From the NCBI GenBank assembly GCA_016178705.1, contig JACOST010000008.1, positions 1 through 64,000 of the forward strand: 64,000 bases of DNA, read 5' to 3'. This document shows positions 1 to 64,000 of the stretch, piece by piece. The position numbers and the translations under genes are program-made. The notes below the pieces were generated by a model. The model ran no database searches and was not told the DNA's origin. It saw nothing but the letters and a program-made list of their open reading frames with translations. Position 1 is the stretch's first letter, and each line of letters starts with the position of its first letter. The stretch is from Deltaproteobacteria bacterium (GTDB taxonomy: Bacteria > Desulfobacterota > Binatia > HRBIN30 > JACQVA1).

Positions 1-141
1 GAAGGCGATGAACTGCGCCATCCCCTGCTCCGCCAGCACCTTCGTGATCGCCGCCGTCAGCGTCGTCTTGCCGTGATCGATGTGCCCAATCGTCCCCACG
101 TTACAGTGCGGCTTCTTGCGCTCGAATTTCTGCTTCGCCAT
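1..141 (-). CDS. tuf: Elongation factor Tu, N-terminal part (runs off the left edge)
   Basis: The reverse strand reads [19 protein letters not shown] followed by the P-loop region [12 protein letters not shown], which is the EF-Tu start and G1 motif (GHIDHGKT). The first 47 residues are visible and the rest lies outside the window. EF-Tu carries aminoacyl-tRNA to the ribosome as a GTPase. The gene follows four tRNA genes on the same strand, the order of the E. coli thrU-tyrU-glyT-thrT-tufB transcript. It is therefore very likely the tRNA-linked tuf copy and co-transcribed with them. The start is the ATG at 139-141, the canonical N-terminus of the family. Confidence 0.97.
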
Positions 142-182
142 CTGCTGCGTGCCTCAACCTGCGTCTGTTGTCGTGCACAAAA

Positions 183-255
183 GCCCAGGAGCGGAATCGA
201 ACCGCCGACCTCCTCCTTACCAAGGAGGTGCTCTAGCCGACTGAGCTACCTGGGC
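183..255 (-). tRNA. tRNA-Thr (GGT anticodon)
   Basis: A 73-nt cloverleaf on the minus strand. The acceptor GCCCAGG pairs with CCTGGGC, the anticodon stem CCTCC/GGAGG encloses a loop with anticodon GGT, and the T-loop is GGTTCGATTCC. CCA is not encoded. It is the last tRNA before tuf, the place of thrT in the E. coli tufB operon. Confidence 0.95.
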
Positions 256-309
256 GTACCGCGCACACTGACCAATCGAATCGGGCTCCTTAACTTCACT
301 TCTCAAAAA

Positions 310-382
310 GCGGGAAACGGGATTCGAACCCGCGACCCTCAGCTTGGAAGGCTGATGCTCTAACCAACTGAGCTACTCCCGC
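310..382 (-). tRNA. tRNA-Gly (TCC anticodon)
   Basis: A 73-nt cloverleaf on the minus strand. The acceptor GCGGGAG pairs with the 3' end TTCCCGC (one wobble pair), the D-arm is AGCTCAGTTGGTTAGAGC, the anticodon loop is CTTCCAA, and the T-arm is GGGTTCGAATCCC. Third in the conserved Thr-Tyr-Gly-Thr order. Confidence 0.95.
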
Positions 383-430
383 ACAACATCCTTCCCAATC
401 GTCGCCGAATGCGCGCCTTCAAGTCATGGT

Positions 431-512
<82 letters not shown>

Positions 513-523
513 GTCGCTATGGA

Positions 524-595
524 GCCGATGGCCAGACTCGAACTGGCAACCTACTGATTACAAGTCAGTCGCTCTACCATTGGAGCTACATCGGC
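524..595 (-). tRNA. tRNA-Thr (TGT anticodon)
   Basis: A 72-nt cloverleaf on the minus strand. The acceptor GCCGATG/CATCGGC is a perfect 7-bp stem and the anticodon stem ACTGA/TCAGT encloses a loop with TGT. It is the first gene of the tRNA-tuf transcript, only 11 bases upstream of tRNA-Tyr. Confidence 0.95.
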
Positions 596-671
596 CAACC
601 GCCACGCCACTCCGCCCTGCGGATCCCCAATATTCCTATCCACCCGACGATTGGCCTGGCGCAAAAAGTGC

Positions 672-700
672 TTCCTACCAACAGCCCCCCCCTGTGTCAA
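672..700 (-). promoter_or_regulatory. Candidate promoter of the tRNA-tuf transcript
   Basis: On the minus strand there is a perfect TTGACA (695-700) followed after 17 bases by TAGGAA (672-677), a weak -10. It lies about 75 bases upstream of the first tRNA, where the promoter of this transcript must be. The -35 match is strong and the -10 match poor, so the exact boxes are uncertain. Confidence 0.4.
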
Positions 701-769
701 TACGATCTTCAGCGGCTCGGATTGATCGCCGCGCGCCATTCCGTTGCCCGGCGCGAAAATCGGTTGTAG

Positions 770-2818
<2,049 letters not shown>

Positions 2819-2822
2819 ATTG

Positions 2823-3113
2823 ATGGCCGACGCATCGCAGGCCGTACGTCTCCAGCTCGTCATCACCGGACGCGTCCAGGGCGTCGGCTTCCGCTACGCG
2901 GTGCTCGATGAGGCGCGGCGCCTCCAAGTGGCGGGCTGGGTACGCAACCGCCGCGACGGCAGTGTCGAAGTGATCGCCGAGGGTTCCCGCGGGCGCTTGG
3001 AACAGCTTGCCGTTTGGTGTCACGATGGGCCGCGCGGCGCGCTGGTCTCGCATGTCGAGACCAACTGGGGCGAAGCGAGCGGCGAGTTTCACGAATTTTC
3101 CATCCGTCACTAG
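2823..3113 (+). CDS. acyP: Acylphosphatase
   Basis: A 96-residue protein of the usual acylphosphatase length that hydrolyses acyl phosphates. The signature GRVQGVGFRYAVL contains the catalytic Arg (R24) and WVRNRRDGSVEV contains the catalytic Asn (N42). The reading frame is open further upstream inside ligA, but the family homology begins right after the ATG at 2823, four bases after the ligA stop. It is probably translated from the ligA transcript. Confidence 0.95.
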   Translation: MADASQAVRLQLVITGRVQGVGFRYAVLDEARRLQVAGWVRNRRDGSVEVIAEGSRGRLEQLAVWCHDGPRGALVSHVETNWGEASGEFHEFSIRH

Positions 3114-3130
3114 AGCGAGAGGAGGCGATC

Positions 3131-4093
3131 ATGGCAACGCTCAATACTGTGCTCGGTCCGTGCAACGCAGCCGACCTCGGCGTCACCTTGATGCACGAGC
3201 ATCTGGTGATCGGCTGGCCGGGGTGGGATGCGGATGTCGCCGCGCCGGCGTTCAACCGCAAGGACACGATCAAGCTCTGTGTCGACCACATGCAGGAGCT
3301 GAAGGCGCTCGGGATGCGCACGCTGCTCGATCCCTGCCCGATTGATCTTGGTCGCGACGTCGAGTTAGCCGCCGAAGTATCTCAAGCCACCGGCGTGCGC
3401 ATCATCTGCGCCACCGGCCTCTATAAGGAAGAGTCCGGCGCCACTCCGTACTTCAAATTCCGCGGTCAGTTCACCGACGTGATCAAGGAGATGGCGGAGG
3501 GCTTCATCAACGAGATCGACGTCGGCATCGGTTCCACCGGCATCAAGGCTGGCGTCATCAAGATCGCCACCGGCGCGCACCAGATCACAAAATATGAAGA
3601 GAAAGTCATTCGCGCCGCGGCGCGCGCCCACAAGGCCACCGGTGCGCCGATTACGACGCACACCGAGGACGGCACGATGGGCCGCGAGCAGCTCGATTTG
3701 TTCGCCTCGGAGGGTGTCGACTTGAAGCGCGTGATCATCGGCCACTCGTGCGGCAGCGCGGATCTCAAATATCACACCGACATGCTCGACCGCGGCGCCT
3801 ACCTCGGCTTCGATCGCTTCGGACTCGACTTCATCCATCCCGATCGGTTGCGCAAGGCCGCATTGATCGGCCTGCTCGGCATCGGCTGCGAAAATCAGAT
3901 CGTACTCTCGCACGACACCGTATGGTGCTGGCGTGGCCGCTCGCTGCCGGTGCCTGAGTCGCAGCTAACGAACTGGAAGCCGACGCACGTTTTCAAGAAC
4001 ATCGTGCCGGCACTGCGCGACGCTGGCGTGACTAAGGAGAAGATCGACGCGATGCTGATCCACAACCCGCGGCGATACTTCGAGGGCGTGTAG
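3131..4093 (+). CDS. Phosphotriesterase-family metal-dependent hydrolase
   Basis: A 320-residue member of the phosphotriesterase-like branch of the amidohydrolase superfamily (binuclear metal TIM barrel). The metal ligands are visible: HxH in LMHEHL (H22, H24), a lysine in AGVIKIATGAH likely to be carbamylated, His in THTEDG and GHSCGS, and Asp in LSHDT. The start is the ATG at 3131, with a good GAGAGGAGG ribosome site 6-10 bases upstream; the frame is open further upstream but overlaps acyP. Relatives include lactonases and esterases as well as phosphotriesterases, so the substrate is not predictable. It ends at a large palindromic repeat. Confidence 0.9.
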   Translation: MATLNTVLGPCNAADLGVTLMHEHLVIGWPGWDADVAAPAFNRKDTIKLCVDHMQELKALGMRTLLDPCPIDLGRDVELAAEVSQATGVRIICATGLYKEESGATPYFKFRGQFTDVIKEMAEGFINEIDVGIGSTGIKAGVIKIATGAHQITKYEEKVIRAAARAHKATGAPITTHTEDGTMGREQLDLFASEGVDLKRVIIGHSCGSADLKYHTDMLDRGAYLGFDRFGLDFIHPDRLRKAALIGLLGIGCENQIVLSHDTVWCWRGRSLPVPESQLTNWKPTHVFKNIVPALRDAGVTKEKIDAMLIHNPRRYFEGV

Positions 4094-4112
4094 CGCGGCG
4101 GTCGGAAGAAGA

Positions 4113-4244
4113 GGCCTCCACCCTAACCCTCCTCCGCGGCGAGTGGTGCCGCAGAGGAGGGAACTCTTGCGCGTCGCGCCTGCACCTTCAGGTTCCCTCC
4201 TCCGTGAACACTTCCGTGAACGGAGGAGGGATAGGGTGGAGGCC
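4113..4244. repeat. Palindromic repeat element A, copy 1
   Basis: Its ends are a 24-bp inverted repeat with one mismatch (GGCCTCCACCCTAACCCTCC... against ...AGGGTGGAGGCC). Inside are nested stems: GCGGC/GCCGC, and GGAGGGAAC against GTTCCCTCC. Copy 2 at 7316-7475 has the same left half and orientation, so the two copies bracket the DUF1566 gene. It sits where the transcript of the phosphotriesterase-like gene must end and could act as a terminator. Confidence 0.9.
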
Positions 4245-4269
4245 ACCCGAGCCTCGGGCCTTGCCAATT

Positions 4270-6894
4270 CTATGAGCCGCCGCGGACGGCACGCACGGAG
4301 ACGCCATTGGTCTTGTTGTGCGCGCCCACGTAGGGGGTGAAGAAGCCCACGTCCCACGCGAGGTCCGGGACGAGCTGGTAGGTAGTAGACGACCAGCAGA
4401 AATCGGACTGCGTGCAACTGCACGTCAGCACCGTACAACTCGCGGCGCAGTTCATGTTGAACGCCGCGTCAACCGCGGGGTTCACGTTCTGATAGTTCGC
4501 GATACTGTGTAGCTCATTCACGTTCGGGATGCGCCAGTCCGTATGCCCGGCAAATCCACCCCCCGCATTCAGCGTCGCCAGGAAGGCCGTCACCATCGTC
4601 CCGTTCATCGTGTACGGCGGCGACGTCATGCCCCAGGTGTAAGTGTCGTCCTTGTCGTGGATAGAGCCGTCGTCGCTCTTCTTTTCCCACATCAGCCCGG
4701 TCGCGTTGTCGGTGATCGTGCCGTCGCCATTGTCGTTGAACGAGTGCGTGGCGCCCTTTTGCACCGCGCCGTCGCTGCCGGCTCCGTACGACGTGGTCTG
4801 CCCCGTCGCCAGCACCGGCGCTGGCGCCGGCGGTACTGGCGGCGCTGGATTCACGTTCCCGTCGCGAACGGCCCGCGCGTAGTTGCTACTCGACTTCGGA
4901 CCCACTGCGAAGGCACCGTTATCGAAGTGGACGCCCCACGCGCTCGATGGCGTGCTCTGCATCGTGCTGGACGACCAGTAGTAGTCGTTCACCGTGCAAC
5001 TGCACGTCAGCACCGTGCAACTCGCGACGCACCCCGTGTTGAAGGCCGGGCTCACCGCTGGATTGGAGTTCTGGTAGTTGATGATGCTCTGCACTTCCTT
5101 GGCGTTCGGCAATCGCCAGTCGGTCTTCCCGGCGAAGGCCATGCTGTTCAGCGTCGCGATCTTGGTCGTCTGAGCCGTGGTCCACGTGTAGATGTCATCC
5201 TTGTCATGGATGGAGCCGTCGTCCGAGAGCTTCTCCCATACCAACTTGGTGTTGTTGTCGGTGATCGTGCCGTCGCCGTTGTCGGTAAATGCGAGGGGCG
5301 TCCCGGCTTTCACATCGCCGTCTTGCCCGGTGCCGGCGCACGCAATGATCGCCCCACCCGCATCCCAGCAGGTCGTCTGCCCGGTCTCAGGGAACGCTTG
5401 CGCGACGCAGTTGCTGGCGTTGAAGCCGCAGCCCGCCGTGCAGGTCAGCGACCCGCCGAGGGCGTAGCCGAGTCCGGTGCATGTCTGACCACCGAGATCG
5501 GAGGCATCGCACTGCTCGCTGCCGTCCTTGATACCGTTGCCGCAGGTTGAGGACGCTGCCGTTCCCACCACGCCGAAAATGGTGACACCGCTCTGGATGT
5601 TGCTCGCCACGAGGTTCGTATCATTCGCGGTGGCCGTCTTGGAGCCGGCGTAGAGCCCGTTGGGGATGGTGAAGGTCTTCAAGCCGTTGGCGCCGCTCAC
5701 GTTCGACCCGGCGGGTACACTGCCGGTGACGAGGCTGCCGTTAACGAAGGCGGTCTTGCCGCTGAGCATATCGGCGGCGACCGCGGTGCCACTGCTAGTG
5801 TCGACCACCGAGGAACTGCCGTTGATGCCAAACAGATTGACGCCGCTCTTGATGTTGCCCGCCACCAAGTCGGTGTCACCCACACACTTGCCGGATCCAT
5901 TGTGGTAGCCGGCAACGATGGTTTGATCGGCGGTGCCCGGCGTCAGTGTGACGGCGCCGTTGTTCGGCATGGTGCCCGTGATCCCGACTGAGCTGGCGTT
6001 GGAGAAGGTCTTGCCGCTCAGCACATCACCTACCGCCGCCGTCCCCGTGGCGGTGCGACAGTCGCAGCCGCTGACATTGAAGCCGCACGTGGCCGTGCAG
6101 CTCAACGTGCCGATAGCGTAGCCGAGACTCGTGCAACTCGCGCCGCCCAAATCGCTGCCGTCGCAGGCTTCGCTGCCGTTCTTCGCTCCGTCACCGCAAC
6201 TCGATCCGCATTGGAGGTTGGGCTGCCCGTCGGCGTCCGGCCCGTCGATGGCGGCCACCACCGCATCGAGACCGGCCAGCGCGTCGCTGATCTTGGTGGG
6301 ATCGCTGACTGGTGGAAGCAACGTCGCCATCACCGTGCGTACGTCCGCCAGCCATTCGAGCGCGCGCGGATACTGTGTGACGATGGCTTGCTGCGCGGCG
6401 CACGCATGCGAGGCGGCGATGCAGCCGCTCCACTCGTGCAGCGTGTCGATCGAGCCATCGCCGCCGAACTGCGCGCACCAGGTGTTGATGTTGTCCGCTT
6501 CAATCGGCTCGCTCAGCGCTGCCCCGGGTCCGAGCACGTCGGGCACACCGTGGGTGACGTTGAGCATGCCCGGCGCGCACTTCTTGTCGATCGCCGCCGT
6601 CAGCTTCTCGCCCAAGCTCTTGCCGGTGCCGCGGGTGTCGTGGATGTTGCGAAACTGGGTGGCGCAGCTCCCCGCCACAATCGTGGTGATGGCAGCGTGA
6701 TCTTTGATCACCTTGCCGGCGATGGACTGCAGGCAGGTGGCCACCGCGTTGAGGTAATTGTCGGCGTAGGTTTTGGAGGCGGTCTTCACCGTGCTCTGGC
6801 AAGTGTTGAGGCTGGTTGCGGGCAGCGGCACGGCCGTAGCCGTGCTGGCCCACAGCAGGGCCGCAGTGATAGCGATCGATGATCGTGTTCTCAT
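4270..6894 (-). CDS. Secreted Cys-rich protein with two C-terminal DUF1566 (Lcl_C) domains
   Basis: An 874-residue exported protein. A signal peptide (MRTRSSIAITAALLWASTATA) is followed by a helical Cys-containing region (about 30-200) and a Cys-rich unit CGDGAKNGSEACDGSDLGG at about 233, repeated near 470 as CGNGIKDGSEQCDASDLGG. Glycine-rich repeats (GDVLSGKTF, GNIKSGVNLFGI) typical of DUF1566 proteins follow. The two Lcl_C domains (about 540-690 and 720-874) each contain GDGTITDN, KTDWRLPN or HTDWRIPN, YQN.NPAV and WSS. The ATG at 6894 was chosen because the signal peptide starts there and GAGAGGTGG lies just upstream; a longer open frame to 7095 runs into repeat DNA. Likely cell-surface; role unknown. 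Confidence 0.85.
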   Translation of the reverse strand: MRTRSSIAITAALLWASTATAVPLPATSLNTCQSTVKTASKTYADNYLNAVATCLQSIAGKVIKDHAAITTIVAGSCATQFRNIHDTRGTGKSLGEKLTAAIDKKCAPGMLNVTHGVPDVLGPGAALSEPIEADNINTWCAQFGGDGSIDTLHEWSGCIAASHACAAQQAIVTQYPRALEWLADVRTVMATLLPPVSDPTKISDALAGLDAVVAAIDGPDADGQPNLQCGSSCGDGAKNGSEACDGSDLGGASCTSLGYAIGTLSCTATCGFNVSGCDCRTATGTAAVGDVLSGKTFSNASSVGITGTMPNNGAVTLTPGTADQTIVAGYHNGSGKCVGDTDLVAGNIKSGVNLFGINGSSSVVDTSSGTAVAADMLSGKTAFVNGSLVTGSVPAGSNVSGANGLKTFTIPNGLYAGSKTATANDTNLVASNIQSGVTIFGVVGTAASSTCGNGIKDGSEQCDASDLGGQTCTGLGYALGGSLTCTAGCGFNASNCVAQAFPETGQTTCWDAGGAIIACAGTGQDGDVKAGTPLAFTDNGDGTITDNNTKLVWEKLSDDGSIHDKDDIYTWTTAQTTKIATLNSMAFAGKTDWRLPNAKEVQSIINYQNSNPAVSPAFNTGCVASCTVLTCSCTVNDYYWSSSTMQSTPSSAWGVHFDNGAFAVGPKSSSNYARAVRDGNVNPAPPVPPAPAPVLATGQTTSYGAGSDGAVQKGATHSFNDNGDGTITDNATGLMWEKKSDDGSIHDKDDTYTWGMTSPPYTMNGTMVTAFLATLNAGGGFAGHTDWRIPNVNELHSIANYQNVNPAVDAAFNMNCAASCTVLTCSCTQSDFCWSSTTYQLVPDLAWDVGFFTPYVGAHNKTNGVSVRAVRGGS

Positions 6895-7130
6895 GATGAT
6901 CCACCTCTCCCTTTTTTCGGACTGCTTTATTCGCTGCTCGCTTTGATTGCTGCGGTGAGCACGGCGGTCATGCTGGGCACTCCTGGCGGACCGCCGGACA
7001 GGCACGGAGGCCTGTCCCCACCGGATCGGATCTGGACTCCGGTCCGTCATTCCCGCAATCATCAGGCGGGAATCCATCCGATCCTTCGCCCACATGGCGA
7101 GGAACCGTCAGCGATCGGTAGGCAACTAGC

Positions 7131-7152
7131 GCGTGCGTGCGTGCGTGCGTGC
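7131..7152. repeat. GCGT tetranucleotide microsatellite
   Basis: Five and a half tandem copies of GCGT in the leader of the DUF1566 gene. A repeat of this type can change length by slippage. Being non-coding, any effect would be on leader spacing or folding. Confidence 0.9.
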
Positions 7153-7224
7153 AAAATACCGGCCGGGATTGCAGGCTCCAAGCGCGATCCGACCGGTGGC
7201 GGCGCACGAAGACATGTGGGTAAT

Positions 7225-7254
7225 TTTGTACTGGACAGATCGGAAGCTTGTCAA
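7225..7254 (-). promoter_or_regulatory. Candidate sigma-70-type promoter
   Basis: On the minus strand a perfect TTGACA (7249-7254) is followed after 18 bases by TACAAA (7225-7230), in a locally AT-rich patch. It would drive the DUF1566 gene through a long leader. Confidence 0.35.
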
Positions 7255-7315
7255 CCGGAGGAAAACCCGTAGTAGTTGCCCCGCATCCGCACGGTGAGCG
7301 ACACTCGGATTCGGA

Positions 7316-7475
7316 GCCTCCACCCTAACCCTCCTCCGCGGCGAGTGGTGCCGCAGAGGAGGGAACGTTCACGCACGCTGCGCACTGAATTGATCGTCGC
7401 CTTGATTCACCAACCACCTTCAGGTTCCCTCCTCCGTGAGCACCTCCGCGAACGGAGGAGGGCCAGGGTGGAGGC
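7316..7475. repeat. Palindromic repeat element A, copy 2
   Basis: Its terminal inverted repeat GCCTCCACCCTAACCCTCC... is closed by ...AGGGTGGAGGC (about 23 bp, two mismatches). The first 52 bases are almost identical to copy 1 at 4113-4244, and the GGAGGGAAC/GTTCCCTCC inner stem is shared. It differs by a longer centre. It lies between the DUF1566 gene and the 3' end of rsmI. Confidence 0.9.
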
Positions 7476-7497
7476 CTTCCCTCTTGATCCGTTCCGC

Positions 7498-8331
7498 TCA
7501 CGACGGGTTCGACTTGACGATTCGCGCGTACAACGCGCGCCGCGGGAGATGATGCGTCGCCGCCAGCCGATGCGCGATTTCGGCTGTATGCAGTCCTTCA
7601 CCCTTGAGCCGCGTGATCGCGGTGTCGAGATCTTCGATTGGCGCCACCCGCGCAGCCTTGCCGCCGGCGATCACCAACGTCACTTCGCCTTGCACGCCGG
7701 CGCTCGGCAGTCGCGTGAGCACGTCGGTGGCCGTGCCGCGGAGAATCTCCTCGAACAACTTCGTCACTTCGCGCGCGACGACGACTTCGCGGTCGGCTCC
7801 GAGTGCAGCGATCAAATCGGCCAAGCTCTCCGACAAGCGCCGCGCCGCTTCGTATACAACGATGGTTCGCTCTTCGCCGATGAGTGTGTCAAGGAATTTC
7901 CGCCGCGCCACGGCACGCGCCGGCACGAAGCCCTCGAAGACGAAACGATCAGTGGGCAAGCCACATACGCTCAGCACCGCGGCGACCGCCGACGGACCGG
8001 GGATCGGCACCACCTTGATACCTGCTTCGACGGCCGCACGCACCAAGCGAAAGCCGGGATCCGCGATGCCGGGTGTGCCGGCGTCGGAGATCAACGCGAT
8101 CGACTTGCCGGCCTTCAGCCGCTCGATCAATTCGGGGGCGCGTTCGCGCTCGATCTGGTCGTAGTAGCTAATCAGCGGTGTGTGGATGTCGAAGTGCGCG
8201 AGGAGTTTGCGGCTGTGGCGAGTGTCTTCGGCGGCGATCAATTGCACCTCGCGCAAGATTCGCAACGCGCGCGCCGAGATGTCCTCGAGATTTCCCAGCG
8301 GCGTCGCAACAACGTAGAGCGTACCTGGCAT
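7498..8331 (-). CDS. rsmI: 16S rRNA (cytidine1402-2'-O)-methyltransferase RsmI
   Basis: A 277-residue SAM-dependent methyltransferase of the tetrapyrrole-methylase fold, which methylates the ribose of C1402 in the decoding centre. The start MPGTLYVVATPLGNLEDI is the RsmI signature, followed by AAEDTRHSRKLL, LISDAGTPGIADPGFRLV and the SAM-site region VPIPGPSAV. Length and order match the family (about 280). It starts at the ATG whose CAT is at 8329-8331. Confidence 0.97.
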   Translation of the reverse strand: MPGTLYVVATPLGNLEDISARALRILREVQLIAAEDTRHSRKLLAHFDIHTPLISYYDQIERERAPELIERLKAGKSIALISDAGTPGIADPGFRLVRAAVEAGIKVVPIPGPSAVAAVLSVCGLPTDRFVFEGFVPARAVARRKFLDTLIGEERTIVVYEAARRLSESLADLIAALGADREVVVAREVTKLFEEILRGTATDVLTRLPSAGVQGEVTLVIAGGKAARVAPIEDLDTAITRLKGEGLHTAEIAHRLAATHHLPRRALYARIVKSNPS

Positions 8332-8468
8332 CGCCGAGCCTCACATCGTTGACGCGCGCTCATGCCGACAAGACGGCTTCATCATGGCGTCGCCCTACCC
8401 GGAAGCGATCGGCATGTCGAGTGCCGCTGGCGTGGCGTCACCCGCAACGGCGCGTTACACTGCGGCGC

Positions 8469-8951
8469 GTGCACTCAGTAGCGATTCGTGACGCGTGTGA
8501 TGATGACGGGCCGGCATTGATCGCGCTTATCGACGCCGTCTTCCGCGAGTATCCCAACTGCATTCTCGACGTCGATGGCGAGGCGCCGGAGTTGCGCACC
8601 ATCGCCACGACGTTCGAAGCCGCGGGCGGGCACTTCTGGATCGCCGAGCTATCCGGCCGCGTGGTGGGTTGCGTCGGGTTCACACCCGCGCACGCCGCAG
8701 GCGGCATCGAGCTGCGCAAACTCTACGTTGCCAAGGACGCGCGCCGCATCGGACTGGGAAACCGCCTGTGCGGATTGATCGAGAGCGAAGCGCGGCGACG
8801 CACAGCCGCGTTCGTCGAACTGTGGAGCGATACCCGTTTCCTCGACGCGCACCGGTTATACGAAAAGCGCGGCTACACGCGTGGGCCGCACACCCGAACG
8901 TTGCACGACATCAGCGCAAGCGTCGAGTACTTCTATCGCAAAGACCTGTAG
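8469..8951 (+). CDS. GNAT-family N-acetyltransferase
   Basis: A 160-residue acetyl-CoA-dependent acyltransferase fold. Visible motifs are motif D/A ELRKLYVAKDARRIGLGNRLCGLI, which contains the R/Q-x-x-G-x-G/A-type acetyl-CoA loop (RRIGLGNRL), the preceding strand VVGCVGFTP, and motif B region RLYEKRGYTRG. A GTG start at 8469 (VHSVAIRDACDDD) is preferred, because the frame upstream has no GNAT similarity and overlaps the rsmI promoter side. The substrate is unknown. It is divergent from rsmI and convergent with the next gene. Confidence 0.85.
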   Translation: MHSVAIRDACDDDGPALIALIDAVFREYPNCILDVDGEAPELRTIATTFEAAGGHFWIAELSGRVVGCVGFTPAHAAGGIELRKLYVAKDARRIGLGNRLCGLIESEARRRTAAFVELWSDTRFLDAHRLYEKRGYTRGPHTRTLHDISASVEYFYRKDL

Positions 8952-8966
8952 CCGGCTGGCCCGGCT
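8950..8966. terminator. Hairpin between convergent genes
   Basis: AGCCGG and CCGGCT with a 5-base loop lie at the stop codon of the GNAT gene and 8 bases before the 3' end of the converging gene. There is no T-run, so termination is only suggested by position. Confidence 0.3.
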
Positions 8967-8974
8967 GCAGGCAC

Positions 8975-11533
8975 CTAGACAACGCCTGTCGCCGTGCGTG
9001 TGGGCGGACGCGTAACCGTCGGCGTGCGCGTGATCGTCGGCCGCCGCGTCAGCGTCCGAGTCGGCGTGATAGTGGGTCGGCGCGTATTCGTCGGCGTCGG
9101 TGTCACGGTTGGACGACGGGTGCGCGTTCTCGTGCGCGTGGGAACCGGGCTGCGCGTCAACGTGGCCGTGGGAGTCGTTGTCCGCGTCCGCGTCGGCCGC
9201 CGGGTGAGCGTGCGAGTCGGCGTGAGCGACGGCCGCCGGGTGATCGTCGGCGTCGTCGTTATGGTGGGCCGGCGAGTCGCGCTCGGTGTACGGGTCGGCG
9301 ACGGCCGGCGTGTGACCGTCATCGTCGGCGGCGCTGTTGGTGGCGGTGTAGACGTTGGTGACGGCGTCAGCGTCTGCGTTGGCGATGCCGTTTCGGTTCG
9401 GGTCGGCAGCGGAGTACCGCCGTTGTCGAAGTTGGTGCGCCACCAGCGCGCTAGATCGCGCAACGCTAGCGGCGGGTTGGTCGGCGGCGGCTGATGCAGC
9501 ACGGTATCGGTGCGGTTGATGCCGTGACAGTTGGTACACGCGCGGATTTCACCGGGCGAGAACGTCACCCAGAAGCGCTCGCGCACCACCGGATCGCCGG
9601 CGTCGGTCACGAGTTGCCAAGTCAGCGCCCGACGCGCCGGAACCAACGCGGCATAGCTGCCGTCATCAGCGAGCTTGACCGTGCTCGGTGGCGCACCCGC
9701 CAGATCCGGGTTCAGTCCGTCGTGCAAGAGCTGCGCGATCGGCCTGCGGCCACCGTTGAACTGGCTGTAGCCGCGCACGAGATCGCCTTGGAACAACTGC
9801 AGGTACGCAATCTCCGTCGGCGTCGCGCCCGCATCAGCGGTCTGCGTCGAGCTGCCGGCGATCTTGAGATTGAACTCCTGTTGTCGATCGGCGCGCCGGG
9901 TCACGTTGCGGCTGACCATCAGCGCCAGGCTGTTGCTCTGCAGAAATGCGCGCAAGCGATCGATGCCGGCCTGTCCGCCGAGTTCGTCGCTGAGCACCTG
10001 CGTCTCAATCTCGGGCAACGGGCTAACGTGGCGCGCCGGCCGCGTGCGCGCGCGCACTTCGACCGGATCGAGTTCCCACAACCGACCGCTATAGGTCGCT
10101 TGCTCGTAGCGCTGATTGTCCCAATACGAAATCGTCTTCGTGATGCCCGCCGGGATCAGTTGCGCGCCCGGCGTGCGGTAGGGCGAACCCGCAGACAGAC
10201 GCACCAGATGGAAGTCGTAGCGCGACGACAACTGGCCCGTCGCGGTGCGGTCCTGATACGCCGACACGGTCTGCACCGCGATCAGACTTCCGTCCGACAA
10301 CGGCACCGGGTTGCGAAAGTGGCCCGAATTGCTCGACGGCTGCGCGACGTTGTCGGGCAAGATGCGGTTAGTAAGAGGATCGGTGATGTAGTCCACCTGC
10401 ATGTCGTCAGCGTTAACGCTTTCGGCGCCGTTGAGGCCGATGATTTGTCCCGCAGCGTGCGTGCCGAACTCCGGCGCGTGGGTGCCGTAAAAGTATCCCG
10501 GCCGATTCGGATCCTCCTTGAGTTGCAACAACAGCTCGGCGGTGCGACGACCGGTCGGCGCGATAAACTCGGGCAGGTTGTCGTTGGCCGAATCGAAGTA
10601 GCCCGCCAGCTCGTGCCGCCCGACGTGATTGAGCGTCTCGATGCCGGTGCCGTCTTCGTTGAGCTGCCACGGAAAAAAGAAATTAAACTCGTGGGCGTGC
10701 TGGAACGATCCGTTCGGCTGCTCGCGCAGCTCGGGAAAGATCTCGGCGCTGGAGTTGAGCGCCTCCGTACTCGTTTCCGATGCGTAGTTGAAAGCGCCGT
10801 AGCCGAGCGTGCCCTCGGCGTTCTGCTGATCGCGCTGCAAGTGATCCCAGCGGGTGAAGATCAGCCTGCCATCGGCGGCGATGATCGGCGTGAAATCGCC
10901 CGACACCGAGTGATCGAGCAGCTGCAAGTCGGAGCCATCGGGATTCATCGACCACAACCCGGTCACCGTCGCCGTCGACTCGTACTCATCGAGCTGCGGG
11001 TAGGTGAGCGGATCGCCGCTGCGTGGCCGGTCGGAGGCAAAGATGATGCGATCGTCGGTTCCATAAATCGGCGCGACGTTGTTACTATTGAGCGGCTGGG
11101 GCAACTTGGTGATCTGCACCGTCTCCCCAATTCCGAAGCCTGTCACTTCGTAGATCTGCCAGAAGACCGGGCTGTAGTCGTTCATCGTGGTGCCGCCGAC
11201 GACCATCGAGAACAGCGCCTTGGTGCCAGACCAGTGCACCGACGGTTCGCGCACGGCGATGTCCTGCTCCGGCGTGGTACCGTAGCCGGCCTCGGCGGTG
11301 AGGTTGCGCAGTGCGCCATCCGCGTAGCGGATGTACAGATCGCCGCCACGCGGCGCCGCCTCGGTGTCGCCATTCTGGTTACCGAAGGTCGAGTTCACGG
11401 TCGCGAAGTCGGCGCCGAACGGAGGCTGGGTGACGAAGAGGAGGACTGGATCGGCGGCGCGCGCAGCGTGCGCGTGCAGCATCGTGATGGCGATCAATCC
11501 GGAAAGGAGCAGGTTTCGTGTGCGGCGTGACAT
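8975..11533 (-). CDS. Secreted beta-propeller-like protein with one CxxCH haem motif and a Thr/Pro/Arg-rich tail
   Basis: An 852-residue exported protein (signal peptide MSRRTRNLLLSGLIAITMLHAHAARA). The middle carries TolB/PD40-like strands (IIFASDRPRSG, LWSMNPDGSDLQLL, DGRLIFTRWDHLQRD), in a pattern resembling the middle domain of hydrazine-synthase-alpha-type proteins; that link is from memory. A c-type haem site CTNCH lies at 666-670. Residues 707-852 are a low-complexity tail of T, P and R (units such as TRRPTITPTRTLTRRP), probably extended and surface-exposed. The start is 11533 with GGAGA upstream; an ATG at 11563 with AGAGGA upstream is equally possible and keeps the signal peptide. 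The electron-transfer partner is unknown. Confidence 0.75.
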   Translation of the reverse strand: MSRRTRNLLLSGLIAITMLHAHAARAADPVLLFVTQPPFGADFATVNSTFGNQNGDTEAAPRGGDLYIRYADGALRNLTAEAGYGTTPEQDIAVREPSVHWSGTKALFSMVVGGTTMNDYSPVFWQIYEVTGFGIGETVQITKLPQPLNSNNVAPIYGTDDRIIFASDRPRSGDPLTYPQLDEYESTATVTGLWSMNPDGSDLQLLDHSVSGDFTPIIAADGRLIFTRWDHLQRDQQNAEGTLGYGAFNYASETSTEALNSSAEIFPELREQPNGSFQHAHEFNFFFPWQLNEDGTGIETLNHVGRHELAGYFDSANDNLPEFIAPTGRRTAELLLQLKEDPNRPGYFYGTHAPEFGTHAAGQIIGLNGAESVNADDMQVDYITDPLTNRILPDNVAQPSSNSGHFRNPVPLSDGSLIAVQTVSAYQDRTATGQLSSRYDFHLVRLSAGSPYRTPGAQLIPAGITKTISYWDNQRYEQATYSGRLWELDPVEVRARTRPARHVSPLPEIETQVLSDELGGQAGIDRLRAFLQSNSLALMVSRNVTRRADRQQEFNLKIAGSSTQTADAGATPTEIAYLQLFQGDLVRGYSQFNGGRRPIAQLLHDGLNPDLAGAPPSTVKLADDGSYAALVPARRALTWQLVTDAGDPVVRERFWVTFSPGEIRACTNCHGINRTDTVLHQPPPTNPPLALRDLARWWRTNFDNGGTPLPTRTETASPTQTLTPSPTSTPPPTAPPTMTVTRRPSPTRTPSATRRPTITTTPTITRRPSLTPTRTLTRRPTRTRTTTPTATLTRSPVPTRTRTRTRRPTVTPTPTNTRRPTITPTRTLTRRPTITRTPTVTRPPTRTATGVV

Positions 11534-11721
11534 GCGTTCTCCGATGTTGCGGCGTCGTCTCATGCGCGCGTCCTCTGCCGTGAGAAAACGAAGAGCCCGA
11601 GCAAGACACAGACCGCACTTCGCCGACTCGCCCGCCTCCCATCGCCGCTGCGCCAGGTTGGCACGCAGATGTCGCTTCGGTGGCGGGCGCCAATGTCGTG
11701 ATCGCCGGTGCCGCGCTGCGC

Positions 11722-12345
11722 CTATGGCAGGTGCGTGAACTCGATGTCGAGCAGATCGAATGACTCCCAGTCGGCCGCATCGAAGTGCCACCACTCGGTC
11801 GGCAAGCCGACGAAGCCGGCGCGAGCCATTGCCAATTCGAGCAAGGCGCGATTGGCAATCACCGGCGCCGGCAGCTGCATGTAGTCGCGGTGTGCGCGCT
11901 CACTGAAGTCGTCGAAGTCGGTCGGCATCGCGGCCGCTTTGCCGTCTGCCATTGTCAGCGTCAGGTCGACCGCGGCACCGCGATTGTGGCGCGAACCCTT
12001 GGCGGGATTGGCGACGTAGCGCTCGTCGGGCACCAGCGCCCACATCTGTTTCTGGACGGACCGCGGCCGGTAGCAGTCGAACACCTGCAACCCGCGCCCC
12101 ACGCGCTCCAGGTCGGCTTGCGCCCGGCTGAGCTTCTCCGCCACAGCTCGGCGCAGGAAACACTTCGCCCGCGGATAGAGAATGAGATGCGTAAAGTTGT
12201 CCGAGGTCGCGTAGCGGATGTCGAGCCGGATGTGCGGATTGATCGTCTCGATGTCGACGAGATCGGTTACATCGGCGGGCTGCGCCCGCATTGCAAAAGT
12301 CAAAACGCAAAACGCAAAAGGCAAGAGTATGCGCGGCGCAATCAT
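11722..12345 (-). CDS. Secreted D-Ala-D-Ala dipeptidase (VanX/DdpX-like, peptidase M15D)
   Basis: A 207-residue zinc peptidase expected to cleave D-Ala-D-Ala in the periplasm. The zinc ligands are H120 and D127 in SRHNRGAAVDLTL and H187 in PTEWWHFD, with E184 as catalytic base; RYATSDNF and VFDCYRPRSVQKQMW are also family motifs. The signal peptide MIAPRILLPFAFCVLTFAM is unusual: its hydrophobic core is encoded by a repeat of AAAACGC-type words (12291-12327). The ATG overlaps the stop of the upstream gene (ATGA), so translation is probably coupled. VanX proper is cytoplasmic and this copy appears exported. Confidence 0.88.
   Translation of the reverse strand: MIAPRILLPFAFCVLTFAMRAQPADVTDLVDIETINPHIRLDIRYATSDNFTHLILYPRAKCFLRRAVAEKLSRAQADLERVGRGLQVFDCYRPRSVQKQMWALVPDERYVANPAKGSRHNRGAAVDLTLTMADGKAAAMPTDFDDFSERAHRDYMQLPAPVIANRALLELAMARAGFVGLPTEWWHFDAADWESFDLLDIEFTHLP
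12291..12327. repeat. Single arm of a short-word repeat inside a signal-peptide coding region
   Basis: The plus strand reads CAAAAGTCAAAACGCAAAACGC and then AAAAGGCAAGAG, reiterated 7-9 nt words of the type forming the arms of the inverted-repeat elements elsewhere in this window. Here only one arm is seen, and read on the minus strand it encodes the hydrophobic core of the VanX-like protein's signal peptide. Confidence 0.6.
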
Positions 12346-13178
12346 GCGGCCTGAGTAAACGCGTTCGTGTAGGCGGCTTCGCTGAGACAAAGTGCAGTGC
12401 GAAAGCGCGCATGTTCGTTGCCGCGTTCACGATCGAGGCGCTCGCGCAGCCGTTCGATCAGCACAGGTTCAGCGTCGAGACCATTGGTGACATCGGCCAG
12501 GGAGATGTGGTGCACTTCCGCCAGCAGGCACATCGCGAAGTAATCGAGTTGGCTCGCGTTCGGTTTGCGCCGCCACGCTTCGACGGCTGAGAGACAGTCA
12601 GTCACTCCCGTGGCAACACGGACAGGAGTCACCCCGTCGCTGCCGCTGCCCTCCAGTCCTGGCGCGAGGAAGGTCAACGCAGGCTCCGTACCAGTCAACG
12701 CGACCGGATGCGGAATGTAGTGCGGCGACGTGTACTCCACCGCCGCGAACAGGGCCCGGCGGTACCTCGCACGATCGAAGTGGTTGGCCACCAACTGCTG
12801 CCAGAGATACTCCGCTACACTCTGCCCCGCCGCCCGGGCGCGCGCCGCCAACGTCTGGATCGCGTCGGCGAGGTACCCTTCACGAACCGCAACCCTCGTA
12901 AAGTCATCGAGCGAGATGGTGAGCGCGAGCGCATCGATGCCGTCACGCTCATCGCGCGACTCATCGACGTAGCTTGCGCCGATCGGCTCGTTCGCGCGGA
13001 CGGGCTCGAGGATCATCGCCAACCGATCGCCGTACTGCGAGACCTTGCCAAAGCCGCGACGACAGTTGTGCAACCGCACCGGCCGCGCCGCCACCACCGG
13101 CAGTGTGCCAAGGTGAGCCAGACCGAAGCCACTCATCAGCGAGCCGTACGCAATCAGCGTCAGCGGTGGACGCGCCAT
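12342..13178 (-). CDS. Gamma-glutamylcyclotransferase-fold protein
   Basis: A 278-residue protein beginning with the AYGSL motif of the GGCT/AIG2 (BtrG) fold (LIAYGSLMSGFGLAHLG). Single-domain GGCTs are 120-180 residues; here a C-terminal half of unknown type follows, containing an all-helical stretch (AVEAWRRKPNASQLDYFAMCLLAEVHH). The catalytic Glu of the family cannot be assigned by eye. The ATG at 13178 was chosen; a GTG two codons upstream is possible. It overlaps the VanX-like gene by four bases, suggesting a two-gene operon acting on peptides or amino acids. Confidence 0.7.
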   Translation of the reverse strand: MARPPLTLIAYGSLMSGFGLAHLGTLPVVAARPVRLHNCRRGFGKVSQYGDRLAMILEPVRANEPIGASYVDESRDERDGIDALALTISLDDFTRVAVREGYLADAIQTLAARARAAGQSVAEYLWQQLVANHFDRARYRRALFAAVEYTSPHYIPHPVALTGTEPALTFLAPGLEGSGSDGVTPVRVATGVTDCLSAVEAWRRKPNASQLDYFAMCLLAEVHHISLADVTNGLDAEPVLIERLRERLDRERGNEHARFRTALCLSEAAYTNAFTQAA

Positions 13179-13282
13179 GGCCACTCTCTGCTAGCACAAG
13201 CCGTCATCCGTTGTCGCCGAGGGCGTTGTCGCAGAGCCGATTGACATCGTCGACCATCGCATCGTACCCATTCACCTGATTC

Positions 13283-14368
13283 ATGGACGAGGATGTGTCT
13301 CGAACGGTGGCGGGAGCGCGGCTACGCGTTGGTTGGTCGGTGCTGCGTACCCCCGCGCTGGCATGCACGCTGCTGGCCGCCTGGCTCGCGGCGGTCGAAG
13401 TGGTGGCTCGTACCGACACCGTTCGAGCGTGGCTACCGGCACCCAGCGTCGGCAGCACGAATCGGCAATTCGAGGTTCAGCTGTCCCGATTGGATCGCTT
13501 CGCTGAGCGCGAGGGGGCGATCGACTCCCTCTTCATCGGCAGCTCGGTGGTCTGTCGCGCCATCGACCCGATCACCGTGAGCAGTGCGTACCACCAGCGT
13601 ACCGAGCATGACCTGCACGGCTTCAGTTTCGGCGTCAATGGTATGGGTGCGCCGACGAGCGGTCTCATGGCCGAGATCCTGGTCGCGCAGTACCATCCGA
13701 AGGTCCTAATCTTCGGGACATCGCCCTTCGATTACTTGCCCTCGGGACCAGGGCGCGCGGCAATCGAAAGCTCGCCCTGGCTCCAATATCGCCGGGGTCA
13801 CTCGACTCTCGCGGGATGGCTGACCACGTACTCGCTCGCCTATCGCTACTATCTGACGCACCGGGCATGGAGAGGACCGCGCTTCTGGTCCGACCTGCAG
13901 CGCGCGCAACGGGTCGAGAAATACATTTCGGCGTACGGCTTCGGTTTCGACCCTCGCCCTCCGTGGCGAGGCCGTAAGGGGAGCGGCCGTCGTTCGGATC
14001 ATCCCGCCACCTTCGAGATCACCCGTGATGCCCGAGATGGACTGGCCCGCATCGCGCAACTGCATCAACACGGTCTGCGAGTCATCGTCGTCGAGGTGCC
14101 GGTGCAGAACCAGGCGATCGACGCACTACCCGGCGGCGAACAAGGCTATCGTTCATTTGTCGAGGCGCTGGAACGCTACGCCACCGAGCAGAGGATTCCG
14201 TTCTGGCCAACCCGATCGCTCAATCTCATTCCTCCCGACGGCTGGCGGAATCAAGGCCACGTGAACGTCGTAGGGGCACGCTCCTTCAGCCGCTGGCTCG
14301 GCGAGCGACTCGCGACCGACGACCTCAACCCGCGGGCGGCAGACGCGCTCGTGGTCGGTGATCGCTAG
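13283..14368 (+). CDS. Membrane-anchored SGNH-hydrolase-like protein (DltD-like)
   Basis: A 361-residue protein with one N-terminal membrane anchor (about 22-42) and a periplasmic SGNH-like domain. The nucleophile block is SLFIGSSVVCRA. A second GxS-like element is KVLIFGTSPFDY. The C-terminal Asp/His block is PPDGWRNQGHVNVVGARSF. Proteins of this layout (DltD, AlgJ/AlgX-like) work with MBOAT proteins in transferring acyl groups to envelope polymers. It overlaps the MBOAT gene start and is the first gene of a five-gene operon. The donor and acceptor are unknown. Confidence 0.78.
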   Translation: MDEDVSRTVAGARLRVGWSVLRTPALACTLLAAWLAAVEVVARTDTVRAWLPAPSVGSTNRQFEVQLSRLDRFAEREGAIDSLFIGSSVVCRAIDPITVSSAYHQRTEHDLHGFSFGVNGMGAPTSGLMAEILVAQYHPKVLIFGTSPFDYLPSGPGRAAIESSPWLQYRRGHSTLAGWLTTYSLAYRYYLTHRAWRGPRFWSDLQRAQRVEKYISAYGFGFDPRPPWRGRKGSGRRSDHPATFEITRDARDGLARIAQLHQHGLRVIVVEVPVQNQAIDALPGGEQGYRSFVEALERYATEQRIPFWPTRSLNLIPPDGWRNQGHVNVVGARSFSRWLGERLATDDLNPRAADALVVGDR

Positions 14369-15764
14369 GCGCGTGGAAATCACCTCGGTCACCTTTGCCG
14401 TATTCGTCCTGGCGGTACTGGCGATCTTCTACCTGCTGCCGGCACGCTTACAACTGCGGTGGCTCTTGCTCGCCTCCTACGTCTTCTACGCGACCTGGTC
14501 CTGGCAGTTCGCGCTGGTGTTGGCGGCGCTAACGCTGGTGAACTTCGCGATGGCCCACGGCGTGCGCGCCGCCGATCGGCCGCGCCGCGGCGTGCTGGTG
14601 CTCGGCATCGCCATCAATATCGGCGTGCTCGCCGGGTTCAAGTACGGCGACACGTTGCTCCACATCCTGGCTTCCGGTGCCCAAAACGGTGTGCGCATCT
14701 TGCTACCCATTGGGCTCTCCTTCTATTCGCTGCAGGCGATCTCGTATCTCGTCGACGTGGCGCAGGGGCAGATCGCCGCCGAAACCGACTTCGTCGCCTT
14801 TGCCCTCTACCTAGCCTACTTTCCGAAACTGCTAGCGGGCCCGATCGAGCGCGCACGCAAATTTCTTCCTCAACTCTCCCAGCCACGCGTGGTGGATGAC
14901 GCGCAACTCGCCCGCAGCGCGACCCTCATCGCGATTGGAGTGGTGCGCAAAGTCGTGATCGCCGACTCGCTGTTCGAAATGATCCCGCCGGCGACCTTTG
15001 CGACGCCGGCGCGTGCGAGCGGACTCGCTGTATGGCTGGTCGCCTACTCGTTCGCGCTCTACAACGACTTTGCCGGGTACACGAGTCTGGTGCGTGGGGT
15101 GAGCCTGCTGTTCGGAATCGAGCTGTCGCCGAACTTCGCCAGCCCGTATTTTGCGCGCAGCTTCTCCGAGTTCTGGACGCGCTGGCACATCTCCCTCTCG
15201 CAGTGGTTGCGTGACTACATCTATCTGCCGCTGAGTCGCGCGCTATTGCGCCGCAACCTCAGCCGTTCGAACGTTCCGAATCTCCTCCTGCCGCCGTTGA
15301 CCGCTATGATCATCTGCGGGATGTGGCACGGCGAGGCGTGGCACTTCCTCGCATGGGGCGCCCTCCACGGCGTGTACCTAGCCGGCGAACGCGTCGCCAC
15401 ACTGTGGCGGCCACGGCGGCCGGCGCAGCAACTCCCGGCTTGGCGGCAAGCTCTCGCGATGCTGCGCGTGTTCACCTTGGTCGCATTGACGCTGATTCCC
15501 TTCCGCCTGAAGCTCACCGCAGCGGAAACGTTCACACGCGCGCTGCTGCGCGCCTCCGGCTGGTCACTCCCCGACCCGCGCGTCTGTGTACTGATCGCGC
15601 TCACGCTGTGGATCGATTGGGCACAGTCACGCCACGGGGACGAGCTCGTCTTCCTCCAGTGGCCGTGGGCAGCGCGCGCCGCGCTGCTCACCGCGGCGGT
15701 GCTGGCGGTTCTGTTGGTGGCGCAGAGTGATCTAAGCGCGCCATTCGTGTATCAACAGTTCTGA
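14358..15764 (+). CDS. MBOAT-family O-acyltransferase (DltB/AlgI-like)
   Basis: A 468-residue polytopic membrane protein of the AlgI/DltB branch of MBOAT enzymes. Diagnostic segments are FWTRWHISLSQWLRDYIYLPL and the histidine block GMWHGEAWHFLAWGALHG, which holds the conserved catalytic His; LLPIGLSFYSLQAISYLVDV is also typical. It would take an acyl or aminoacyl group from a carrier protein and pass it across the membrane. A GTG start at 14358 (11-base overlap with the SGNH gene) is used; a GTG at 14373 is possible. One base separates its stop from the next gene. Confidence 0.92.
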   Translation: MIARRVEITSVTFAVFVLAVLAIFYLLPARLQLRWLLLASYVFYATWSWQFALVLAALTLVNFAMAHGVRAADRPRRGVLVLGIAINIGVLAGFKYGDTLLHILASGAQNGVRILLPIGLSFYSLQAISYLVDVAQGQIAAETDFVAFALYLAYFPKLLAGPIERARKFLPQLSQPRVVDDAQLARSATLIAIGVVRKVVIADSLFEMIPPATFATPARASGLAVWLVAYSFALYNDFAGYTSLVRGVSLLFGIELSPNFASPYFARSFSEFWTRWHISLSQWLRDYIYLPLSRALLRRNLSRSNVPNLLLPPLTAMIICGMWHGEAWHFLAWGALHGVYLAGERVATLWRPRRPAQQLPAWRQALAMLRVFTLVALTLIPFRLKLTAAETFTRALLRASGWSLPDPRVCVLIALTLWIDWAQSRHGDELVFLQWPWAARAALLTAAVLAVLLVAQSDLSAPFVYQQF

Positions 15765-15765
15765 G

Positions 15766-17451
15766 ATGCGTCGTTCACACGAGCCGACCCTGACCGGCAT
15801 GGTGGTCGAGCGCGCGCGCCGCGCGCCGGACGATCTGGCGATCGTCTACATCGGCGAAGACGGCGTGCAGCAGCGCATCACCGCCCAAGCAGTGCACCAC
15901 GATGCGGGTCTGGCCGCGCGCGCCTTAGCCGACGAGGGCGTCGAACCGGGGGACTGCACCCTGCTGGCTATGCGCTACTCGCGTTCGCTCATCGCCGCAT
16001 GGTTTGGTGCGCTCTATCGCGGCGCGCTTCCGTCCGTCTTGCCCTACCTGACCGAACGGAGCGATCCAGCAACGTACGCCGCGCGCGTGCGCGGATTTGT
16101 CGGTGAGGCCGGCGCGCGTACGGTGATCACCGCGCCCGAAGTCGTCGAACACCTCCGGCCCCTCGTCGCCCCGCTTGGGTGTCAGGTAATCAGCAGCGAG
16201 CAGGTGCACCTCGACGCTGCGGCTGAGCCACTAAGCCCGGTACAGCGACGCGCTGATGACCCTGCATGGCTGCAATTTACTAGCGGCACGACCGGCGGGC
16301 GCAAGGGTGTGGTCGTGTCCCACGCCGCCGTCCTGGACTTCCTCGACGCCTACTGCAGCACGCTCCCCATACATGCGAACGATGTGATGATCACCTGGCT
16401 GCCGCTCTACCACGACATGGGGCTGGTGAGCGGGCTTGCCCTCCCACTCTCAATGGAGATTCCTACGGTGATGATGTCGCCCGCATACTGGGTGCGCAAT
16501 CCGGTGGTTCTGATGCGCGCGATCCACGAGTTCCGCGGCACGCTCTGCAACATGCCGAACTTCGGGTTCGATCATTGCACGCGGAGCATTCGCGACCGCG
16601 ACCTGGCCGGGATCGACCTCAGTAGCTTACGCCGGGCCGGGTGCGGCGGGGAGCCCGTGCGGCACGCCACGTTCGAACGATTTCGGCAGCGCTTCTCCGC
16701 GTACGGACTGCGCGAGAGCGTATTCATGGTCGGCTACGGGATGGCGGAAAACGTGATGACGGTCACGCAAACGCGCAGCGACCGTATGCGGGTCGAGTGG
16801 ATTGCCCGCGACGAGTTGCAGGCCACGGGGCGCGCAGTCCCGGCCACGCCGGAGTCCGCTGGAGCAATCGCCGTGGTCAGCAACGGCCCACCACTCAACG
16901 GAACCGAGGTTCGCATCGTCGACGAACAGGGGACCACGCTGCCGGAACGCCGGCTCGGCGAGATCTCGGTGCGCAGCGCCCACATGATGAGCGGCTACTA
17001 CCGGCTCCCGGAACTGAGCGCCGTCGCGTTGCGGGACGGCTGGATACGTTCGGGTGACCTCGGGTTCCTTGTGGATGGCGAGTTGTTCATCTGCGGACGC
17101 AAGAAGGACCTGATCATCGTCGCCGGCCACAACCTGCATGCCGAAGAGGTCGAGATGCTCGCCGAATCCGTGACGGGAATTCAACCGGGCCGCGCGGTCG
17201 CGTTCGGCGTCAAGGACGAGCGGCTCGGCACCGAGAGGCCGGTCGTCGTGTGTGAGCTGCAACTCGACATCACCGGCGATGACACACGTCGCGTCGACCG
17301 CGAATTGCGGCGGCTCGTCTTGCAACAGTTGGACGTCGCCTTGGGCGACGTGCGGTTCGTCGCCAAGGGCTGGATCATCAAGACCTCGAGCGGGAAGCTC
17401 GCCCGCGCCGCCAATCGCGACAAGTACCTCGCCGACGTGGAGCCGACGTGA
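15766..17451 (+). CDS. Fatty-acyl-AMP-ligase-like adenylate-forming enzyme (copy 1)
   Basis: A 561-residue AMP-binding enzyme. The P-loop-like A3 motif is FTSGTTGGRKGVVVSH (171 on), followed by LPLYHDMGL, the FAAL-type block LDLSSLRRAGCGGEPVR-like at about 290, VGYGMAENVM, GWIRSGDLGFLVDGELFICG and the C-terminal catalytic lysine K544 in KTSSGKLAR. FAALs make acyl-adenylates and load acyl carrier proteins without CoA. The gene overlaps the carrier-protein gene by GTGA, so the pair is probably coupled. It is close in sequence and identical in length to the second ligase at 17717. Substrate not predictable; an amino-acid substrate, as for DltA, cannot be excluded. Confidence 0.88.
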   Translation: MRRSHEPTLTGMVVERARRAPDDLAIVYIGEDGVQQRITAQAVHHDAGLAARALADEGVEPGDCTLLAMRYSRSLIAAWFGALYRGALPSVLPYLTERSDPATYAARVRGFVGEAGARTVITAPEVVEHLRPLVAPLGCQVISSEQVHLDAAAEPLSPVQRRADDPAWLQFTSGTTGGRKGVVVSHAAVLDFLDAYCSTLPIHANDVMITWLPLYHDMGLVSGLALPLSMEIPTVMMSPAYWVRNPVVLMRAIHEFRGTLCNMPNFGFDHCTRSIRDRDLAGIDLSSLRRAGCGGEPVRHATFERFRQRFSAYGLRESVFMVGYGMAENVMTVTQTRSDRMRVEWIARDELQATGRAVPATPESAGAIAVVSNGPPLNGTEVRIVDEQGTTLPERRLGEISVRSAHMMSGYYRLPELSAVALRDGWIRSGDLGFLVDGELFICGRKKDLIIVAGHNLHAEEVEMLAESVTGIQPGRAVAFGVKDERLGTERPVVVCELQLDITGDDTRRVDRELRRLVLQQLDVALGDVRFVAKGWIIKTSSGKLARAANRDKYLADVEPT

Positions 17452-17693
17452 CCGGCAGCGAAATCCGCGCCCAACTCCGAACGTTCATCTGTAACGAGTT
17501 GATCCGCGATCCGGCGTTCGTGATCAACGACGACGAGCCGTTGATCACTGGCGGTCTGATCGATTCCTTCTCGCTCGCGTATGTCGGCGTCTTCATCGAA
17601 GAAGCGTTCGGCGTCTACATCCCCGACACGGACTTGACCGTCGAGAGCATGGATACGCTCGATCAGATGGTGACGCGCGTCTTGCAAGGCTGA
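17448..17693 (+). CDS. Acyl carrier protein of the Dlt-like operon
   Basis: An 81-residue four-helix carrier protein. The phosphopantetheine attachment serine is S40 in GGLIDSFSLAYV (DSF instead of the usual DSL/DSM), and the acidic helix II (FIEEAFGVYIPD) is as in ACPs and DltC. It sits between two adenylate-forming ligases and after an MBOAT gene, so it is probably the acyl shuttle between ligase and MBOAT. GTG start overlapping the upstream stop by four bases. Confidence 0.9.
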   Translation: MTGSEIRAQLRTFICNELIRDPAFVINDDEPLITGGLIDSFSLAYVGVFIEEAFGVYIPDTDLTVESMDTLDQMVTRVLQG

Positions 17694-17716
17694 GGGATTT
17701 GCTTCCCCCGCGAGCC

Positions 17717-19402
17717 ATGACGATTCCAGAGACGATCGCGCGGCACGCCGCGCACGCTCCCGAGCGCTCCGCCGTGGTTTTCATCACCGAGGATGGCGTT
17801 CAGCAACTCGTCACCGCCGGAGAGCTACACCGCCAAGCCGAGCACCACGCGCGAGTGCTGCAGACGTTGGGGGTGGAGCCGGGCGACCTCGTAGTCATCG
17901 CGCTGCGCTACTCGTGGTCGCTGGTCGCAACGTTCAACGGTGCGACCTATCTCGGGGCGGTCCCGTCAATCTTTGCCTATCTGACGGACAAACAAGATCT
18001 CGCCATCTATGCGCAACGGGTGGCTGCATTGGTTGCCGCGTCCAGCGCCCGCGTGGTCATCTGCGTCCCCGAGGTGGCGAGGATCATCGCGACCCTCGTA
18101 GCGGTAGGTAAGTGTCGAGTACTGAGTAGCGCCGACATCGCGTCGATCGCGCCGCCGGATTCGCAGGCACTGCCCACCCGTCGCGGTGCCGACGAACTGG
18201 TGCTGGTGCAGTACACCAGCGGCACGACCGGTCAGCAAAAGGGCGTCGCCCTCTCACACCGCCAGGTGTTGGATTTTGTCGACGCATTCGTCGCCAGCCT
18301 TGGCGTCACGCCAAGCGACGTATTCGTGAGCTGGCTACCGCTCAATCATGACATGGGCTTGTTCACCGGGCTCCTGCTGCCGGTGTTGACAGGTGTCCAG
18401 TTGGTCATCATGTCGCCGACGTATTGGATTCGGAATCCGGTCACGCTCTTGCAAGCGGTCCACGACTTTCGGGGCACACTGTGCTGGATGCCGAACTTCG
18501 CCTTCAAGCACTGCGTGCGGCGCATCCGCGACTCTGAGCTGGCGGGGATCGATCTGAGTTCTTGGCGGGTACTCACCAACGCCGCTGAGCCCGTCCGGCG
18601 CGATGCCGTCGAATCGTTCGGGCAACGGTTCGCTCCGTCCGGATTGCGCCGCGGTACCGTGAGGGCCGCGTATGGGATGGCGGAGATCGTTCTGCTGGCG
18701 ACAAGCACGCCGGGAGATGGTCCACCGCGCGTCGATTGGGTACAAGGGTCGGAGCTGCGGGGGCAGCAGCGCGCCGTCCCCACGCAACCGGAGGCGGCGG
18801 GCGCCCTCGCGCTCGTGAGTTGCGGGCGACCACTCCCCGGCACCGACCTTGCCATTGTCGACGAATCAGATCGGGCACTCCCCGAACGCCAGATCGGCGA
18901 GATCGCGCTGCGCAATCACTATGTCGCTCGCGGCTACCACCAACGACCAGGGGCAGACACACAAACGATGCGCGACGGCTGGTTGTACACCGGCGACATC
19001 GGCTACTGCGCTGACGGCGAGCTGTACATTTGCGGGCGCAAGTCGGACATGATCATCGTCGCCGGTAGTAACATCTATCCGGGGGAGGTGGAGACCATCA
19101 CCGACTCGATGCCCGAGGTCCATCCCGGCCGCGCGGTGGCCTTCGGCGTGCGCGATGACGAGCGCGGCACCGAGCGTATTGTCCTCTTGTGCGAGTTGCA
19201 CCAAAGCCTGACGGATGAGGAGATCCGTCGGCTCGATCGCGCGCTGCGACGACTCACCTTACAGCAACTGGACGTAACCCTCGGCGACGTACGGTTTGTC
19301 GCCAAGGACTGGATCATCAAGACCACCAGCGGCAAGCTGGCGCGCCGGGCGAATCGCGACAAATACCTGCAGATCTTCGCCACACCGTCTACGACGACCT
19401 GA
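17717..19402 (+). CDS. Fatty-acyl-AMP-ligase-like adenylate-forming enzyme (copy 2)
   Basis: A 561-residue paralogue of the 15766 ligase with the same block order: YTSGTTGQQKGVALSH, LPLNHDMGL, LSSWRVLTNAAEPVR, AAYGMAEIVL, GWLYTGDIGYCADGELYICG and the catalytic lysine K540 in KTTSGKLAR. The active-site histidine block is NHDMG here against YHDMG in copy 1, so specificities may differ. The ATG at 17717 is preferred over a TTG at 17699. It starts 23 bases after the carrier-protein gene and is the last gene of the operon. The two ligases may load different acyl groups on one carrier. Confidence 0.86.
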   Translation: MTIPETIARHAAHAPERSAVVFITEDGVQQLVTAGELHRQAEHHARVLQTLGVEPGDLVVIALRYSWSLVATFNGATYLGAVPSIFAYLTDKQDLAIYAQRVAALVAASSARVVICVPEVARIIATLVAVGKCRVLSSADIASIAPPDSQALPTRRGADELVLVQYTSGTTGQQKGVALSHRQVLDFVDAFVASLGVTPSDVFVSWLPLNHDMGLFTGLLLPVLTGVQLVIMSPTYWIRNPVTLLQAVHDFRGTLCWMPNFAFKHCVRRIRDSELAGIDLSSWRVLTNAAEPVRRDAVESFGQRFAPSGLRRGTVRAAYGMAEIVLLATSTPGDGPPRVDWVQGSELRGQQRAVPTQPEAAGALALVSCGRPLPGTDLAIVDESDRALPERQIGEIALRNHYVARGYHQRPGADTQTMRDGWLYTGDIGYCADGELYICGRKSDMIIVAGSNIYPGEVETITDSMPEVHPGRAVAFGVRDDERGTERIVLLCELHQSLTDEEIRRLDRALRRLTLQQLDVTLGDVRFVAKDWIIKTTSGKLARRANRDKYLQIFATPSTTT

Positions 19403-19490
19403 AGGTTCACAGGCCGCCTGGCCGCGGTTGCACGCTCTCTCTGGTTCTGGCAATCGTTGGTCCGCATCGCATCATCTTGAGAATCGCACG

Positions 19491-20402
19491 ATGGCTCACT
19501 TCGCCGACCGACTGATCCACCGCATCCGCCAGCTCGGCCATCCCTTGTGCGTCGGGCTCGATCCACACTTGCCGAGCATCCCGCCGCTGTTTCGCCGCGG
19601 CTCGATGAGCGCAAGCGATCCGCAAACCGCGCCGGCGGTCGAGTCGTTCCTGCTCGCGGTGCTCGATCGCGCCGCCGACCGCGCGGCGATCGTCAAACCG
19701 CAGAGTGCCTTCTTCGAGCAACTCGGCTGGCGCGGCGTGCAGGTCCTTGATCACCTCGTCGCCGCTGCGCGCGCGCGCGGCCTGCTCGTGCTGCTCGACG
19801 CCAAGCGTGGTGACATCGATTCCACCGCGGCCGCCTACGCCGCCTATCTCGATCCACACGGTGCGCTCCCGGTCGATGCGATCACCGTCAATCCGTACAT
19901 GGGACGCGATACGCTCGCCTCGTTCGTCGACGTGGCCTCGCACAATGATCGTGGCGTGTTCGTGTTGGTGAAAACCAGCAACCCCGGCTCGGGCGACTAC
20001 CAAGACCGGCTGATCGACGGCCGACCACTGTTCGAACGGATCGCCGAGTCGTTGGCGGAGATCGCCGATCGTCTGCGCGGACCCGCTACCGGCTGGTCGT
20101 CGCTCGGCGTGATCGCCGGTGCAACCTATCCAGCGCAAAGCCGGCGCATCCGTGAGCTGCTACCGCGCGCGCTGTTTCTCGTTCCCGGCTATGGCGCGCA
20201 AGGCGGCGGGGCGCGCGATGCCGTGAGCGGCTTCGCGCCGGGTCCGGACGGTCGACTCGAAGGCGGCTTCGTCAACTCGTCGCGCGGCATTCTCTTCCCC
20301 GCCGATGGTGCGACCGGCGACGCTCGCGCGTGGGAGCAAGCAATCGACGCGGCCATCGACCGAGGAATCGCCGAGCTGACTGCGGCCGTACAACCAAGCT
20401 GA
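19491..20402 (+). CDS. pyrF: Orotidine 5'-phosphate decarboxylase
   Basis: A 303-residue enzyme that makes UMP from OMP. The long bacterial type (PyrF type 2) is shown by LCVGLDPHL, IVKPQSAFFEQLG and the catalytic block LLLDAKRGDI-like (VLLDAKRGDIDSTA, with Asp-Lys-Asp), and by NPYMGRDTL and the phosphate-site region GFVNSSRGI. The start is the ATG at 19491, the first codon giving the family N-terminus (FADRL). Not obviously part of the operon before it (88-base gap). Confidence 0.96.
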   Translation: MAHFADRLIHRIRQLGHPLCVGLDPHLPSIPPLFRRGSMSASDPQTAPAVESFLLAVLDRAADRAAIVKPQSAFFEQLGWRGVQVLDHLVAAARARGLLVLLDAKRGDIDSTAAAYAAYLDPHGALPVDAITVNPYMGRDTLASFVDVASHNDRGVFVLVKTSNPGSGDYQDRLIDGRPLFERIAESLAEIADRLRGPATGWSSLGVIAGATYPAQSRRIRELLPRALFLVPGYGAQGGGARDAVSGFAPGPDGRLEGGFVNSSRGILFPADGATGDARAWEQAIDAAIDRGIAELTAAVQPS

Positions 20403-20406
20403 GATC

Positions 20407-20874
20407 ATGCCGAGTCTGTTCGTTGCACGCGCCGATCTCGACCCACTCAGCCAGTCGCCAGTCCTATTCGACGCGCTGATCGCCGAAGACGACGCCGGCG
20501 CAACGTTTCAGAAGACACTTACGCACGACGATCCCGGTGTCGCCGCGCAGCGCGTGACTGCACGCTGGCCGCATCATTTGCCGGGTGAGTTGATCATCGC
20601 GCTCACCGGGCAAGCAGCGGTCATCGCCACGCGTCGCAAGGGGCTCATCGGTGAGCATTGGCGCGGCCATGGCGTGCGCATTCGCGAGGCACGCTTTCGC
20701 GCGCCGGTCTTGCTCGGCGAGACCTTCTACACGCGGGTGGAAGTCGGCCGCACGCACAAGCTCGGCGACAACCTGCACGTCAGTTTTCGCCTTCGCATGT
20801 GGAAGCGCAGCGACGATGGCCGCGAGATCGAAACGTTTCGCAGCGAGCAAGAAGCAATGTTCTTCCCTGGGTGA
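20407..20874 (+). CDS. Hotdog-fold-like protein, function unknown
   Basis: A 155-residue soluble protein. The C-terminal half reads like a hotdog beta-sheet (FYTRVEVGRTHKLGDNLHVSFRLRMWKR, then ETFRSEQEAMFF), as in MaoC or thioesterase-like proteins. The hotdog helix would be around HLPGELIIALTGQAAVIATR. No catalytic Asp/His pair of MaoC can be picked out. It lies four bases after pyrF and before a SnoaL-like gene. An acyl-thioester substrate is plausible but unproven. Confidence 0.55.
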   Translation: MPSLFVARADLDPLSQSPVLFDALIAEDDAGATFQKTLTHDDPGVAAQRVTARWPHHLPGELIIALTGQAAVIATRRKGLIGEHWRGHGVRIREARFRAPVLLGETFYTRVEVGRTHKLGDNLHVSFRLRMWKRSDDGREIETFRSEQEAMFFPG

Positions 20875-20904
20875 CGTGATCGTCACAAGGCAAGGAGTAC
20901 CGAC

Positions 20905-21324
20905 ATGACGCAATTCAGCCGCGCAGAAATCGAAGCCGCTTGGAAGCATCGCATGGCGCTGCAAGACGCCAACGACTGGGAGGGGTTTGGAAAGACCTTT
21001 ACCGCCGACGCCGTCTACATCGAACATCACTACGGCGTATTCGAGGGGCGCGAGAAGATCCTCGCCTGGCTGGTGCCGGTGATGGAGCACTGTAAGGAGT
21101 GGACCTTCCCGGTCGAGTGGGTGAACATCGATGGCAACCGCGTCGTCCACAAGTGGCTCAACCGCCTGCCCGGCAAGCGGACGGACGGTTCGTACTACGA
21201 GTTCGCCGGCATCACCGTGATGGAGTACGCCGGCAACGGCACCTTCTCGCTGCAAGAGGACATGTACAACCGCTTCGAGACCGACAAGGTGCTCGCGGAG
21301 TGGAACGCGGCGCACGGAAGCTGA
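20905..21324 (+). CDS. SnoaL/NTF2-like domain protein
   Basis: A 139-residue single-domain protein of the NTF2-like cone fold: an N-terminal helix (SRAEIEAAWKHRMALQDAND), then YIEHHYGVFEGREKILAWL and a curved sheet ending in LQEDMYNRFETDKVLAEW. NTF2-like proteins of this kind bind or isomerise small hydrophobic molecules. The ribosome site AAGGAG lies 8 bases before the ATG. It is followed by a repeat element. No substrate can be proposed. Confidence 0.8.
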   Translation: MTQFSRAEIEAAWKHRMALQDANDWEGFGKTFTADAVYIEHHYGVFEGREKILAWLVPVMEHCKEWTFPVEWVNIDGNRVVHKWLNRLPGKRTDGSYYEFAGITVMEYAGNGTFSLQEDMYNRFETDKVLAEWNAAHGS

Positions 21325-21345
21325 CCCTGATGTGAGATGAGCGGA

Positions 21346-21629
21346 TTCACCGCAGAGCGCGCCGAGAGCGCAGAGCCCGAGACTGGGAGATCACGAAGTG
21401 GATATTACCTGCGGTCGCCCGAAGACGAAGAAATCGGGATTGTTGTAGGAGCGCTGCTTGCTGCGCCCCTCGCCGGCCCGAGCAAGCGCGGCCCCTACGG
21501 CCTCAGCCCTTGCAGCAATCTTCGACCGAGGAGCCAAACGAAAGTTCCATTGCCAATGAGGCTAACGACAGCGCTCGAATACTCTCGCGGCGACTCTCTC
21601 TCTGCGATCTCCGCGTTCTCGGCGGTGAG
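21346..21629. repeat. Inverted-repeat element B1 with short-word arms
   Basis: The left arm (21346-21375, TTCACCGCAGAGCGCG... GCGCAGAG) is answered by an inverted right arm (21592-21629, CTCTCTCTGCGATCTCCGCG then TTCTCGGCGGTGA). Inside is a second inverted pair (GTAGGAGCGCTGCTTGC against GCAAGCGCGGCCCCTAC). At 21544-21569 is a core TCCATTGCCAATGAGG that recurs in element B2. The open frame across it is not a gene. This fills the 339-base gap between the SnoaL-like gene and the HEAT-repeat gene. Confidence 0.75.
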
Positions 21630-21663
21630 TCTTTCGTCTCACCAGGGCTAATTCGACGATCGC

Positions 21664-22650
21664 ATGGCGAAAGCCCGCACACTCGAAGACACGCTGACGG
21701 CGCTGCACCAACTGCGCGGCGATCCGTCGAGCGCGGCGTCGCTCGCCACGCTTCGTCAAGTCCTCACCGGCAAAGCCTCGCACGCCATCGCCAAGGCCGC
21801 GCAGATTGCTGGTGAGTTCGAGATCTCCGCGCTCACGCCAGATCTCGTCAATGCGTTCGATCGTCTCATGAACAACGCGGTGAAGAGCGATCCGGGCTGC
21901 CGCGGCAAGGCGGAGATCGCCGACGCCCTGTATCGCATCGGCGCCGACGAGACGGCGGTGTTCCTGCGCGGCATTCGCCACCAACAAATGGAACCAGTGT
22001 GGGGCGGCCGAGTCGACACCGCCACCGCGCTGCGCGGCGCCTGCGCGCTCGGGTTGGTCCGCATGAACTACCGTGACGTGCTGAGCGAGTTGGCCGACCT
22101 GCTTGCCGATCCTGAAGTTCAGGCGCGCGTGGCCGCGGCGCGCGCGCTCGCCTACAGCGAGAACGAGCAGGCCTTGCCGCTGCTGCGATTGAAGGTGCTG
22201 GTGGGCGACGACGAGCCGGAAGTGCTCTCCGAATGTCTCACCGCGCTTTTGAAAATCGCGCCTGGGCCGTCGCTGGCCTTCGTGGCCAAGCAACTCGATG
22301 CGCCGCGCGCACCCACTCGCGAGGCCGCCGCATTGGCGCTCGGTGGCTCTCGCCTACGCGACGCCTTCTCGGTCCTGCGCGACTGGTGGAATCGCCTCGC
22401 CGACCCCGACCCGCGGCGGGTCGCCCTGCTCGCCATCGCCATGCTCAAGCACGACGAGCCGATCGAGTTTCTGCTTTCGCTGATCGCCACCGCGGACGGC
22501 CCGACCGCGCGCCAAGCAATCACGGCGTTGGCGCTCTACCGCCACGACGAGGTGTTGACCGCGCGCGTCGAGCAGACCGTCGCGCAACGCAAGGATGCGA
22601 AACTCCGCCCCGCCTTCACCGAGTCGTTCGGCGCGCCAGCGGAGCGATGA
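21664..22650 (+). CDS. HEAT-repeat protein
   Basis: A 328-residue all-helical protein with repeated helix pairs of HEAT type: PEVQARVAAARALAYSENEQALPLL, DEPEVLSECLTALLKIA, APTREAAALALGGSRLRDAFSVL and DPDPRRVALLAIAMLKHDEPIEFLL. No signal peptide or enzyme domain is visible. Such proteins usually act as scaffolds or phycobilin-lyase-like helpers. The partner is unknown; neighbours give no hint. Confidence 0.8.
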   Translation: MAKARTLEDTLTALHQLRGDPSSAASLATLRQVLTGKASHAIAKAAQIAGEFEISALTPDLVNAFDRLMNNAVKSDPGCRGKAEIADALYRIGADETAVFLRGIRHQQMEPVWGGRVDTATALRGACALGLVRMNYRDVLSELADLLADPEVQARVAAARALAYSENEQALPLLRLKVLVGDDEPEVLSECLTALLKIAPGPSLAFVAKQLDAPRAPTREAAALALGGSRLRDAFSVLRDWWNRLADPDPRRVALLAIAMLKHDEPIEFLLSLIATADGPTARQAITALALYRHDEVLTARVEQTVAQRKDAKLRPAFTESFGAPAER

Positions 22651-22679
22651 CCGTGACTGAAGTCTGATGCGCGCCACGC

Positions 22680-23681
22680 TCAGGCTCGCCCGGCGTCGGC
22701 GCGGCGCGCGTAGTGGGCGGCGCCGAGGAGCGCGGCGCGCGGATTCAGCGCGACGCAAACCGGGACGCTCTTCATGACCTCGGCGAAGCGGCCTTTGTCG
22801 ATGAACGCCTCCATGAATCCGCCGCGCCGCAACACCGCGAGGAGCTTCGGCGCGATGCCGCCGCCGACGAAGACGCCGCCGAGCGCGACGCACTGGAGCG
22901 CAAGGTCGCCCGCCTTCGCACCGTAGATCGACGCGAACAGTGCGAGCGTGTGCACGCACACCGCATCGTCGCCGGCGAGTCCCGCCTCGGCGATGCGCGC
23001 GCTCGGATCGCCTAGGCTCAATTTCTCTGTGAGCCATGCGGGCTCCGCCTCCGCCCCATGCGCACGCAGAAAGAGATAGATGTTGTGCAAGCCGGGTCCG
23101 GAGAGCACGCGTTCGTAGCTCACGTGTCCGCCGAACCGATCGCGCAAGAAACGCAGCAGTGCGATTTCCACATCGCTGCGCGGCGCGAAACCGACGTGCC
23201 CACCCTCCGACGCGATCGGGTGATGGCGCGCCCCATCCCAGTACAACATCGCCTCGCCCAACCCCGTCCCGGCCGCAATCACCGCGAGGTTCCCCTTCCC
23301 TCTCGCTCTCGTGCCCGCATTCAACACGGCGAGTTCGGTGTCGGCGAGATGCAGCATGCCGTACGCCATCGCCTCCAAATCGTTGAGCAGCGCGACGCGT
23401 GGCACGGCTATCAGATCAGCGAGCGCCGCCGAATCGAGACGCCAATCCAAGTTGATCAGATGACTCGCCCCATCAATCACCGGCCCCGCCACCCCGAGAC
23501 ACACGCCGCGTAACGGCAACGTCGCCGGTGCGTCGCGGAGAAATTTGGTGAGGATCTCATCGAGCGAGGCGTGTTGCGCGCTGGCATACGTGGCCTCGCG
23601 CACCAGTCGCAATTGCTCGCCGACAACCTCGAACAACGCGAGCACCGTCTTGGTGCCACCAACATCGCCGGCCAGAATCAT
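22680..23681 (-). CDS. glk: Glucokinase
   Basis: A 333-residue ROK/hexokinase-fold kinase of the bacterial Glk family (ATP + glucose to glucose 6-phosphate). The phosphate-1 motif is GDVGGTKTVLALFEV, the sugar-site residues are in NLDWRLD, LLNDLEAMAYG and SEGGHVGFAPRSD, and the adenosine-binding segment is GGVFVGGGIAPKLL. Family length is about 320-340. It starts at the ATG whose complement ends at 23681. It lies 28 bases downstream of the RND exporter on the same strand but is functionally unrelated. Confidence 0.93.
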   Translation of the reverse strand: MILAGDVGGTKTVLALFEVVGEQLRLVREATYASAQHASLDEILTKFLRDAPATLPLRGVCLGVAGPVIDGASHLINLDWRLDSAALADLIAVPRVALLNDLEAMAYGMLHLADTELAVLNAGTRARGKGNLAVIAAGTGLGEAMLYWDGARHHPIASEGGHVGFAPRSDVEIALLRFLRDRFGGHVSYERVLSGPGLHNIYLFLRAHGAEAEPAWLTEKLSLGDPSARIAEAGLAGDDAVCVHTLALFASIYGAKAGDLALQCVALGGVFVGGGIAPKLLAVLRRGGFMEAFIDKGRFAEVMKSVPVCVALNPRAALLGAAHYARRADAGRA

Positions 23682-23709
23682 GGCAGCGCTGTCTTATGCC
23701 GGCCGCGCA

Positions 23710-26184
23710 TCACACACCAGCGCGCGACGCGCGCGCGGCCAGCGTCAACAGCGCCGGCAAGAGCACGATCGACAGCGCCAAGCACAGGAAGAGTCCGGCG
23801 CCGGCGAGCATCCCGAGTGAGGCGAGCGGCGGATAGCGCGACAGGCCAAGGAAGCCGAAGCCCGCCACCGTCGTCAACGCGGTGACCACCACGGCGCGGC
23901 CCGCGGAACGAATGGCGGGCGCGACTCCCGCCTGCTCGCGCGCGCGCGCGACGATGTATACGCCGTAATCGACGCCAATGCCGAAGATCAACGGAGTGAC
24001 GATCAAGTTCACCGGATCGAGCGGCATGCCGCTCGCCCACATCGCGGCGAACAGCATGACGATCACCAAGACGACCGGCGCCAAGATCGCGAGCGCGGTC
24101 GCCAGACTTCCGAACGTGAGCAACAGCAAGACGAGATTGCCGCCAATGCCGAGCGCGAAGAACATCGCCAACTCGCGCCGCAACACCGCGCGCAGCGCAT
24201 CTTCCAACAATCCACGCGCCGCCAGCGCAAACGCCATCGCCCCCAGATCACGCCGCAGCCGATCGGCAATCGCGCGCAAGTCGGCACCGGGCGCGGGCTG
24301 CAAATAGGTGGCGACCATGTAGTCGCCCGCGGCCGCGTGTACATGGTGATCGATGAGCACGCGCAGCGGTGCGAGCGAGGGATCGTCGATGCGTACAATC
24401 TCGCCGAGGTCTCGCGCGAAAGAGTCGAAGAACGCCGTGAAGCGTGCGGGTACGAAGCCGTGCGCGGCCAGCGCGCCGCGCAGCGTGTCGAGCGCGGCCG
24501 CGCGCGGCAACTGATTGTAGCGATCGAGTCGCGCCTGCTGCACCCGCGCCGACGGCAGCAGCGCGTCAACACTTTGCACTGTTTGCAACACGCCTTCGGC
24601 TTGATACGCGCGCAACTGCCGCGCCACCGTCTCACCATCGGCCAACGCCTGATCGAGATCGGCGCGTCGCACCAACACCGCCGCGCCTGTGCTCTGCTCG
24701 CCGAAGTACGCAGCAACGGCGTCCTGTACGCGCACGGCTTCCGAGTCGCGCGGCCGAAGATGCGTTAGCGCGACATCAAGCTCGACATGCCGGGCCGCCA
24801 CCACACACGCAATGCCGAGCAGCAACGCACCAGTCGCACGCGGCAGCGGGCGCATCGCGGCACGTTGCGCCCAGCGCTCCAGCCGCACGGTATCGGCCAC
24901 GCGCAGCCGCGCACTGCCCGACCACAGAAAGCCGAGCGCGGGATAGAGCGTGAAAAACTGCGCCGTCGTCAGCGCCATGCCGAGCGCGGTAAGAATGCCG
25001 AGCTGACTGACGGCAGTGAGCACAGACATCCCGATGACGAGAAACGCGACCGCGGTGGTCGTCGACGCGGCGAGGTTCGCCCGTCCGAGCCCAGCGAGGG
25101 TCGCGGTCACCGCATCGCGCGGCGTGGGATTCTCGGGACGCTGCCGCTCTTGCGCCAAGCGCGTGAAAAAATAGATCCCCGAGTCGATCGACAGCCCGTA
25201 GAGAATCGCCGCGAAGCTGATCGACACCGCATTCAGCTCATTGAAGAGCAGCAGCGAGAGCGCGAAGGTCAGCAGTGTCGTGACGATCAACGGATACGCC
25301 ACCAACGGCAGAATGCGCAGACTCCGGTAGCCGACGGCGAAGACCGCCAGAACCCCCACGAGCGCGAGCGCGGTGTAGCGGGCGATGTCCCACTTCAAAG
25401 TAGCGGCATCTTCGAGCGCATAGGCGTAGCTGCCCGTGTAGCGCACGCGGACCAGGTCGGCGGCCGCCGGCAGTACGGAACGCGTGGCGGCTTCCGCAGC
25501 GTGGACTTGCTCCATCAATCGTGCGGTGAATGCGGCATCGAACGCCGACGCCTTCGGGCGCACCAACAGGAGCAACGCGCGCTCGTCGGGTGATGTGAAG
25601 TAGCCGCTGCCAAGCGCCGGCGCGGCCCTGCCGTACGACGCGGCGAGTGCGCGACCCGCCAGTCGGCGCACACCGAGGGGATCATCGAGCACCGCACGCG
25701 CCATGCTGAGATCGAACGGCGCGCTCAGGATTGCGCGATCAGCCGTCACTTGCGCCGCGATACCCTCGGGCGTCAGCCGTTGCGCCAACTCGTCGTAGTC
25801 CGACTCGGGCAGATAGTTAAACAGATAGCGGCCGAGCATGCCGTCGAGCACTTGATCGACGTCGATGCGCACCTGCACGTTAGCCACGGTGTCGAGCGCC
25901 GCCAGGCGGCCGGCAAACTCGTCGGCGAAGCGCTGTTGCCGCACCGGATCGGCGCCGTCGAGCAAGACGATCAGCTCGTTCAGCTCGCCGAAGTCTTTGA
26001 CGAACGATTTGAAATCATCGAACTCGGGCGCGCCGCGCGGCAACATGCCGAGCACGTCGATATCCAGCCGCAGCCGCACCAGCGACACGGCCGACAGCAG
26101 ACACGCCACCACCGACGCGATGACGATACGCCGCTGATGGCGCTCGATCGCCGCCACCCAAGCGCAATAGGTCAGTCGGGCCAT
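23710..26184 (-). CDS. RND-superfamily exporter (MMPL family)
   Basis: An 824-residue inner-membrane transporter with the duplicated MMPL layout. There is an N-terminal membrane helix (about 20-40), a periplasmic loop, five or so helices containing GLSIDSGIYFFTRLAQERQ, a second periplasmic loop, and C-terminal helices with GIGVDYGVYIVARAREQ. The Asp residues in the two GxxxDYG-like blocks are the proton-relay type. MMPL/HpnN proteins export lipids, hopanoids or aryl-polyene lipids. Three bases separate its start from the upstream lipoprotein gene, and ACP, dehydratase and LolA genes follow upstream in the same direction. Confidence 0.9.
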   Translation of the reverse strand: MARLTYCAWVAAIERHQRRIVIASVVACLLSAVSLVRLRLDIDVLGMLPRGAPEFDDFKSFVKDFGELNELIVLLDGADPVRQQRFADEFAGRLAALDTVANVQVRIDVDQVLDGMLGRYLFNYLPESDYDELAQRLTPEGIAAQVTADRAILSAPFDLSMARAVLDDPLGVRRLAGRALAASYGRAAPALGSGYFTSPDERALLLLVRPKASAFDAAFTARLMEQVHAAEAATRSVLPAAADLVRVRYTGSYAYALEDAATLKWDIARYTALALVGVLAVFAVGYRSLRILPLVAYPLIVTTLLTFALSLLLFNELNAVSISFAAILYGLSIDSGIYFFTRLAQERQRPENPTPRDAVTATLAGLGRANLAASTTTAVAFLVIGMSVLTAVSQLGILTALGMALTTAQFFTLYPALGFLWSGSARLRVADTVRLERWAQRAAMRPLPRATGALLLGIACVVAARHVELDVALTHLRPRDSEAVRVQDAVAAYFGEQSTGAAVLVRRADLDQALADGETVARQLRAYQAEGVLQTVQSVDALLPSARVQQARLDRYNQLPRAAALDTLRGALAAHGFVPARFTAFFDSFARDLGEIVRIDDPSLAPLRVLIDHHVHAAAGDYMVATYLQPAPGADLRAIADRLRRDLGAMAFALAARGLLEDALRAVLRRELAMFFALGIGGNLVLLLLTFGSLATALAILAPVVLVIVMLFAAMWASGMPLDPVNLIVTPLIFGIGVDYGVYIVARAREQAGVAPAIRSAGRAVVVTALTTVAGFGFLGLSRYPPLASLGMLAGAGLFLCLALSIVLLPALLTLAARASRAGV

Positions 26185-26187
26185 GGT

Positions 26188-26946
26188 CTACGGCGCAGCG
26201 AGCCGGAACAGATCATCGCGCAGTGCTGGATTTACTTCGTAGCGTTGGACGGCGATGTCGACCGCGAGGTCACGCGCAGGATACCGCATGGTGATGTGGA
26301 AGGGCAGCGCAACGCCGTCGATCTCGCGATAGTCGTCATAGCCGATGATCATGCGCGGCTGGCCCGCTTCGTAGCTGGTTTCTTCGCGAATGGTCGCGGC
26401 ACTCGCATCGAGGCGAATCTCGCGCACAATCTGCCCGGCTTCGCGGCAGACGATGACGGCGCCGTGATCATTCGATACTGAACTGCTTGGGGCGCACGCC
26501 CCCGGAAACGCAGCCTGACCGCGCAGGAAGGCTTCGGCGAAGTCGGCTTGCGAAAACGGCAGCGCGCCATCGGGCGGCGGATCGACGATCACCCGATCCT
26601 CCAGCGGCAACGACACCTGCGAGTGCGCGCCCGTACGCACGTAGTCGAATACGGTGAAGCCGATCGGCAGCAACATGCGCAAGCGAAAGCGGTCCGGCTT
26701 CTTCACCAGCAGCACGCCGGTGGTCGTGTGGCGTTCATCACCACGGCGCGACTCGGCGGTAAAGCGCGCGCGCAACGATGTGATCTGTTCCTCACGCGCG
26801 AGCACAGTGGTGAAGCGCGCGGCGGCATTCGGTTGCGCGCGCGGAACCTCTGCCGGTGGCGGCACGCAACTGAAGGCGACGGCTGTCAGCAGGTGCCAAT
26901 GAAAGTTCACCACGAAGGCACGAAGAGCACGAAGGACGGCGGCCAT
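26188..26946 (-). CDS. LolA/LolB-like outer-membrane lipoprotein
   Basis: About 252 residues with a lipobox (LTAVAFSC, Cys at residue 27 from this start) and a LolA/LolB-type half-barrel (FTTVLAREEQITSLRARFTAE, GVLLVKKPDRFRLRML, FDYVRTG). It is comparable in position to the small lipoproteins of aryl-polyene clusters. The frame stays open to 27072, but its first 42 residues (FTTKNTKGTK and so on) are pure repeat DNA. The ATG at 26946 also lies inside element B2, so the signal peptide (AAVLRALRAFVVNFHWHLL) is encoded by repeat sequence. A GTG nearer the lipobox is an alternative start. Confidence 0.72.
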   Translation of the reverse strand: MAAVLRALRAFVVNFHWHLLTAVAFSCVPPPAEVPRAQPNAAARFTTVLAREEQITSLRARFTAESRRGDERHTTTGVLLVKKPDRFRLRMLLPIGFTVFDYVRTGAHSQVSLPLEDRVIVDPPPDGALPFSQADFAEAFLRGQAAFPGACAPSSSVSNDHGAVIVCREAGQIVREIRLDASAATIREETSYEAGQPRMIIGYDDYREIDGVALPFHITMRYPARDLAVDIAVQRYEVNPALRDDLFRLAAP

Positions 26947-27058
26947 GAGTGCTCTCAGGCGGGTTGTCGTAACCTCATTGGCGATGGAGTTACGCTGGGA
27001 ACTCATGAACCCTTCCTGCTGGTCCCTCTTCGTGCCCTTCGTGTTCTTCGTGGTGAAG
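26906..27058. repeat. Inverted-repeat element B2 with short-word arms
   Basis: The left arm (26906-26938) is TTCACCACGAAGGCACGAAG then AGCACGAAGG. The inverted right arm (27025-27058) is CTCTTCGTGCCCTTCGTG then TTCTTCGTGGTGAA. The arms consist of CACGAAG words. The core at 26969-26993 (CCTCATTGGCGATGGAGTTAC) is the reverse complement of the core in B1. The left arm overlaps the start of the lipoprotein gene. Confidence 0.8.
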
Positions 27059-27093
27059 CTTCGTCTGATCAAGGCTTACGATGCTCCGCGGAC

Positions 27094-27519
27094 TCATCCG
27101 CGCACAAGCTGGGCGAAGTGCAGCACGAGTTCCGCCGCGGCGCGCAGGCGCTCGTCGACCCGCAGGCTCGCGCGTACGATCACGCTCGAGCCGAAGCGGC
27201 GGACCACCTGCGCCCGGACTCGGATGCGATCGCCCACCACCAGCGGCGGACGACAGCGGAAGCGATCGACCTTCGCCAGCGTCGCCGGCGCGTCGCGCTC
27301 GTCGGCGCGCGCCGCCGCCAGACCCGCGGCCTGCGCCATCATTTCCACGAGCAACATCGGCGGCAATACGCCGTCGGCATCGACGAAGGGATCCGTGCGG
27401 CTCACCAGTTTCTCGGCGACCGCAGTGTAGCCCGGGTCGATAGACAGCACGCGGTCGAGCAGGATGAACGGATAGCGGTGGGGCAGCGGCATTTCTTGAG
27501 GCTGGGATTCAGGACTCAT
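27094..27519 (-). CDS. FabZ-like 3-hydroxyacyl-ACP dehydratase (hotdog fold)
   Basis: A 141-residue single hotdog domain. The catalytic His is in PHRYPFILLDRV and the catalytic Glu in LPPMLLVEMMAQAAG, the FabZ/ApeI pattern. The second half (VVGDRIRVRAQVVRRFGSSVIVRASL) is the usual hotdog strand set. It is probably ACP-linked rather than part of the housekeeping fatty-acid pathway, because its neighbours are ACP, LolA and an MMPL exporter. It overlaps the LolA gene by four bases. Confidence 0.88.
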   Translation of the reverse strand: MSPESQPQEMPLPHRYPFILLDRVLSIDPGYTAVAEKLVSRTDPFVDADGVLPPMLLVEMMAQAAGLAAARADERDAPATLAKVDRFRCRPPLVVGDRIRVRAQVVRRFGSSVIVRASLRVDERLRAAAELVLHFAQLVRG

Positions 27520-28211
27520 TGGCGCTGCTCACTGCCGCCGGCCGATGATCCACTGGCGTCGAACGACGCGTCGGGCACATCGCGGTTGCGTTGGACGTTG
27601 CGCAAGGTGATGTCGAGCTGATCGCCGAACCCGTCTTCAAGCCGCAACTGTTGCGCCAACAGATCGGGGCCGCCGAAGTGAATCTCGATGGAGCGAAACA
27701 AGCGCTGCCATGCAGCCACGCGGGGTTTCAGCTTCACTTCGATGGTGTCCGCATCGGCTTGCCGCGCCGCCACTTCGAAACCTTCTTGCAGCGTCCGCGT
27801 CGAGCCGGTGAAGATGGCACCGAGTTGGGTAAACATGCCTGCAATCGGCGCCATCGCGATCGCTTGCTTCTCGCTCGCCGGCAAGTTCATCAGGCTCGGA
27901 ATGCTCACGTCCTTCCCATTGATCACGATCGTCGTCGGCTGCGGTTGGTCGACTTGCAGCCGGATACGGTCGGGCCGCTTGAACACGAACCGCCCGCTCG
28001 AGGTGAGCGGTTCGTCGAGCAGGCTGAGGTGTTTCACTTGAACGAAGTCGGCCTCGATCGTGCGTGTCTCTCGCTGCGCGGCTTCGATGGCACGCAGACA
28101 GGCTTCCGTCGAGGAACACTCCGCCAACGCGGGCGCGACGCCGGCAAGACTCGCCGCCAGTGTGACACACACCGCGGCGAGCCGGCTACGCGTGCGAGGC
28201 AGACGCGACAC
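27516..28211 (-). CDS. LolA-like outer-membrane lipoprotein carrier
   Basis: A 231-residue periplasmic protein with a signal peptide (RLAAVCVTLAASLAGVAPALA) and the LolA half-barrel: AAQRETRTIEADFVQVKHLSLLDEPLTSSG, GRFVFKRPDRIRLQV, then a long beta meander. LolA-like copies inside ACP/MMPL clusters are specialised carriers distinct from housekeeping LolA. The start overlaps the end of the ACP gene by 26 bases; a later start is possible, but the signal peptide fits this one. The C-terminal tail (SGSSAGGSEQRQ) is low complexity. Confidence 0.88.
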   Translation of the reverse strand: MSRLPRTRSRLAAVCVTLAASLAGVAPALAECSSTEACLRAIEAAQRETRTIEADFVQVKHLSLLDEPLTSSGRFVFKRPDRIRLQVDQPQPTTIVINGKDVSIPSLMNLPASEKQAIAMAPIAGMFTQLGAIFTGSTRTLQEGFEVAARQADADTIEVKLKPRVAAWQRLFRSIEIHFGGPDLLAQQLRLEDGFGDQLDITLRNVQRNRDVPDASFDASGSSAGGSEQRQ

Positions 28212-28467
28212 CTTGGTTCGCGAGGATGAAATCGGTCAGCGCGTTGATGGAGGCGAACGCGAGTTTGCCGACTTCTTCGTCGGGAATGCTGACGTGGAAA
28301 TGCTCTTCGACCAACACCACTAGTTCGAGGGCATCGATCGAATCGAGACCAAGCCCATCGACGAAGATCGGCTCGGCGTCCTGGATATCTTCCGGCCGCG
28401 TCTCCTCCAACTTCAGTCCTTCGACCAACAACCGTTTCAAGCGCTGCTTCAAATCATCACGATTCAA
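28186..28467 (-). CDS. Acyl carrier protein of the envelope cluster
   Basis: About 93 residues. The phosphopantetheine serine lies in GLGLDSIDALELVVLVEE and the acidic helix is present (FHVSIPDEEVGKLAFASI). A TTG at 28467 is used because AAGGAG stands 8 bases before it; a GTG at 28476 would place that ribosome site directly against the codon. It is the carrier for the FabZ-like dehydratase encoded two genes downstream. No ketosynthase or acyltransferase is in the window. Confidence 0.88.
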   Translation of the reverse strand: MNRDDLKQRLKRLLVEGLKLEETRPEDIQDAEPIFVDGLGLDSIDALELVVLVEEHFHVSIPDEEVGKLAFASINALTDFILANQGVASASHA

Positions 28468-28523
28468 CGGAGTCACTCCTTGCTGGGCGCCTTCTACACA
28501 TACGCTTCCACAAGGAGCAAGCG

Positions 28524-31226
28524 CTAGAACGCCTGCCGCGTGCCGAACAGAAACTGGACGTCGCCTGTTTTGCGCGAATCGTCGACGCGCGTGGCGACCT
28601 CCAGATACGCCACTGAAGGAAAGAATCCGAGGAACTCATAGACCGCGGCGAAGCCGGCGCCGACGCCCACGGCGAAGGCGCCGACATCGTACACGCGGCC
28701 GGCCGAGTTGTTCACGCGACCGCTGTCGGCGAACAGCCGCACTTGCCCGCGCCGCAGCACCAGCAGATCCAAGAGATTGAAGTCGATCTCTGGATAAATG
28801 TCCTGGCGCAACTCGGTGCGCACCAGCAAGAGGTTACGCGCGAGTTCATCCTCCACCCCAATGCCACGGATCGAGCGCGAACCGCCCAGACTGTAGAGGC
28901 CTTGATTCGGCACCCGACTCGATCCCAGCGGCTCGCTGAACCCGTTCAGCAGTTCCACCGCGGCGATGGTGCGGTGCGTCCACACCGGATGGGTACCGAC
29001 CATGCGCACGCCCCAGTCGACATAGTTGAAGTCGCTGCCGAGGCCTTGATCGAACCAGTCGGCGTACAATCGCACATGCCGCTCGTCGCTGGGATTGTCG
29101 TACGAGAACACGTTGGAGTAGTCGTAGCGCATCCCGAGCGAAGCGAGTTGGCCGGGCGTGCGCACGGCGGGCTGTCGCGCGTCGGTGAAGCCGCCGTTCA
29201 ACCACTGAAAGCCGTAGAACGCGTACACGTTGTGACGGTACAACGTCGCATCGATCGGTTCACCCCAATGCCAGCGTCCGCCGAAGGTAAGCGCGGTGCT
29301 GCGATTGGTGTAGGATGCCGCCAGCGCCAGGTCTTTGCGGTAGTCGTAGCGACCGCGGGCGACAACCAGGCCGGAGATGCCGAACTCGGTCGAGCTGACT
29401 TCCACCTCGGCGGTATCAAGGACGACCTGCGGAGTCGGCGGGCAGGCGTTGTCGTCGCGCCGGTCTTCGAGGAGTTTGCGATCGGGATCGATTGTCGCCT
29501 GCCACATGCGCTCCAGCGTTTCCGCACTGAGCTGCACGCGCTCGCCGCGTCCATCCCAACGCAGATCGACGTCACGACCGCCGACACTGCGCAAGCGCAC
29601 CGTGACCGGTTCGGTGATCGATCGCGACGCATCGCGGCGAATCGTGAGCGTGTGGCGCAAGTGATCCGACTCGCGCTGGTTCAGATCAACCGCCTCGAAG
29701 CGATAGTTGAGTGCGGGATACGGTTGCAGCCATTGATCGGTCACGTCGTTCACGTCGCCCTCGCGCGCAACGCAGTGGCGAAACGGTGTGGGCGCGGTGG
29801 CACAGCGATCGATCGCCGCATCGAATTCAGTCTGACCCATGCTTTCGCGCAGCTTGCCAAAGATGACGTGCCCAGGCGGCCGCGTGGTGTTGAACGTGGC
29901 GATCTCGGCATGCATCGGGTCTACGACGCGCGCGCGTTCGAAGAACGTCTCGACGAAGGGAATCTTCGGAACCGTCTCGAAGCGATCGACGATGGCGAAA
30001 ATATTGAACAGCTCGATCCATTGCTGCACGCTGCGGGTGTCCGGGTGCGCCTGCGCGGCGTAGCGGCGCGCCAGTTCGTGCGCCAGACCCTCGCTCACCC
30101 ACCAGTAGTCGCCGGGGGGCTCGACGGCTGCGAGATGATCGCGTAGCAGTTCGGTGTACAGCGCTTGCGCCAGTTGGAGTTGGTGAAACGGACGCAGGAG
30201 CCAATTCACCTTGAGTGCGCGATCGGAAACCAACGCCATGCCCTCGCCGTTGGCGGTGAGATTCAACCGCAGCGGCACTTCGACCACGGTGATCTCGTCG
30301 GGCGGCGTGAGTTGGGCTGGACGCTTTGCGACGATGTCCCGCAGCGTGCTCATCATGATCGCGGTGATCGTCGGCTCGAAGGTGTCGCGGCGGGCGCGGC
30401 GTTCCGGCTGATGGAGAAACACGATGCGCGTGCCATCGACACGGGTCTCATCGCGCAACAACTGGGGCGCGGCGACGAGCGAGAGGTAGTGAGCGTCGAC
30501 ACTCGCTTGCACCGACTGCCCGCGAACGAACGATCGGCCGTTGAGAACAACATCGCGTTCGATGTCGTTGCTCAACTGAACCTCGAAATGTGCGAGCGGC
30601 GGTGGGCCAGCAAGGTTCCAGGTGCCGTCGGCATTTGCCGCCGCCAAGTACGGGTACCAGCCGCCGTTGAGCGTGAGTTGCTGCTCGAACTCGCCGAAGC
30701 TGCCAAAGCGGTGCGGCACCTCGGTGCGAAAATTCAGCGTCAGTCTCGCGACCTCGCCTGGCGGCAGCGGCGGCATGACCACCCGCACCAGCGCGCCGTC
30801 CGGCACGCCCGGCTCGCGGAGCGTTTCGGTGGGAAGAACGGCATCGCCAAGTCGAACGTCGCGGATCTCCATCCGTCCCGCATCAAACTCTAGCTCCGGG
30901 TACACGAACTGTCGGTTGAAGTCGTTGATGCCGGCATCCGGCTCGGCAAAGCGGTTGGCAAACCGCACGAACACCGCCTCATCGAGAACGCGATTGCTGG
31001 CGTTCGTGAACGATACCGCGATCGTGCCTTCGATCCGGTTGGCGGAGATTGCAGCGCGCAGTCGGTAGATTGGAATCGGCGGCGCGAGTTCACCGCCCGC
31101 CGCCGATGGCAATGCGAACAGCGCCAGTACAGCGATCACACCGGCCAGACCAACTCCGCGGCCACGCTCCCAAGCTCTATCCAGCGACGCGGGCACGGCG
31201 CCCGGTTCAGTGATGTGCAACGCCAC
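28524..31226 (-). CDS. Fusion of a degenerate M1-peptidase-like domain with an Omp85-type beta-barrel
   Basis: A 900-residue exported protein (signal segment about 27-44). Residues 50-450 look like an M1 aminopeptidase: an N-terminal beta domain, GEGMALVSDRALKVN (compare GAMEN regions), and the third-ligand-type motif WVSEGLA with E379. Where HExxH should stand there is FHQLQLAQAL, so zinc binding and catalysis are doubtful. From about 580 to the end it is an Omp85/BamA-like barrel with the hallmark GLYSLGGSRSIRGIG, VRLFADSGRV and a C-terminal Phe. GTG start. It could be a secretion or assembly pore for the product of this cluster. Confidence 0.75.
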   Translation of the reverse strand: MALHITEPGAVPASLDRAWERGRGVGLAGVIAVLALFALPSAAGGELAPPIPIYRLRAAISANRIEGTIAVSFTNASNRVLDEAVFVRFANRFAEPDAGINDFNRQFVYPELEFDAGRMEIRDVRLGDAVLPTETLREPGVPDGALVRVVMPPLPPGEVARLTLNFRTEVPHRFGSFGEFEQQLTLNGGWYPYLAAANADGTWNLAGPPPLAHFEVQLSNDIERDVVLNGRSFVRGQSVQASVDAHYLSLVAAPQLLRDETRVDGTRIVFLHQPERRARRDTFEPTITAIMMSTLRDIVAKRPAQLTPPDEITVVEVPLRLNLTANGEGMALVSDRALKVNWLLRPFHQLQLAQALYTELLRDHLAAVEPPGDYWWVSEGLAHELARRYAAQAHPDTRSVQQWIELFNIFAIVDRFETVPKIPFVETFFERARVVDPMHAEIATFNTTRPPGHVIFGKLRESMGQTEFDAAIDRCATAPTPFRHCVAREGDVNDVTDQWLQPYPALNYRFEAVDLNQRESDHLRHTLTIRRDASRSITEPVTVRLRSVGGRDVDLRWDGRGERVQLSAETLERMWQATIDPDRKLLEDRRDDNACPPTPQVVLDTAEVEVSSTEFGISGLVVARGRYDYRKDLALAASYTNRSTALTFGGRWHWGEPIDATLYRHNVYAFYGFQWLNGGFTDARQPAVRTPGQLASLGMRYDYSNVFSYDNPSDERHVRLYADWFDQGLGSDFNYVDWGVRMVGTHPVWTHRTIAAVELLNGFSEPLGSSRVPNQGLYSLGGSRSIRGIGVEDELARNLLLVRTELRQDIYPEIDFNLLDLLVLRRGQVRLFADSGRVNNSAGRVYDVGAFAVGVGAGFAAVYEFLGFFPSVAYLEVATRVDDSRKTGDVQFLFGTRQAF

Positions 31227-31266
31227 GCTCGTGTTCCGTTTCAGAAGATCGCAGAATATTTCATCA

Positions 31267-31342
31267 CCTCACCCCAACCCTCTCCTGGCAGGAGAGGGAG
31301 CAAGAAGGTTCCCTCTCCCCCAGGGAGAGGGTTAGGGTGAGG
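31267..31342. repeat. Palindromic repeat, element-A-like (divergent copy 3)
   Basis: CCTCACCCCAACCCTCTCC and its inverted partner GGAGAGGGTTAGGGTGAGG enclose CAGGAGAGGGAGCAAGAAGG and TTCCCTCTCCC. The architecture and end words (CCAACCCTCTCC type) resemble element A at 4113 and 7316, but the sequence differs. It sits between two same-strand genes of the envelope cluster. Confidence 0.85.
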
Positions 31343-31408
31343 GGGAAAGATGTAGCGAAGCGTCTTGTTGAACCGGCCCTTCACTCATCGACCTTACGAT
31401 TCAGGACG

Positions 31409-32179
31409 CTAGCGAGCCAAGTACTCCGGCGCGAACATCGCATCGGGCAGCTCGACGTTGTACTTCACATCGGTGACTTCCAGACGCGACTCGGTGTGCT
31501 CGACCAGATCCTTCATGCGCTGATCGCGCAGCGTCCAGTAGCCGTCGACCTTCTCCACCTTCTCTACTGTCCACACCTTGAGCAGCGTTCCCTTCTCGTC
31601 GAGGAAGAGGCGCTTGAGGACCAACGAGTCGGTTGGATCAATGGCCAAGACGGTCTTCGCATAGAGCGCGCTCGCCGGCGCCTTAGGCACGCTCTCGATC
31701 AACGTGCAGTGACGGCGGCCAACGTCATCGTGCCCGACGACCGTGTACGTGAAGGCCTGGAGTTGCGGCTCGACGAGATCGGCGACGTAGAAGCTCGATC
31801 CGAGAAACGAGTGCTTGCGCACCTCGTCGGCGATCTGGATGACTCGACGCACGTTGGCGATGCGGAGAAATTGTTCCGAGCGCGCGTCCGGATGTTCGAG
31901 AAACAAGAAGCGCATCCCTTGCAAATCGATCGGCGCCACGACTTCGAGATAGCTGGCGCGAGTGCCGTCGATGACTTTGCTGCTGAGGCGGACTTCGCGT
32001 GGCGCGCCGCGATCGACGGAGACCTTCAGCGTCGCCACGAAGGGCACGCGCGGCAAGGCGTCGAGGGCCGCTTTGACGAGATCACGCGCTTGATCCGCGC
32101 CGGCGCGACCCGGAGCGAACAGCACCAGTACGCCGAGCACGGCGACTGGGACGACGGGCAAACGAAGACGGCGAAGCAT
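31409..32179 (-). CDS. Outer-membrane lipoprotein-sorting-like protein (LolA_like family)
   Basis: A 256-residue periplasmic protein with a signal peptide (MLRRLRLPVVPVAVLGVLVLF...GRAGA). Motifs of the LolA-like family that accompanies RND/MMPL exporters are visible: FLFLEHPDARSEQFLRI, RKHSFLGSSFYVADLVEP, AIDPTDSLVLKRLFLDEKG and DYxxEL-like VKYNVELPDAMF near the end. The ATG at 32179 is preferred over a TTG at 32212. It probably hands lipid from the exporter towards the outer membrane. It is the most upstream gene of the cluster. Confidence 0.85.
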   Translation of the reverse strand: MLRRLRLPVVPVAVLGVLVLFAPGRAGADQARDLVKAALDALPRVPFVATLKVSVDRGAPREVRLSSKVIDGTRASYLEVVAPIDLQGMRFLFLEHPDARSEQFLRIANVRRVIQIADEVRKHSFLGSSFYVADLVEPQLQAFTYTVVGHDDVGRRHCTLIESVPKAPASALYAKTVLAIDPTDSLVLKRLFLDEKGTLLKVWTVEKVEKVDGYWTLRDQRMKDLVEHTESRLEVTDVKYNVELPDAMFAPEYLAR

Positions 32180-32264
32180 CTCGCTGCGCCGTGTATCGGA
32201 TTTCGACCGCAAACACTACGGCGCGATGAGTATCCAATCGCTCTGGAGGCTGCGGAAAAGAGAA

Positions 32265-32341
32265 GGCGGGCGAGACGCCCGCCCTACCGAAGATTTCGGA
32301 AGTTCGAAACAGCCCCGGTGGCGCAGGCGTCCCGCCTGCGC
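32265..32341. terminator. Two adjacent hairpins after the 32341-32685 gene
   Basis: GGCGGGCG-aga-CGCCCGCC (32265-32283, 8-bp stem) and GCGCAGGCG-tcc-CGCCTGCGC (32321-32341, 9-bp stem) stand between two minus-strand genes. Such paired GC-rich hairpins, without T-runs, may end the upstream transcript. They also look like copies of dispersed intergenic repeats. Confidence 0.45.
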
Positions 32342-32685
32342 TAGCGCCGACCGCCGCGTCCGCGTTGTTGTGGCCGGTACGACTGCATGCCCTCGCCCTT
32401 CTGATGTTCGAGCTTGGTGCTGAAGATGAAACCGGTTTCCGCCCACATCTGATCGCGCGTGCGCTTCAACGCGCTGCGCAGGCGGTTGCGACGCATCAGG
32501 TCGGTCTGCGCCGCGATCAGCTCCGCCTCGGCAATCCCGAGCGAGCCGGATCGCTTCTCGCACGACAAGTGCACCATCACCCCCGGGTGATCGGAGTCAG
32601 CACGAGGCTCAACCAGCAGCAGGGTCTTCTTGTCGATACCGCGCATCAAAGTGGTTAGCAGATTTTGAATTTCAGACATCGTCAT
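32341..32685 (-). CDS. Small basic protein, unknown function
   Basis: 114 residues; I do not recognise the family. The N-terminal half is compact (MSEIQNLLTTLMRGIDKKTLLLV, HPGVMVHLSCEKRSGSLGIAEAEL), the middle is a basic helix (RRNRLRSALKRTRDQMW), and the tail is RGRGGRR-type low complexity typical of nucleic-acid binding. GGAGG stands 7 bases before the ATG, a strong sign that the gene is real. The basic helix and RG-rich tail suggest RNA or DNA contact; this is inference only. Confidence 0.65.
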   Translation of the reverse strand: MTMSEIQNLLTTLMRGIDKKTLLLVEPRADSDHPGVMVHLSCEKRSGSLGIAEAELIAAQTDLMRRNRLRSALKRTRDQMWAETGFIFSTKLEHQKGEGMQSYRPQQRGRGGRR

Positions 32686-32876
32686 GGGCCGTCCTCCACC
32701 GAGGGCGCGTGAGATTCGTCAGACGACCACGCCTCGATAGACGCTGGGAAGGCGACGTGCGCTCGGGTGTCGTAGTCTACAGGGACCACCCGCCAAGTCA
32801 AATTTGGTCGCCGCAGGTGCCGCGCCCGAGGCATTGGTGCACGGTTGTCTTCCCTATTTCTAATGATGCGCGGCGC

Positions 32877-33314
32877 TCAGCCGGGCTTTCCAAAATCCCG
32901 GCTAAACCAACGCTCAGGCCGGATGCGAATGACGACTTCGTTCGTGGCGCCATTGGGTCGGGTCGCGTCGAGGTAGCCGTTGGCGACATCCGCGCCTAGA
33001 TACTTGTGAGTGATCGGCCGCAAGTCACGATCGACGCTAGCGGGCGCGACCGAGACCACGCGGCCTTCGACGCTCACATACTTCGGCGGCAGGTCTTCTG
33101 TTTGCACCAAGAACGAGACCGGCGTGCCGGTCGCGATCAGGCGCGCCTTGCGGGTTTCGGGCCGCGTCACGATGACAATCTCGCCGCCGGGCTCATAGAC
33201 GTACCACAGCGGTGTCGTGAGCGGTGCGCGGCCGGGTCGGCTGACGCTCAAGATGCCCACGTGAATGGCTGCGAGAAACTGTTCGCGCTCCTCGCGCGTC
33301 ATCGGTGCTGGCAC
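32877..33314 (-). CDS. Pyridoxamine 5'-phosphate oxidase-like (split-barrel flavin) protein
   Basis: A 145-residue FMN/F420-type split barrel: MTREEREQFLAAIHVGILSVSRPGRAPLTTPLWYVYEPGG, then EIVIVTRPETRKARLIATGTPVSFLVQ and PKYVSVEGRVVSV. The pattern is that of the PNPOx-like/F420-dependent oxidoreductases of about 140 residues. Cofactor choice cannot be decided by eye. Single gene, divergent from the SnoaL-like gene. Confidence 0.85.
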   Translation of the reverse strand: MPAPMTREEREQFLAAIHVGILSVSRPGRAPLTTPLWYVYEPGGEIVIVTRPETRKARLIATGTPVSFLVQTEDLPPKYVSVEGRVVSVAPASVDRDLRPITHKYLGADVANGYLDATRPNGATNEVVIRIRPERWFSRDFGKPG

Positions 33315-33498
33315 GGCAGTGTCCTTTCTTTGTCGAAGCGCCTCGCAATTTTCGGCGTCTGGCTATCACCGGCAGTTGTCGCGAGCAATTGGCGGCGCAA
33401 TGCGCGACCCCTCCTTCCGCCGTTGGCGCTTGGAAAGCCTGTCAGCTCGATGCTAAGAGCAGCCGCGGTAACCGACTCGAGAGAGGAGCACTCACGCC

Positions 33499-33939
33499 AT
33501 GGCAGAAGCGAGCAGCAACCTGCGCATCCTCGGCAAGTACAGCGCGCGCATGTTGGCGGGAGACTACGACGCCGTGCGCGAGCATTTCGCCGCGGAGTTC
33601 GCCAGCCACGTCGCCGAACGCGTCAACCCCGCCGTGATGGGAACCGACATCCGTGCCCACGAGGAGGAGTTCTGGGAGCAGACCCGCCAGGCGTTCCCCG
33701 ATCGCGAGTTCCACATCAACTTGCTGATCGAATCCGGCGACCTCGTGGTGTCGAACTGGACGCTGACCGGCACGCATAGCGGCGGCAATTACTACGACGT
33801 TCCGCCCTCCGGAGAGCGGGTCGCGATCAACGGCACGGCGATCCTTCGCTTCAAAGACAGCAAAGTCGTCGAGCATTGGGGCGGACCGCATTGCATGCGC
33901 GGCGTCGGCCTCACTCGCGGCGTCGACCTCAATCGCTGA
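33499..33939 (+). CDS. SnoaL-like ester cyclase-family protein
   Basis: 146 residues of the SnoaL-like fold: YSARMLAGDYDAVREHFAAEFASHV, EEEFWEQTRQAFPDREFHINLLIESGDLVVSNWTLTGTHSG and INGTAILRFKDSKVVEHWGG. The DxxF and His/Asp pattern of the ester-cyclase branch is present. GAGAGGAG precedes the ATG. The Baeyer-Villiger monooxygenase starts 25 bases downstream on the same strand, so the pair is probably co-transcribed and acts on the same small hydrophobic substrate. Confidence 0.85.
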   Translation: MAEASSNLRILGKYSARMLAGDYDAVREHFAAEFASHVAERVNPAVMGTDIRAHEEEFWEQTRQAFPDREFHINLLIESGDLVVSNWTLTGTHSGGNYYDVPPSGERVAINGTAILRFKDSKVVEHWGGPHCMRGVGLTRGVDLNR

Positions 33940-33964
33940 ATAGATCCCGGGCGGTTCTCCTGCA

Positions 33965-35782
33965 ATGACCGAACCTGCACCCGCGCTCGAACCAGCCGAC
34001 CTCGGATTCGATCCCGACGGGCTACGCGCGAAATATCGCGCCGAGCGCGACAAGCGGCTGCGCGCCGACGGCAACAACCAGTACCTCGAGGTCAAGGGCG
34101 CCCTCGCCCACTTTGTGGACGATCCCTACGTCGCGCCGGGATTCACGCGCGCGCCGCTGACGGATGAGGTCGAGGTGGTGGTGATTGGCGGCGGCTTCGG
34201 CGGGCTGCTGGCCGCTGCGCGCCTGCGTGAGGCCGGCATCGCGGATGTCCGCATCATCGAGCGGGCCGGCGACTTCGGTGGCACCTGGTACTGGAACCGC
34301 TACCCCGGCGCGATGTGCGACGTCGAGTCGTACATCTATCTGCCGTTGCTCGAAGAACTCGACTACGTGCCCAGCGAGAAGTATGCGCGCGCGCCCGAGA
34401 TCCTGGCCCATAGCCAGGCGATCGGCCGGAAGTATGATCTCTATCGCCGCGCGTGCTTCCAAACCGAAGTGACCGAGATGCGCTGGGACGCCGACAGCGC
34501 GCGCTGGATCGTTGCGACGAATCGCGGCGATCGCATGAAGGCGCATTACGTCGTGATGTCGAACGGGCCGCTCAATCGACCCAAGCTGCCCGGCATTCCG
34601 GGGATCGAGTCCTTCGCGGGCCACTCGTTCCACACCAGCCGGTGGGACTACGCGTACACCGGCGGCGATTCCACCGGTAACCTGACGGGGCTACGCGGCA
34701 AGCGCGTCGGCATCATCGGCACCGGCGCGACGGCGGTGCAGTGCGTGCCGCATCTGGGCGCCGCGGCGGAGCATCTCTACGTCTTCCAACGCACCCCGTC
34801 GTCGATCGACGTGCGCGCCAACCACCCCACCGACCCCGAATGGGCGAAGAGCCTGAACTCCGGTTGGCATCAGCAGCGGATGGACAACTTCAACATCCTC
34901 GTCAGCGGCGGATTCCAGGAAGAAGATCTGGTCAGCGACGGCTGGACCGACATCATCCGCAAGCTCCTCGTCATGGTGCGAAAGGATGAGGGCGGCGCCG
35001 TCTCCCGCGACGGCATCGGGAAGACCATGGAGCTGGCGGACTTCCAGAAGATGGAGCAGGTCCGCGCCCGCGTCGACTCGATTGTCCGCGACCAGCAGAC
35101 TGCGGAATCGCTCAAGCCCTATTATCGGCAGTTCTGCAAACGACCGTGCTTTCACGACGAGTACCTCGATACATTCAACCGGCCCAACGTCACGCTCGTC
35201 GACACCAACGGCAAAGGCGTCGAGCGGGTCACGGCGAAGGGTGTGGTCTTCGACGGCGTGGAGTACGAACTCGATTGCCTGATCTACGCCACCGGCTTCG
35301 AAGTCGGGACGGACTACACGCGTCGCGCCGGCTACGAGTTATTCGGGCGAGACGGACTGAGCCTGACTGAAAAATGGGCGAGCGGTGTCGCGACGCTCCA
35401 CGGCATGCACACGCGCGGCTTCCCGAATTGTTTCATCATGGGGCCGCAGCAGACCGGCTTCACCGTCAACTATCCGCACATGCTGAACGAGCAGAGCAAG
35501 CACATCACCTACATCGTCAAGCACACCATCGACAACGGGGTACGCACGGTCGAGGTCTCGGAGGAAGCCGAGAAGGAGTGGGTCGACACCATCATCCAGC
35601 TCGCCGTCCTCGCCCAGGAATTTCTGGAGAACTGCACGCCAGGCTACTACAACAACGAAGGCAAGCCAGGCGAGCGCGCCGGTCAGAATGGTTTCTACGG
35701 CGGCGGTTCGGTGGAATTCTTCCGCATCCTACACGAGTGGCGCGCCGCGGGCGGGCTCAAGGGGCTTGATCTCGGCGATTGA
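33965..35782 (+). CDS. Baeyer-Villiger-type flavin monooxygenase
   Basis: A 605-residue NADPH/FAD enzyme that converts ketones to esters or lactones. The FAD Rossmann motif is [17 protein letters not shown] (GGGFGG at 75-80), the class fingerprint is [13 protein letters not shown] at about 215, and the NADPH Rossmann motif is [11 protein letters not shown]. ATGxE-like [12 protein letters not shown] is also present. The N-terminal extension of about 65 residues is usual for the larger BVMOs. A degraded copy of its last 140 bases lies downstream at 36461, on the other side of a toxin-antitoxin pair. Confidence 0.95.
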
Positions 35783-35806
35783 GGCGCTCGACGACCGCCT
35801 GTGATT

Positions 35807-36259
35807 TCAGCCACGGGGCAGCTGAGCAAGGAAGTCTTCTGGTCTGCGACAAGGTAGAACTGTCGACACTGCGTCGAAATGAGAGTCGTATGTGACGATC
35901 GCTTCGCATCCATGGATGGCTGCAGCGACGGCGTGTGGCAAGTCGCTCGAATCGCGCAGCGAAGCAAATCGCGCTGCGTGCCGCCGCCGCTCGACACGGG
36001 AGAGGAGCGGAAAGAGTTGCAGCGGCAGCGAGAGAATCTGCACGAGTGCCGCACGCCCATAGGCTGCGCCAACAGAGAAGTCTGGGGCGCTGTTGAGTGC
36101 GAATACATGCACCTCGTGCAGCGCGTAGAAGGAAGTGGCCGCGGCGAGTGCGCCGGAAGCAACGTGCGCAAAGAACTCCGCGGTCGGTCGGTAGCGTTCG
36201 CGTTCGACAGTTTGGGTCAGTGTGTAGACGAGCAGGACCGACGTGTCGATGTAGAGCAC
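35807..36259 (-). CDS. PIN-domain ribonuclease toxin (VapC-like)
   Basis: 150 residues with the PIN acidic pattern: YIDTSVLLVY at the N-terminus, the central ALHEVH (Glu), and the C-terminal DSSDLPHAVAAAIHGCEAIVTYDSHFD. VapC toxins are Mg-dependent RNases. The GTG at 36259 is preferred, since the upstream residues of the open frame belong to the antitoxin gene; it starts one base after the antitoxin stop. The arrangement antitoxin-then-toxin is that of vapBC. Confidence 0.85.
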   Translation of the reverse strand: MLYIDTSVLLVYTLTQTVERERYRPTAEFFAHVASGALAAATSFYALHEVHVFALNSAPDFSVGAAYGRAALVQILSLPLQLFPLLSRVERRRHAARFASLRDSSDLPHAVAAAIHGCEAIVTYDSHFDAVSTVLPCRRPEDFLAQLPRG

Positions 36260-36260
36260 C

Positions 36261-36419
36261 CTAGCGCGTTCCCGTACGTTTGAGTGGCGGCGTACTCGCC
36301 GGCATCTCAAGATCCTCGCCGTTGGCCGTGATCCGCTTGAGGCTCTCCTTGCGCGCGCGGTGCAACAGCTTCGCGACAGACTTGCCGCGTAGGTACTTTC
36401 CGAAGTCCTTCAGCTCCAT
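36261..36419 (-). CDS. Small VapB-like antitoxin
   Basis: A 52-residue basic protein from the ATG at 36419 (MELKDFGKYLRGKSVAKLLHRARKESLKRI), too short and diverged to assign to a known antitoxin fold. Its role is inferred from position: it ends one base before the PIN toxin start. The helical KSVAKLLHRARKES segment could be a ribbon-helix-helix or toxin-binding helix. Not confirmed. Confidence 0.6.
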   Translation of the reverse strand: MELKDFGKYLRGKSVAKLLHRARKESLKRITANGEDLEMPASTPPLKRTGTR

Positions 36420-36460
36420 ATAGTCATCGTTGCCGACGCCCGGAGAGAAGTCAATTTGCC

Positions 36461-36600
36461 GGCCTACTACAAACGAAGGCAAGCCGGGAGAGCGTAGCGG
36501 TCAGAACGGTTTCTACGGCGGCGGTTCGGTGGAATTCTTCCGCATCCTACACGAGTGGCGCGCCGCGGGTGGGCTGAAGGGTCTTGATCTCGGCTCATAA
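36461..36600 (+). pseudogene. Degraded 3' fragment of a second Baeyer-Villiger monooxygenase copy
   Basis: Nearly identical to the last 140 bases of the BVMO gene (35643-35782). Shared runs include TTTCTACGGCGGCGGTTCGG and GAATTCTTCCGCATCCTACA, ending LDLGS and TAA instead of LDLGD and TGA. Small deletions near 36462-36482 and a TAG at about 36495 break the frame. The VapBC-like pair lies exactly between the two copies. Confidence 0.88.
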
Positions 36601-36628
36601 GGGCGCCGATCTCGATCCGAGGGAAAGA

Positions 36629-37012
36629 ACTCAACGCAAAGTCGCCAAGGCGCAAAGGCGCAAGGCACTCTCTTCACGGCCGTCGGCGTAACGAGGCTCG
36701 GCTCGATAGCGGTTCAGATTGACCATGAAGAACTCGCGCCCGTCGTCCGTGCGCGCGAACTCGCTCAGGCGAGCGCGAGCCTCGGGAGCGGGAATCGCGG
36801 CCTCCATTCGTGCATCGATCCGTTGCAGCTCGTCGGCGGACAGCGGCGCGCCGCAGCCGCCGTACCAGAAGAGGAACCCGGCATAGAGCAGTCCGAGCGG
36901 AAGCCAGACCTTGATCATCGTCGTGAACCTCCTCTGTCGAGTGCGCAACTGAGCAGGAGGCGCCGTGACTCAACCCCTTGCGCCTCTGCGCCTTGGCGAC
37001 TTTGCGTTGGAT
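36629..37012. repeat. Inverted-repeat element B3 with short-word arms
   Basis: The left arm (36629-36665) is CAACGCAAAGTCGCCAAGGC then GCAAAGGCGCAAGG. The inverted right arm (36976-37012) is CCTTGCGCCTCTGCGCCTTG then GCGACTTTGCGTTG. The 310 bases between the arms carry most of a truncated gene. The same class as B1, B2 and B4. Confidence 0.8.
36631..36918 (-). CDS. Truncated membrane-anchored protein ending in repeat DNA
   Basis: 95 residues from the ATG at 36918 (GAGGAGG 8-13 bases upstream). There is an N-terminal membrane anchor (MIKVWLPLGLLYAGFLFWY), then a soluble part with EFARTDDGREFFMVNLNRYR. The last 14 residues (EESALRLCALATLR) are encoded by the left arm of element B3. Proteins with an FFMVNL.RYR motif are, as I remember, longer than this, so the gene probably lost its 3' part when the element arrived. 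A working product is doubtful. Confidence 0.6.
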   Translation of the reverse strand: MIKVWLPLGLLYAGFLFWYGGCGAPLSADELQRIDARMEAAIPAPEARARLSEFARTDDGREFFMVNLNRYRAEPRYADGREESALRLCALATLR

Positions 37013-37062
37013 GGTTTTCTTCTGGCGCTCCGTCAGCGACCCGTTCTTCCATTTCATCATCA

Positions 37063-37941
37063 TCATCGATCTGACGAACCAAGGAACTCGCCGATCGCAC
37101 GATTCACGGCATCGGGCTGTTCGAGCGGCGCAAGATGGGTCGCGTCCTTGACGATGTACTTTCGGCTGCCGGGGATAGCCTTCGCGAGCGCGTCCGTGTG
37201 TTCGCGCTTGATGTCATCGAACTCACCAGCCATCACGAGCGTCGGTGTTTTGATCTGTGCAAGGTCATCGAGGGTGTAGCTGGGCTGCGATCGCCACATG
37301 GCCACGACCTTGCGATAGAAGATCGGCCAGTGCGCGGGATCGGGAGCTACACGCGCGTAGAAGTCGCGCAGGTCCGCGACCTCCGCTGCATCGGGGGACG
37401 CATCGGCCGGGGGCAGATGCTCCACCCCGGTCACGTTGTAGTTCGCGCCGATCGCGACGAGACGGCCGACGCGCTCCGGATGACGCATCGCGAGGTCGAG
37501 ACCGATGATTCCCCCGTCACTCCAGCCGACAATGTCCGCCTTGCCGACCTGCAGGTCATCGAGGAGCTTCAGCATGTCGTCGGCCATCCGCGCATAGCTC
37601 AGCGGCTCTTCCCCATCGGTCGAACGCCCATGCCCACGGCTGTCGGGTGCGATGACGAAATGAGACTGCACGAGCGCGCGGATCTGGTAGTGCATGGACT
37701 CATGGAACGCGGTGCCACCATGCAGCACCAGCACGGGCGCCCCGGCGCCAAACGTTTCGTAGTAGATGCGAACACCGTTGATCTCCGCATATCGACCACC
37801 GTGCGCCGTGCGCGAAACGGCCTTCCAGAGATAGAAAGCCGGAATCCCGAAGGCTAATCGATTGAGCGCACAAAAGCCGCCGCTGGACACCAGCATCACT
37901 CCGGCGAGCCCGAGCAGAACACGCTTCGACCTTCTAGTCAT
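37063..37941 (-). CDS. Alpha/beta-hydrolase
   Basis: A 292-residue alpha/beta-hydrolase with an N-terminal membrane or signal segment (VLLGLAGVMLVSSGGFCAL). The oxyanion block is VLVLHGGTAFHESM, the nucleophile elbow GWSDGG (Ser), the acid in VMAGEFDDI and the catalytic His in KDATHLAPLEQP. Such proteins are esterases, lipases or lactonases; a BVMO with a nearby hydrolase is a common pair for opening lactones, but here they are on opposite strands. Confidence 0.88.
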   Translation of the reverse strand: MTRRSKRVLLGLAGVMLVSSGGFCALNRLAFGIPAFYLWKAVSRTAHGGRYAEINGVRIYYETFGAGAPVLVLHGGTAFHESMHYQIRALVQSHFVIAPDSRGHGRSTDGEEPLSYARMADDMLKLLDDLQVGKADIVGWSDGGIIGLDLAMRHPERVGRLVAIGANYNVTGVEHLPPADASPDAAEVADLRDFYARVAPDPAHWPIFYRKVVAMWRSQPSYTLDDLAQIKTPTLVMAGEFDDIKREHTDALAKAIPGSRKYIVKDATHLAPLEQPDAVNRAIGEFLGSSDR

Positions 37942-37968
37942 GATCTCCGCACATCTCGAGAAGCGCTG

Positions 37969-38271
37969 TCAACCGGGTTGTTCGCTCGGTTTCCGCTTCG
38001 CCGACTGGCTCAATTCGTCGTAGATCACTGCGCGGTGGCCCACAGCAACGATGCGCAGCGCGCGGTGGGCTCGATCCACCTCATAGACGATCCGAAAGCG
38101 CCGCACCCGGTACTTCCAGAGGCTGGCAAGTTCTCCGATCAGCGGCGCGCCAATCTGAGGACTCTGTGCAAGCGCGCGGATCGCCTGTTTGACGCTGTGC
38201 TTCACGTCCGGCGGAAGACGACGAATGACGTCGCTAACGTGGGGCGGAATGTCCGGCGCGAGCAGACGCAT
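37969..38271 (-). CDS. RelE/ParE-family toxin
   Basis: 100 residues: a helical hairpin (PHVSDVIRRLPPDVKHSVKQAIRALAQSP) and a C-terminal sheet with WKYRVRRFRIVYEVDRAHRALRIVAVGHR. This is the RelE/ParE layout with the basic RNase-side residues. It follows the Phd/YefM antitoxin with a one-base overlap. Probably a translation-dependent mRNA interferase; a gyrase poison (ParE) cannot be excluded. Confidence 0.88.
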   Translation of the reverse strand: MRLLAPDIPPHVSDVIRRLPPDVKHSVKQAIRALAQSPQIGAPLIGELASLWKYRVRRFRIVYEVDRAHRALRIVAVGHRAVIYDELSQSAKRKPSEQPG

Positions 38272-38564
38272 TAGCGGCGGCGCTTCACGCGCGGCCGCAC
38301 TGACTCACCGAACACCTCGTCGAAGGACAACCCGTGACCGCCCTTGGCGTAGAACGCGCGACTGCGTTGGATCTGGCGCAGCAGGTCGGGATCGGAGAGC
38401 ACGTCGAGCGTCTCTTTGAATCGCTCGTACTCCGCGTAATTGAGGATCACCGCCGCCGGCGTTCCGTTCCGCGTCACGACAATCTCATCCTCACGTTCGG
38501 TAACGCCGTTCAAAAGCGCGGGCAGATGGGTCTTCACAGCAGAGATCGGCAGCGTCTTCGTCAT
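38271..38564 (-). CDS. Phd/YefM-type antitoxin
   Basis: 97 residues starting TLPISAVKTHLPALLNGVTEREDEIVVTRNGTPAAVILNYAEYERF, the typical Phd/YefM DNA-binding domain. The C-terminal part (LDVLSDPDLLRQIQRSRAFYAKG) is the toxin-neutralising tail, rich in basic residues at its end. It is the first gene of the pair and would repress its own promoter. Confidence 0.9.
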   Translation of the reverse strand: MTKTLPISAVKTHLPALLNGVTEREDEIVVTRNGTPAAVILNYAEYERFKETLDVLSDPDLLRQIQRSRAFYAKGGHGLSFDEVFGESVRPRVKRRR

Positions 38565-38836
38565 GGCAGTTCCCTATCGACCATAATTCTGGTCTGCTGG
38601 ACAGTAACGCGACGGCACGGAGGCGTCAACGCCGTCGCGACACGCCGTCGCGACTGGCGACGAACCAAGGCCCCGCGCTCGTGCGCGCCACCGGAGCTTC
38701 CTGCCGCTGTCGCCGCGGCGGCGTGGCGCTCTTCGATGGGACCTGGGCGGAAGGGATCGAAGCGCTCCCTCACAACCTCACCGTGTGCGGTCGGCGTCCT
38801 CGTCATGGCGGGACTCTTGGCCCGCGATTGTGAGCA

Positions 38837-40168
38837 TCACTGGACGTCGGAACCTGAGAGCAGGCGAAGTGCAGCAGCGACCACCGGGTCCTGGACGGAA
38901 GGGAAACCCATCGCGGGGTCGGCATCTATCAACAAATCGGGCTGCACACCGCTATCGAGCGAGGATCCTGTCGGTGAGTAGGTACGAGCAGTTGTTAAAC
39001 GCAGGGCAGCCTCTCCGATGGGGATGATTGTCTGGACCGTGCCACGACCGAGGGTGCGCGTCCCAACGAGTACCGACCTTTTGTGCGCCTGTAGGGCGGC
39101 GGCCACGATCTCGCTGCCGGCAGCGGTTCCCCCGTTGACGAGGATCGCGATCGGGATGTCGCACCACGTGCCTTCCTTTCGGGCGTAGTACTTCTGGTTC
39201 TGGCCCTGAGCGCGGCCCTCTGTGTAGACGATGAGGCCCGCATCGAGAAAGACATCGGCAACCCTCACTGCCTGCGAGACGAGGCCCCCGGGGTCGTTTC
39301 GCAGGTCCAGCACCAGGCCATCCAACGAACCCTCTTGTTGTAACGAACGGAGCGCGCCTTCGACATCCGTGCCGGTGCGCTCCGAGAACTGGGAGATGCG
39401 GATGTAGCCATAGGTTTCTTTGACACGCGAGAACGTTACGCTGCGCAACCGAATCGCTTCTCGCGTGAGGGGTTGGGCCAACACGTCCGAAGAACCCGCA
39501 TGCTGGACGGTGACCAATACTTGGGTCCCGACCGGACCCCGCAGACGACGGACGGCTTGGACAAGGCTGAGGCCCTCAGTCGACACGTCACCGATCGCAA
39601 GCAGTTGGTCACCCGGTCGCAGCCCCGCGCGGGCGGCAGGCGTTTCCTCTATCGGCGATACGATGGTGACCACTCCGTCCCGTATCGTGATCTCAAGCCC
39701 AACTCCGCCGAATCGCCCACGTTTGTCCACCTGCAGGTCCTGGTAGACCTCAGGACTCAGATAGACGCTGTTCTGATCTAGCGACGACAACATTCCGCTG
39801 ATCCCTGCCTCCACCAGTGACTCGCTATCGCTGCGCTTCGCGGTGGCGGGATCGATATCCATTCCCGCGATTGCGCCATCGACTAGCTTGGCGGGATCGA
39901 CGCGGTCGACATAGTTGTTCACCGTGGCCACGAATGCCGCAGTGAACAATTTCAACTCATCGCTGCTCGACTCGACTTGCCGCTCAGTCACGCGAGTCCC
40001 GAGAGCCGTCTGAAAACGGTCGAGTTGGGGACGGAGTGATTCGTCGACGGAAGGTTCCCGGCGTTCCACCGCGGACCCGCTCCTCGATGCGAGCAGCAGC
40101 GAACATCCCGCAGGGGAGAGTGCCAGAGCAACAATCAGAGACAAGCAGATGTCTTTAGGACCCGTCAC
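38837..40168 (-). CDS. S41 (C-terminal processing) peptidase-family lipoprotein lacking catalytic Ser and Lys
   Basis: 443 residues from a GTG at 40168. The lipoprotein signal (ICLSLIVALALSPAGC) is followed by a helical region, a PDZ domain (VGLEITIRDGVVTIVSPIEETPAARAGLRPGD) and the S41 core (LDLRNDPGGLVSQAV). Active CtpA/Prc enzymes have a SAS-type block before SEI and a lysine about 25 residues later in G-K-G. Here the sequence is GGTAAGSEIV and GTRTLGRGTVQ: Ala replaces the serine and Arg the lysine. It is therefore probably an inactive family member acting through its PDZ domain. The open frame upstream to 40465 has no family similarity. Confidence 0.82.
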   Translation of the reverse strand: MTGPKDICLSLIVALALSPAGCSLLLASRSGSAVERREPSVDESLRPQLDRFQTALGTRVTERQVESSSDELKLFTAAFVATVNNYVDRVDPAKLVDGAIAGMDIDPATAKRSDSESLVEAGISGMLSSLDQNSVYLSPEVYQDLQVDKRGRFGGVGLEITIRDGVVTIVSPIEETPAARAGLRPGDQLLAIGDVSTEGLSLVQAVRRLRGPVGTQVLVTVQHAGSSDVLAQPLTREAIRLRSVTFSRVKETYGYIRISQFSERTGTDVEGALRSLQQEGSLDGLVLDLRNDPGGLVSQAVRVADVFLDAGLIVYTEGRAQGQNQKYYARKEGTWCDIPIAILVNGGTAAGSEIVAAALQAHKRSVLVGTRTLGRGTVQTIIPIGEAALRLTTARTYSPTGSSLDSGVQPDLLIDADPAMGFPSVQDPVVAAALRLLSGSDVQ

Positions 40169-40464
40169 GTTTGTCCGGCCTCTCCGCAGAGCTGAGAACG
40201 TTGCCAGTGTAGGAACTCTCCGAGCCTCACCACCGCTCGTTCGTCCTTCGACTCCCACATGTCGCAGGCCGTCGCAACCCGTCAAGCGCGCCGCCGCTGG
40301 CGTGGGAAGGCTGCGGGCTCGGGCAGCGAGAGATCGGGGCGAGAGTCTCAGGTCGGTCCGTACGCGGTCACCAGACAATTGCGCAGATGGCACTCGGGAG
40401 AGACGGGGCGAGATTGGACGCGCGTTGGAGCTGCCTATTTCCACCTTCAAGGGTTGACCCCGCA

Positions 40465-41430
40465 TTACGCCGGGCTTCCTAGCGGGACCGTTCCGCTCGG
40501 TCTCCCGAACACAGCACTGGATTCCGTGACTTTGCCATTCAGTATCAACGCGAAGGTCTCAGTCGCAGAGAACACATGGCGACTTGCGTTTGATGCAGCC
40601 CGGTTGTTGAACTCCGCGACACCCTGCTCGGTCAGGTGAACGACCGGTGGAAGTCCTTCCTCAAACACGCCGTAGAGTCCGATCTTGTGGCTCAGCGGGA
40701 CACACAGCTCCGTGCTCGGCAAGCCGAAGCCTATTGGCGCACGCATTCCCGGCTCCTTCCATCTCAACGTCACCGGATGATCTGAGCACACGAACTCGGG
40801 ACCGTCAGAAGGTGCGAGGCACAGAGACCACAACCGTCGAGCGAACAGCTTAAGGAGGTTGTCGAAAGCCTGAAGCTCCACCAACTGATTCCCAGCCCGT
40901 GGACAGACGATGTCGTACTGACCACCCTTGATGAACCGTCTCGCCTGCTCGTACGATACTTGTAAAGCCGCTTCCGATAGATACCCCGCTTCACGTGCCT
41001 GCGCGACGACATGGTCAAAGACCGTCTTCTTGGACACGAGCAACTCGGCAACAAAACGTGCCTGCTGTGCCCTCGCTTGGTTCCACGATTCTCGCATTTG
41101 TGGGTTTCGCACCGCGATGAGGACAATGAGGTTGATGATGTTGTCGTAGTCGTCACCCTGCGGAGAAGAGCCAGCGTCGGCGGCTCTGCGAATGGCTGCT
41201 GCCGCGTGCCCCTCAAGTTCCGAAAACGCCTGCTCAAGGGCATCCGGGCGCTCTCCCTCGATCTCAATCCGATTGAAATCCCTTTCGACCGCGAGATTTT
41301 TCGGAGATGCCACAAAACGTTTGCCGGTTTGGACCTCCAGAACCCAGCAACGCCCGTCGATGGTTCCAGACTTGGTGAACCCGGCGAGATACGCTTGCGG
41401 AAGGTAATGGTGCCTTCGTGCCGTTGGCAT
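40465..41430 (-). CDS. DUF4238-domain protein
   Basis: 321 residues with the DUF4238 start (RRHHYLPQAYLAGFTKSG) and its further blocks (PKNLAVERDFNRIE, EFVCSDHPVT, FGLPSTELCVPLSHKIGL). Function unknown. DUF4238 genes are often found singly in accessory regions near toxin-antitoxin genes, as here. No signal peptide or membrane segment. Confidence 0.88.
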   Translation of the reverse strand: MPTARRHHYLPQAYLAGFTKSGTIDGRCWVLEVQTGKRFVASPKNLAVERDFNRIEIEGERPDALEQAFSELEGHAAAAIRRAADAGSSPQGDDYDNIINLIVLIAVRNPQMRESWNQARAQQARFVAELLVSKKTVFDHVVAQAREAGYLSEAALQVSYEQARRFIKGGQYDIVCPRAGNQLVELQAFDNLLKLFARRLWSLCLAPSDGPEFVCSDHPVTLRWKEPGMRAPIGFGLPSTELCVPLSHKIGLYGVFEEGLPPVVHLTEQGVAEFNNRAASNASRHVFSATETFALILNGKVTESSAVFGRPSGTVPLGSPA

Positions 41431-41506
41431 GGTCGTCAGATGCTACGCCCGATCACAACGAACGCAACCTTCCTCCAAAACCTTGCTCAGCGTTCACGTT
41501 CACGTG

Positions 41507-41692
41507 AAGAGGGTCGCCGCGAAGGATCGTCCGGTGCTCTTCACTGCAATGGCGTTCAGCGACTTGTTGCTCACGCTGGACCGCGCCGACTTCGGCAGCT
41601 TTATGCAAACCGGCTTCTACGGGTTGCCGGTGTTGACGCCAGGAGAGTTCCTCCGACGCGAACGCGCGGCGGGACGCCTGCCGCCAGTGTGA
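41507..41692 (+). pseudogene. Remnant of a PIN-domain toxin gene (C-terminal third)
   Basis: The plus frame reads KRVAAKDRPVLFTAMAFSDL then LLTLDRADFG, FYGLPVLTPGEFLRRERAAGRL and a stop. This is the end of a PIN domain, with the last acidic residue in LTLDRADF. The N-terminal acidic residues are missing and the sequence upstream is unrelated. It is taken as a leftover of a vapC-type gene and partly explains the mosaic of this zone. Confidence 0.6.
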
Positions 41693-41705
41693 ACCCGTCG
41701 ACGGG

Positions 41706-42167
41706 TCAGCTCACCAAGCGCGGATCGAGGAGAAACGGTATCGATCGCCCAAATCTGAGGCGCCCGAACGCGGGGTGGGCGGGATTGAGCACGTAGTTCA
41801 AATCCTCCGGCACGATGGTGCTCGGTACCGCCAGCGCCAGGGCGCGGCCGGACACGAGCCACTCGTCGCCGATCCGCTGCGTCGCCAGCAGCCCGCGTGA
41901 CGTGCGCCAGTGTCGCGGCAACCGCCCGGCGGCCAGGCGATCGACTAGTTTGGAATCGACATCGAACGTGAACGCGACCAGACGCGGGAGCGGCCGGCCG
42001 ACGTCGAGATGCACAAGCACCTCCAGCACGGCGAGCGACTTCGTGGCGCTCGCATACACCGCCCGACGACCAGGCGAGTTCCAGCGCCCACCGAAGCGCT
42101 GCGCCGCTTTGCCGTCGAATGCCGTGGCCGCGTGCTTGCGTTTCACAACGCGCCACAACTGCGGCAT
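41706..42167 (-). CDS. RES-domain toxin
   Basis: 153 residues of the RES fold: LWRVVKRKHAATAFDGKAAQRFGGRWNSPG (Arg and the GGRWN block), AVYASATKSLAVLEVLVHL and the C-terminal VPSTIVPEDLNYVLNPAHPAF. RES toxins (ParT/MbcT type) destroy or modify NAD+ or target enzymes by ADP-ribosylation. Its start codon overlaps the antitoxin stop (TGATG). Confidence 0.93.
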   Translation of the reverse strand: MPQLWRVVKRKHAATAFDGKAAQRFGGRWNSPGRRAVYASATKSLAVLEVLVHLDVGRPLPRLVAFTFDVDSKLVDRLAAGRLPRHWRTSRGLLATQRIGDEWLVSGRALALAVPSTIVPEDLNYVLNPAHPAFGRLRFGRSIPFLLDPRLVS

Positions 42168-42604
42168 CAGGTGTACACGCCGTGCTCCAGGCGGCCAATG
42201 AGATTCTCGACCTCGCGCGCGCCGACTTCCGTCTGCGCGTGATCGAGAGGCGTTTCACCGTCGAGAACGCGGGCGGGTTTGCTCAGCCAAGCGCGCGCCG
42301 CATCCTCGTCGCCGTCGTGCAGTTCGGTGGCCAGACGGAACAGCCGCGCCAAGCGCAGCACCCGGTCGCTGTGGCCGGCGTCGAGGCGCTGGCCGCCTTG
42401 ACGGCGGCGGGAGAGCGTCGCGATCGAGAGGCCGATCCGCGCGGCGAGGTTCTCCACCGTGAGGCCGAGCAGCTTGCGCAGGGCATCCAGCTCAGCGACC
42501 GGCAGGCCTGCTTTAACTCGTGCCGCCGCCTCCCCGGCGCGCAGCGGCAGACCCTTGGCATGGGCCTTCACCAGCATCCGGGCGTGGACTGTATGGGCTT
42601 TCAT
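42167..42604 (-). CDS. Xre/MbcA/ParS-type antitoxin
   Basis: 145 residues. The N-terminal HTH part (LDALRKLLGLTVENLAARIGLSIATLSRRR) is followed by the MbcA/ParS/Xre C-terminal domain (DRVLRLARLFRLATELHDGDEDAARAWLSKPARVLDGETPLDHAQTE), which binds the RES toxin. The ATG at 42604 is preferred; the frame is open 14 codons further. The CATA...TATG inverted repeat around the start could be an autoregulatory operator. Confidence 0.92.
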   Translation of the reverse strand: MKAHTVHARMLVKAHAKGLPLRAGEAAARVKAGLPVAELDALRKLLGLTVENLAARIGLSIATLSRRRQGGQRLDAGHSDRVLRLARLFRLATELHDGDEDAARAWLSKPARVLDGETPLDHAQTEVGAREVENLIGRLEHGVYT

Positions 42605-42703
42605 ATGATTAGTATGAACCTTCCATTTGCAAGGAGCAAGAAGCATCCGTACGCCATGGCCCTGGTGGCGCGCACAGGGGCAACGACACGCTCGCCGCAG
42701 TCC

Positions 42704-43936
42704 TCACTTCGCCGGTGGCGGTACCGATCGGCGCCGGAGCAGATCATCGATGATACGCGCCATCTGGTGGCATGCCTCCTCGGCGCGGCTGAGGGAGCGA
42801 GCGGATTCCTCGTTCAGTTGCGGTTCCATCATGCCTACCAGTTCGAGGTAACCGGCGGCGGCGGTCAGCGGATTCTTCAGATCGTGCGCCACGGTCCTCG
42901 CGTAGGCGTCGAGCTCGCGAATGAGCCGGGCCCGTTCGGTGACATCGTGCAGCGCAACCAGCCGCCCGATCGTCGCTCGGGTTTCATCCCGAATCCGCAG
43001 CGACCTGATCTCGATCACGTGCCCGTCGTGGGCGATCTCGATACTGTCGCCGTCGCCTCGTTCCACCACTTCCCGCACTTGACTCCAGAAGGGGAGCAGC
43101 GCAGCCGCCAACGCCCCTTGTGCTCCTTCGTCGCCGAGCAGCAGGCGAGCGGCGGGGTTCGCGTCGATAACGCGCAGCGCCTCGTCCAGCACGATCACCG
43201 CGTCACGGTGTTGTTGGAAGAGCAGACTCCGCACCGCAGGCATGACATCGAGCAGGCGGTCGTGAAACGTGACCCAGGCCACAGCGGCGAAGGTCACGAG
43301 CAGCGCAAGGGGCGTCAGGTCGATTCCGCGTGTGAGCCGCGATACGACGAACAGGTTCACGATCAGCGGCGCCATCATGCCGAGGCTCAGCAGGACGGTC
43401 CGCCGCACGTAGAAGGTTGGCGACCCGATGGTGTGGGCGAAGAGCACGGCAACCCCGCCGAGGATCAGGCCATACGTCAGCGGCAGATGTAGCCAATAGA
43501 ACGCTGGGCCCGGCACCAGCGCCGGAATTCGGACGAATCCCATATCGGTCCACTCCGACGGTTGCCACATGAGATGATGATACGCATTCGTCGCCATCAA
43601 CATGATCTCGCCCGCCAGCGCGCCAACGACGGGCGCGCGAACCACCCGCCACCACCGCGTCCGCTGCGCATAGATGCAGGCGAAGCGGAAGAAGCAGACG
43701 GTCACACTCAAGATGACGGCCCAGGCCGCGCGACGTGCAAGCTCTTGAACCGGGGGAACGTCGAGGAGAAAGGACAGCGCATCGAGCGAGGTCCATAGCC
43801 CACACGACAGCAGGCAGCCGCCGAACCAGATCGCACCCGGTTGACCGCGGTTCTTCCAGAAGTACCACGCCAGCCAAAACGACCCGCCGGTCGCAGCTAG
43901 AAGGATCGGCGGGATTGCCTGTGCGAGGTTCAGCAT
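42704..43936 (-). CDS. 7TM sensor histidine kinase half: receptor, PAS and HisKA, no ATPase domain
   Basis: 410 residues. Seven membrane helices of the HisKA_7TM type lie in the first 220 residues (block YAQRTRWWRVVRAPVVGALAGEI, LMATNAYHHLMW). Then comes a PAS domain (DAVIVLDEALRVIDANPAARLLLG) and a dimerisation helix with the phospho-acceptor H351 in TVAHDLKNPLTAAAG. The protein stops about 60 residues after that His (DDLLRRRSVPPPAK), with no N, G1 or G2 box. It therefore cannot phosphorylate itself alone. It diverges by 145 bases from a paralogue that has the ATPase domain. The ATG at 43936 matches the paralogue start. Confidence 0.88.
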   Translation of the reverse strand: MLNLAQAIPPILLAATGGSFWLAWYFWKNRGQPGAIWFGGCLLSCGLWTSLDALSFLLDVPPVQELARRAAWAVILSVTVCFFRFACIYAQRTRWWRVVRAPVVGALAGEIMLMATNAYHHLMWQPSEWTDMGFVRIPALVPGPAFYWLHLPLTYGLILGGVAVLFAHTIGSPTFYVRRTVLLSLGMMAPLIVNLFVVSRLTRGIDLTPLALLVTFAAVAWVTFHDRLLDVMPAVRSLLFQQHRDAVIVLDEALRVIDANPAARLLLGDEGAQGALAAALLPFWSQVREVVERGDGDSIEIAHDGHVIEIRSLRIRDETRATIGRLVALHDVTERARLIRELDAYARTVAHDLKNPLTAAAGYLELVGMMEPQLNEESARSLSRAEEACHQMARIIDDLLRRRSVPPPAK

Positions 43937-44081
43937 GGAGCTGGTCCCTTTATTCTGCGGCACGGGCAGAAGTGCAAGCGCGACCGCAACGAATGGGCGT
44001 CCGAACCAACGGCACTCCGACCCGCCGCCAGCAGCCGCTCGAGAGTTTGTGCAAACCGGCGGCGCCCGATAAGCAGGCTGA

Positions 44082-45782
44082 ATGCTCGAGCAAAAAGTCT
44101 ACGAGCTGGTGCCGTGGGTGCTTGGGCTCGCCACGATCGGCGCCTTGGTCTTGTCGCTCTACACGTGGGCGCGTCGCCAACAGGCCGGGACGAGCTGGCT
44201 GGCGCTCACACTCTTCACCGGGGCTCTCTGGACCGCATTCGACTTGTTCAACTACGTCGTCGATCTCCCGGCCATCGAGGTGATCGTGAAGTGCGCGACA
44301 TGGCCCTTGATCCTCATGGCCGGCGTTTCGTTCTTCCGCTTCGCCTGCATCCACGCCCGCCGAGAGCACTGGTGGGAGCTGGCGCGTGTCCCGGTGATGG
44401 TGGCCATTGTTATCAACCTGCTCCTTATGGTCACCAATCCGTATCATCATCTTTTGTGGCCGGGTGAGCGGTGGCTCACCTTCGGCGACGCGCATGTCCC
44501 GTGGCTCGAATCGGGGCCCGCGTTCTTCTGGATTTTCCGCAACACGGCCTGCGCCCTGCCCTTGGCCGGCATGCTCGCGCTGGTGATCAGCGCGGTCGGA
44601 TCGCCGAGCGTCTACGCGCGGCAAATCGCGGCGCTGGTCACGGGGGCGCTGATCCCCATTTTCGTGAACCTCTTTCTCGTCTCTCCGACGGCTCCCGGAG
44701 TTGACCTCACTCCGATCGCAGTGGTCGGGTCCGTGAGCTTGTTCGCACTGTCCACGTTTCGCTTCGGTCTCCTCGACGTCATGCCTGTGGCGCGCAGTCT
44801 GCTGCTCGCGCAGCTCGACGACGGAGTCATCGTGCTCGACCCGGCGCTGCGCGTCGTGGATCTCAATCCCGCCGCCGAGCGCCTGCTGGGACTCCAACAC
44901 GGATGGACACCGGGCCGACCGGCCGAACAGATGCTACCGTTCTGGGGCAGCGTGAAGCAATTGATCGAAACCAGTGACGGCCAGCCAATGGAGACCACGC
45001 TCGGTGGCGAGAGCGGAGCGGTCTTGGAGCTCACGTCGTCGATCGTCCACGGGGAAGACGGCGCATCGCGCGGCCGATTGATCGTCGCGCATGATATCAC
45101 CGCGCGCGCACAGCTCGTCCGCGAGCTCGATGCCTATGCGCAGACGGTCGCGCGCGATCTCAAGAACCCGCTCGCCTCCGTGATCGATGCCATCGACGCG
45201 TTTCGCCAGCGCGGCGAGCGCGTCAGCGACACGTCGTCGCTGTACTTGCAGAATGCCGAGCGGGTGTGCGGACAAATGACGGCGACCGTGGACGCCCTTC
45301 TTCGCTTCGCGCAACTGCGCACGCTGGATGAAGTCGACGTCGAGGCCATCGACATGGCCAACATAGTCGACTCCGCGCTGCGCCGATTGTCGGCCGCGAT
45401 CGCCGAGTCGCACGCCGAGATCGAACGTGGCAATCGCTGGCCCGCTGCCGTCAGCCATCCGGTCTGGGTCGAGGAGATCTGGACCAACTACATCTCCAAC
45501 GCGATCAAATACGGTGGCCAACCGCCGCACGTCGAGCTGGGGGCGTCCGAAGAAGGCGATCGGATGGTGCGTTACTGGGTACGCGACAATGGGCCCGGAT
45601 TGAGCGAAGAGCAGCGCCGCCAGCTCTTCACCGAGTTCACGCGTCTCGACCCGAAACGATCGGAAGGCCACGGGCTCGGCCTATCGATCGTGCAACGGAT
45701 CGCGGAGAAGCTCGGCGGTGGCGTGGGTTGCAGCAGCACCATGGGTCAGGGCAGCACATTCTGGTTCACGCTGCCCACCTAG
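44082..45782 (+). CDS. 7TM sensor histidine kinase with ATPase domain but Arg in place of the phospho-acceptor His
   Basis: 566 residues: the same seven-helix receptor (FFRFACIHARREHWW, LLMVTNPYHHLLWPG), PAS (DGVIVLDPALRVVDLNPAAERLLG), HisKA and HATPase. The N box is EEIWTNYISNAIKYG, G1 is VRDNGPGLSEE and G2 is EGHGLGLSIVQRI. The H box reads TVARDLKNPLASV, with Arg (R358, codon CGC at 45153) where the paralogue has His. It should bind ATP but cannot accept phosphate at the usual site. It may phosphorylate the paralogue in trans. No response regulator lies nearby. Confidence 0.9.
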   Translation: MLEQKVYELVPWVLGLATIGALVLSLYTWARRQQAGTSWLALTLFTGALWTAFDLFNYVVDLPAIEVIVKCATWPLILMAGVSFFRFACIHARREHWWELARVPVMVAIVINLLLMVTNPYHHLLWPGERWLTFGDAHVPWLESGPAFFWIFRNTACALPLAGMLALVISAVGSPSVYARQIAALVTGALIPIFVNLFLVSPTAPGVDLTPIAVVGSVSLFALSTFRFGLLDVMPVARSLLLAQLDDGVIVLDPALRVVDLNPAAERLLGLQHGWTPGRPAEQMLPFWGSVKQLIETSDGQPMETTLGGESGAVLELTSSIVHGEDGASRGRLIVAHDITARAQLVRELDAYAQTVARDLKNPLASVIDAIDAFRQRGERVSDTSSLYLQNAERVCGQMTATVDALLRFAQLRTLDEVDVEAIDMANIVDSALRRLSAAIAESHAEIERGNRWPAAVSHPVWVEEIWTNYISNAIKYGGQPPHVELGASEEGDRMVRYWVRDNGPGLSEEQRRQLFTEFTRLDPKRSEGHGLGLSIVQRIAEKLGGGVGCSSTMGQGSTFWFTLPT

Positions 45783-45920
45783 AGCGCCGTGCGTCGTGAT
45801 CTCACTCACCTGCGCTATTCGCACCTAAGCTTGCCGCCGACGCGCGCGGCCTCTCGTTTCGCTGCGTCAGTGTCGCGGCCAGTGCGCCGGCCGCACCGGT
45901 GTGACGGAACTCCGGCCGCC

Positions 45921-47198
45921 TCACGCTGAGCCGGCTGGGTCCACTGGTCGTTCGCGCCGCTCCGCGCGGCGTCGCTGCAGGAAGCGGCGGACAGCGGGAT
46001 CGGCTTCCAAGCCGATCGCTCGCTCGTAGGCGGCATCGGCCGCTGCCACGTCGCACGTCTGCGCCAGCAGTCCGGCGCGCGCGGCCCAATAGGGTTGATA
46101 GTTGGTGAGTCGCGGATCGTCCGAGACCGTATCGAGCGCCGCGAGACCGGCGGCGGGACCGCGCGTCTCGGCGACCGCGATAGCCCGATTGATCGCCACC
46201 ACCGGCGAGCCGGTCATCACCAGGAGCGCGTCGTAGATGCGCTCGATAGCGGCCCAGTCTGAGCGGCCGGTGAGCCGGCGGACAACATGGGCCGACTGCA
46301 CCGCGGCTTCGAGTTGGTAACGACCGGCCCCGGGCAAGGTACTGGCGCGCGCGAGCAGAGCTTCGGCCTCCTCGATCAGCGGTGTGTCCCACATGGTCGG
46401 GTCCTGATCCGCGAGCGGCACGTATTCGCCACGCGAGTCGCGCCGTGCGTCGCGCCGCGCTTGCGCATAGAGCATCAGCGAGAGCAGACCCAGCGCCTCG
46501 GGCTCGTCCGGCAACAGCGAGGCAACCAGGCGACCCAACCAGATCCCTTCCTCGGCGAGGTTGCGGCGTCGGGTTTCCGTGCCGGCGGGTTCCGACCAGC
46601 CTTCGGAAAAGGCGGCATAGATCGCCTCGAGCACAGCGTCTAGCCGCCCACTGAGTTCACTGCGCTCGGGCACGTGAAACGGTATGCCGGCGTGGCGGAT
46701 CTTATTCTTCGCGCGCACCAATCGCTGGGCCATCGTCGCGGGCGAGACGAGAAACGCCGAGCCGATGGCAGCGGCGTCGAACCCCAGGATGGTCTGCAGA
46801 ATCAGCGGCGCGCGGATGCCGGCGTCGATCGCCGGGTGGGCACAGGCAAACATCAGCGCGAGTCGCTCGTCGGGCATCCTCGTTTCGCTTCCTGCGGCGG
46901 CCTCGATCTCGTCGGCCATCAATCGGAGATGATCGGTCGCGTCTACCCGGCTGCGCCGGCGCCGGGAAGCATCGATCAGCTTGCGCCGCGCTACCGTCAT
47001 CAGCCACGCCTCGGGAGTATCGGGAACGCCGCTGGCCGGCCAATCGACGAGAGCGGCCGCGAAGGCATCGGACAGCGCATCCTCCGCTCCAGAGACGTCG
47101 CCGGTTCGGGCCGCCAGAAAGGCGACGAGCTTGCCGTAGCTTCGCCGCGCTACCGCTTCGGCGGCGTCGCGGGCAGCGCCTTCGTCCGCTCTCGGCAT
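45921..47198 (-). CDS. ECF-type sigma factor with C-terminal extension (ECF42-like)
   Basis: 425 residues: sigma2/sigma4 regions (KLVAFLAARTGDVSGAEDALSDAFAAAL, AWLMTVARRKLIDASRRRRSR, QTILGFDAAAIGSAFLVSPATMAQRLVRAKNKIR). A long TPR-like extension follows (SLMLYAQARRDARRDSRGEYVPLADQDPTMWD), the hallmark of the sigma group that pairs with DGPF/YCII proteins, which is exactly the upstream neighbour. GGAG stands 7 bases before the ATG at 47198. It probably has no anti-sigma factor and is controlled through its extension. Confidence 0.92.
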   Translation of the reverse strand: MPRADEGAARDAAEAVARRSYGKLVAFLAARTGDVSGAEDALSDAFAAALVDWPASGVPDTPEAWLMTVARRKLIDASRRRRSRVDATDHLRLMADEIEAAAGSETRMPDERLALMFACAHPAIDAGIRAPLILQTILGFDAAAIGSAFLVSPATMAQRLVRAKNKIRHAGIPFHVPERSELSGRLDAVLEAIYAAFSEGWSEPAGTETRRRNLAEEGIWLGRLVASLLPDEPEALGLLSLMLYAQARRDARRDSRGEYVPLADQDPTMWDTPLIEEAEALLARASTLPGAGRYQLEAAVQSAHVVRRLTGRSDWAAIERIYDALLVMTGSPVVAINRAIAVAETRGPAAGLAALDTVSDDPRLTNYQPYWAARAGLLAQTCDVAAADAAYERAIGLEADPAVRRFLQRRRAERRERPVDPAGSA

Positions 47199-47264
47199 CG
47201 CATCACTCCGCTTAACCCGGAGAAGCAGCCGCCTCTTTCTTCCGATAGGATTCAACGAACCGAG

Positions 47265-47600
47265 TTACCTGGGCCAGACCGGGCGGACTTCGACCTTACC
47301 ACGACTCGCACTCGGGCAGCGGGCTGCCCACGCAAGGGCGGTGTCGAGATCGGGCACGTCGATGATGTGAAATCCGCCGAGCTGTTCCTTGGCCTCGGCG
47401 TAGGGTCCATCAACCACGTGGGTCTTACCGTCGGCCACGCGCACTGTGGTCGCCGTCGACATCGCTCGCAGGCGTTCCCCAATCACATAGATGCCCGCCT
47501 TCTTCATCGCTTCGGCGTAGGCGGCACAGGTGGGCATGCGCGTATCCATGTTCGCCACCCGCTCCGCGTCGTCTTCGTAGATCAGCAACATATACTTCAT
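47265..47600 (-). CDS. YCII/DGPF-domain protein
   Basis: 111 residues of the YCII-like dimeric alpha-beta fold: MKYMLLIYEDDAERV, KAGIYVIGERL, DGKTHVVDGPYAEAKEQLGGFHIIDV (the DGPF-type motif reads DGPYAE). AAAGGAG stands before the ATG at 47600. It is the usual partner of ECF42 sigma factors and probably modulates or senses for the sigma factor downstream; mechanism unknown. Confidence 0.92.
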   Translation of the reverse strand: MKYMLLIYEDDAERVANMDTRMPTCAAYAEAMKKAGIYVIGERLRAMSTATTVRVADGKTHVVDGPYAEAKEQLGGFHIIDVPDLDTALAWAARCPSASRGKVEVRPVWPR

Positions 47601-47891
47601 GCAGGTCTCCTTTACTCGCACGCTCCGACGACGGGTTGCTCATCGAACACGTTGTGGCCGCTTGATATCTCCATCCTCGCCGTGGTCCAAGGGCTGGGTA
47701 CACCAGATACTCGTTCGGGGGAGCCCAGAATCGACAACCGGCGCGGAATTCTTTTCTTGAGTATGTCGATCTGGAGCCGGCCCGTGCGACATCATAGCGG
47801 AACCACCCGCAACGGCGCGGGTTGGTGGTGGAGCGATAGCGTGAAGAAGCGGCCGGCGAAGACCGGCGCGAAGCGTAGAAGGGAGTGAAGG

Positions 47892-49007
47892 ATGAGTCGG
47901 GTACGGGTACTCGTTGGCACGCGTAAGGGCGCATTCGTCCTCGAGGCGGACGGAAAGCGCGAACGATGGGACGTCAGTGGTCCGCACTTTGCGGGTTGGG
48001 AGATCTATCATCTCAAAGGATCACCCGCCGACCCGATGCGGCTGTACGCGTCGCAATGCAGCAGTTGGTTCGGGCAGCTGATCCAGCGCTCCAACGACGG
48101 CGGCAAAACCTGGGAGCCGGTGGGCAACCAGTTCGCATACGACGGCGTCACCGGCACGCACCAGTGGTACGACGGCACGGCGCACCCCTGGGAGTTCGCG
48201 CGCGTCTGGCATCTCGAACCGTCGCTCGCCGATCCGGATACCGTCTACGCCGGGGTTGAAGACGCCGCGTTGTTTCGCACGATCGACGGCGGCCAGACGT
48301 GGCAGGAACTTCCCGGACTGCGGGGCCACGGCTCAGGATCCAAATGGCAACCGGGCGCCGGCGGAATGTGCCTGCACACAGTCTTGCTGGATTCCAGCCA
48401 TCCCGAACGCATCTTCATCGCCATCTCGGCCGCGGGCGCGTTCCGCAGCGACGACGCCGGCAAGACGTGGCGACCGATCAACCGGGGACTACGGTCCGAA
48501 CAAATCCCCGATCCGACCGCCGAGGTCGGCCACTGCGTGCACCGCATCGCCATGCACCAATCGCGTCCGAACGTGCTGTTCATGCAGAAGCACTGGGACG
48601 TCATGCGCAGCAACGACGCCGGCGAGTCGTGGCAAGAAGTCAGCGGCAACTTGCCGACCGACTTCGGATTCCCGATCGACGTGCACGCGCACGAGCCGGA
48701 AACCATCTACGTCGTCCCGATCAAGAGCGACTCGGAGCACTATCCGCCCGAGGGCAAGCTGCGCGTCTACCGCAGCCGCACGGGCGGAAATGAGTGGGAG
48801 GCGCTAACGAAAGGACTTCCGCAGCGCGACTGTTACGTCAACGTGTTGCGCGACGCGATGGCCGTCGACTCACTCGATGCGTGCGGCGTGTACTTCGGCA
48901 CCACTGGCGGGCAGGTGTACGCATCAGCCGATGGCGGAGACAGCTGGGCTCCCATTGTCCGCGATCTCCCGCCCGTGTTGTCCGTCGAGGTCCAGACACT
49001 GCGATGA
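47892..49007 (+). CDS. BNR/Asp-box beta-propeller protein (sialidase/VPS10-like)
   Basis: 371 residues with at least five Asp boxes of type S-x-D-x-G-x-T-W: [32 protein letters not shown] and SADGGDSW. They are spaced as propeller blades. There is no signal peptide, so it is cytoplasmic or exported otherwise. The sialidase catalytic Arg triad is not evident, so enzymatic activity is uncertain. A MoaD-like gene follows on the same strand; I have seen this pairing in other genomes, but its meaning is unknown. Confidence 0.85.
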
Positions 49008-49019
49008 TCCCTCGATGTT

Positions 49020-49127
49020 GCGGTCCCTGGTTTCTGGTCCGTGGTCCACGGTCCATAGTTTTGAGGGCCTGAAGTCATGAACGATCCTCACGAACCAGAA
49101 ACCAGGAATCAGGGACCGGGGACCAAA
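49020..49127. repeat. Inverted-repeat element B5 with short-word arms
   Basis: GGTCCCTGGTTTCTGGTCCG then TGGTCCACGGTCC (49021-49053) is answered by GAACCAGAAACCAGG, AATCAGGGACCGGGGACC (49094-49123). The arms are built from GGTCC/CCAGG words. The right arm lies inside the 5' end of the MoaD-like frame. Confidence 0.75.
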
Positions 49128-49424
49128 GTGATCCGGGTCATGCTCCCGGCACATCTGCGCAAGCTGGCCCGCGTCGATCGCGAGGTGCAGCTCGACGTCG
49201 CGGGTGTCGTCACGCAGCGTTCGCTCCTCGACGCACTCGAAGCCCGCTACCCGATGCTGCGCGGAACGATCCGCGACCAGGTCACGCAGCAGCGCCGCCC
49301 GTTCGTACGATTCTTCGCCTGCGAGGAGGATCTGTCGCACGAACCACCAGACGCGCCGCTGCCCGACAAGGTCGCAACGGGAGTCGAACCGTTTCTGATC
49401 ATCGGGGCCATGGCCGGCGGTTAG
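49077..49424 (+). CDS. MoaD/ThiS-like small sulfur-carrier protein
   Basis: 115 residues of ubiquitin-like fold: [40 protein letters not shown], and the C-terminal IIGAMAGG with the terminal Gly-Gly needed for thiocarboxylate or conjugation chemistry. Residues 5-17 ([13 protein letters not shown]) are encoded by the arm of element B5, so the true start may be the GTG at 49128 (VIRVMLP). Follows the BNR-propeller gene. The acceptor of the sulfur or conjugate is unknown. Confidence 0.85.
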
Positions 49425-49560
49425 AGTGCCCCCGGTAGACGGCGCCCAAACTCGCGTGATGAGTCGGGCGCAGTGGCGGGCGACGCTCTGAACGCCTCGG
49501 GGGGTGTCGCTTGAGGATACGCAGTGAGCTATCGTCCGGTGCTCACAAAAGGAGGCCCAC

Positions 49561-50070
49561 ATGAACCACAACGATGCGATTCGGTCGTTCGCCAAGACGC
49601 TGCAGAACCTCGACCAGTGGATGGACAAGGCCGCCGCGTACGCGAAGGCGAAACCGTTCGAGGTCGACGTGCTCGTCCAGGCGCGCCTGGCGCCGGATCA
49701 GTTCGCGTTCGTCCAACAGGTGCAGGCCGGCTGCGACCAGGCGAAGTACGCGGCCGCCTACCTGAGCGGCAAGCCGGCGCCGTCCCATCCGGACACGGAG
49801 AAGACGTTCGCCGAACTGCGGCAACGGGTCCAGAAGTGCCTCAGCTTCCTCGAAACCGTGCAGGCGAAGGACTTGGTCGGTGCCGAAGAGCGGAAGGTGT
49901 CGCCACCGTGGCTCGGCGGCAAGTGGCTGCGCGGCGACGACTACCTCGTGCACGTCGCGCTGCCGAACTTCTTCTTCCATGCGACGATGGCGTACGCGAT
50001 CCTGCGTCACAACGGCGTCGTCCTCGGCAAGATGGACTACATCGGCTCGCTGCCGACGAAGGAAGGCTGA
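49561..50070 (+). CDS. DUF1993-family protein
   Basis: 169 residues of a helical-bundle family distantly like DinB: a long first helix (IRSFAKTLQNLDQWMDKAAAYAKAKPF), ARLAPDQFAFVQQVQAGCDQAKYAAAYLSG, and the end block YLVHVALPNFFFHATMAYAILRHNGVVLGKMDYIG. AAAAGGAGG precedes the ATG. Function unknown in the whole family. Confidence 0.9.
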   Translation: MNHNDAIRSFAKTLQNLDQWMDKAAAYAKAKPFEVDVLVQARLAPDQFAFVQQVQAGCDQAKYAAAYLSGKPAPSHPDTEKTFAELRQRVQKCLSFLETVQAKDLVGAEERKVSPPWLGGKWLRGDDYLVHVALPNFFFHATMAYAILRHNGVVLGKMDYIGSLPTKEG

Positions 50071-50076
50071 GAACGG

Positions 50077-50142
50077 CGTATCGCGTATCGCGTATCGCCT
50101 TGATCGGGACGATCTACGATCCGCGACAAGGGATACGCGCGA
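50077..50142. repeat. Short-word repeat (CGTATCG), possible element B6
   Basis: Three tandem CGTATCG words (50077-50098) are followed by a weakly inverted partner (GATCCGCGACAAGGGATACG, 50119-50138). This is the same style as the other short-word elements but less regular. Confidence 0.5.
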
Positions 50143-50237
50143 GGCGTCTCGCCGCGTCTGAGGTGAAGCCTCGTTAGGTTTTCGAAGATCGCGTTGGGGC
50201 GGTCGAGTCCGGCGCGTTCAGGAGAGGAGCCACACCG

Positions 50238-50921
50238 ATGGGACTGGTGAACGATCCGCGTCTCGAAGCGCTGCTCGACCGCCTGCACGCGCTGAGCACA
50301 GGACAAAACGAAACGGTCGTGTCCTACTTCATGAAGAAGGCCCAAGAGGGCACGCTTGACTGGAGCGGATTTGACGAGGACACGCACCGGTTCATGAGCG
50401 ACAAGTTCATCGCGCTCGATCGCGACAAGGCGGAACTCTGCTACCAGCTCTGCCGTGCGCTCCGCGCGAAGCGAATCGTCGAAGCAGGAACCTCGTTCGG
50501 TGTCTCTAGCCTCTACCTCGCCGCCGCCGTACGCGACAACGTGCACGACGACGGCGGTGCGGGGTTGGTGATCGGTACCGAGCACGAGCCGCAAAAGGCG
50601 AAGATCGCGCGTGGCCATTTCGCCGAGGCGGGACTGTCGGACTGGATCGATCTCCGCGAAGGCGACTTACGCCAGACGCTGAAGGATGTCGGCGGCCCCG
50701 TCGACTTCATGTTGATCGACATCTGGACGCCGATGGCCCGCCCCGCACTCGAACTCGTCGCGCCCGCGTTGCGCCCGGGTGCGATCATCGTGTGCGACAA
50801 CACCACGCAATTTCGAGACGCGTATCGCGAGTACTTCGAGTTCGTCAACGACCCGAAGAACAGTCTGCGCACGGTGACCCTCCCGTTCGAGGGGGGCTTC
50901 GAACTCACCGTACGTCAGTGA
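50238..50921 (+). CDS. SAM-dependent O-methyltransferase (class I)
   Basis: 227 residues of the COMT-like, small O-methyltransferase type: KRIVEAGTSFGVSSLYLAAA (SAM motif I, E-x-G-x-S-x-G-V-S), IGTEHEPQKAKIARGHF (motif with the acidic ribose ligand), DWIDLREGDLRQTL and the metal-site-like VDFMLIDIWTPM and CDNTTQF. GAGAGGAG precedes the ATG. Acceptor substrate unknown. Confidence 0.9.
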   Translation: MGLVNDPRLEALLDRLHALSTGQNETVVSYFMKKAQEGTLDWSGFDEDTHRFMSDKFIALDRDKAELCYQLCRALRAKRIVEAGTSFGVSSLYLAAAVRDNVHDDGGAGLVIGTEHEPQKAKIARGHFAEAGLSDWIDLREGDLRQTLKDVGGPVDFMLIDIWTPMARPALELVAPALRPGAIIVCDNTTQFRDAYREYFEFVNDPKNSLRTVTLPFEGGFELTVRQ

Positions 50922-50990
50922 GACCAGCGCGCCTCGGCTTGCCGCCGTTGAAAGAGTGCAGCACCCTTCGAGACGGCGCTTCGCGCCTCC

Positions 50991-51749
50991 TCAGGGCGAA
51001 CTGGAAAGCGACGGCGCATCCAGTTCGGGGTAGTGGCGGAAGATGCCCATTTGGTTGAAGGGCTGGCGCCGCTTCGATTTGAGGTACGCCGCGATGCGAG
51101 GTCTCGCCGCCACGCGATCGCGCAGCGCGATCACGCGCGGAACCTTCGGCTCGAGTCGCGCCATTGCATTCGGAAACGCGTAGCGCAGCCCCTCGACGAT
51201 CTGGAATGCTGACAGATCGACGTACGTGCGATCGGACCCAACGAGCCAGTGCCCGCCGCTCTTTCGATTGCGCGCCAGCACCTTCTCCAACCACCCGAGG
51301 TACTTCGGCATCCGCTCCTTCACGAACGTTCGCGCGCGTCGATTCGCCGCGCCCTTCTGGTCTTCGTAGTAGAGGCTGCCGGCGATCGGATGATGGGTGT
51401 CGTGGATCTCATCGACGAAGTCCGCCAACGTAAGCTGGATCTGACTCGCCTCTGCACGGAGCGCCGCGTCGGCTGGTACCCGCCCGAGCCGCGGTGCGAG
51501 GTAGGCGAGGATGTTCGCGGTCTGCGCTACGACGACCGGGCCGACTTTCACGAACGGTGGCGCAAACGGCAACGCACCCGGCTCCCCGCCTTCAATGAAG
51601 CGTATCATGGATTGCAGTCCGTTCTTCCGCTCGCGCGCAACGTCGATGTAGGCGGCGCCCGCGTCCTCGAGCGACAGACGCACGAACTCACCGCGTCCTT
51701 GAATGCCGGGCCAATAGTAGAGCTCGATCGGGATTCCGCGTTTCGTCAT
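50991..51749 (-). CDS. Glutathione S-transferase (sigma/alpha-like)
   Basis: 252 residues: N-terminal thioredoxin-like domain IELYYWPGIQGRGEFVRLSLEDAG with the catalytic Tyr region (YYWPGIQGRGE), GPVVVAQTANILAYLA (the glutathione gamma-glutamyl site, V-x-Q-T/S), then the helical domain with YVDLSAFQIVEGLRYAFP. The ATG at 51749 with GAGGTGAC upstream is preferred to a GTG two codons earlier. First of three minus-strand GST-like genes in a row. Confidence 0.92.
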   Translation of the reverse strand: MTKRGIPIELYYWPGIQGRGEFVRLSLEDAGAAYIDVARERKNGLQSMIRFIEGGEPGALPFAPPFVKVGPVVVAQTANILAYLAPRLGRVPADAALRAEASQIQLTLADFVDEIHDTHHPIAGSLYYEDQKGAANRRARTFVKERMPKYLGWLEKVLARNRKSGGHWLVGSDRTYVDLSAFQIVEGLRYAFPNAMARLEPKVPRVIALRDRVAARPRIAAYLKSKRRQPFNQMGIFRHYPELDAPSLSSSP

Positions 51750-51777
51750 CGTCACCTCGCTTCCTGGCGCGATTCTA

Positions 51778-53028
51778 TCAGAACCTGGCCATCGGAGCGG
51801 ACGGCCGTGGGTGTTGCGTCGACACCATCAAGCCGTCGCGGTCAAGCCCGTGCGCTGCGGGGAGCAGGGTTTCGAGCCGTGCCCGATCGTTCATGCCGAG
51901 TGCGTCCCACTCCGCGCGCAGGTCGCGCCAGACGCGCACTTGGAACGTCTTGGCGACGCTGCGGAACGGCCGGCCAAGCAGGGTGCCGTCGTAGAGCGCG
52001 CGACCGGCGTTGAACGCCGCTTCATTGAAGCGCGTCTCGCCGGCTGCCCGATGGCGCTGCCAAGCGGTGTGGTTCTGCCGCATCAAGGGCACGAACGTCC
52101 GGCAGATCCAATCGAGCAGCGGCGCGAGCGCGCCATCGACGAACAGCTCGCCATCCCGCCGATGTTCGTGGAAGTCGCCCTGCGCGATACGATCGATCCA
52201 CGCTTGCGTCGCCGGTGCATCGCGCGAGATCCACGCGCGGGCGCTGGGATCGCTGCGGTTCATGCCGAGTTGTCCGTAGAGACTGGCATCCGCAAGTGTG
52301 AAGCGCGCGCCGAAGAGATACGGCTGGTGCGACAACACCGGCTCGATCGTCGTCAGCAACTCCGAAAACGCCTGCTCCAACAGGTCGTGCGTCGGCGGGA
52401 CACCGGCACGTGTGGGTGGGCGCAAGCGTACCGGCAGATCGTCGTAGCGTCCAGCATCGGCCGGCGCCACACTGAAGAGATAAGGGAGACGGCGCACCTG
52501 CCGCGCCGGAAAGAAGTGGCCGACCAGCGGAGCGAGCGGACCCAACCGCGGCCGCATCTCGCGCGCTAAGCGCGCACCGGCATCGTTGTCGCGCGCCGAC
52601 ACCACCCAGCGGTTGTGATGGACGAGGTAGAGCCCTACTTCGTCGAGCGCTTCGTCGATGAGACGTATCGCGAAGCGGAGCGCCGGATCCGTTGTCGGGA
52701 GCAGCGGAGCGTACTCGATCGAGTTCGCGTGTCGCCGGTCGAGCCAGAGTGCGATCGCGGAGGAGTCGTAGAGGTTCTCTCCGGCGGGGCCGAACAAGAA
52801 CGGCACCAGCGGGAACTCGTCGAGTTCCGTCGTCCGTGGCCAGGTGAGAGGAAGGCGACCAGCGACGACTCGGCGGCGACGACGATCGAGGCGGAATGCG
52901 TCGAAGAAGTTGCCTGACGCGGGCAGCCACCGAAACGTAACACGAGCGAACCGCAGGAGCGCCTCGACCTTGAGCGCAAACGGCGACAGCTCCGAGCCCC
53001 ACAGAACCCAACGGTCGTCGGCCTGCAT
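51778..53028 (-). CDS. Long GST-like protein (thioredoxin fold plus helical domain)
   Basis: 416 residues. WVLWGSELSPFALKVEALLRFARV is a glutaredoxin/GST N-terminal motif with S-P-F in place of C-P-x-C. VPFLFGPAGENLYDSSAIALWLDRR is the glutathione-binding D-S-S site. LFGARFTLADASLYGQLGMNR is the GST C-terminal N-cap motif. The protein is about twice the usual GST length, with an extended C-terminus (LDWICRTFVPLMRQNHTAW). The ATG at 53028 is used; a GTG at 53094 is possible. Related to the other two long copies nearby. Confidence 0.82.
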   Translation of the reverse strand: MQADDRWVLWGSELSPFALKVEALLRFARVTFRWLPASGNFFDAFRLDRRRRRVVAGRLPLTWPRTTELDEFPLVPFLFGPAGENLYDSSAIALWLDRRHANSIEYAPLLPTTDPALRFAIRLIDEALDEVGLYLVHHNRWVVSARDNDAGARLAREMRPRLGPLAPLVGHFFPARQVRRLPYLFSVAPADAGRYDDLPVRLRPPTRAGVPPTHDLLEQAFSELLTTIEPVLSHQPYLFGARFTLADASLYGQLGMNRSDPSARAWISRDAPATQAWIDRIAQGDFHEHRRDGELFVDGALAPLLDWICRTFVPLMRQNHTAWQRHRAAGETRFNEAAFNAGRALYDGTLLGRPFRSVAKTFQVRVWRDLRAEWDALGMNDRARLETLLPAAHGLDRDGLMVSTQHPRPSAPMARF

Positions 53029-53109
53029 CAGAAGATCATCCCCATGGCGCACGGTGGCGTATCCATGAATCACACGGTCGGTCCTGATCGACACGCTTCT
53101 CGTCGGACT

Positions 53110-54204
53110 TCAGAAGACGTTGATGCCGTGCGCGAACGGTGCGCGCCCCTCGGGGTCGTGTCCCGAATCCGGATCGACCACGCGCCAGAGCGGCTCCCAA
53201 CAGCCGTGTCGCTCGAGCAGCGCGCGGGCTTCGCGGCGCGCTGCCTCAGCGAGCGCGTTGCAGTGAACACGAAGTCGCTCCAAGCACCACACGCGGTACC
53301 GCGACGTGGGCAAGTCTTGGTAGGGCACACTTTGTATCGTGACGTCGAAGCGACGCTGCTTCGCCTTCCACGCTTCCGCGTTGGCGCAGAGGTAGGGCAA
53401 GTACGCCGAACCGATCTCGTCGAGGATCGGACCCCATTCGTTCGGGATGCCGTTCGACAGCGCTCCGCGCGTACGGCTGGCGCGCGCGTTCCACACCCGC
53501 GCCACCCACTCCCACACGGCCGGCGCGCGGGACCGCATGATCGCCGACGGGGTCGGGTCGAGACCGAAGTGACGAAACATGGAAGCGAAGAATCCGAAGT
53601 CGGCCAGCGTGGGCCGCTCGCCGAATAGAAACGGGCGCGTGGCGAGAATGGCTTCGAGGTGCGCCAAGGTTTTCAGATACACGTCCTCCACGTGCGAGCG
53701 CGTGCAGGCCGTCACGCCGTCCCCACGCACATAGCCGCGCTGCTGCCGCAGACGAATGGCCAATCGTTTCAGCGGGCCAGGCAGCGGAAGATCCGCGAGT
53801 ATCTCGTCGACAATCTTCCGGCTCAAGAGGAGCGCATCGCCGCGGTAGCTCCAACGGTAGTGCAGCGCCGGTCGCCACAGCCATTCGTCGGCGTAGTCTT
53901 CGAGCAGACGACTCACGAAGCCTTGCAGCGGATCCCGCGGAATGACGGCCGGCTCAGGCCACTGTGTCTCCAACCAGTCGATGATCGGCGTCGTGTCCGT
54001 GATCCAACGTCCGTCGGGCAACTCGACCGCCGGCATCTGCGCCACACCCGTCTCTTTGGGGATGATGCGTTGCCAATGGCGTCGCGTCGTCGCGATGCGC
54101 TCGTAGGGAATTTCCTTGTAGCGCAGGTACCCTTCGAGCTTGCCCGTGAAGTACGATATCTCGGAGCCGTACACGCGCAGTGGACGAGCGGGGTCGCTGT
54201 TCAT
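53110..54204 (-). CDS. Long GST-like protein, paralogue
   Basis: 364 residues: RVYGSEISYFTGKLEGYLRYKEIPYE (thioredoxin-like start), MPAVELPDGRWITDTTPIIDWLE (glutathione site), RLLEDYADEWLWRPALHYRW and LFGERPTLADFGFFASMFRH (GST helical domain). The block LLEDYADEW is shared with the protein at 56707, so the two are close paralogues. The ATG at 54204 is used; the 15 residues before it are repeat DNA (element B4). Substrate unknown. Confidence 0.85.
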   Translation of the reverse strand: MNSDPARPLRVYGSEISYFTGKLEGYLRYKEIPYERIATTRRHWQRIIPKETGVAQMPAVELPDGRWITDTTPIIDWLETQWPEPAVIPRDPLQGFVSRLLEDYADEWLWRPALHYRWSYRGDALLLSRKIVDEILADLPLPGPLKRLAIRLRQQRGYVRGDGVTACTRSHVEDVYLKTLAHLEAILATRPFLFGERPTLADFGFFASMFRHFGLDPTPSAIMRSRAPAVWEWVARVWNARASRTRGALSNGIPNEWGPILDEIGSAYLPYLCANAEAWKAKQRRFDVTIQSVPYQDLPTSRYRVWCLERLRVHCNALAEAARREARALLERHGCWEPLWRVVDPDSGHDPEGRAPFAHGINVF

Positions 54205-54224
54205 TGGCCCTCGATAGGAAATGA

Positions 54225-54383
54225 GGAACCACAGAGGCACCGACGACACAGGGGCTTGCCACAGGGAGTCAAGTGGATAGCGGCTTCCGTACGCAACGTC
54301 ATCGGAAATGATACTCTTCTCGCCTGATCAATAACTCTCAGATCTGGCTCTCTGTGTTCTCTGTGCCTCTGTGGTGAATTCCC
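54225..54383. repeat. Inverted-repeat element B4 with short-word arms
   Basis: The left arm (54225-54254, GGAACCACAGAGGCACCGAC then GACACAGGGG) is answered by an inverted right arm (54348-54383, CTCTCTGTGTTCTCTGTGCC then TCTGTGGTGAATTCCC). The words are CACAGAG. At 54293-54315 is CAACGTCATCGGAAATGATA, loosely like the shared core of B1 and B2. This fills the 195-base gap between the GST-like and the membrane-protein genes. Confidence 0.75.
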
Positions 54384-54399
54384 TTCTTCGGATCCGCAG

Positions 54400-54774
54400 T
54401 TAACTCTCCACTCGTCGGGTCGCGGCGAGCAGAAACAGACTCGCGACGATCTCCACCACGATGAATGCAGTGGCGAACGCCGCCCCGTGAACCGCCCACG
54501 CCATGGTACGACACAACGCCGCGCTACCCAGGAAACCGGCAGGGAAATGGAGCACGCGAGCGTGGCCGCGACGCGTCCCGACCAGGATACTGACGCCAAG
54601 CGTCATGAAGAACGCGGCGAAGTCGCCGAACTGCGTGCTGCGCGCGAGGCCATCGAGAGCGGGCATGCCGAGGGTGGCGGCGGCTCGGCCCGGAACGACG
54701 AGCCAGCCGACACCTTGCAACGTGAAACCGGCACCCATCACGATCGTGGCGATTCGGAGTGTTGAGCGCATCAC
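54400..54774 (-). CDS. Small four-helix membrane protein
   Basis: 124 residues with four hydrophobic segments (IATIVMGAGFTLQGVGWLVV, FGDFAAFFMTLGVSILVG, AALCRTMAWAVHGAAFA, FIVVEIVASLFLLAA). The layout resembles small DUF4345-like membrane proteins, but I cannot assign a family. A GTG at 54774 has GGGAGG about 8 bases upstream; the ATG next to it is also possible. Role unknown. Confidence 0.7.
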   Translation of the reverse strand: MMRSTLRIATIVMGAGFTLQGVGWLVVPGRAAATLGMPALDGLARSTQFGDFAAFFMTLGVSILVGTRRGHARVLHFPAGFLGSAALCRTMAWAVHGAAFATAFIVVEIVASLFLLAATRRVES

Positions 54775-54858
54775 GTTTTGTGCCTCCCGCGGACCGCCTC
54801 GCTAATGAACTGGCAGTAGTGGTGTCAATATTACCGCTTGTCGATCGACCCCGTCCGA

Positions 54859-55941
54859 TCAATCGATCCGGCCCACGTCGATGGCATTCGACCCGACCGG
54901 CAGCGTGACAAGCAGACCGTCGTCCGCGAGCACCCAGTCACGCGGGCGCACGGCGTCGATCCCGCGCACGAACGCGCGCTCGACTAGCGCGACCGGCGGT
55001 GGTGGCGTCAGGTGGTACAGCACTAGGAACTTCACGCCCGCCTCGTTGGCAGCCTCCGCCGCTTGCACGGGCGACGTGTGATAACTGGGGATGTCGTGCA
55101 GAATCTTTGCGATGCGCGTGCGGCCGGTTTTCTCGGCCTCTTCGCGCATCATGGCGACGATGTGGTTGGCTTGCGCTTCGTGGACCAGGACATCCGCGCC
55201 CTTGGCCACGGCGATCAAGCCCGCGTCCTTCACCGTGTCGCCGCTCACAACGACGGAGCGGCCTTGATAGTCGAAGCGATATCCATAGGCCGGACTCACC
55301 GGTTGATGATTCACCGCGAAGGCGGTGATGGTGAGACCACCCTCTCGGACCACGACGGTCGGTCCCGCGCCCTCGGCCGGTCCCGCGATCACGACGGCCT
55401 CCAAGCGCCCGACGTCGGGCGGGAGGAGCGCGGCGCCGTGATGCGCGGTGCGGTAGCCCGAATCGAGGGCGTACGCCTCGGTGAAGCCCGCTACGACGCG
55501 CTCGACTCCCGGAGGGCCGAACACGCGAAGCGGACCGGGACGGCCCGCGGCCCAGGTCTGCAGGTTGAATTCGCCCAATTCGCCGATGTGGTCGGAGTGA
55601 AAGTGCGTGAGGAGAATGCCGCCGATGTTGCGCCCATCGACCTGCCACTGCGCGAGCCGATTCCACGAGCCGAGTCCGGTGTCGACCACCCAAAACCGGC
55701 CAGCGGCGAACACGGCCACGCACGCTTTGGCTCGCGTCGGATGCGGCATCGGCGACGACGTGCCGCAGAGCAGCACGCGCAGCGCGTCGTCACCGAGCAG
55801 TGTCGTCGGCGGCGCACTCATCCGTCGGGCAATCACCCGCCGCATGACGAAGTCCTGCACCGCCGGTACCCGCACACCGATGGCGCCAACCGCTCCTGCG
55901 GCTAAACCGATCCCGATCACCCAGAAGATCACTCGACGCAT
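54859..55941 (-). CDS. Membrane-anchored or exported metallo-beta-lactamase-fold hydrolase
   Basis: 360 residues. The N-terminal hydrophobic segment (VIFWVIGIGLAAGAVGAIGVRV) precedes an RNase-Z/arylsulfatase-like MBL domain. The zinc motif is LTHFHSDHIGELGEF, further ligands are FAVNHQPVSP, VVSGDTVKDAGL and LYHLTPPP, and the early strand is VLLCGTSSPMPHPTRAKACVAVF. It is divergent from a TetR-type regulator across a 137-base region with a clear inverted repeat, so it is probably controlled by it. Substrate unknown. Confidence 0.9.
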   Translation of the reverse strand: MRRVIFWVIGIGLAAGAVGAIGVRVPAVQDFVMRRVIARRMSAPPTTLLGDDALRVLLCGTSSPMPHPTRAKACVAVFAAGRFWVVDTGLGSWNRLAQWQVDGRNIGGILLTHFHSDHIGELGEFNLQTWAAGRPGPLRVFGPPGVERVVAGFTEAYALDSGYRTAHHGAALLPPDVGRLEAVVIAGPAEGAGPTVVVREGGLTITAFAVNHQPVSPAYGYRFDYQGRSVVVSGDTVKDAGLIAVAKGADVLVHEAQANHIVAMMREEAEKTGRTRIAKILHDIPSYHTSPVQAAEAANEAGVKFLVLYHLTPPPPVALVERAFVRGIDAVRPRDWVLADDGLLVTLPVGSNAIDVGRID

Positions 55942-55997
55942 CGTCTTCTCCTCGTTCCCTCACCAGCGGGCCTGATCCATCCATCGATGCCCCACCC

Positions 55998-56024
55998 TTG
56001 ACATACTGTCATACGATGTGTCAA
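55998..56024. promoter_or_regulatory. Inverted-repeat operator between the MBL and TetR genes
   Basis: TTGACATACTGTCATACGAT then GTGTCAA: the outer TTGACA/TGTCAA pair spans 27 bases and an inner TGACA-TAC-TGTCA pair is perfect. It is the only AT-rich palindrome in the divergent region, and the left TTGACA can also serve as a -35 box on the plus strand. Most likely the binding site of the adjacent TetR protein. Confidence 0.6.
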
Positions 56025-56078
56025 TAGATTGCTGCAACTGAGCTGCAGGGTCGCCTCAGACAGAGAGCACACAGCACG

Positions 56079-56690
56079 ATGGCCACAGTCGCAACATTGA
56101 CGAAGATTCCACACCATCTGGCGACCGACGGACGCGTGCGGCGTTCCCAGCGCAGTGGGCACTCGATCGTCGAAGCGCTGCTGCAACTCGTTGGCGAGGG
56201 CAGCGTCGCCCCGACGGCGCAACAAGTGGCAGTGCGCGCTGGCGTGGGCATTCGTACCGTGTTCCGCCGTTTCTCCGACATGGAGAGCCTGTTCGCGGAG
56301 ATGGACGCGCGACTGCAGGCGGAAGCTCTGCCCCTGCTGCTCGGCGGTCGACCGGAGGGCCGGATCGAGGAGCGGGCGCGTGCGCTGGTCCGACAACGGG
56401 CGGCCTTGTTCGAGCGCATCGCGCCCTTCAAGCGCTCCGGCAACCTGAAGCGACAGCAATCTCCATTTTTGCAAGAACGTCACGCGCTGTTGGTACGGCA
56501 GCTCCGCGCCGACCTCCGGCGTTGGCTGCCGGAGCTGCGCCGGTCGCCGGCCGATCTCATCAACGCGCTCGATCTCGCTTTGTCATTCGAAGCGTGGGAT
56601 CGGCTGCGCGTCGAGCAACGCCTGAGCCGGGAGCGGGCCCAGGCCGCGGTGGAGCAGATGGTGCTCGCCCTCGTGGCCAAGCTGCGGTGA
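56079..56690 (+). CDS. TetR-family transcriptional regulator
   Basis: 203 residues: HTH region SIVEALLQLVGEGSVAPTAQQVAVRAGVGIRTVFRRFSDMESLFAEM (helices 1-4, about 29-75), followed by a variable helical ligand domain. It lies next to an inverted repeat, divergent from an MBL hydrolase and 16 bases ahead of a GST-like gene. The ligand could be an electrophile or aromatic compound, given the GST neighbours; this is inference. Confidence 0.93.
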   Translation: MATVATLTKIPHHLATDGRVRRSQRSGHSIVEALLQLVGEGSVAPTAQQVAVRAGVGIRTVFRRFSDMESLFAEMDARLQAEALPLLLGGRPEGRIEERARALVRQRAALFERIAPFKRSGNLKRQQSPFLQERHALLVRQLRADLRRWLPELRRSPADLINALDLALSFEAWDRLRVEQRLSRERAQAAVEQMVLALVAKLR

Positions 56691-56706
56691 GTAGGAGGTG
56701 ATCCTC

Positions 56707-57732
56707 ATGGTCGATCAACCGCTTCGTATCGTCGGTGCTCCCGGTTCGCCGTACAGCCGGAAGCTGCGCGCGGTGCTCCGCTACCGCCGCATTCCTCATG
56801 CCTGGGTCAATCAAGGTTCCCCGGAATGCCGTGGGTTGCCGCAGCCGCACGTGCAACTGCTGCCGCAGCTCATCTTGCCTGGCCCCGACGGTACGCTCGA
56901 AGCGCGCACGGACTCGACGCCGCTCATCCGCGATCTGGAGAAACGTTATCCCAGTCGCTCGGTGATCCCACCCGATCGCGCGCTCGCCTTCATCGATGCG
57001 TTGCTGGAGGACTACGCCGACGAGTGGCTCACGAAGGCGATGTTTCACTACCGCTGGGCCTTCGCCGCCGACATTGCAAACGCCGCCGCGATTCTGCCGC
57101 GCTGGTTCCGCACCAATCAACCGGAGAGCGACGCTGTCGCCAACGGCAAGATGTTCGCCGAGCGCCAGATCGAGCGTTTGCGGGTCGTCGGCTCGAATGA
57201 GGTCACCGCGCCCGTCATCGAGGAGAGTTACGTTCGTCTGCTGCGATTGCTCGACGCGCATCTGACTCACTCGCGATTTCTCTTTGGAGGTCGCCCCGCA
57301 TCGTCCGACTTCGGCCTCTTCGGCCAGCTCACGCAGCTAGTCGGTTTCGATCCGACGCCCGCAGCTATTGCGCACCAGGACGCGCCGCGCGTCGTGGCGT
57401 GGGTTGACGTCACAGAGGACCTTTCCGGTCTCGAGCCCGACGAACACGACTGGACGCCGCGCGATGCTGTGCCGGACACGCTGCGCGCGTTGTTGGCGGA
57501 GGTCGGCCGCGTCTACGTTCCGTTCCTGCTCGCCAACGCCACGGCTCTCGAACGTGGGGCGGAGAAAGTCGAGTGTGTCATCGATGATCGGCCGTGGACT
57601 CAGCGGCCATTCCCCTATCAGGGCAAGTGCCTGCGTTGGCTGCGCGACGGCTACGCGGCACTTGCCGTGCAAGATCGCCCGGTAGTCGATGCGCTGGTCG
57701 CCGGTACCGGCTGCGAGCGTCTCTTCACTTGA
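56707..57732 (+). CDS. Long GST-like protein, paralogue next to TetR
   Basis: 341 residues: RIVGAPGSPYSRKLRAVLRYRRIPHAW is the thioredoxin-like start (S-P-Y-S active-site block), LEARTDSTPLIRDLEKRYP is the glutathione site, LLEDYADEWLTKAMFHYRWAF is shared with the 53110 protein, and LFGGRPASSDFGLFGQLTQL is the helical N-cap block. AGGAGGTGATCCTC precedes the ATG at 56707, an ideal ribosome site. It is probably co-transcribed with the regulator. Confidence 0.88.
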   Translation: MVDQPLRIVGAPGSPYSRKLRAVLRYRRIPHAWVNQGSPECRGLPQPHVQLLPQLILPGPDGTLEARTDSTPLIRDLEKRYPSRSVIPPDRALAFIDALLEDYADEWLTKAMFHYRWAFAADIANAAAILPRWFRTNQPESDAVANGKMFAERQIERLRVVGSNEVTAPVIEESYVRLLRLLDAHLTHSRFLFGGRPASSDFGLFGQLTQLVGFDPTPAAIAHQDAPRVVAWVDVTEDLSGLEPDEHDWTPRDAVPDTLRALLAEVGRVYVPFLLANATALERGAEKVECVIDDRPWTQRPFPYQGKCLRWLRDGYAALAVQDRPVVDALVAGTGCERLFT

Positions 57733-57749
57733 ACGCAAAGGGCACGGCG

Positions 57750-59417
57750 ATGACGAAGAATCGATTCGTCCTGTTGCTAGCGCTAGTGGTGATCGCCGCG
57801 GGCGGTTGGAAAACCTACGGCTATCTGAAGTTGCATGGGCTCGGGCTGCTGTCGCGCATCATGGATCCGATCCAACCGCCGCGCGAGGTGACGTGGGAGG
57901 CGGGTCCGAGCGCGTCTGCGGCGCCGAGCGCTGAGCGGCCGCCGAACATCGTCGTCATCGTCGCCGATGACCTCGGCTACAACGATTTGACGTTCGCCGG
58001 CGGCGGTGTCGCCAACGGCGCGGTGGACACGCCGAACATCAACTCGATCGCGCGGGACGGCGTTCAGTTCACCGCAGGTTATGCGGGCAACGCGACCTGT
58101 GCGCCGTCGCGCGCGGCGATCTTGACCGGACGTTACCCGACTCGCTTCGGCTTCGAGTTTACCCCAGCACCGAAAATCTTCATGCGCCTCGTCGCCGGCA
58201 TGACGCACGACCAACCCGGTTCGCTCCACGCGCCGATCTACCACGACGAGCGGGAGAAGGACGTGCCGTCGATGGATGATGAAGGCGTGCCGCCGGCGGA
58301 GATCACACTGGCCGAACTGCTGCAAGCGCAAGGCTACCGCACTCTCGGCTTCGGCAAGTGGCATCTCGGCGAAGCCAAGGCGATGCGGCCCGAGGCGCAG
58401 GGCTTCGATGAGTACCTCGGCTTCTACGCCGGCGGGTCGATGTATCTCGACGCCGACGATCCGCGAGCCGTGAACTCGGTGCAGGACTTCGATCCGATCG
58501 ACACCTTCTTGTGGGCGAACCTGCCGTTCGCCGTGCGTAAAAATGGCGGCGATCGCTTTCGTCCTCCGGAATACATGACCGACTATCTCGCCAACGAAGC
58601 GGCTAAGGCGATCGCGGCGAACCGCAATCGTCCCTTCTTCATGTACTTTGCACCCAACGCGCCGCATACACCGCTGCAGGCGTTGCGGTCGGATTACGAT
58701 GCGCTGGCGCAAATCAAAGACCACCGGTTGCGCGTGTACGCCGCAATGATCCGCGCCCTCGACCGCGCTGTCGGCCGCGTCTTGGAGGCGTTGAAGGCGA
58801 ATGGGCTCGAACAGAACACCCTGGTGTTCTTCAGCAGCGACAACGGCGGAGCGAACTACATCGGCCTCCCCGACATCAACAAACCCTATCGCGGTTGGAA
58901 GATGACGTTCTTCGAAGGCGGGATGCACTCGCCGTTCTTCCTCAAATGGCCAGGAGCCGTGCCTGCCGGCACGAGCTTCACCGCGCCGGTGGCGCAGATT
59001 GATATCTTCCCAACGGCCGCAGCCGCCGCGCACGCGCCGCTGCCGGCGGATCGCACGATCGACGGCGTGAATCTGATTCCATTCATGCGCGGCGAAACGG
59101 CCGGACCGCCGCACCAATCGCTCTTCTGGCGCTCGGGTGGTTACAAGACGGTGCTCGCCGGCGGCTGGAAGTTGCAGGTGGCGGAGCAACCGAAGAAGGT
59201 CTGGCTCTTCCATCTCGATGAAGACCCGACCGAGCGCGTCGATTTGGCGGCAAAGAATCCGGATAAGGTGCGTGAGCTACAGGCCGTGCTTGCGGCCCAC
59301 GAGGCCGAGATGGTGAAGCCGGCGTGGCCGTCGCTGATCGAGGCGGCGATCGACGTCGATCATCCCCTCGGCGTGCCGGAGCGCCCGGACGACGAGTACG
59401 TGTACTGGGAAAACTAG
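57750..59417 (+). CDS. Membrane-anchored or exported sulfatase
   Basis: 555 residues with an N-terminal signal/anchor (FVLLLALVVIAAGGW). The formylglycine motif is CAPSRAAILTGRYPTR (C117), metal ligands are DD at 73-74 (IVADDLGYND), GKWHLG and the late FFSSDNGGANY. C117 must be converted to formylglycine by an FGE enzyme or anaerobic maturase, not seen in this window. The ATG at 57750 fits the signal segment; the frame is open further upstream inside the GST-like gene. The natural sulfate ester is unknown. Confidence 0.93.
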   Translation: MTKNRFVLLLALVVIAAGGWKTYGYLKLHGLGLLSRIMDPIQPPREVTWEAGPSASAAPSAERPPNIVVIVADDLGYNDLTFAGGGVANGAVDTPNINSIARDGVQFTAGYAGNATCAPSRAAILTGRYPTRFGFEFTPAPKIFMRLVAGMTHDQPGSLHAPIYHDEREKDVPSMDDEGVPPAEITLAELLQAQGYRTLGFGKWHLGEAKAMRPEAQGFDEYLGFYAGGSMYLDADDPRAVNSVQDFDPIDTFLWANLPFAVRKNGGDRFRPPEYMTDYLANEAAKAIAANRNRPFFMYFAPNAPHTPLQALRSDYDALAQIKDHRLRVYAAMIRALDRAVGRVLEALKANGLEQNTLVFFSSDNGGANYIGLPDINKPYRGWKMTFFEGGMHSPFFLKWPGAVPAGTSFTAPVAQIDIFPTAAAAAHAPLPADRTIDGVNLIPFMRGETAGPPHQSLFWRSGGYKTVLAGGWKLQVAEQPKKVWLFHLDEDPTERVDLAAKNPDKVRELQAVLAAHEAEMVKPAWPSLIEAAIDVDHPLGVPERPDDEYVYWEN

Positions 59418-59453
59418 AGACCAACGCGATCAGCGCAAGCAAAGGAGAGCAAG

Positions 59454-59879
59454 ATGAACGTTGTCAATCAAGTGTACCCCACCTTCGACCAACTTATGCC
59501 CCTCGCGCAGGATCCGACGCCGGGTCCGATCGCGATGGTCAATCTGCTCAAGTTCCACGACCGGGCGCAGTACCAAGACGGCCGCCCGAACGATGTCTCC
59601 GGACGGGAAGCCTACATGCGCTACGGCGCGGAGATGGGCCCGATCGTCGCGGCGGCGGGGGGCAGAATCCTCTTCTTAGGCGACGTACGGGGGCTCGTGA
59701 TCGGCGAGGTCGAGGGGCTGTGGGATGCGGTCGCGATCGCAGAGTATCCGTCGCGCGTCGAGTTCCATCGCATCGCGACCTCCCCCGAGGTCCAAGCGAT
59801 CGGGGTCCATCGTGAGGCCGGTCTCGCCGGGCAATTGCTGATCCTCGCCATCGGACAGGTTTTTCCACCGGTGGGTTGA
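59454..59879 (+). CDS. DUF1330-family protein
   Basis: 141 residues of the ferredoxin-like dimeric fold: PIAMVNLLKFHDRAQYQDGR, AYMRYGAEMGPIVAAAGGRILFLGDVRGLVIGE and AIAEYPSRVEFHRIATSPEVQAIGVHREAGLAGQLLI. AAAGGAGAGCAAG precedes the ATG. Probably part of the transcript starting at the TetR gene. The function of the family is unknown. Confidence 0.9.
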   Translation: MNVVNQVYPTFDQLMPLAQDPTPGPIAMVNLLKFHDRAQYQDGRPNDVSGREAYMRYGAEMGPIVAAAGGRILFLGDVRGLVIGEVEGLWDAVAIAEYPSRVEFHRIATSPEVQAIGVHREAGLAGQLLILAIGQVFPPVG

Positions 59880-59919
59880 GGCAGACTGGAGTTCCACCGG
59901 TCCAGGGAAGTTGTCCGCC

Positions 59920-60369
59920 ATGCGCGTCCTACCGCCGAGCACCAATGCCGCATACTCCGGCTCGATGGTGTCCGCCTACTTCCTGACCTTGTTCAGCGTG
60001 CTGACCATCGTTCCGGGATGTATCCACACGTTCGCACCCGACGGGGGCGCGGGGACGATCGCGGGCCTCGACTTGAGCCAGAACGGCCGTGTCATCATCG
60101 CCGTCTTCGCCTGGGCCGGTGCCACCCAGATCGCCTTCGGTCTCGCCACCCTCATCGTTTCGCTGCGGTATCGTGATCTCGTGCCGCTGATGCTCGGTCT
60201 CGCTATCGTCGAGCGCACGCTTCATGCGCTCAACGCGTGGGTGATCAAGGGCGCAGGGGGACACCATCCGCCGGAACACTACGCCGTACTGGTTGGTCTT
60301 CCGTTACTGTTTGGCGCCTTCGTCCTGTCGCTGCGCGACCGCACGTCCACCGAAGACGCGACCGGCTGA
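59920..60369 (+). CDS. Small four-helix membrane protein
   Basis: 149 residues with four hydrophobic segments (MVSAYFLTLFSVLTIVPGCI, VIIAVFAWAGATQIAFGLATLIV, LVPLMLGLAIVERTLHALN, YAVLVGLPLLFGAFVL). I do not recognise the family. The ATG at 59920 is used. The stop codon lies in the loop of a perfect 17-bp hairpin. Confidence 0.75.
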   Translation: MRVLPPSTNAAYSGSMVSAYFLTLFSVLTIVPGCIHTFAPDGGAGTIAGLDLSQNGRVIIAVFAWAGATQIAFGLATLIVSLRYRDLVPLMLGLAIVERTLHALNAWVIKGAGGHHPPEHYAVLVGLPLLFGAFVLSLRDRTSTEDATG

Positions 60370-60389
60370 TGACGGTCGCGTCTTCGGTG
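60348..60389 (+). terminator. Perfect 17-bp hairpin over a stop codon
   Basis: CACCGAAGACGCGACCG and its exact complement CGGTCGCGTCTTCGGTG enclose GCTGATGA, which holds the TGA of the membrane-protein gene. The stem is strong but no T-run follows, so it may end transcription or stabilise the mRNA 3' end. Confidence 0.6.
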
Positions 60390-60422
60390 CACAATCTTCG
60401 ATCGAAGCAACGCCAGAGAAGC

Positions 60423-60442
60423 GTCCCCGACGGGATTTGAAC
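60423..60442 (-). other. tRNA 3'-end-like segment, possible attachment-site remnant
   Basis: The minus strand reads GTTCAAATCCCGTCGGGGAC, which looks like a T-loop followed by half of a T-stem and an acceptor strand. The 5' half needed to pair is absent, so it is not a tRNA. Such displaced 3' tRNA ends mark one junction of integrated islands. No integrase is visible. Confidence 0.35.
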
Positions 60443-60572
60443 TGGACCCCAGCGAAAAGAACGAGACGTTGGAAAGTCCAGAAAACCCGTGCCAATCAAG
60501 CGTTTCCGCGTCATCTCGGGCAAATGTAGACAGTCCCCAAATGACCCAAAATTCCCCCTCTCGGCCCACAAA

Positions 60573-60591
60573 AACTGCAACCGTTGCAGTT
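60573..60591. promoter_or_regulatory. Perfect palindrome, likely operator
   Basis: AACTGCAAC-C-GTTGCAGTT: 9-base arms around a single base, about 90-120 bases upstream of the likely start of the PD-(D/E)XK-like gene. Typical of a dimeric repressor site. The regulator is not identified. Confidence 0.5.
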
Positions 60592-60683
60592 CGAAAACGA
60601 CGGTCACCCCGTCGATCAGTCTGAGGTGCTTCCGCGAATCTACGGCTGTTGCTTGCGGCTCGAAAAAACAGGGCCAGGACGAT

Positions 60684-61571
60684 ATGATCAGCCGCAGAGG
60701 CAAACGAATGTCTCTAGCGATTGGTCCGGAGCACCTGCCGTTACCCAAAGACGCCGATGGCGTCATCCGGGTTGGTGGAAGCCGGGCGAATGGAGAAGAC
60801 AAGTTCTGTCGGGTCCTCTTCGGTGATCGTTGGGGCGGGCAAGGCGAGGCCATGAACTTCGAATCCTCTTTCCGCCGCTTCGTCTCGGAGCTTCCGTATG
60901 CAGAGATCTACGACAATGGGTCCGGGGAAGGCAAAACAGCTGACTACCTATTCTTCGAGCGAAGGCTCATCGCCGAGTTGAAGTGCCTCGAGAATGATCC
61001 GAGTCATCAAATCCAGAGTTTGGCGGACCAGCTCGTGGCGCAGCGCGGAATAGTGTTGTACGGAAGCACCTCCTTCGTCCGTTTGTTTCAGTCGCAGCCG
61101 GACTCTGCAGCCATAAATGACGAGGCAAGACGCATTGCGAGCGTCTGTCTCAGGAAGCACGTGCGCAAAGCCAACGAGCAGATCCGCGACACACGGGACC
61201 GCGAACGGTTGGCCGATTCGCTGGGATTGCTAATCGTTGCGAACGTTGAGAATCGACCATTGACAGAGGAAGTCTTCTTGTGGGCGCTTGGTCGCCTACT
61301 GCGCGGCCGTAAGCGAGATGGCAGTCGCGTATTCAGCTCGATCGATGCCGCCCTTTACATTCCGACGCAGGAGCAACACTTCGTCCGAGTGTCCGAAAAG
61401 GGCCCATCGGTCGCGCGCTGCTGGTGGGTTTACCGAGATAATGGGCCGCGCGCGGGCTACCTAAGACGTATGATCGAGATCATCATCGGAAGATGGGCCG
61501 CATTCAACGGGGCGCCATACGTGAGTCATTCGGAAAGTCTTGAGTACTTGCGCTCGGGTAGATTCTCTTGA
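60684..61571 (+). CDS. Putative PD-(D/E)XK-type nuclease-like protein
   Basis: 295 residues from the ATG at 60684 (AGGA upstream); ATGs at 60708 (AGAGG upstream) and 60852 (GGCGAGG upstream) are alternatives. The segment SSFRRFVSELPYAEIYDNG then KTADYLFFERRLIAELKCLE has the D-x(8-9)-E-x-K pattern of PD-(D/E)XK nucleases (TADYLF...AELK). The second half is alpha/beta with no recognised domain. Codon use is less GC-rich than in the left part of the window. It is convergent with the HEPN/Mrr transcript. A defence role is inferred from the neighbours only. Confidence 0.6.
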   Translation: MISRRGKRMSLAIGPEHLPLPKDADGVIRVGGSRANGEDKFCRVLFGDRWGGQGEAMNFESSFRRFVSELPYAEIYDNGSGEGKTADYLFFERRLIAELKCLENDPSHQIQSLADQLVAQRGIVLYGSTSFVRLFQSQPDSAAINDEARRIASVCLRKHVRKANEQIRDTRDRERLADSLGLLIVANVENRPLTEEVFLWALGRLLRGRKRDGSRVFSSIDAALYIPTQEQHFVRVSEKGPSVARCWWVYRDNGPRAGYLRRMIEIIIGRWAAFNGAPYVSHSESLEYLRSGRFS

Positions 61572-61666
61572 GTCTATTCCGACTGGTTTCGATACCGGGC
61601 GACGGTCGTAACGCCGCGGTGTTCCGACCTTGGGCATGTTCTCCGTCGCTGTCGCCATCCCGGCTA

Positions 61667-62692
61667 TCACTTCATTTTATCGAAGTGAGCGTTGGAAAGG
61701 GTGAGCCACCCGCTTGCCAAGAACCCGTTGCGGTAATCCAACAGACCCACGATCAAGCGCTGGTTCAGCTTGTGTAGAAAACGCGGCGCGCGAAACGCCG
61801 CGTCGGACCCCTTGGTCGACGGCTGCGCGCCAGACCATCTGGCCTCGTGAAGCAATTCGTTACGTAGACAAACTGCGAAATTTACCCACGCGTCTTCCTC
61901 AGCGCCGAATGGCAGGCCGAACTCCCTGCACATGAGTTTGATCCTGTCACCGTGCTTGGGTCTCTTCCCCTTGGCCTTTCCATGGCGTCGAAACCGGCCG
62001 GGGCAAACGGTATCTGCGACCTTATAGCAAGCATCGGTCACAGTGTACTCCCACGAGAAGCGTTCCCAGTGCCACCTGTGGCCCGGAGCCCGGCCGTGCA
62101 TGTTGAGGAGGGAGATCATGAGCTGTTGGGGTTCGGGTCCCCAGGCTCGCCACGTTGCATAGGCGTGGGAGACGAAGTCCTGAAGTACAAGCGGGACCGG
62201 ATGGAGACTTTTACCCCCGATCGACACAGGCCCGTCAAACCACCAGTCCCAGAACTGAGTGGGTGCGTCGTAGAGGAAGCCGATTACATTCGTGACGAAC
62301 CCCACAGATCCTTCCCGCTCCGCACCGGCGACGACATCATCAAGCCGTACGTAGTGCGACGTTGGAACACGGTGCAGCAACGCGGGGCCTTCCGAACCTG
62401 GAACCACGCTAACAAGATCGTCGGTTCTAGGATCGTGCTGCTGCCTCCACGAAAGGGGTGGGAACAGAATTCCTGGCTCAAAGCTGCTACTTGGTTGCGC
62501 CAGCAGGTTCTCGAAATAGAGGTGGTGCTGTACCCACTTCCAAACGTCATCATAGTTGGGAACAGGCTCAATTGCGCCTCCCTTGAACTGGCAACTCGCG
62601 TGAGATGGCAGGAAGCCAAACCGATCCCACCCGTCCCGCTCCGTTGTTGGCGGTGGCTGCCGATCATGCATCTCCTTCTCGACCAAAAACAC
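61667..62692 (-). CDS. Unknown protein with a HEPN-type RNase motif near its C-terminus
   Basis: 341 residues. The C-terminal helices carry AVCLRNELLHEARWSG, where R-N-x-x-x-H is the RNase motif of HEPN domains. The N-terminal 200 residues are rich in aromatic residues (FWDWWFDG, HRWHWERFSWEY) and not recognised. The GTG at 62692 (Val before FLVEKEMHD) is chosen because GGGAGG stands 7 bases before it; an ATG at 62671 has its purine run directly adjacent. It lies 56 bases downstream of the Mrr-like gene, probably in one operon. Confidence 0.62.
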   Translation of the reverse strand: MFLVEKEMHDRQPPPTTERDGWDRFGFLPSHASCQFKGGAIEPVPNYDDVWKWVQHHLYFENLLAQPSSSFEPGILFPPLSWRQQHDPRTDDLVSVVPGSEGPALLHRVPTSHYVRLDDVVAGAEREGSVGFVTNVIGFLYDAPTQFWDWWFDGPVSIGGKSLHPVPLVLQDFVSHAYATWRAWGPEPQQLMISLLNMHGRAPGHRWHWERFSWEYTVTDACYKVADTVCPGRFRRHGKAKGKRPKHGDRIKLMCREFGLPFGAEEDAWVNFAVCLRNELLHEARWSGAQPSTKGSDAAFRAPRFLHKLNQRLIVGLLDYRNGFLASGWLTLSNAHFDKMK

Positions 62693-62748
62693 TGTCAGGC
62701 CTCCCAACTCACGACGTCACTCCTGAGAAGATCCCTGCGCCTGCCGGG

Positions 62749-63636
62749 TCATCTTCCTTCGCTAGGGAGCCAAAGGCCACCATCGTCACGGCTCCAACCA
62801 AACCCTTCGAGCCATACTCGGAGGAGCTCAAAGTCGGCGAGCGCGAGTTCAAAACGCCACTCCTTGGCTTGGAGATCTCTTGCCTCTGTCGTAAAGCGGG
62901 TGGTCGTGGCTATCATGCCTACGTTCGCCTTGTGCTGCTGCCGAAGGCCAGCCAACGTTCGAATCATGCCGATACCGATCGGGTTGGCTTCAGAATATTT
63001 CTTGCAATCAACCACAGTGAGAACTGGCGAGATTCCGTCTCGCCTCAGCGCAAAGATGTCGACGCCGTCGTCTTTTGAGTAGCGCGTCAACGTGACTTCA
63101 TATCCCATGTTCTCAATCAAATGGGCGACGACTTCCTCGAAGCGTCGAGGGGTGAGCTGATGGAGCCCCTCCGGATGCTGACGCAGTCCCTCAAGTAGCT
63201 GTCGATCGATGGTATCAACCAATAGGATAGTCTCTCTGTGAGCAGGAATGCACTCGTAGGCTCCTGCGAAACCTCTGATCTGAAAGCGATGAACGTATGC
63301 TCCGGGGAACCCGGCGGCCGAAAATTCGAACTCGATGTCGGTGCCGTTGTAACGGACCACGTGAAGAGTGTCGACGTACTGTGCATACTCGCCGTTACGA
63401 ACTCGATCGAGAAGTTGCTCAACCATTTCTGCTGGGGGCACATCTGAAAGCCGTTTCACGGCCAACTCGATGGACTGCGCAAGAGCGTACACGCCGCTTA
63501 CAGTCTCAAGGTCTTTGGTCGCACTGTTGAACACGAAGTCCCCGTTCCGCATCTTGAGATCGGTGCCACTGAACTTCTTGCTGCCACCGACACGAACGGG
63601 CCAATTGGCTGAAAGGTCAACCATTCGAGCTGTCAT
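62749..63636 (-). CDS. Mrr-type restriction endonuclease-like protein
   Basis: 295 residues. The C-terminal Mrr_cat-like domain reads LTPRRFEEVVAHLIENMGYEVTLT, DDGVDIFALRRDG and VVDCKKYSEANPIGI, giving the D...(x)C-K-K catalytic pattern, followed by MIRTLAGLRQQHKANVGMIATTTRFTTEAR. The N-terminal 150 residues are not recognised. Mrr-like proteins cut modified DNA or, fused to other domains, act in defence systems. ATG at 63636. Confidence 0.85.
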   Translation of the reverse strand: MTARMVDLSANWPVRVGGSKKFSGTDLKMRNGDFVFNSATKDLETVSGVYALAQSIELAVKRLSDVPPAEMVEQLLDRVRNGEYAQYVDTLHVVRYNGTDIEFEFSAAGFPGAYVHRFQIRGFAGAYECIPAHRETILLVDTIDRQLLEGLRQHPEGLHQLTPRRFEEVVAHLIENMGYEVTLTRYSKDDGVDIFALRRDGISPVLTVVDCKKYSEANPIGIGMIRTLAGLRQQHKANVGMIATTTRFTTEARDLQAKEWRFELALADFELLRVWLEGFGWSRDDGGLWLPSEGR

Positions 63637-63696
63637 CTCGACCGCTTCGCGACAAGGCCCGGCAGCGGCTGTCCATACCGCTCTTGATTTGCACGG

Positions 63697-64000
63697 TCAG
63701 ACCTCCTGCCACCCAATGAGACTGTTGCTTGCGTTTGCTGGGACGCAAAACTGTCGAACATGTAGGGACCGAAAAACACGCGGGGCCAATGGACATCGCG
63801 CAAACCGGTTGTGAAATAGATCGAGATACAAGCTGGCGGGATCGTCTGCTCTGAGCACCGCGATGCCACTAATGGTGGTGTTCGCGTCTGGTCGCATTCC
63901 GCGCTGCTTCCCGGAGTAAGTTGGACCGAAGGTCGGCGATTGGCATGGATTCACGGGTACGGAAACGTCAACCGTATCAATCCCCATCATGGCCGTCATC
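63697..64000 (-). CDS. C-terminal part of an unknown protein (runs off the right edge)
   Basis: At least 100 residues are visible (VSVPVNPCQSPTFGPTYSGK, NTTISGIAVLRADDP, LYLDLFHNRFARCPLAPRVF, QFCVP...SLIGWQEV). The frame is open to the edge, and the end is 60 bases before the Mrr-like gene on the same strand, so they may form one operon. I do not recognise the family; the pattern SGIAVL...FHNRFA.CPL looks like a real conserved block rather than chance. Confidence 0.55.
   Translation of the reverse strand, partial: MTAMMGIDTVDVSVPVNPCQSPTFGPTYSGKQRGMRPDANTTISGIAVLRADDPASLYLDLFHNRFARCPLAPRVFRSLHVRQFCVPANASNSLIGWQEV

Follow-up and report, generated by a model that had tools for sequence, protein, structure and literature searches.

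Two adjacent HisKA_7TM paralogues with complementary defects, a candidate split histidine kinase

Two divergent genes, P0001 and P0002, lie side by side in the window, i.e. the whole 64-kb stretch of DNA that was analysed, on a 180-kb contig (C8) of a genome assembly of 6.1 Mb in 33 contigs. A preliminary description had presented them as two divergent paralogues with a 7TM receptor, a PAS domain and a DHp domain, and both open reading frames (ORFs) and their domains bear this out. The features of the locus are as follows:

41706..42646, minus strand: genes for an Xre/MbcA/ParS-type antitoxin and a RES-domain toxin, 57 bp beyond the P0001 stop
42704..43963, minus strand: P0001 ORF (419 aa), with HisKA_7TM, PAS and a His-bearing DHp, and without CA/ATPase
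42884..42886, minus strand: CAC codon of the phospho-acceptor His of P0001 (VAHDLKNPL), read in the DNA
43238..43903, minus strand: HisKA_7TM domain of P0001 (profile match)
43937..44081, no strand: intergenic region shared by both genes, with the ATG taken as the start of P0001
44082..45782, plus strand: P0002 ORF (566 aa), with HisKA_7TM, PAS, a His-less DHp and an intact CA/ATPase
44124..44786, plus strand: HisKA_7TM domain of P0002 (profile match)
45153..45155, plus strand: CGC codon, Arg at the phospho-acceptor position of P0002 (VARDLKNPL), read in the DNA
45459..45779, plus strand: HATPase_c (CA) domain of P0002 (profile match)

P0001 matches the Pfam families HisKA_7TM (about 128.1–130.2 bits), PAS_4, and HisKA (48.6 bits), and a Pfam scan at E <= 0.01 found no match to HATPase_c. 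Counted from the GTG start, its phospho-acceptor His is residue 360; counted from the in-frame ATG at 43936, the likelier start, it is residue 351, and the H351 given earlier is right on the latter count. The HDxxN motif is kept, and the protein ends 59 residues past the His, in agreement with the claim that it stops about 60 residues later with no ATPase domain. When the six frames of the window were searched with the CA profile of the family, P0002 was matched, all else had E of about 4, and no recognizable CA remnant was found near P0001, which rules out a CA domain hidden by a frameshift. A repeat scan near the truncation point returned short pairs plus the paralogy itself, and a scan of the intergenic region for sigma-70-like promoters found none.

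P0002 matches HisKA_7TM (about 118.5–121.6 bits), PAS_4, and HATPase_c (79.1 bits), and its HisKA match is weak (20.0 bits vs. a cut-off of 26.9). The N, G1, and G2 boxes reported for this protein were all found, and the reported replacement of His by Arg is confirmed in the DNA, the CGC codon being a single base away from a His codon. Both proteins score well over the curated cut-off of HisKA_7TM (PF16927, 28.6 bits), a family in which the His and the CA domain normally occur in one protein; this holds for neither P0001 nor P0002. By these matches, both proteins derive from the HisKA_7TM family and neither is a complete kinase. The defects are complementary, as had been proposed—i.e. P0001 has the His without a CA domain, and P0002 has a CA domain with Arg in place of the His. 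The His and the catalytic domain are thus found on two polypeptides, as in a split kinase, and P0002 has the conserved CA domain expected of a catalytic partner.

Profile searches of the genome, at the thresholds used, gave 87 HisKA, 94 HATPase_c, and 89 receiver matches. The phospho-acceptor position is His in 85 of the 87 HisKA matches, Arg in one (P0002) and Tyr in one (a domain on contig C11); these calls come from a pattern search, and the 14 of 87 rows missed by the pattern were read by eye (12 of the 14 being His). HATPase_c is absent within 600 bases downstream of four HisKA matches (4/87). One is that of P0001, another belongs to a PAS-HisKA-REC protein on contig C31, and the other two share a single odd ORF of C11, in which HATPase_c precedes them. 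Among the 87, P0002 is the sole His-less HisKA with a CA domain after it. The crude chance that a His-less kinase adjoins a CA-less protein is about 3 in 85 (3–4 in 100), an estimate that assumes three CA-less proteins among some 85. CA-less HisKA proteins are not rare, and the adjacency of the two defects could therefore be a coincidence. HisKA_7TM has eight matches in the genome, and the closest paralogue, P0003 (contig C31), belongs to the same subfamily and is a complete kinase that has both the His and the CA domain. No response regulator was found on the pair's contig in a receiver profile search at E <= 1e-6; with 0 of the 89 genome receivers on C8, none lies near the pair.

Relatives were taken as the best 80 of 481 confirmed loci from a GTDB contig scan. 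They were fetched via two patterns inside the DHp domain, one allowing His or Arg, and the set consequently favours well-kept DHp domains. His and a CA domain are present in all of these best 80 loci, in L081 only via a frame change; L077, whose contig stops at G1, has the His and the CA boxes as far as that point, and L044, which like L077 is outside the alignment, also has the His and CA boxes. The alignment holds 79 rows from the 80 loci (L044 and L077 have no row, L040 has two), and 78 of these rows carry both His and CA, the remaining one being L081 with both in a second frame. Because the relatives are whole, the ancestral protein was most likely a whole kinase, and the two defects probably arose in the lineage of P0001 and P0002. 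In a tree of 73 rows the two proteins are sisters with a support of 100/100; their common stem measures 1.51 changes per column, and their terminal branches 0.78 and 0.88. On these branch lengths, the two are an old pair.

Searches for orthologues returned little. The P0001 query (E <= 1e-30, 12 candidates scored per genome) matched in 1 of 144 other genomes, a genome of the same order (G011) whose single homologue of P0001 is intact, and the P0002 query (E <= 1e-60, 3 candidates scored per genome) matched in none of 394 other genomes of the phylum. HisKA_7TM is matched in 50 of 145 genomes of the class, with His and CA being read in G011 and at L192. The latter is a truncated HisKA_7TM frame of 264 aa in a genome of the same order, and neither DHp nor CA was found in the 3.4 kb fetched there. 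These limited searches found no second genome with a complementary pair.

One alternative is a pair in decay, in which one duplicate lost the CA domain and the other the His, P0001 at least being functionless now. The CA domain was perhaps lost when the Xre-RES toxin–antitoxin module arrived beside P0001; this module, being 57 bp from the P0001 stop, may be the cause of the truncation. The orthologue searches, which found no orthologues within their thresholds, and the truncated frame L192 both favour decay. Against it, both frames have stayed open despite the long divergence, with a third-position GC of 0.78 and 0.82. Overall we consider decay unlikely, and the conservation of the single domains bears further on it.

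Domain conservation was assessed with leave-one-out profile scores of 69 relatives, L034 (which is on the contig of L010, an intact kinase) being left out, and with a count of conserved columns over 70 relatives, L034 included; both yardsticks exclude rows with MSHE-type or other boxes. The CA domain of P0002 scores 221.6 bits, at least as high as 58 of the 69 relatives and compared with 206.9 in P0003 and 211.4 in L010. It keeps 51 of 55 conserved columns (P0003, 50/55; L010, 53/55), and it is 53% identical to the CA domain of P0003 and 54% to that of L010, which are themselves 51% identical. The 7TM part of P0002 shares 21% identity with P0003 and 19% with L010.

The DHp domain of P0002 is different. 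Its score (57.1 bits) is below all 69 relatives (minimum 74.5), as is that of P0001 (70.3 bits), but the end of the P0001 domain is missing; P0003 and L010 score 85.0 and 80.0. With the His masked and the end cut, P0001 reaches 68.2 bits, at least as high as 3 of the 69, and P0002 57.4, at least as high as none (minimum 66.2), while P0003 and L010 score 73.8 (at least 10/69) and 67.7 (at least 1/69) in the same scoring. A lone base error at the Arg is rejected, as the P0002 DHp still falls short of every one of the 69 relatives once the His column is masked; the Arg change is thus not isolated, with the caution that the choice of relatives favours well-kept DHp domains, and complementary loss fits better than an isolated base error. 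Within the H-box half of the domain, P0001 ranks at or above 45 of the 69 relatives, P0003 31, P0002 5, and L010 1. After the H-box, P0002 scores 4.5 bits, P0001 18.0, L010 19.2, and P0003 26.7, against a minimum of 22.2 in the relatives; the value for P0002 is best judged against the other three, and L010, although intact, also falls below all 69 there. P0001 keeps 15 of 16 conserved DHp columns, its single miss being in the cut-off end, and P0002 keeps 13.

PAS scores are 61.6 bits for P0001 (at least 1/69), 82.3 for P0002 (at least 8/69), and 87.1 for P0003 (at least 14/69), and the 7TM scores of P0001 and P0002 are 122.5 and 122.6 (each at least 2/69). In the intact kinases, the 7TM part scores 166.0 (P0003, at least 4/69) and 152.6 (L010, at least 3/69). 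In P0002, the CA domain is kept and the DHp domain is relaxed, which is a one-sided loss. In P0001, the H-box is kept and the protein is weak elsewhere; complementarity is clearer for P0002 than for P0001. The picture is not that of pseudogenes, as the frames are not broken and relaxation is not uniform, yet the P0002 DHp and the P0001 PAS do look relaxed. For decay, this means that the unrelaxed CA domain of P0002 and the conserved H-box of P0001 argue against it, whereas the PAS domain of P0001, at or above just 1 of 69 relatives, and the low 7TM scores of both proteins speak for it, though those of intact P0003 and L010 are low too.

The best single explanation of these data, which we favour with somewhat less than even confidence, is that the genes are sister copies of a single 7TM-PAS kinase, each having lost the half that the other retains, and that the pair acts as a split histidine kinase. 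P0002 would bind ATP and be the source of the catalytic CA domain, and the phospho-acceptor His would come from P0001. Phosphorylation of this His by P0002 in trans would take place in a mixed dimer or where two homodimers come into contact, and the phosphate would then pass from P0001 to a response regulator encoded elsewhere. The physical pairing, the trans-phosphorylation, the response regulator and the need of both receptors for output are the parts that we infer. The split reading is supported by the fact that in P0002 the expected contribution to a shared enzyme (the CA domain) is conserved and the DHp domain relaxed, and that P0001 has kept the H-box. It is weakened, and decay strengthened, by the low scores of the PAS and later DHp of P0001 and by the truncated relative L192. 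Further points against it are that the searches above gave the pair in one genome, that its contig yielded no response regulator, that the adjacency may be chance, and that the DHp of P0002 is modelled less confidently. A stricter form of the proposal—i.e. an obligate two-receptor AND gate, built as a natural membrane HisKA-class split kinase through complementary loss after duplication, in which two different 7TM receptors would have to come together before the ATPase of one could phosphorylate the His of the other—is rather unlikely.

Alternatively, the two proteins could be regulatory pseudokinases and not one enzyme. P0002 would then have given up supplying phosphate to an output and would use its CA domain and receptor to modulate another kinase or read the state of a regulator in the manner of DivL, and P0001 would independently be a decoy, a phosphatase or a phosphotransfer protein. 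P0002 does have the His replaced and the CA domain retained, as expected of a protein of the DivL kind. DivL itself provides the precedent (PMC9491836, PMC12189002, PMC4211667); HisKA proteins that keep the His but are without a CA domain form a known, mostly unexplained class (PMC3591291, PMC5847659); and the DHp domains of P0001 and P0002 have diverged from each other. However, pseudokinases leave unexplained why the losses are complementary in adjacent sister genes, and the fully kept CA boxes of P0002 would be needless for a scaffold role alone. We regard this alternative as a serious one that is nonetheless rather unlikely to be correct.

The match between the DHp domains raises another alternative, in which P0001 is phosphorylated by or paired with another kinase, most likely P0003, and P0002 acts separately. 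In the H-box region, P0001 and P0003 are identical at 19 of 20 residues, and beyond the H-box P0001 is nearer to P0003 (15/43 identical) than to P0002 (10/43), a divergence that is also a point against easy heterodimerization of the pair. By contrast, the tree places P0001 and P0002 closest to each other, and their genes are divergent neighbours, while P0003 is on another contig, and a P0003 partnership seems to us improbable.

Split kinases have already been characterized among CheA proteins, and P0001 and P0002 would be a HisKA-class 7TM candidate. CheA3 and CheA4 of Rhodobacter sphaeroides are described as inactive singly and active when mixed (PMC3591291), and Hik36/Hik43 as the split CheA of Synechocystis (PMC7656254). 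The likeness is that the His and the catalytic domain are on two proteins, each of which is expected to be inactive alone. The difference is that the known pairs are of the CheA type and carry the His on a P1/HPt domain, whereas P0001 and P0002, a putative split kinase, are HisKA-class 7TM receptors that both keep the receptor, PAS, and DHp. EnvZ can stay active when it is split in the laboratory into a HisKA and a HATPase polypeptide (cited in PMC3591291); that is a laboratory construct, and the present pair is a putative natural case. Among the papers listed in literature searches, none described a natural membrane HisKA-class split pair, and none dealt with the Myxococcus pair EspA/EspC itself.

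HisKA proteins without HATPase make up 3.66% (1556/42417) of those in SMART, and 711 CA-less HisKA proteins were counted in 2013 as possible split bifunctional kinases (both PMC3591291). A class "HisKA, no HATPase" also appears for archaea (PMC5847659). P0001 is of that kind, but the class is listed without partners, and P0001 has a sister with a CA domain adjoining it. The neighbouring gene is thus a candidate partner for a CA-less HisKA protein, and the arrangement makes a direct prediction. If the split reading is true, the pair would show how complementary loss can turn a homodimeric receptor kinase into an obligate heteromer, and it would be a natural two-input sensor.

Other systems resemble one half of the pair. 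DivL of Caulobacter, a pseudo-histidine kinase without catalytic activity and a regulator of CckA (PMC9491836, PMC12189002), is His-less as P0002 is, but it acts on an intact kinase. An evolved ChrS with a frameshift in its CA domain raised heme tolerance through its partner HrrS (PMC9491836); it is CA-less as P0001 is, but its partner is intact, compared with two defective sisters that complement each other on paper here. In two-hybrid assays, native ChrS and HrrS heterodimerized and the CA-less ChrS did not (PMC9491836), which calls for caution about the pairing of P0001 with P0002. Signalling between two kinases of one cell is also described for RetS-GacS, a heterodimer of full-length kinases (PMC12189002), and for Myxococcus, where phosphotransfer occurs between two hybrid kinases (PMC8175716). 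The partners in these cases are larger hybrid kinases, whereas P0001 and P0002 are without a receiver domain and have complementary losses.

AlphaFold single-chain models of the two proteins have a mean pLDDT of 87.3 and 88.3, from alignments of 55 and 45 rows. In blocks of 10 residues, the pLDDT of the DHp domain is 68–80 in P0002, compared with 86–92 in P0001. Autophosphorylation in cis, if used here, would mean that the standard dimer geometry keeps the P0002 CA domain off the P0001 His. A fold search of the PDB returned ordinary histidine kinases, and a sequence search of the same database returned one histidine kinase, 4i5s.

Two sets of genes lie beside the sensor pair in the window:

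41706-42646, toxin-antitoxin pair (antitoxin of Xre/MbcA/ParS type, toxin of RES type), immediately 3' of the truncated kinase gene (P0001)
45921-47621, ECF-type sigma factor with DUF6596, adjoining a YCII-domain protein

Elsewhere in the source genome, four HisKA_7TM kinases form a tandem array on contig C6 (77.5-88.4 kb; stretch L015, C6 72000-91000), and all four HisKA_7TM matches are followed by HisKA and HATPase_c matches. A further HisKA-HATPase_c kinase is found just upstream of this array, at 76.2-77.2 kb. In G012, a genome of the same order, a HisKA_7TM frame on contig C81 runs for 264 aa from about position 1501 of the fetched stretch (L192) and stops within the PAS region; neither a DHp nor a CA was found for it within that stretch.

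Contig C31 of the source genome encodes a PAS-HisKA-REC protein (121118-123926, L184; ORF 602-1759, plus strand, in the stretch) that keeps the His and has no HATPase_c match. On contig C24, a HisKA match and a partial HATPase_c match (82716-83428) lie in different frames with 312 bases between them, and this pair is perhaps a frameshifted kinase. An odd ORF of 337 aa is present on contig C11 (73266-75077, L164; 540-1553, minus strand, in the stretch), with the domain order HATPase-HisKA-HisKA. Its first HisKA has Tyr in place of the His (NLSYELRTP), and the His is present in the second (TTSHELRTP).
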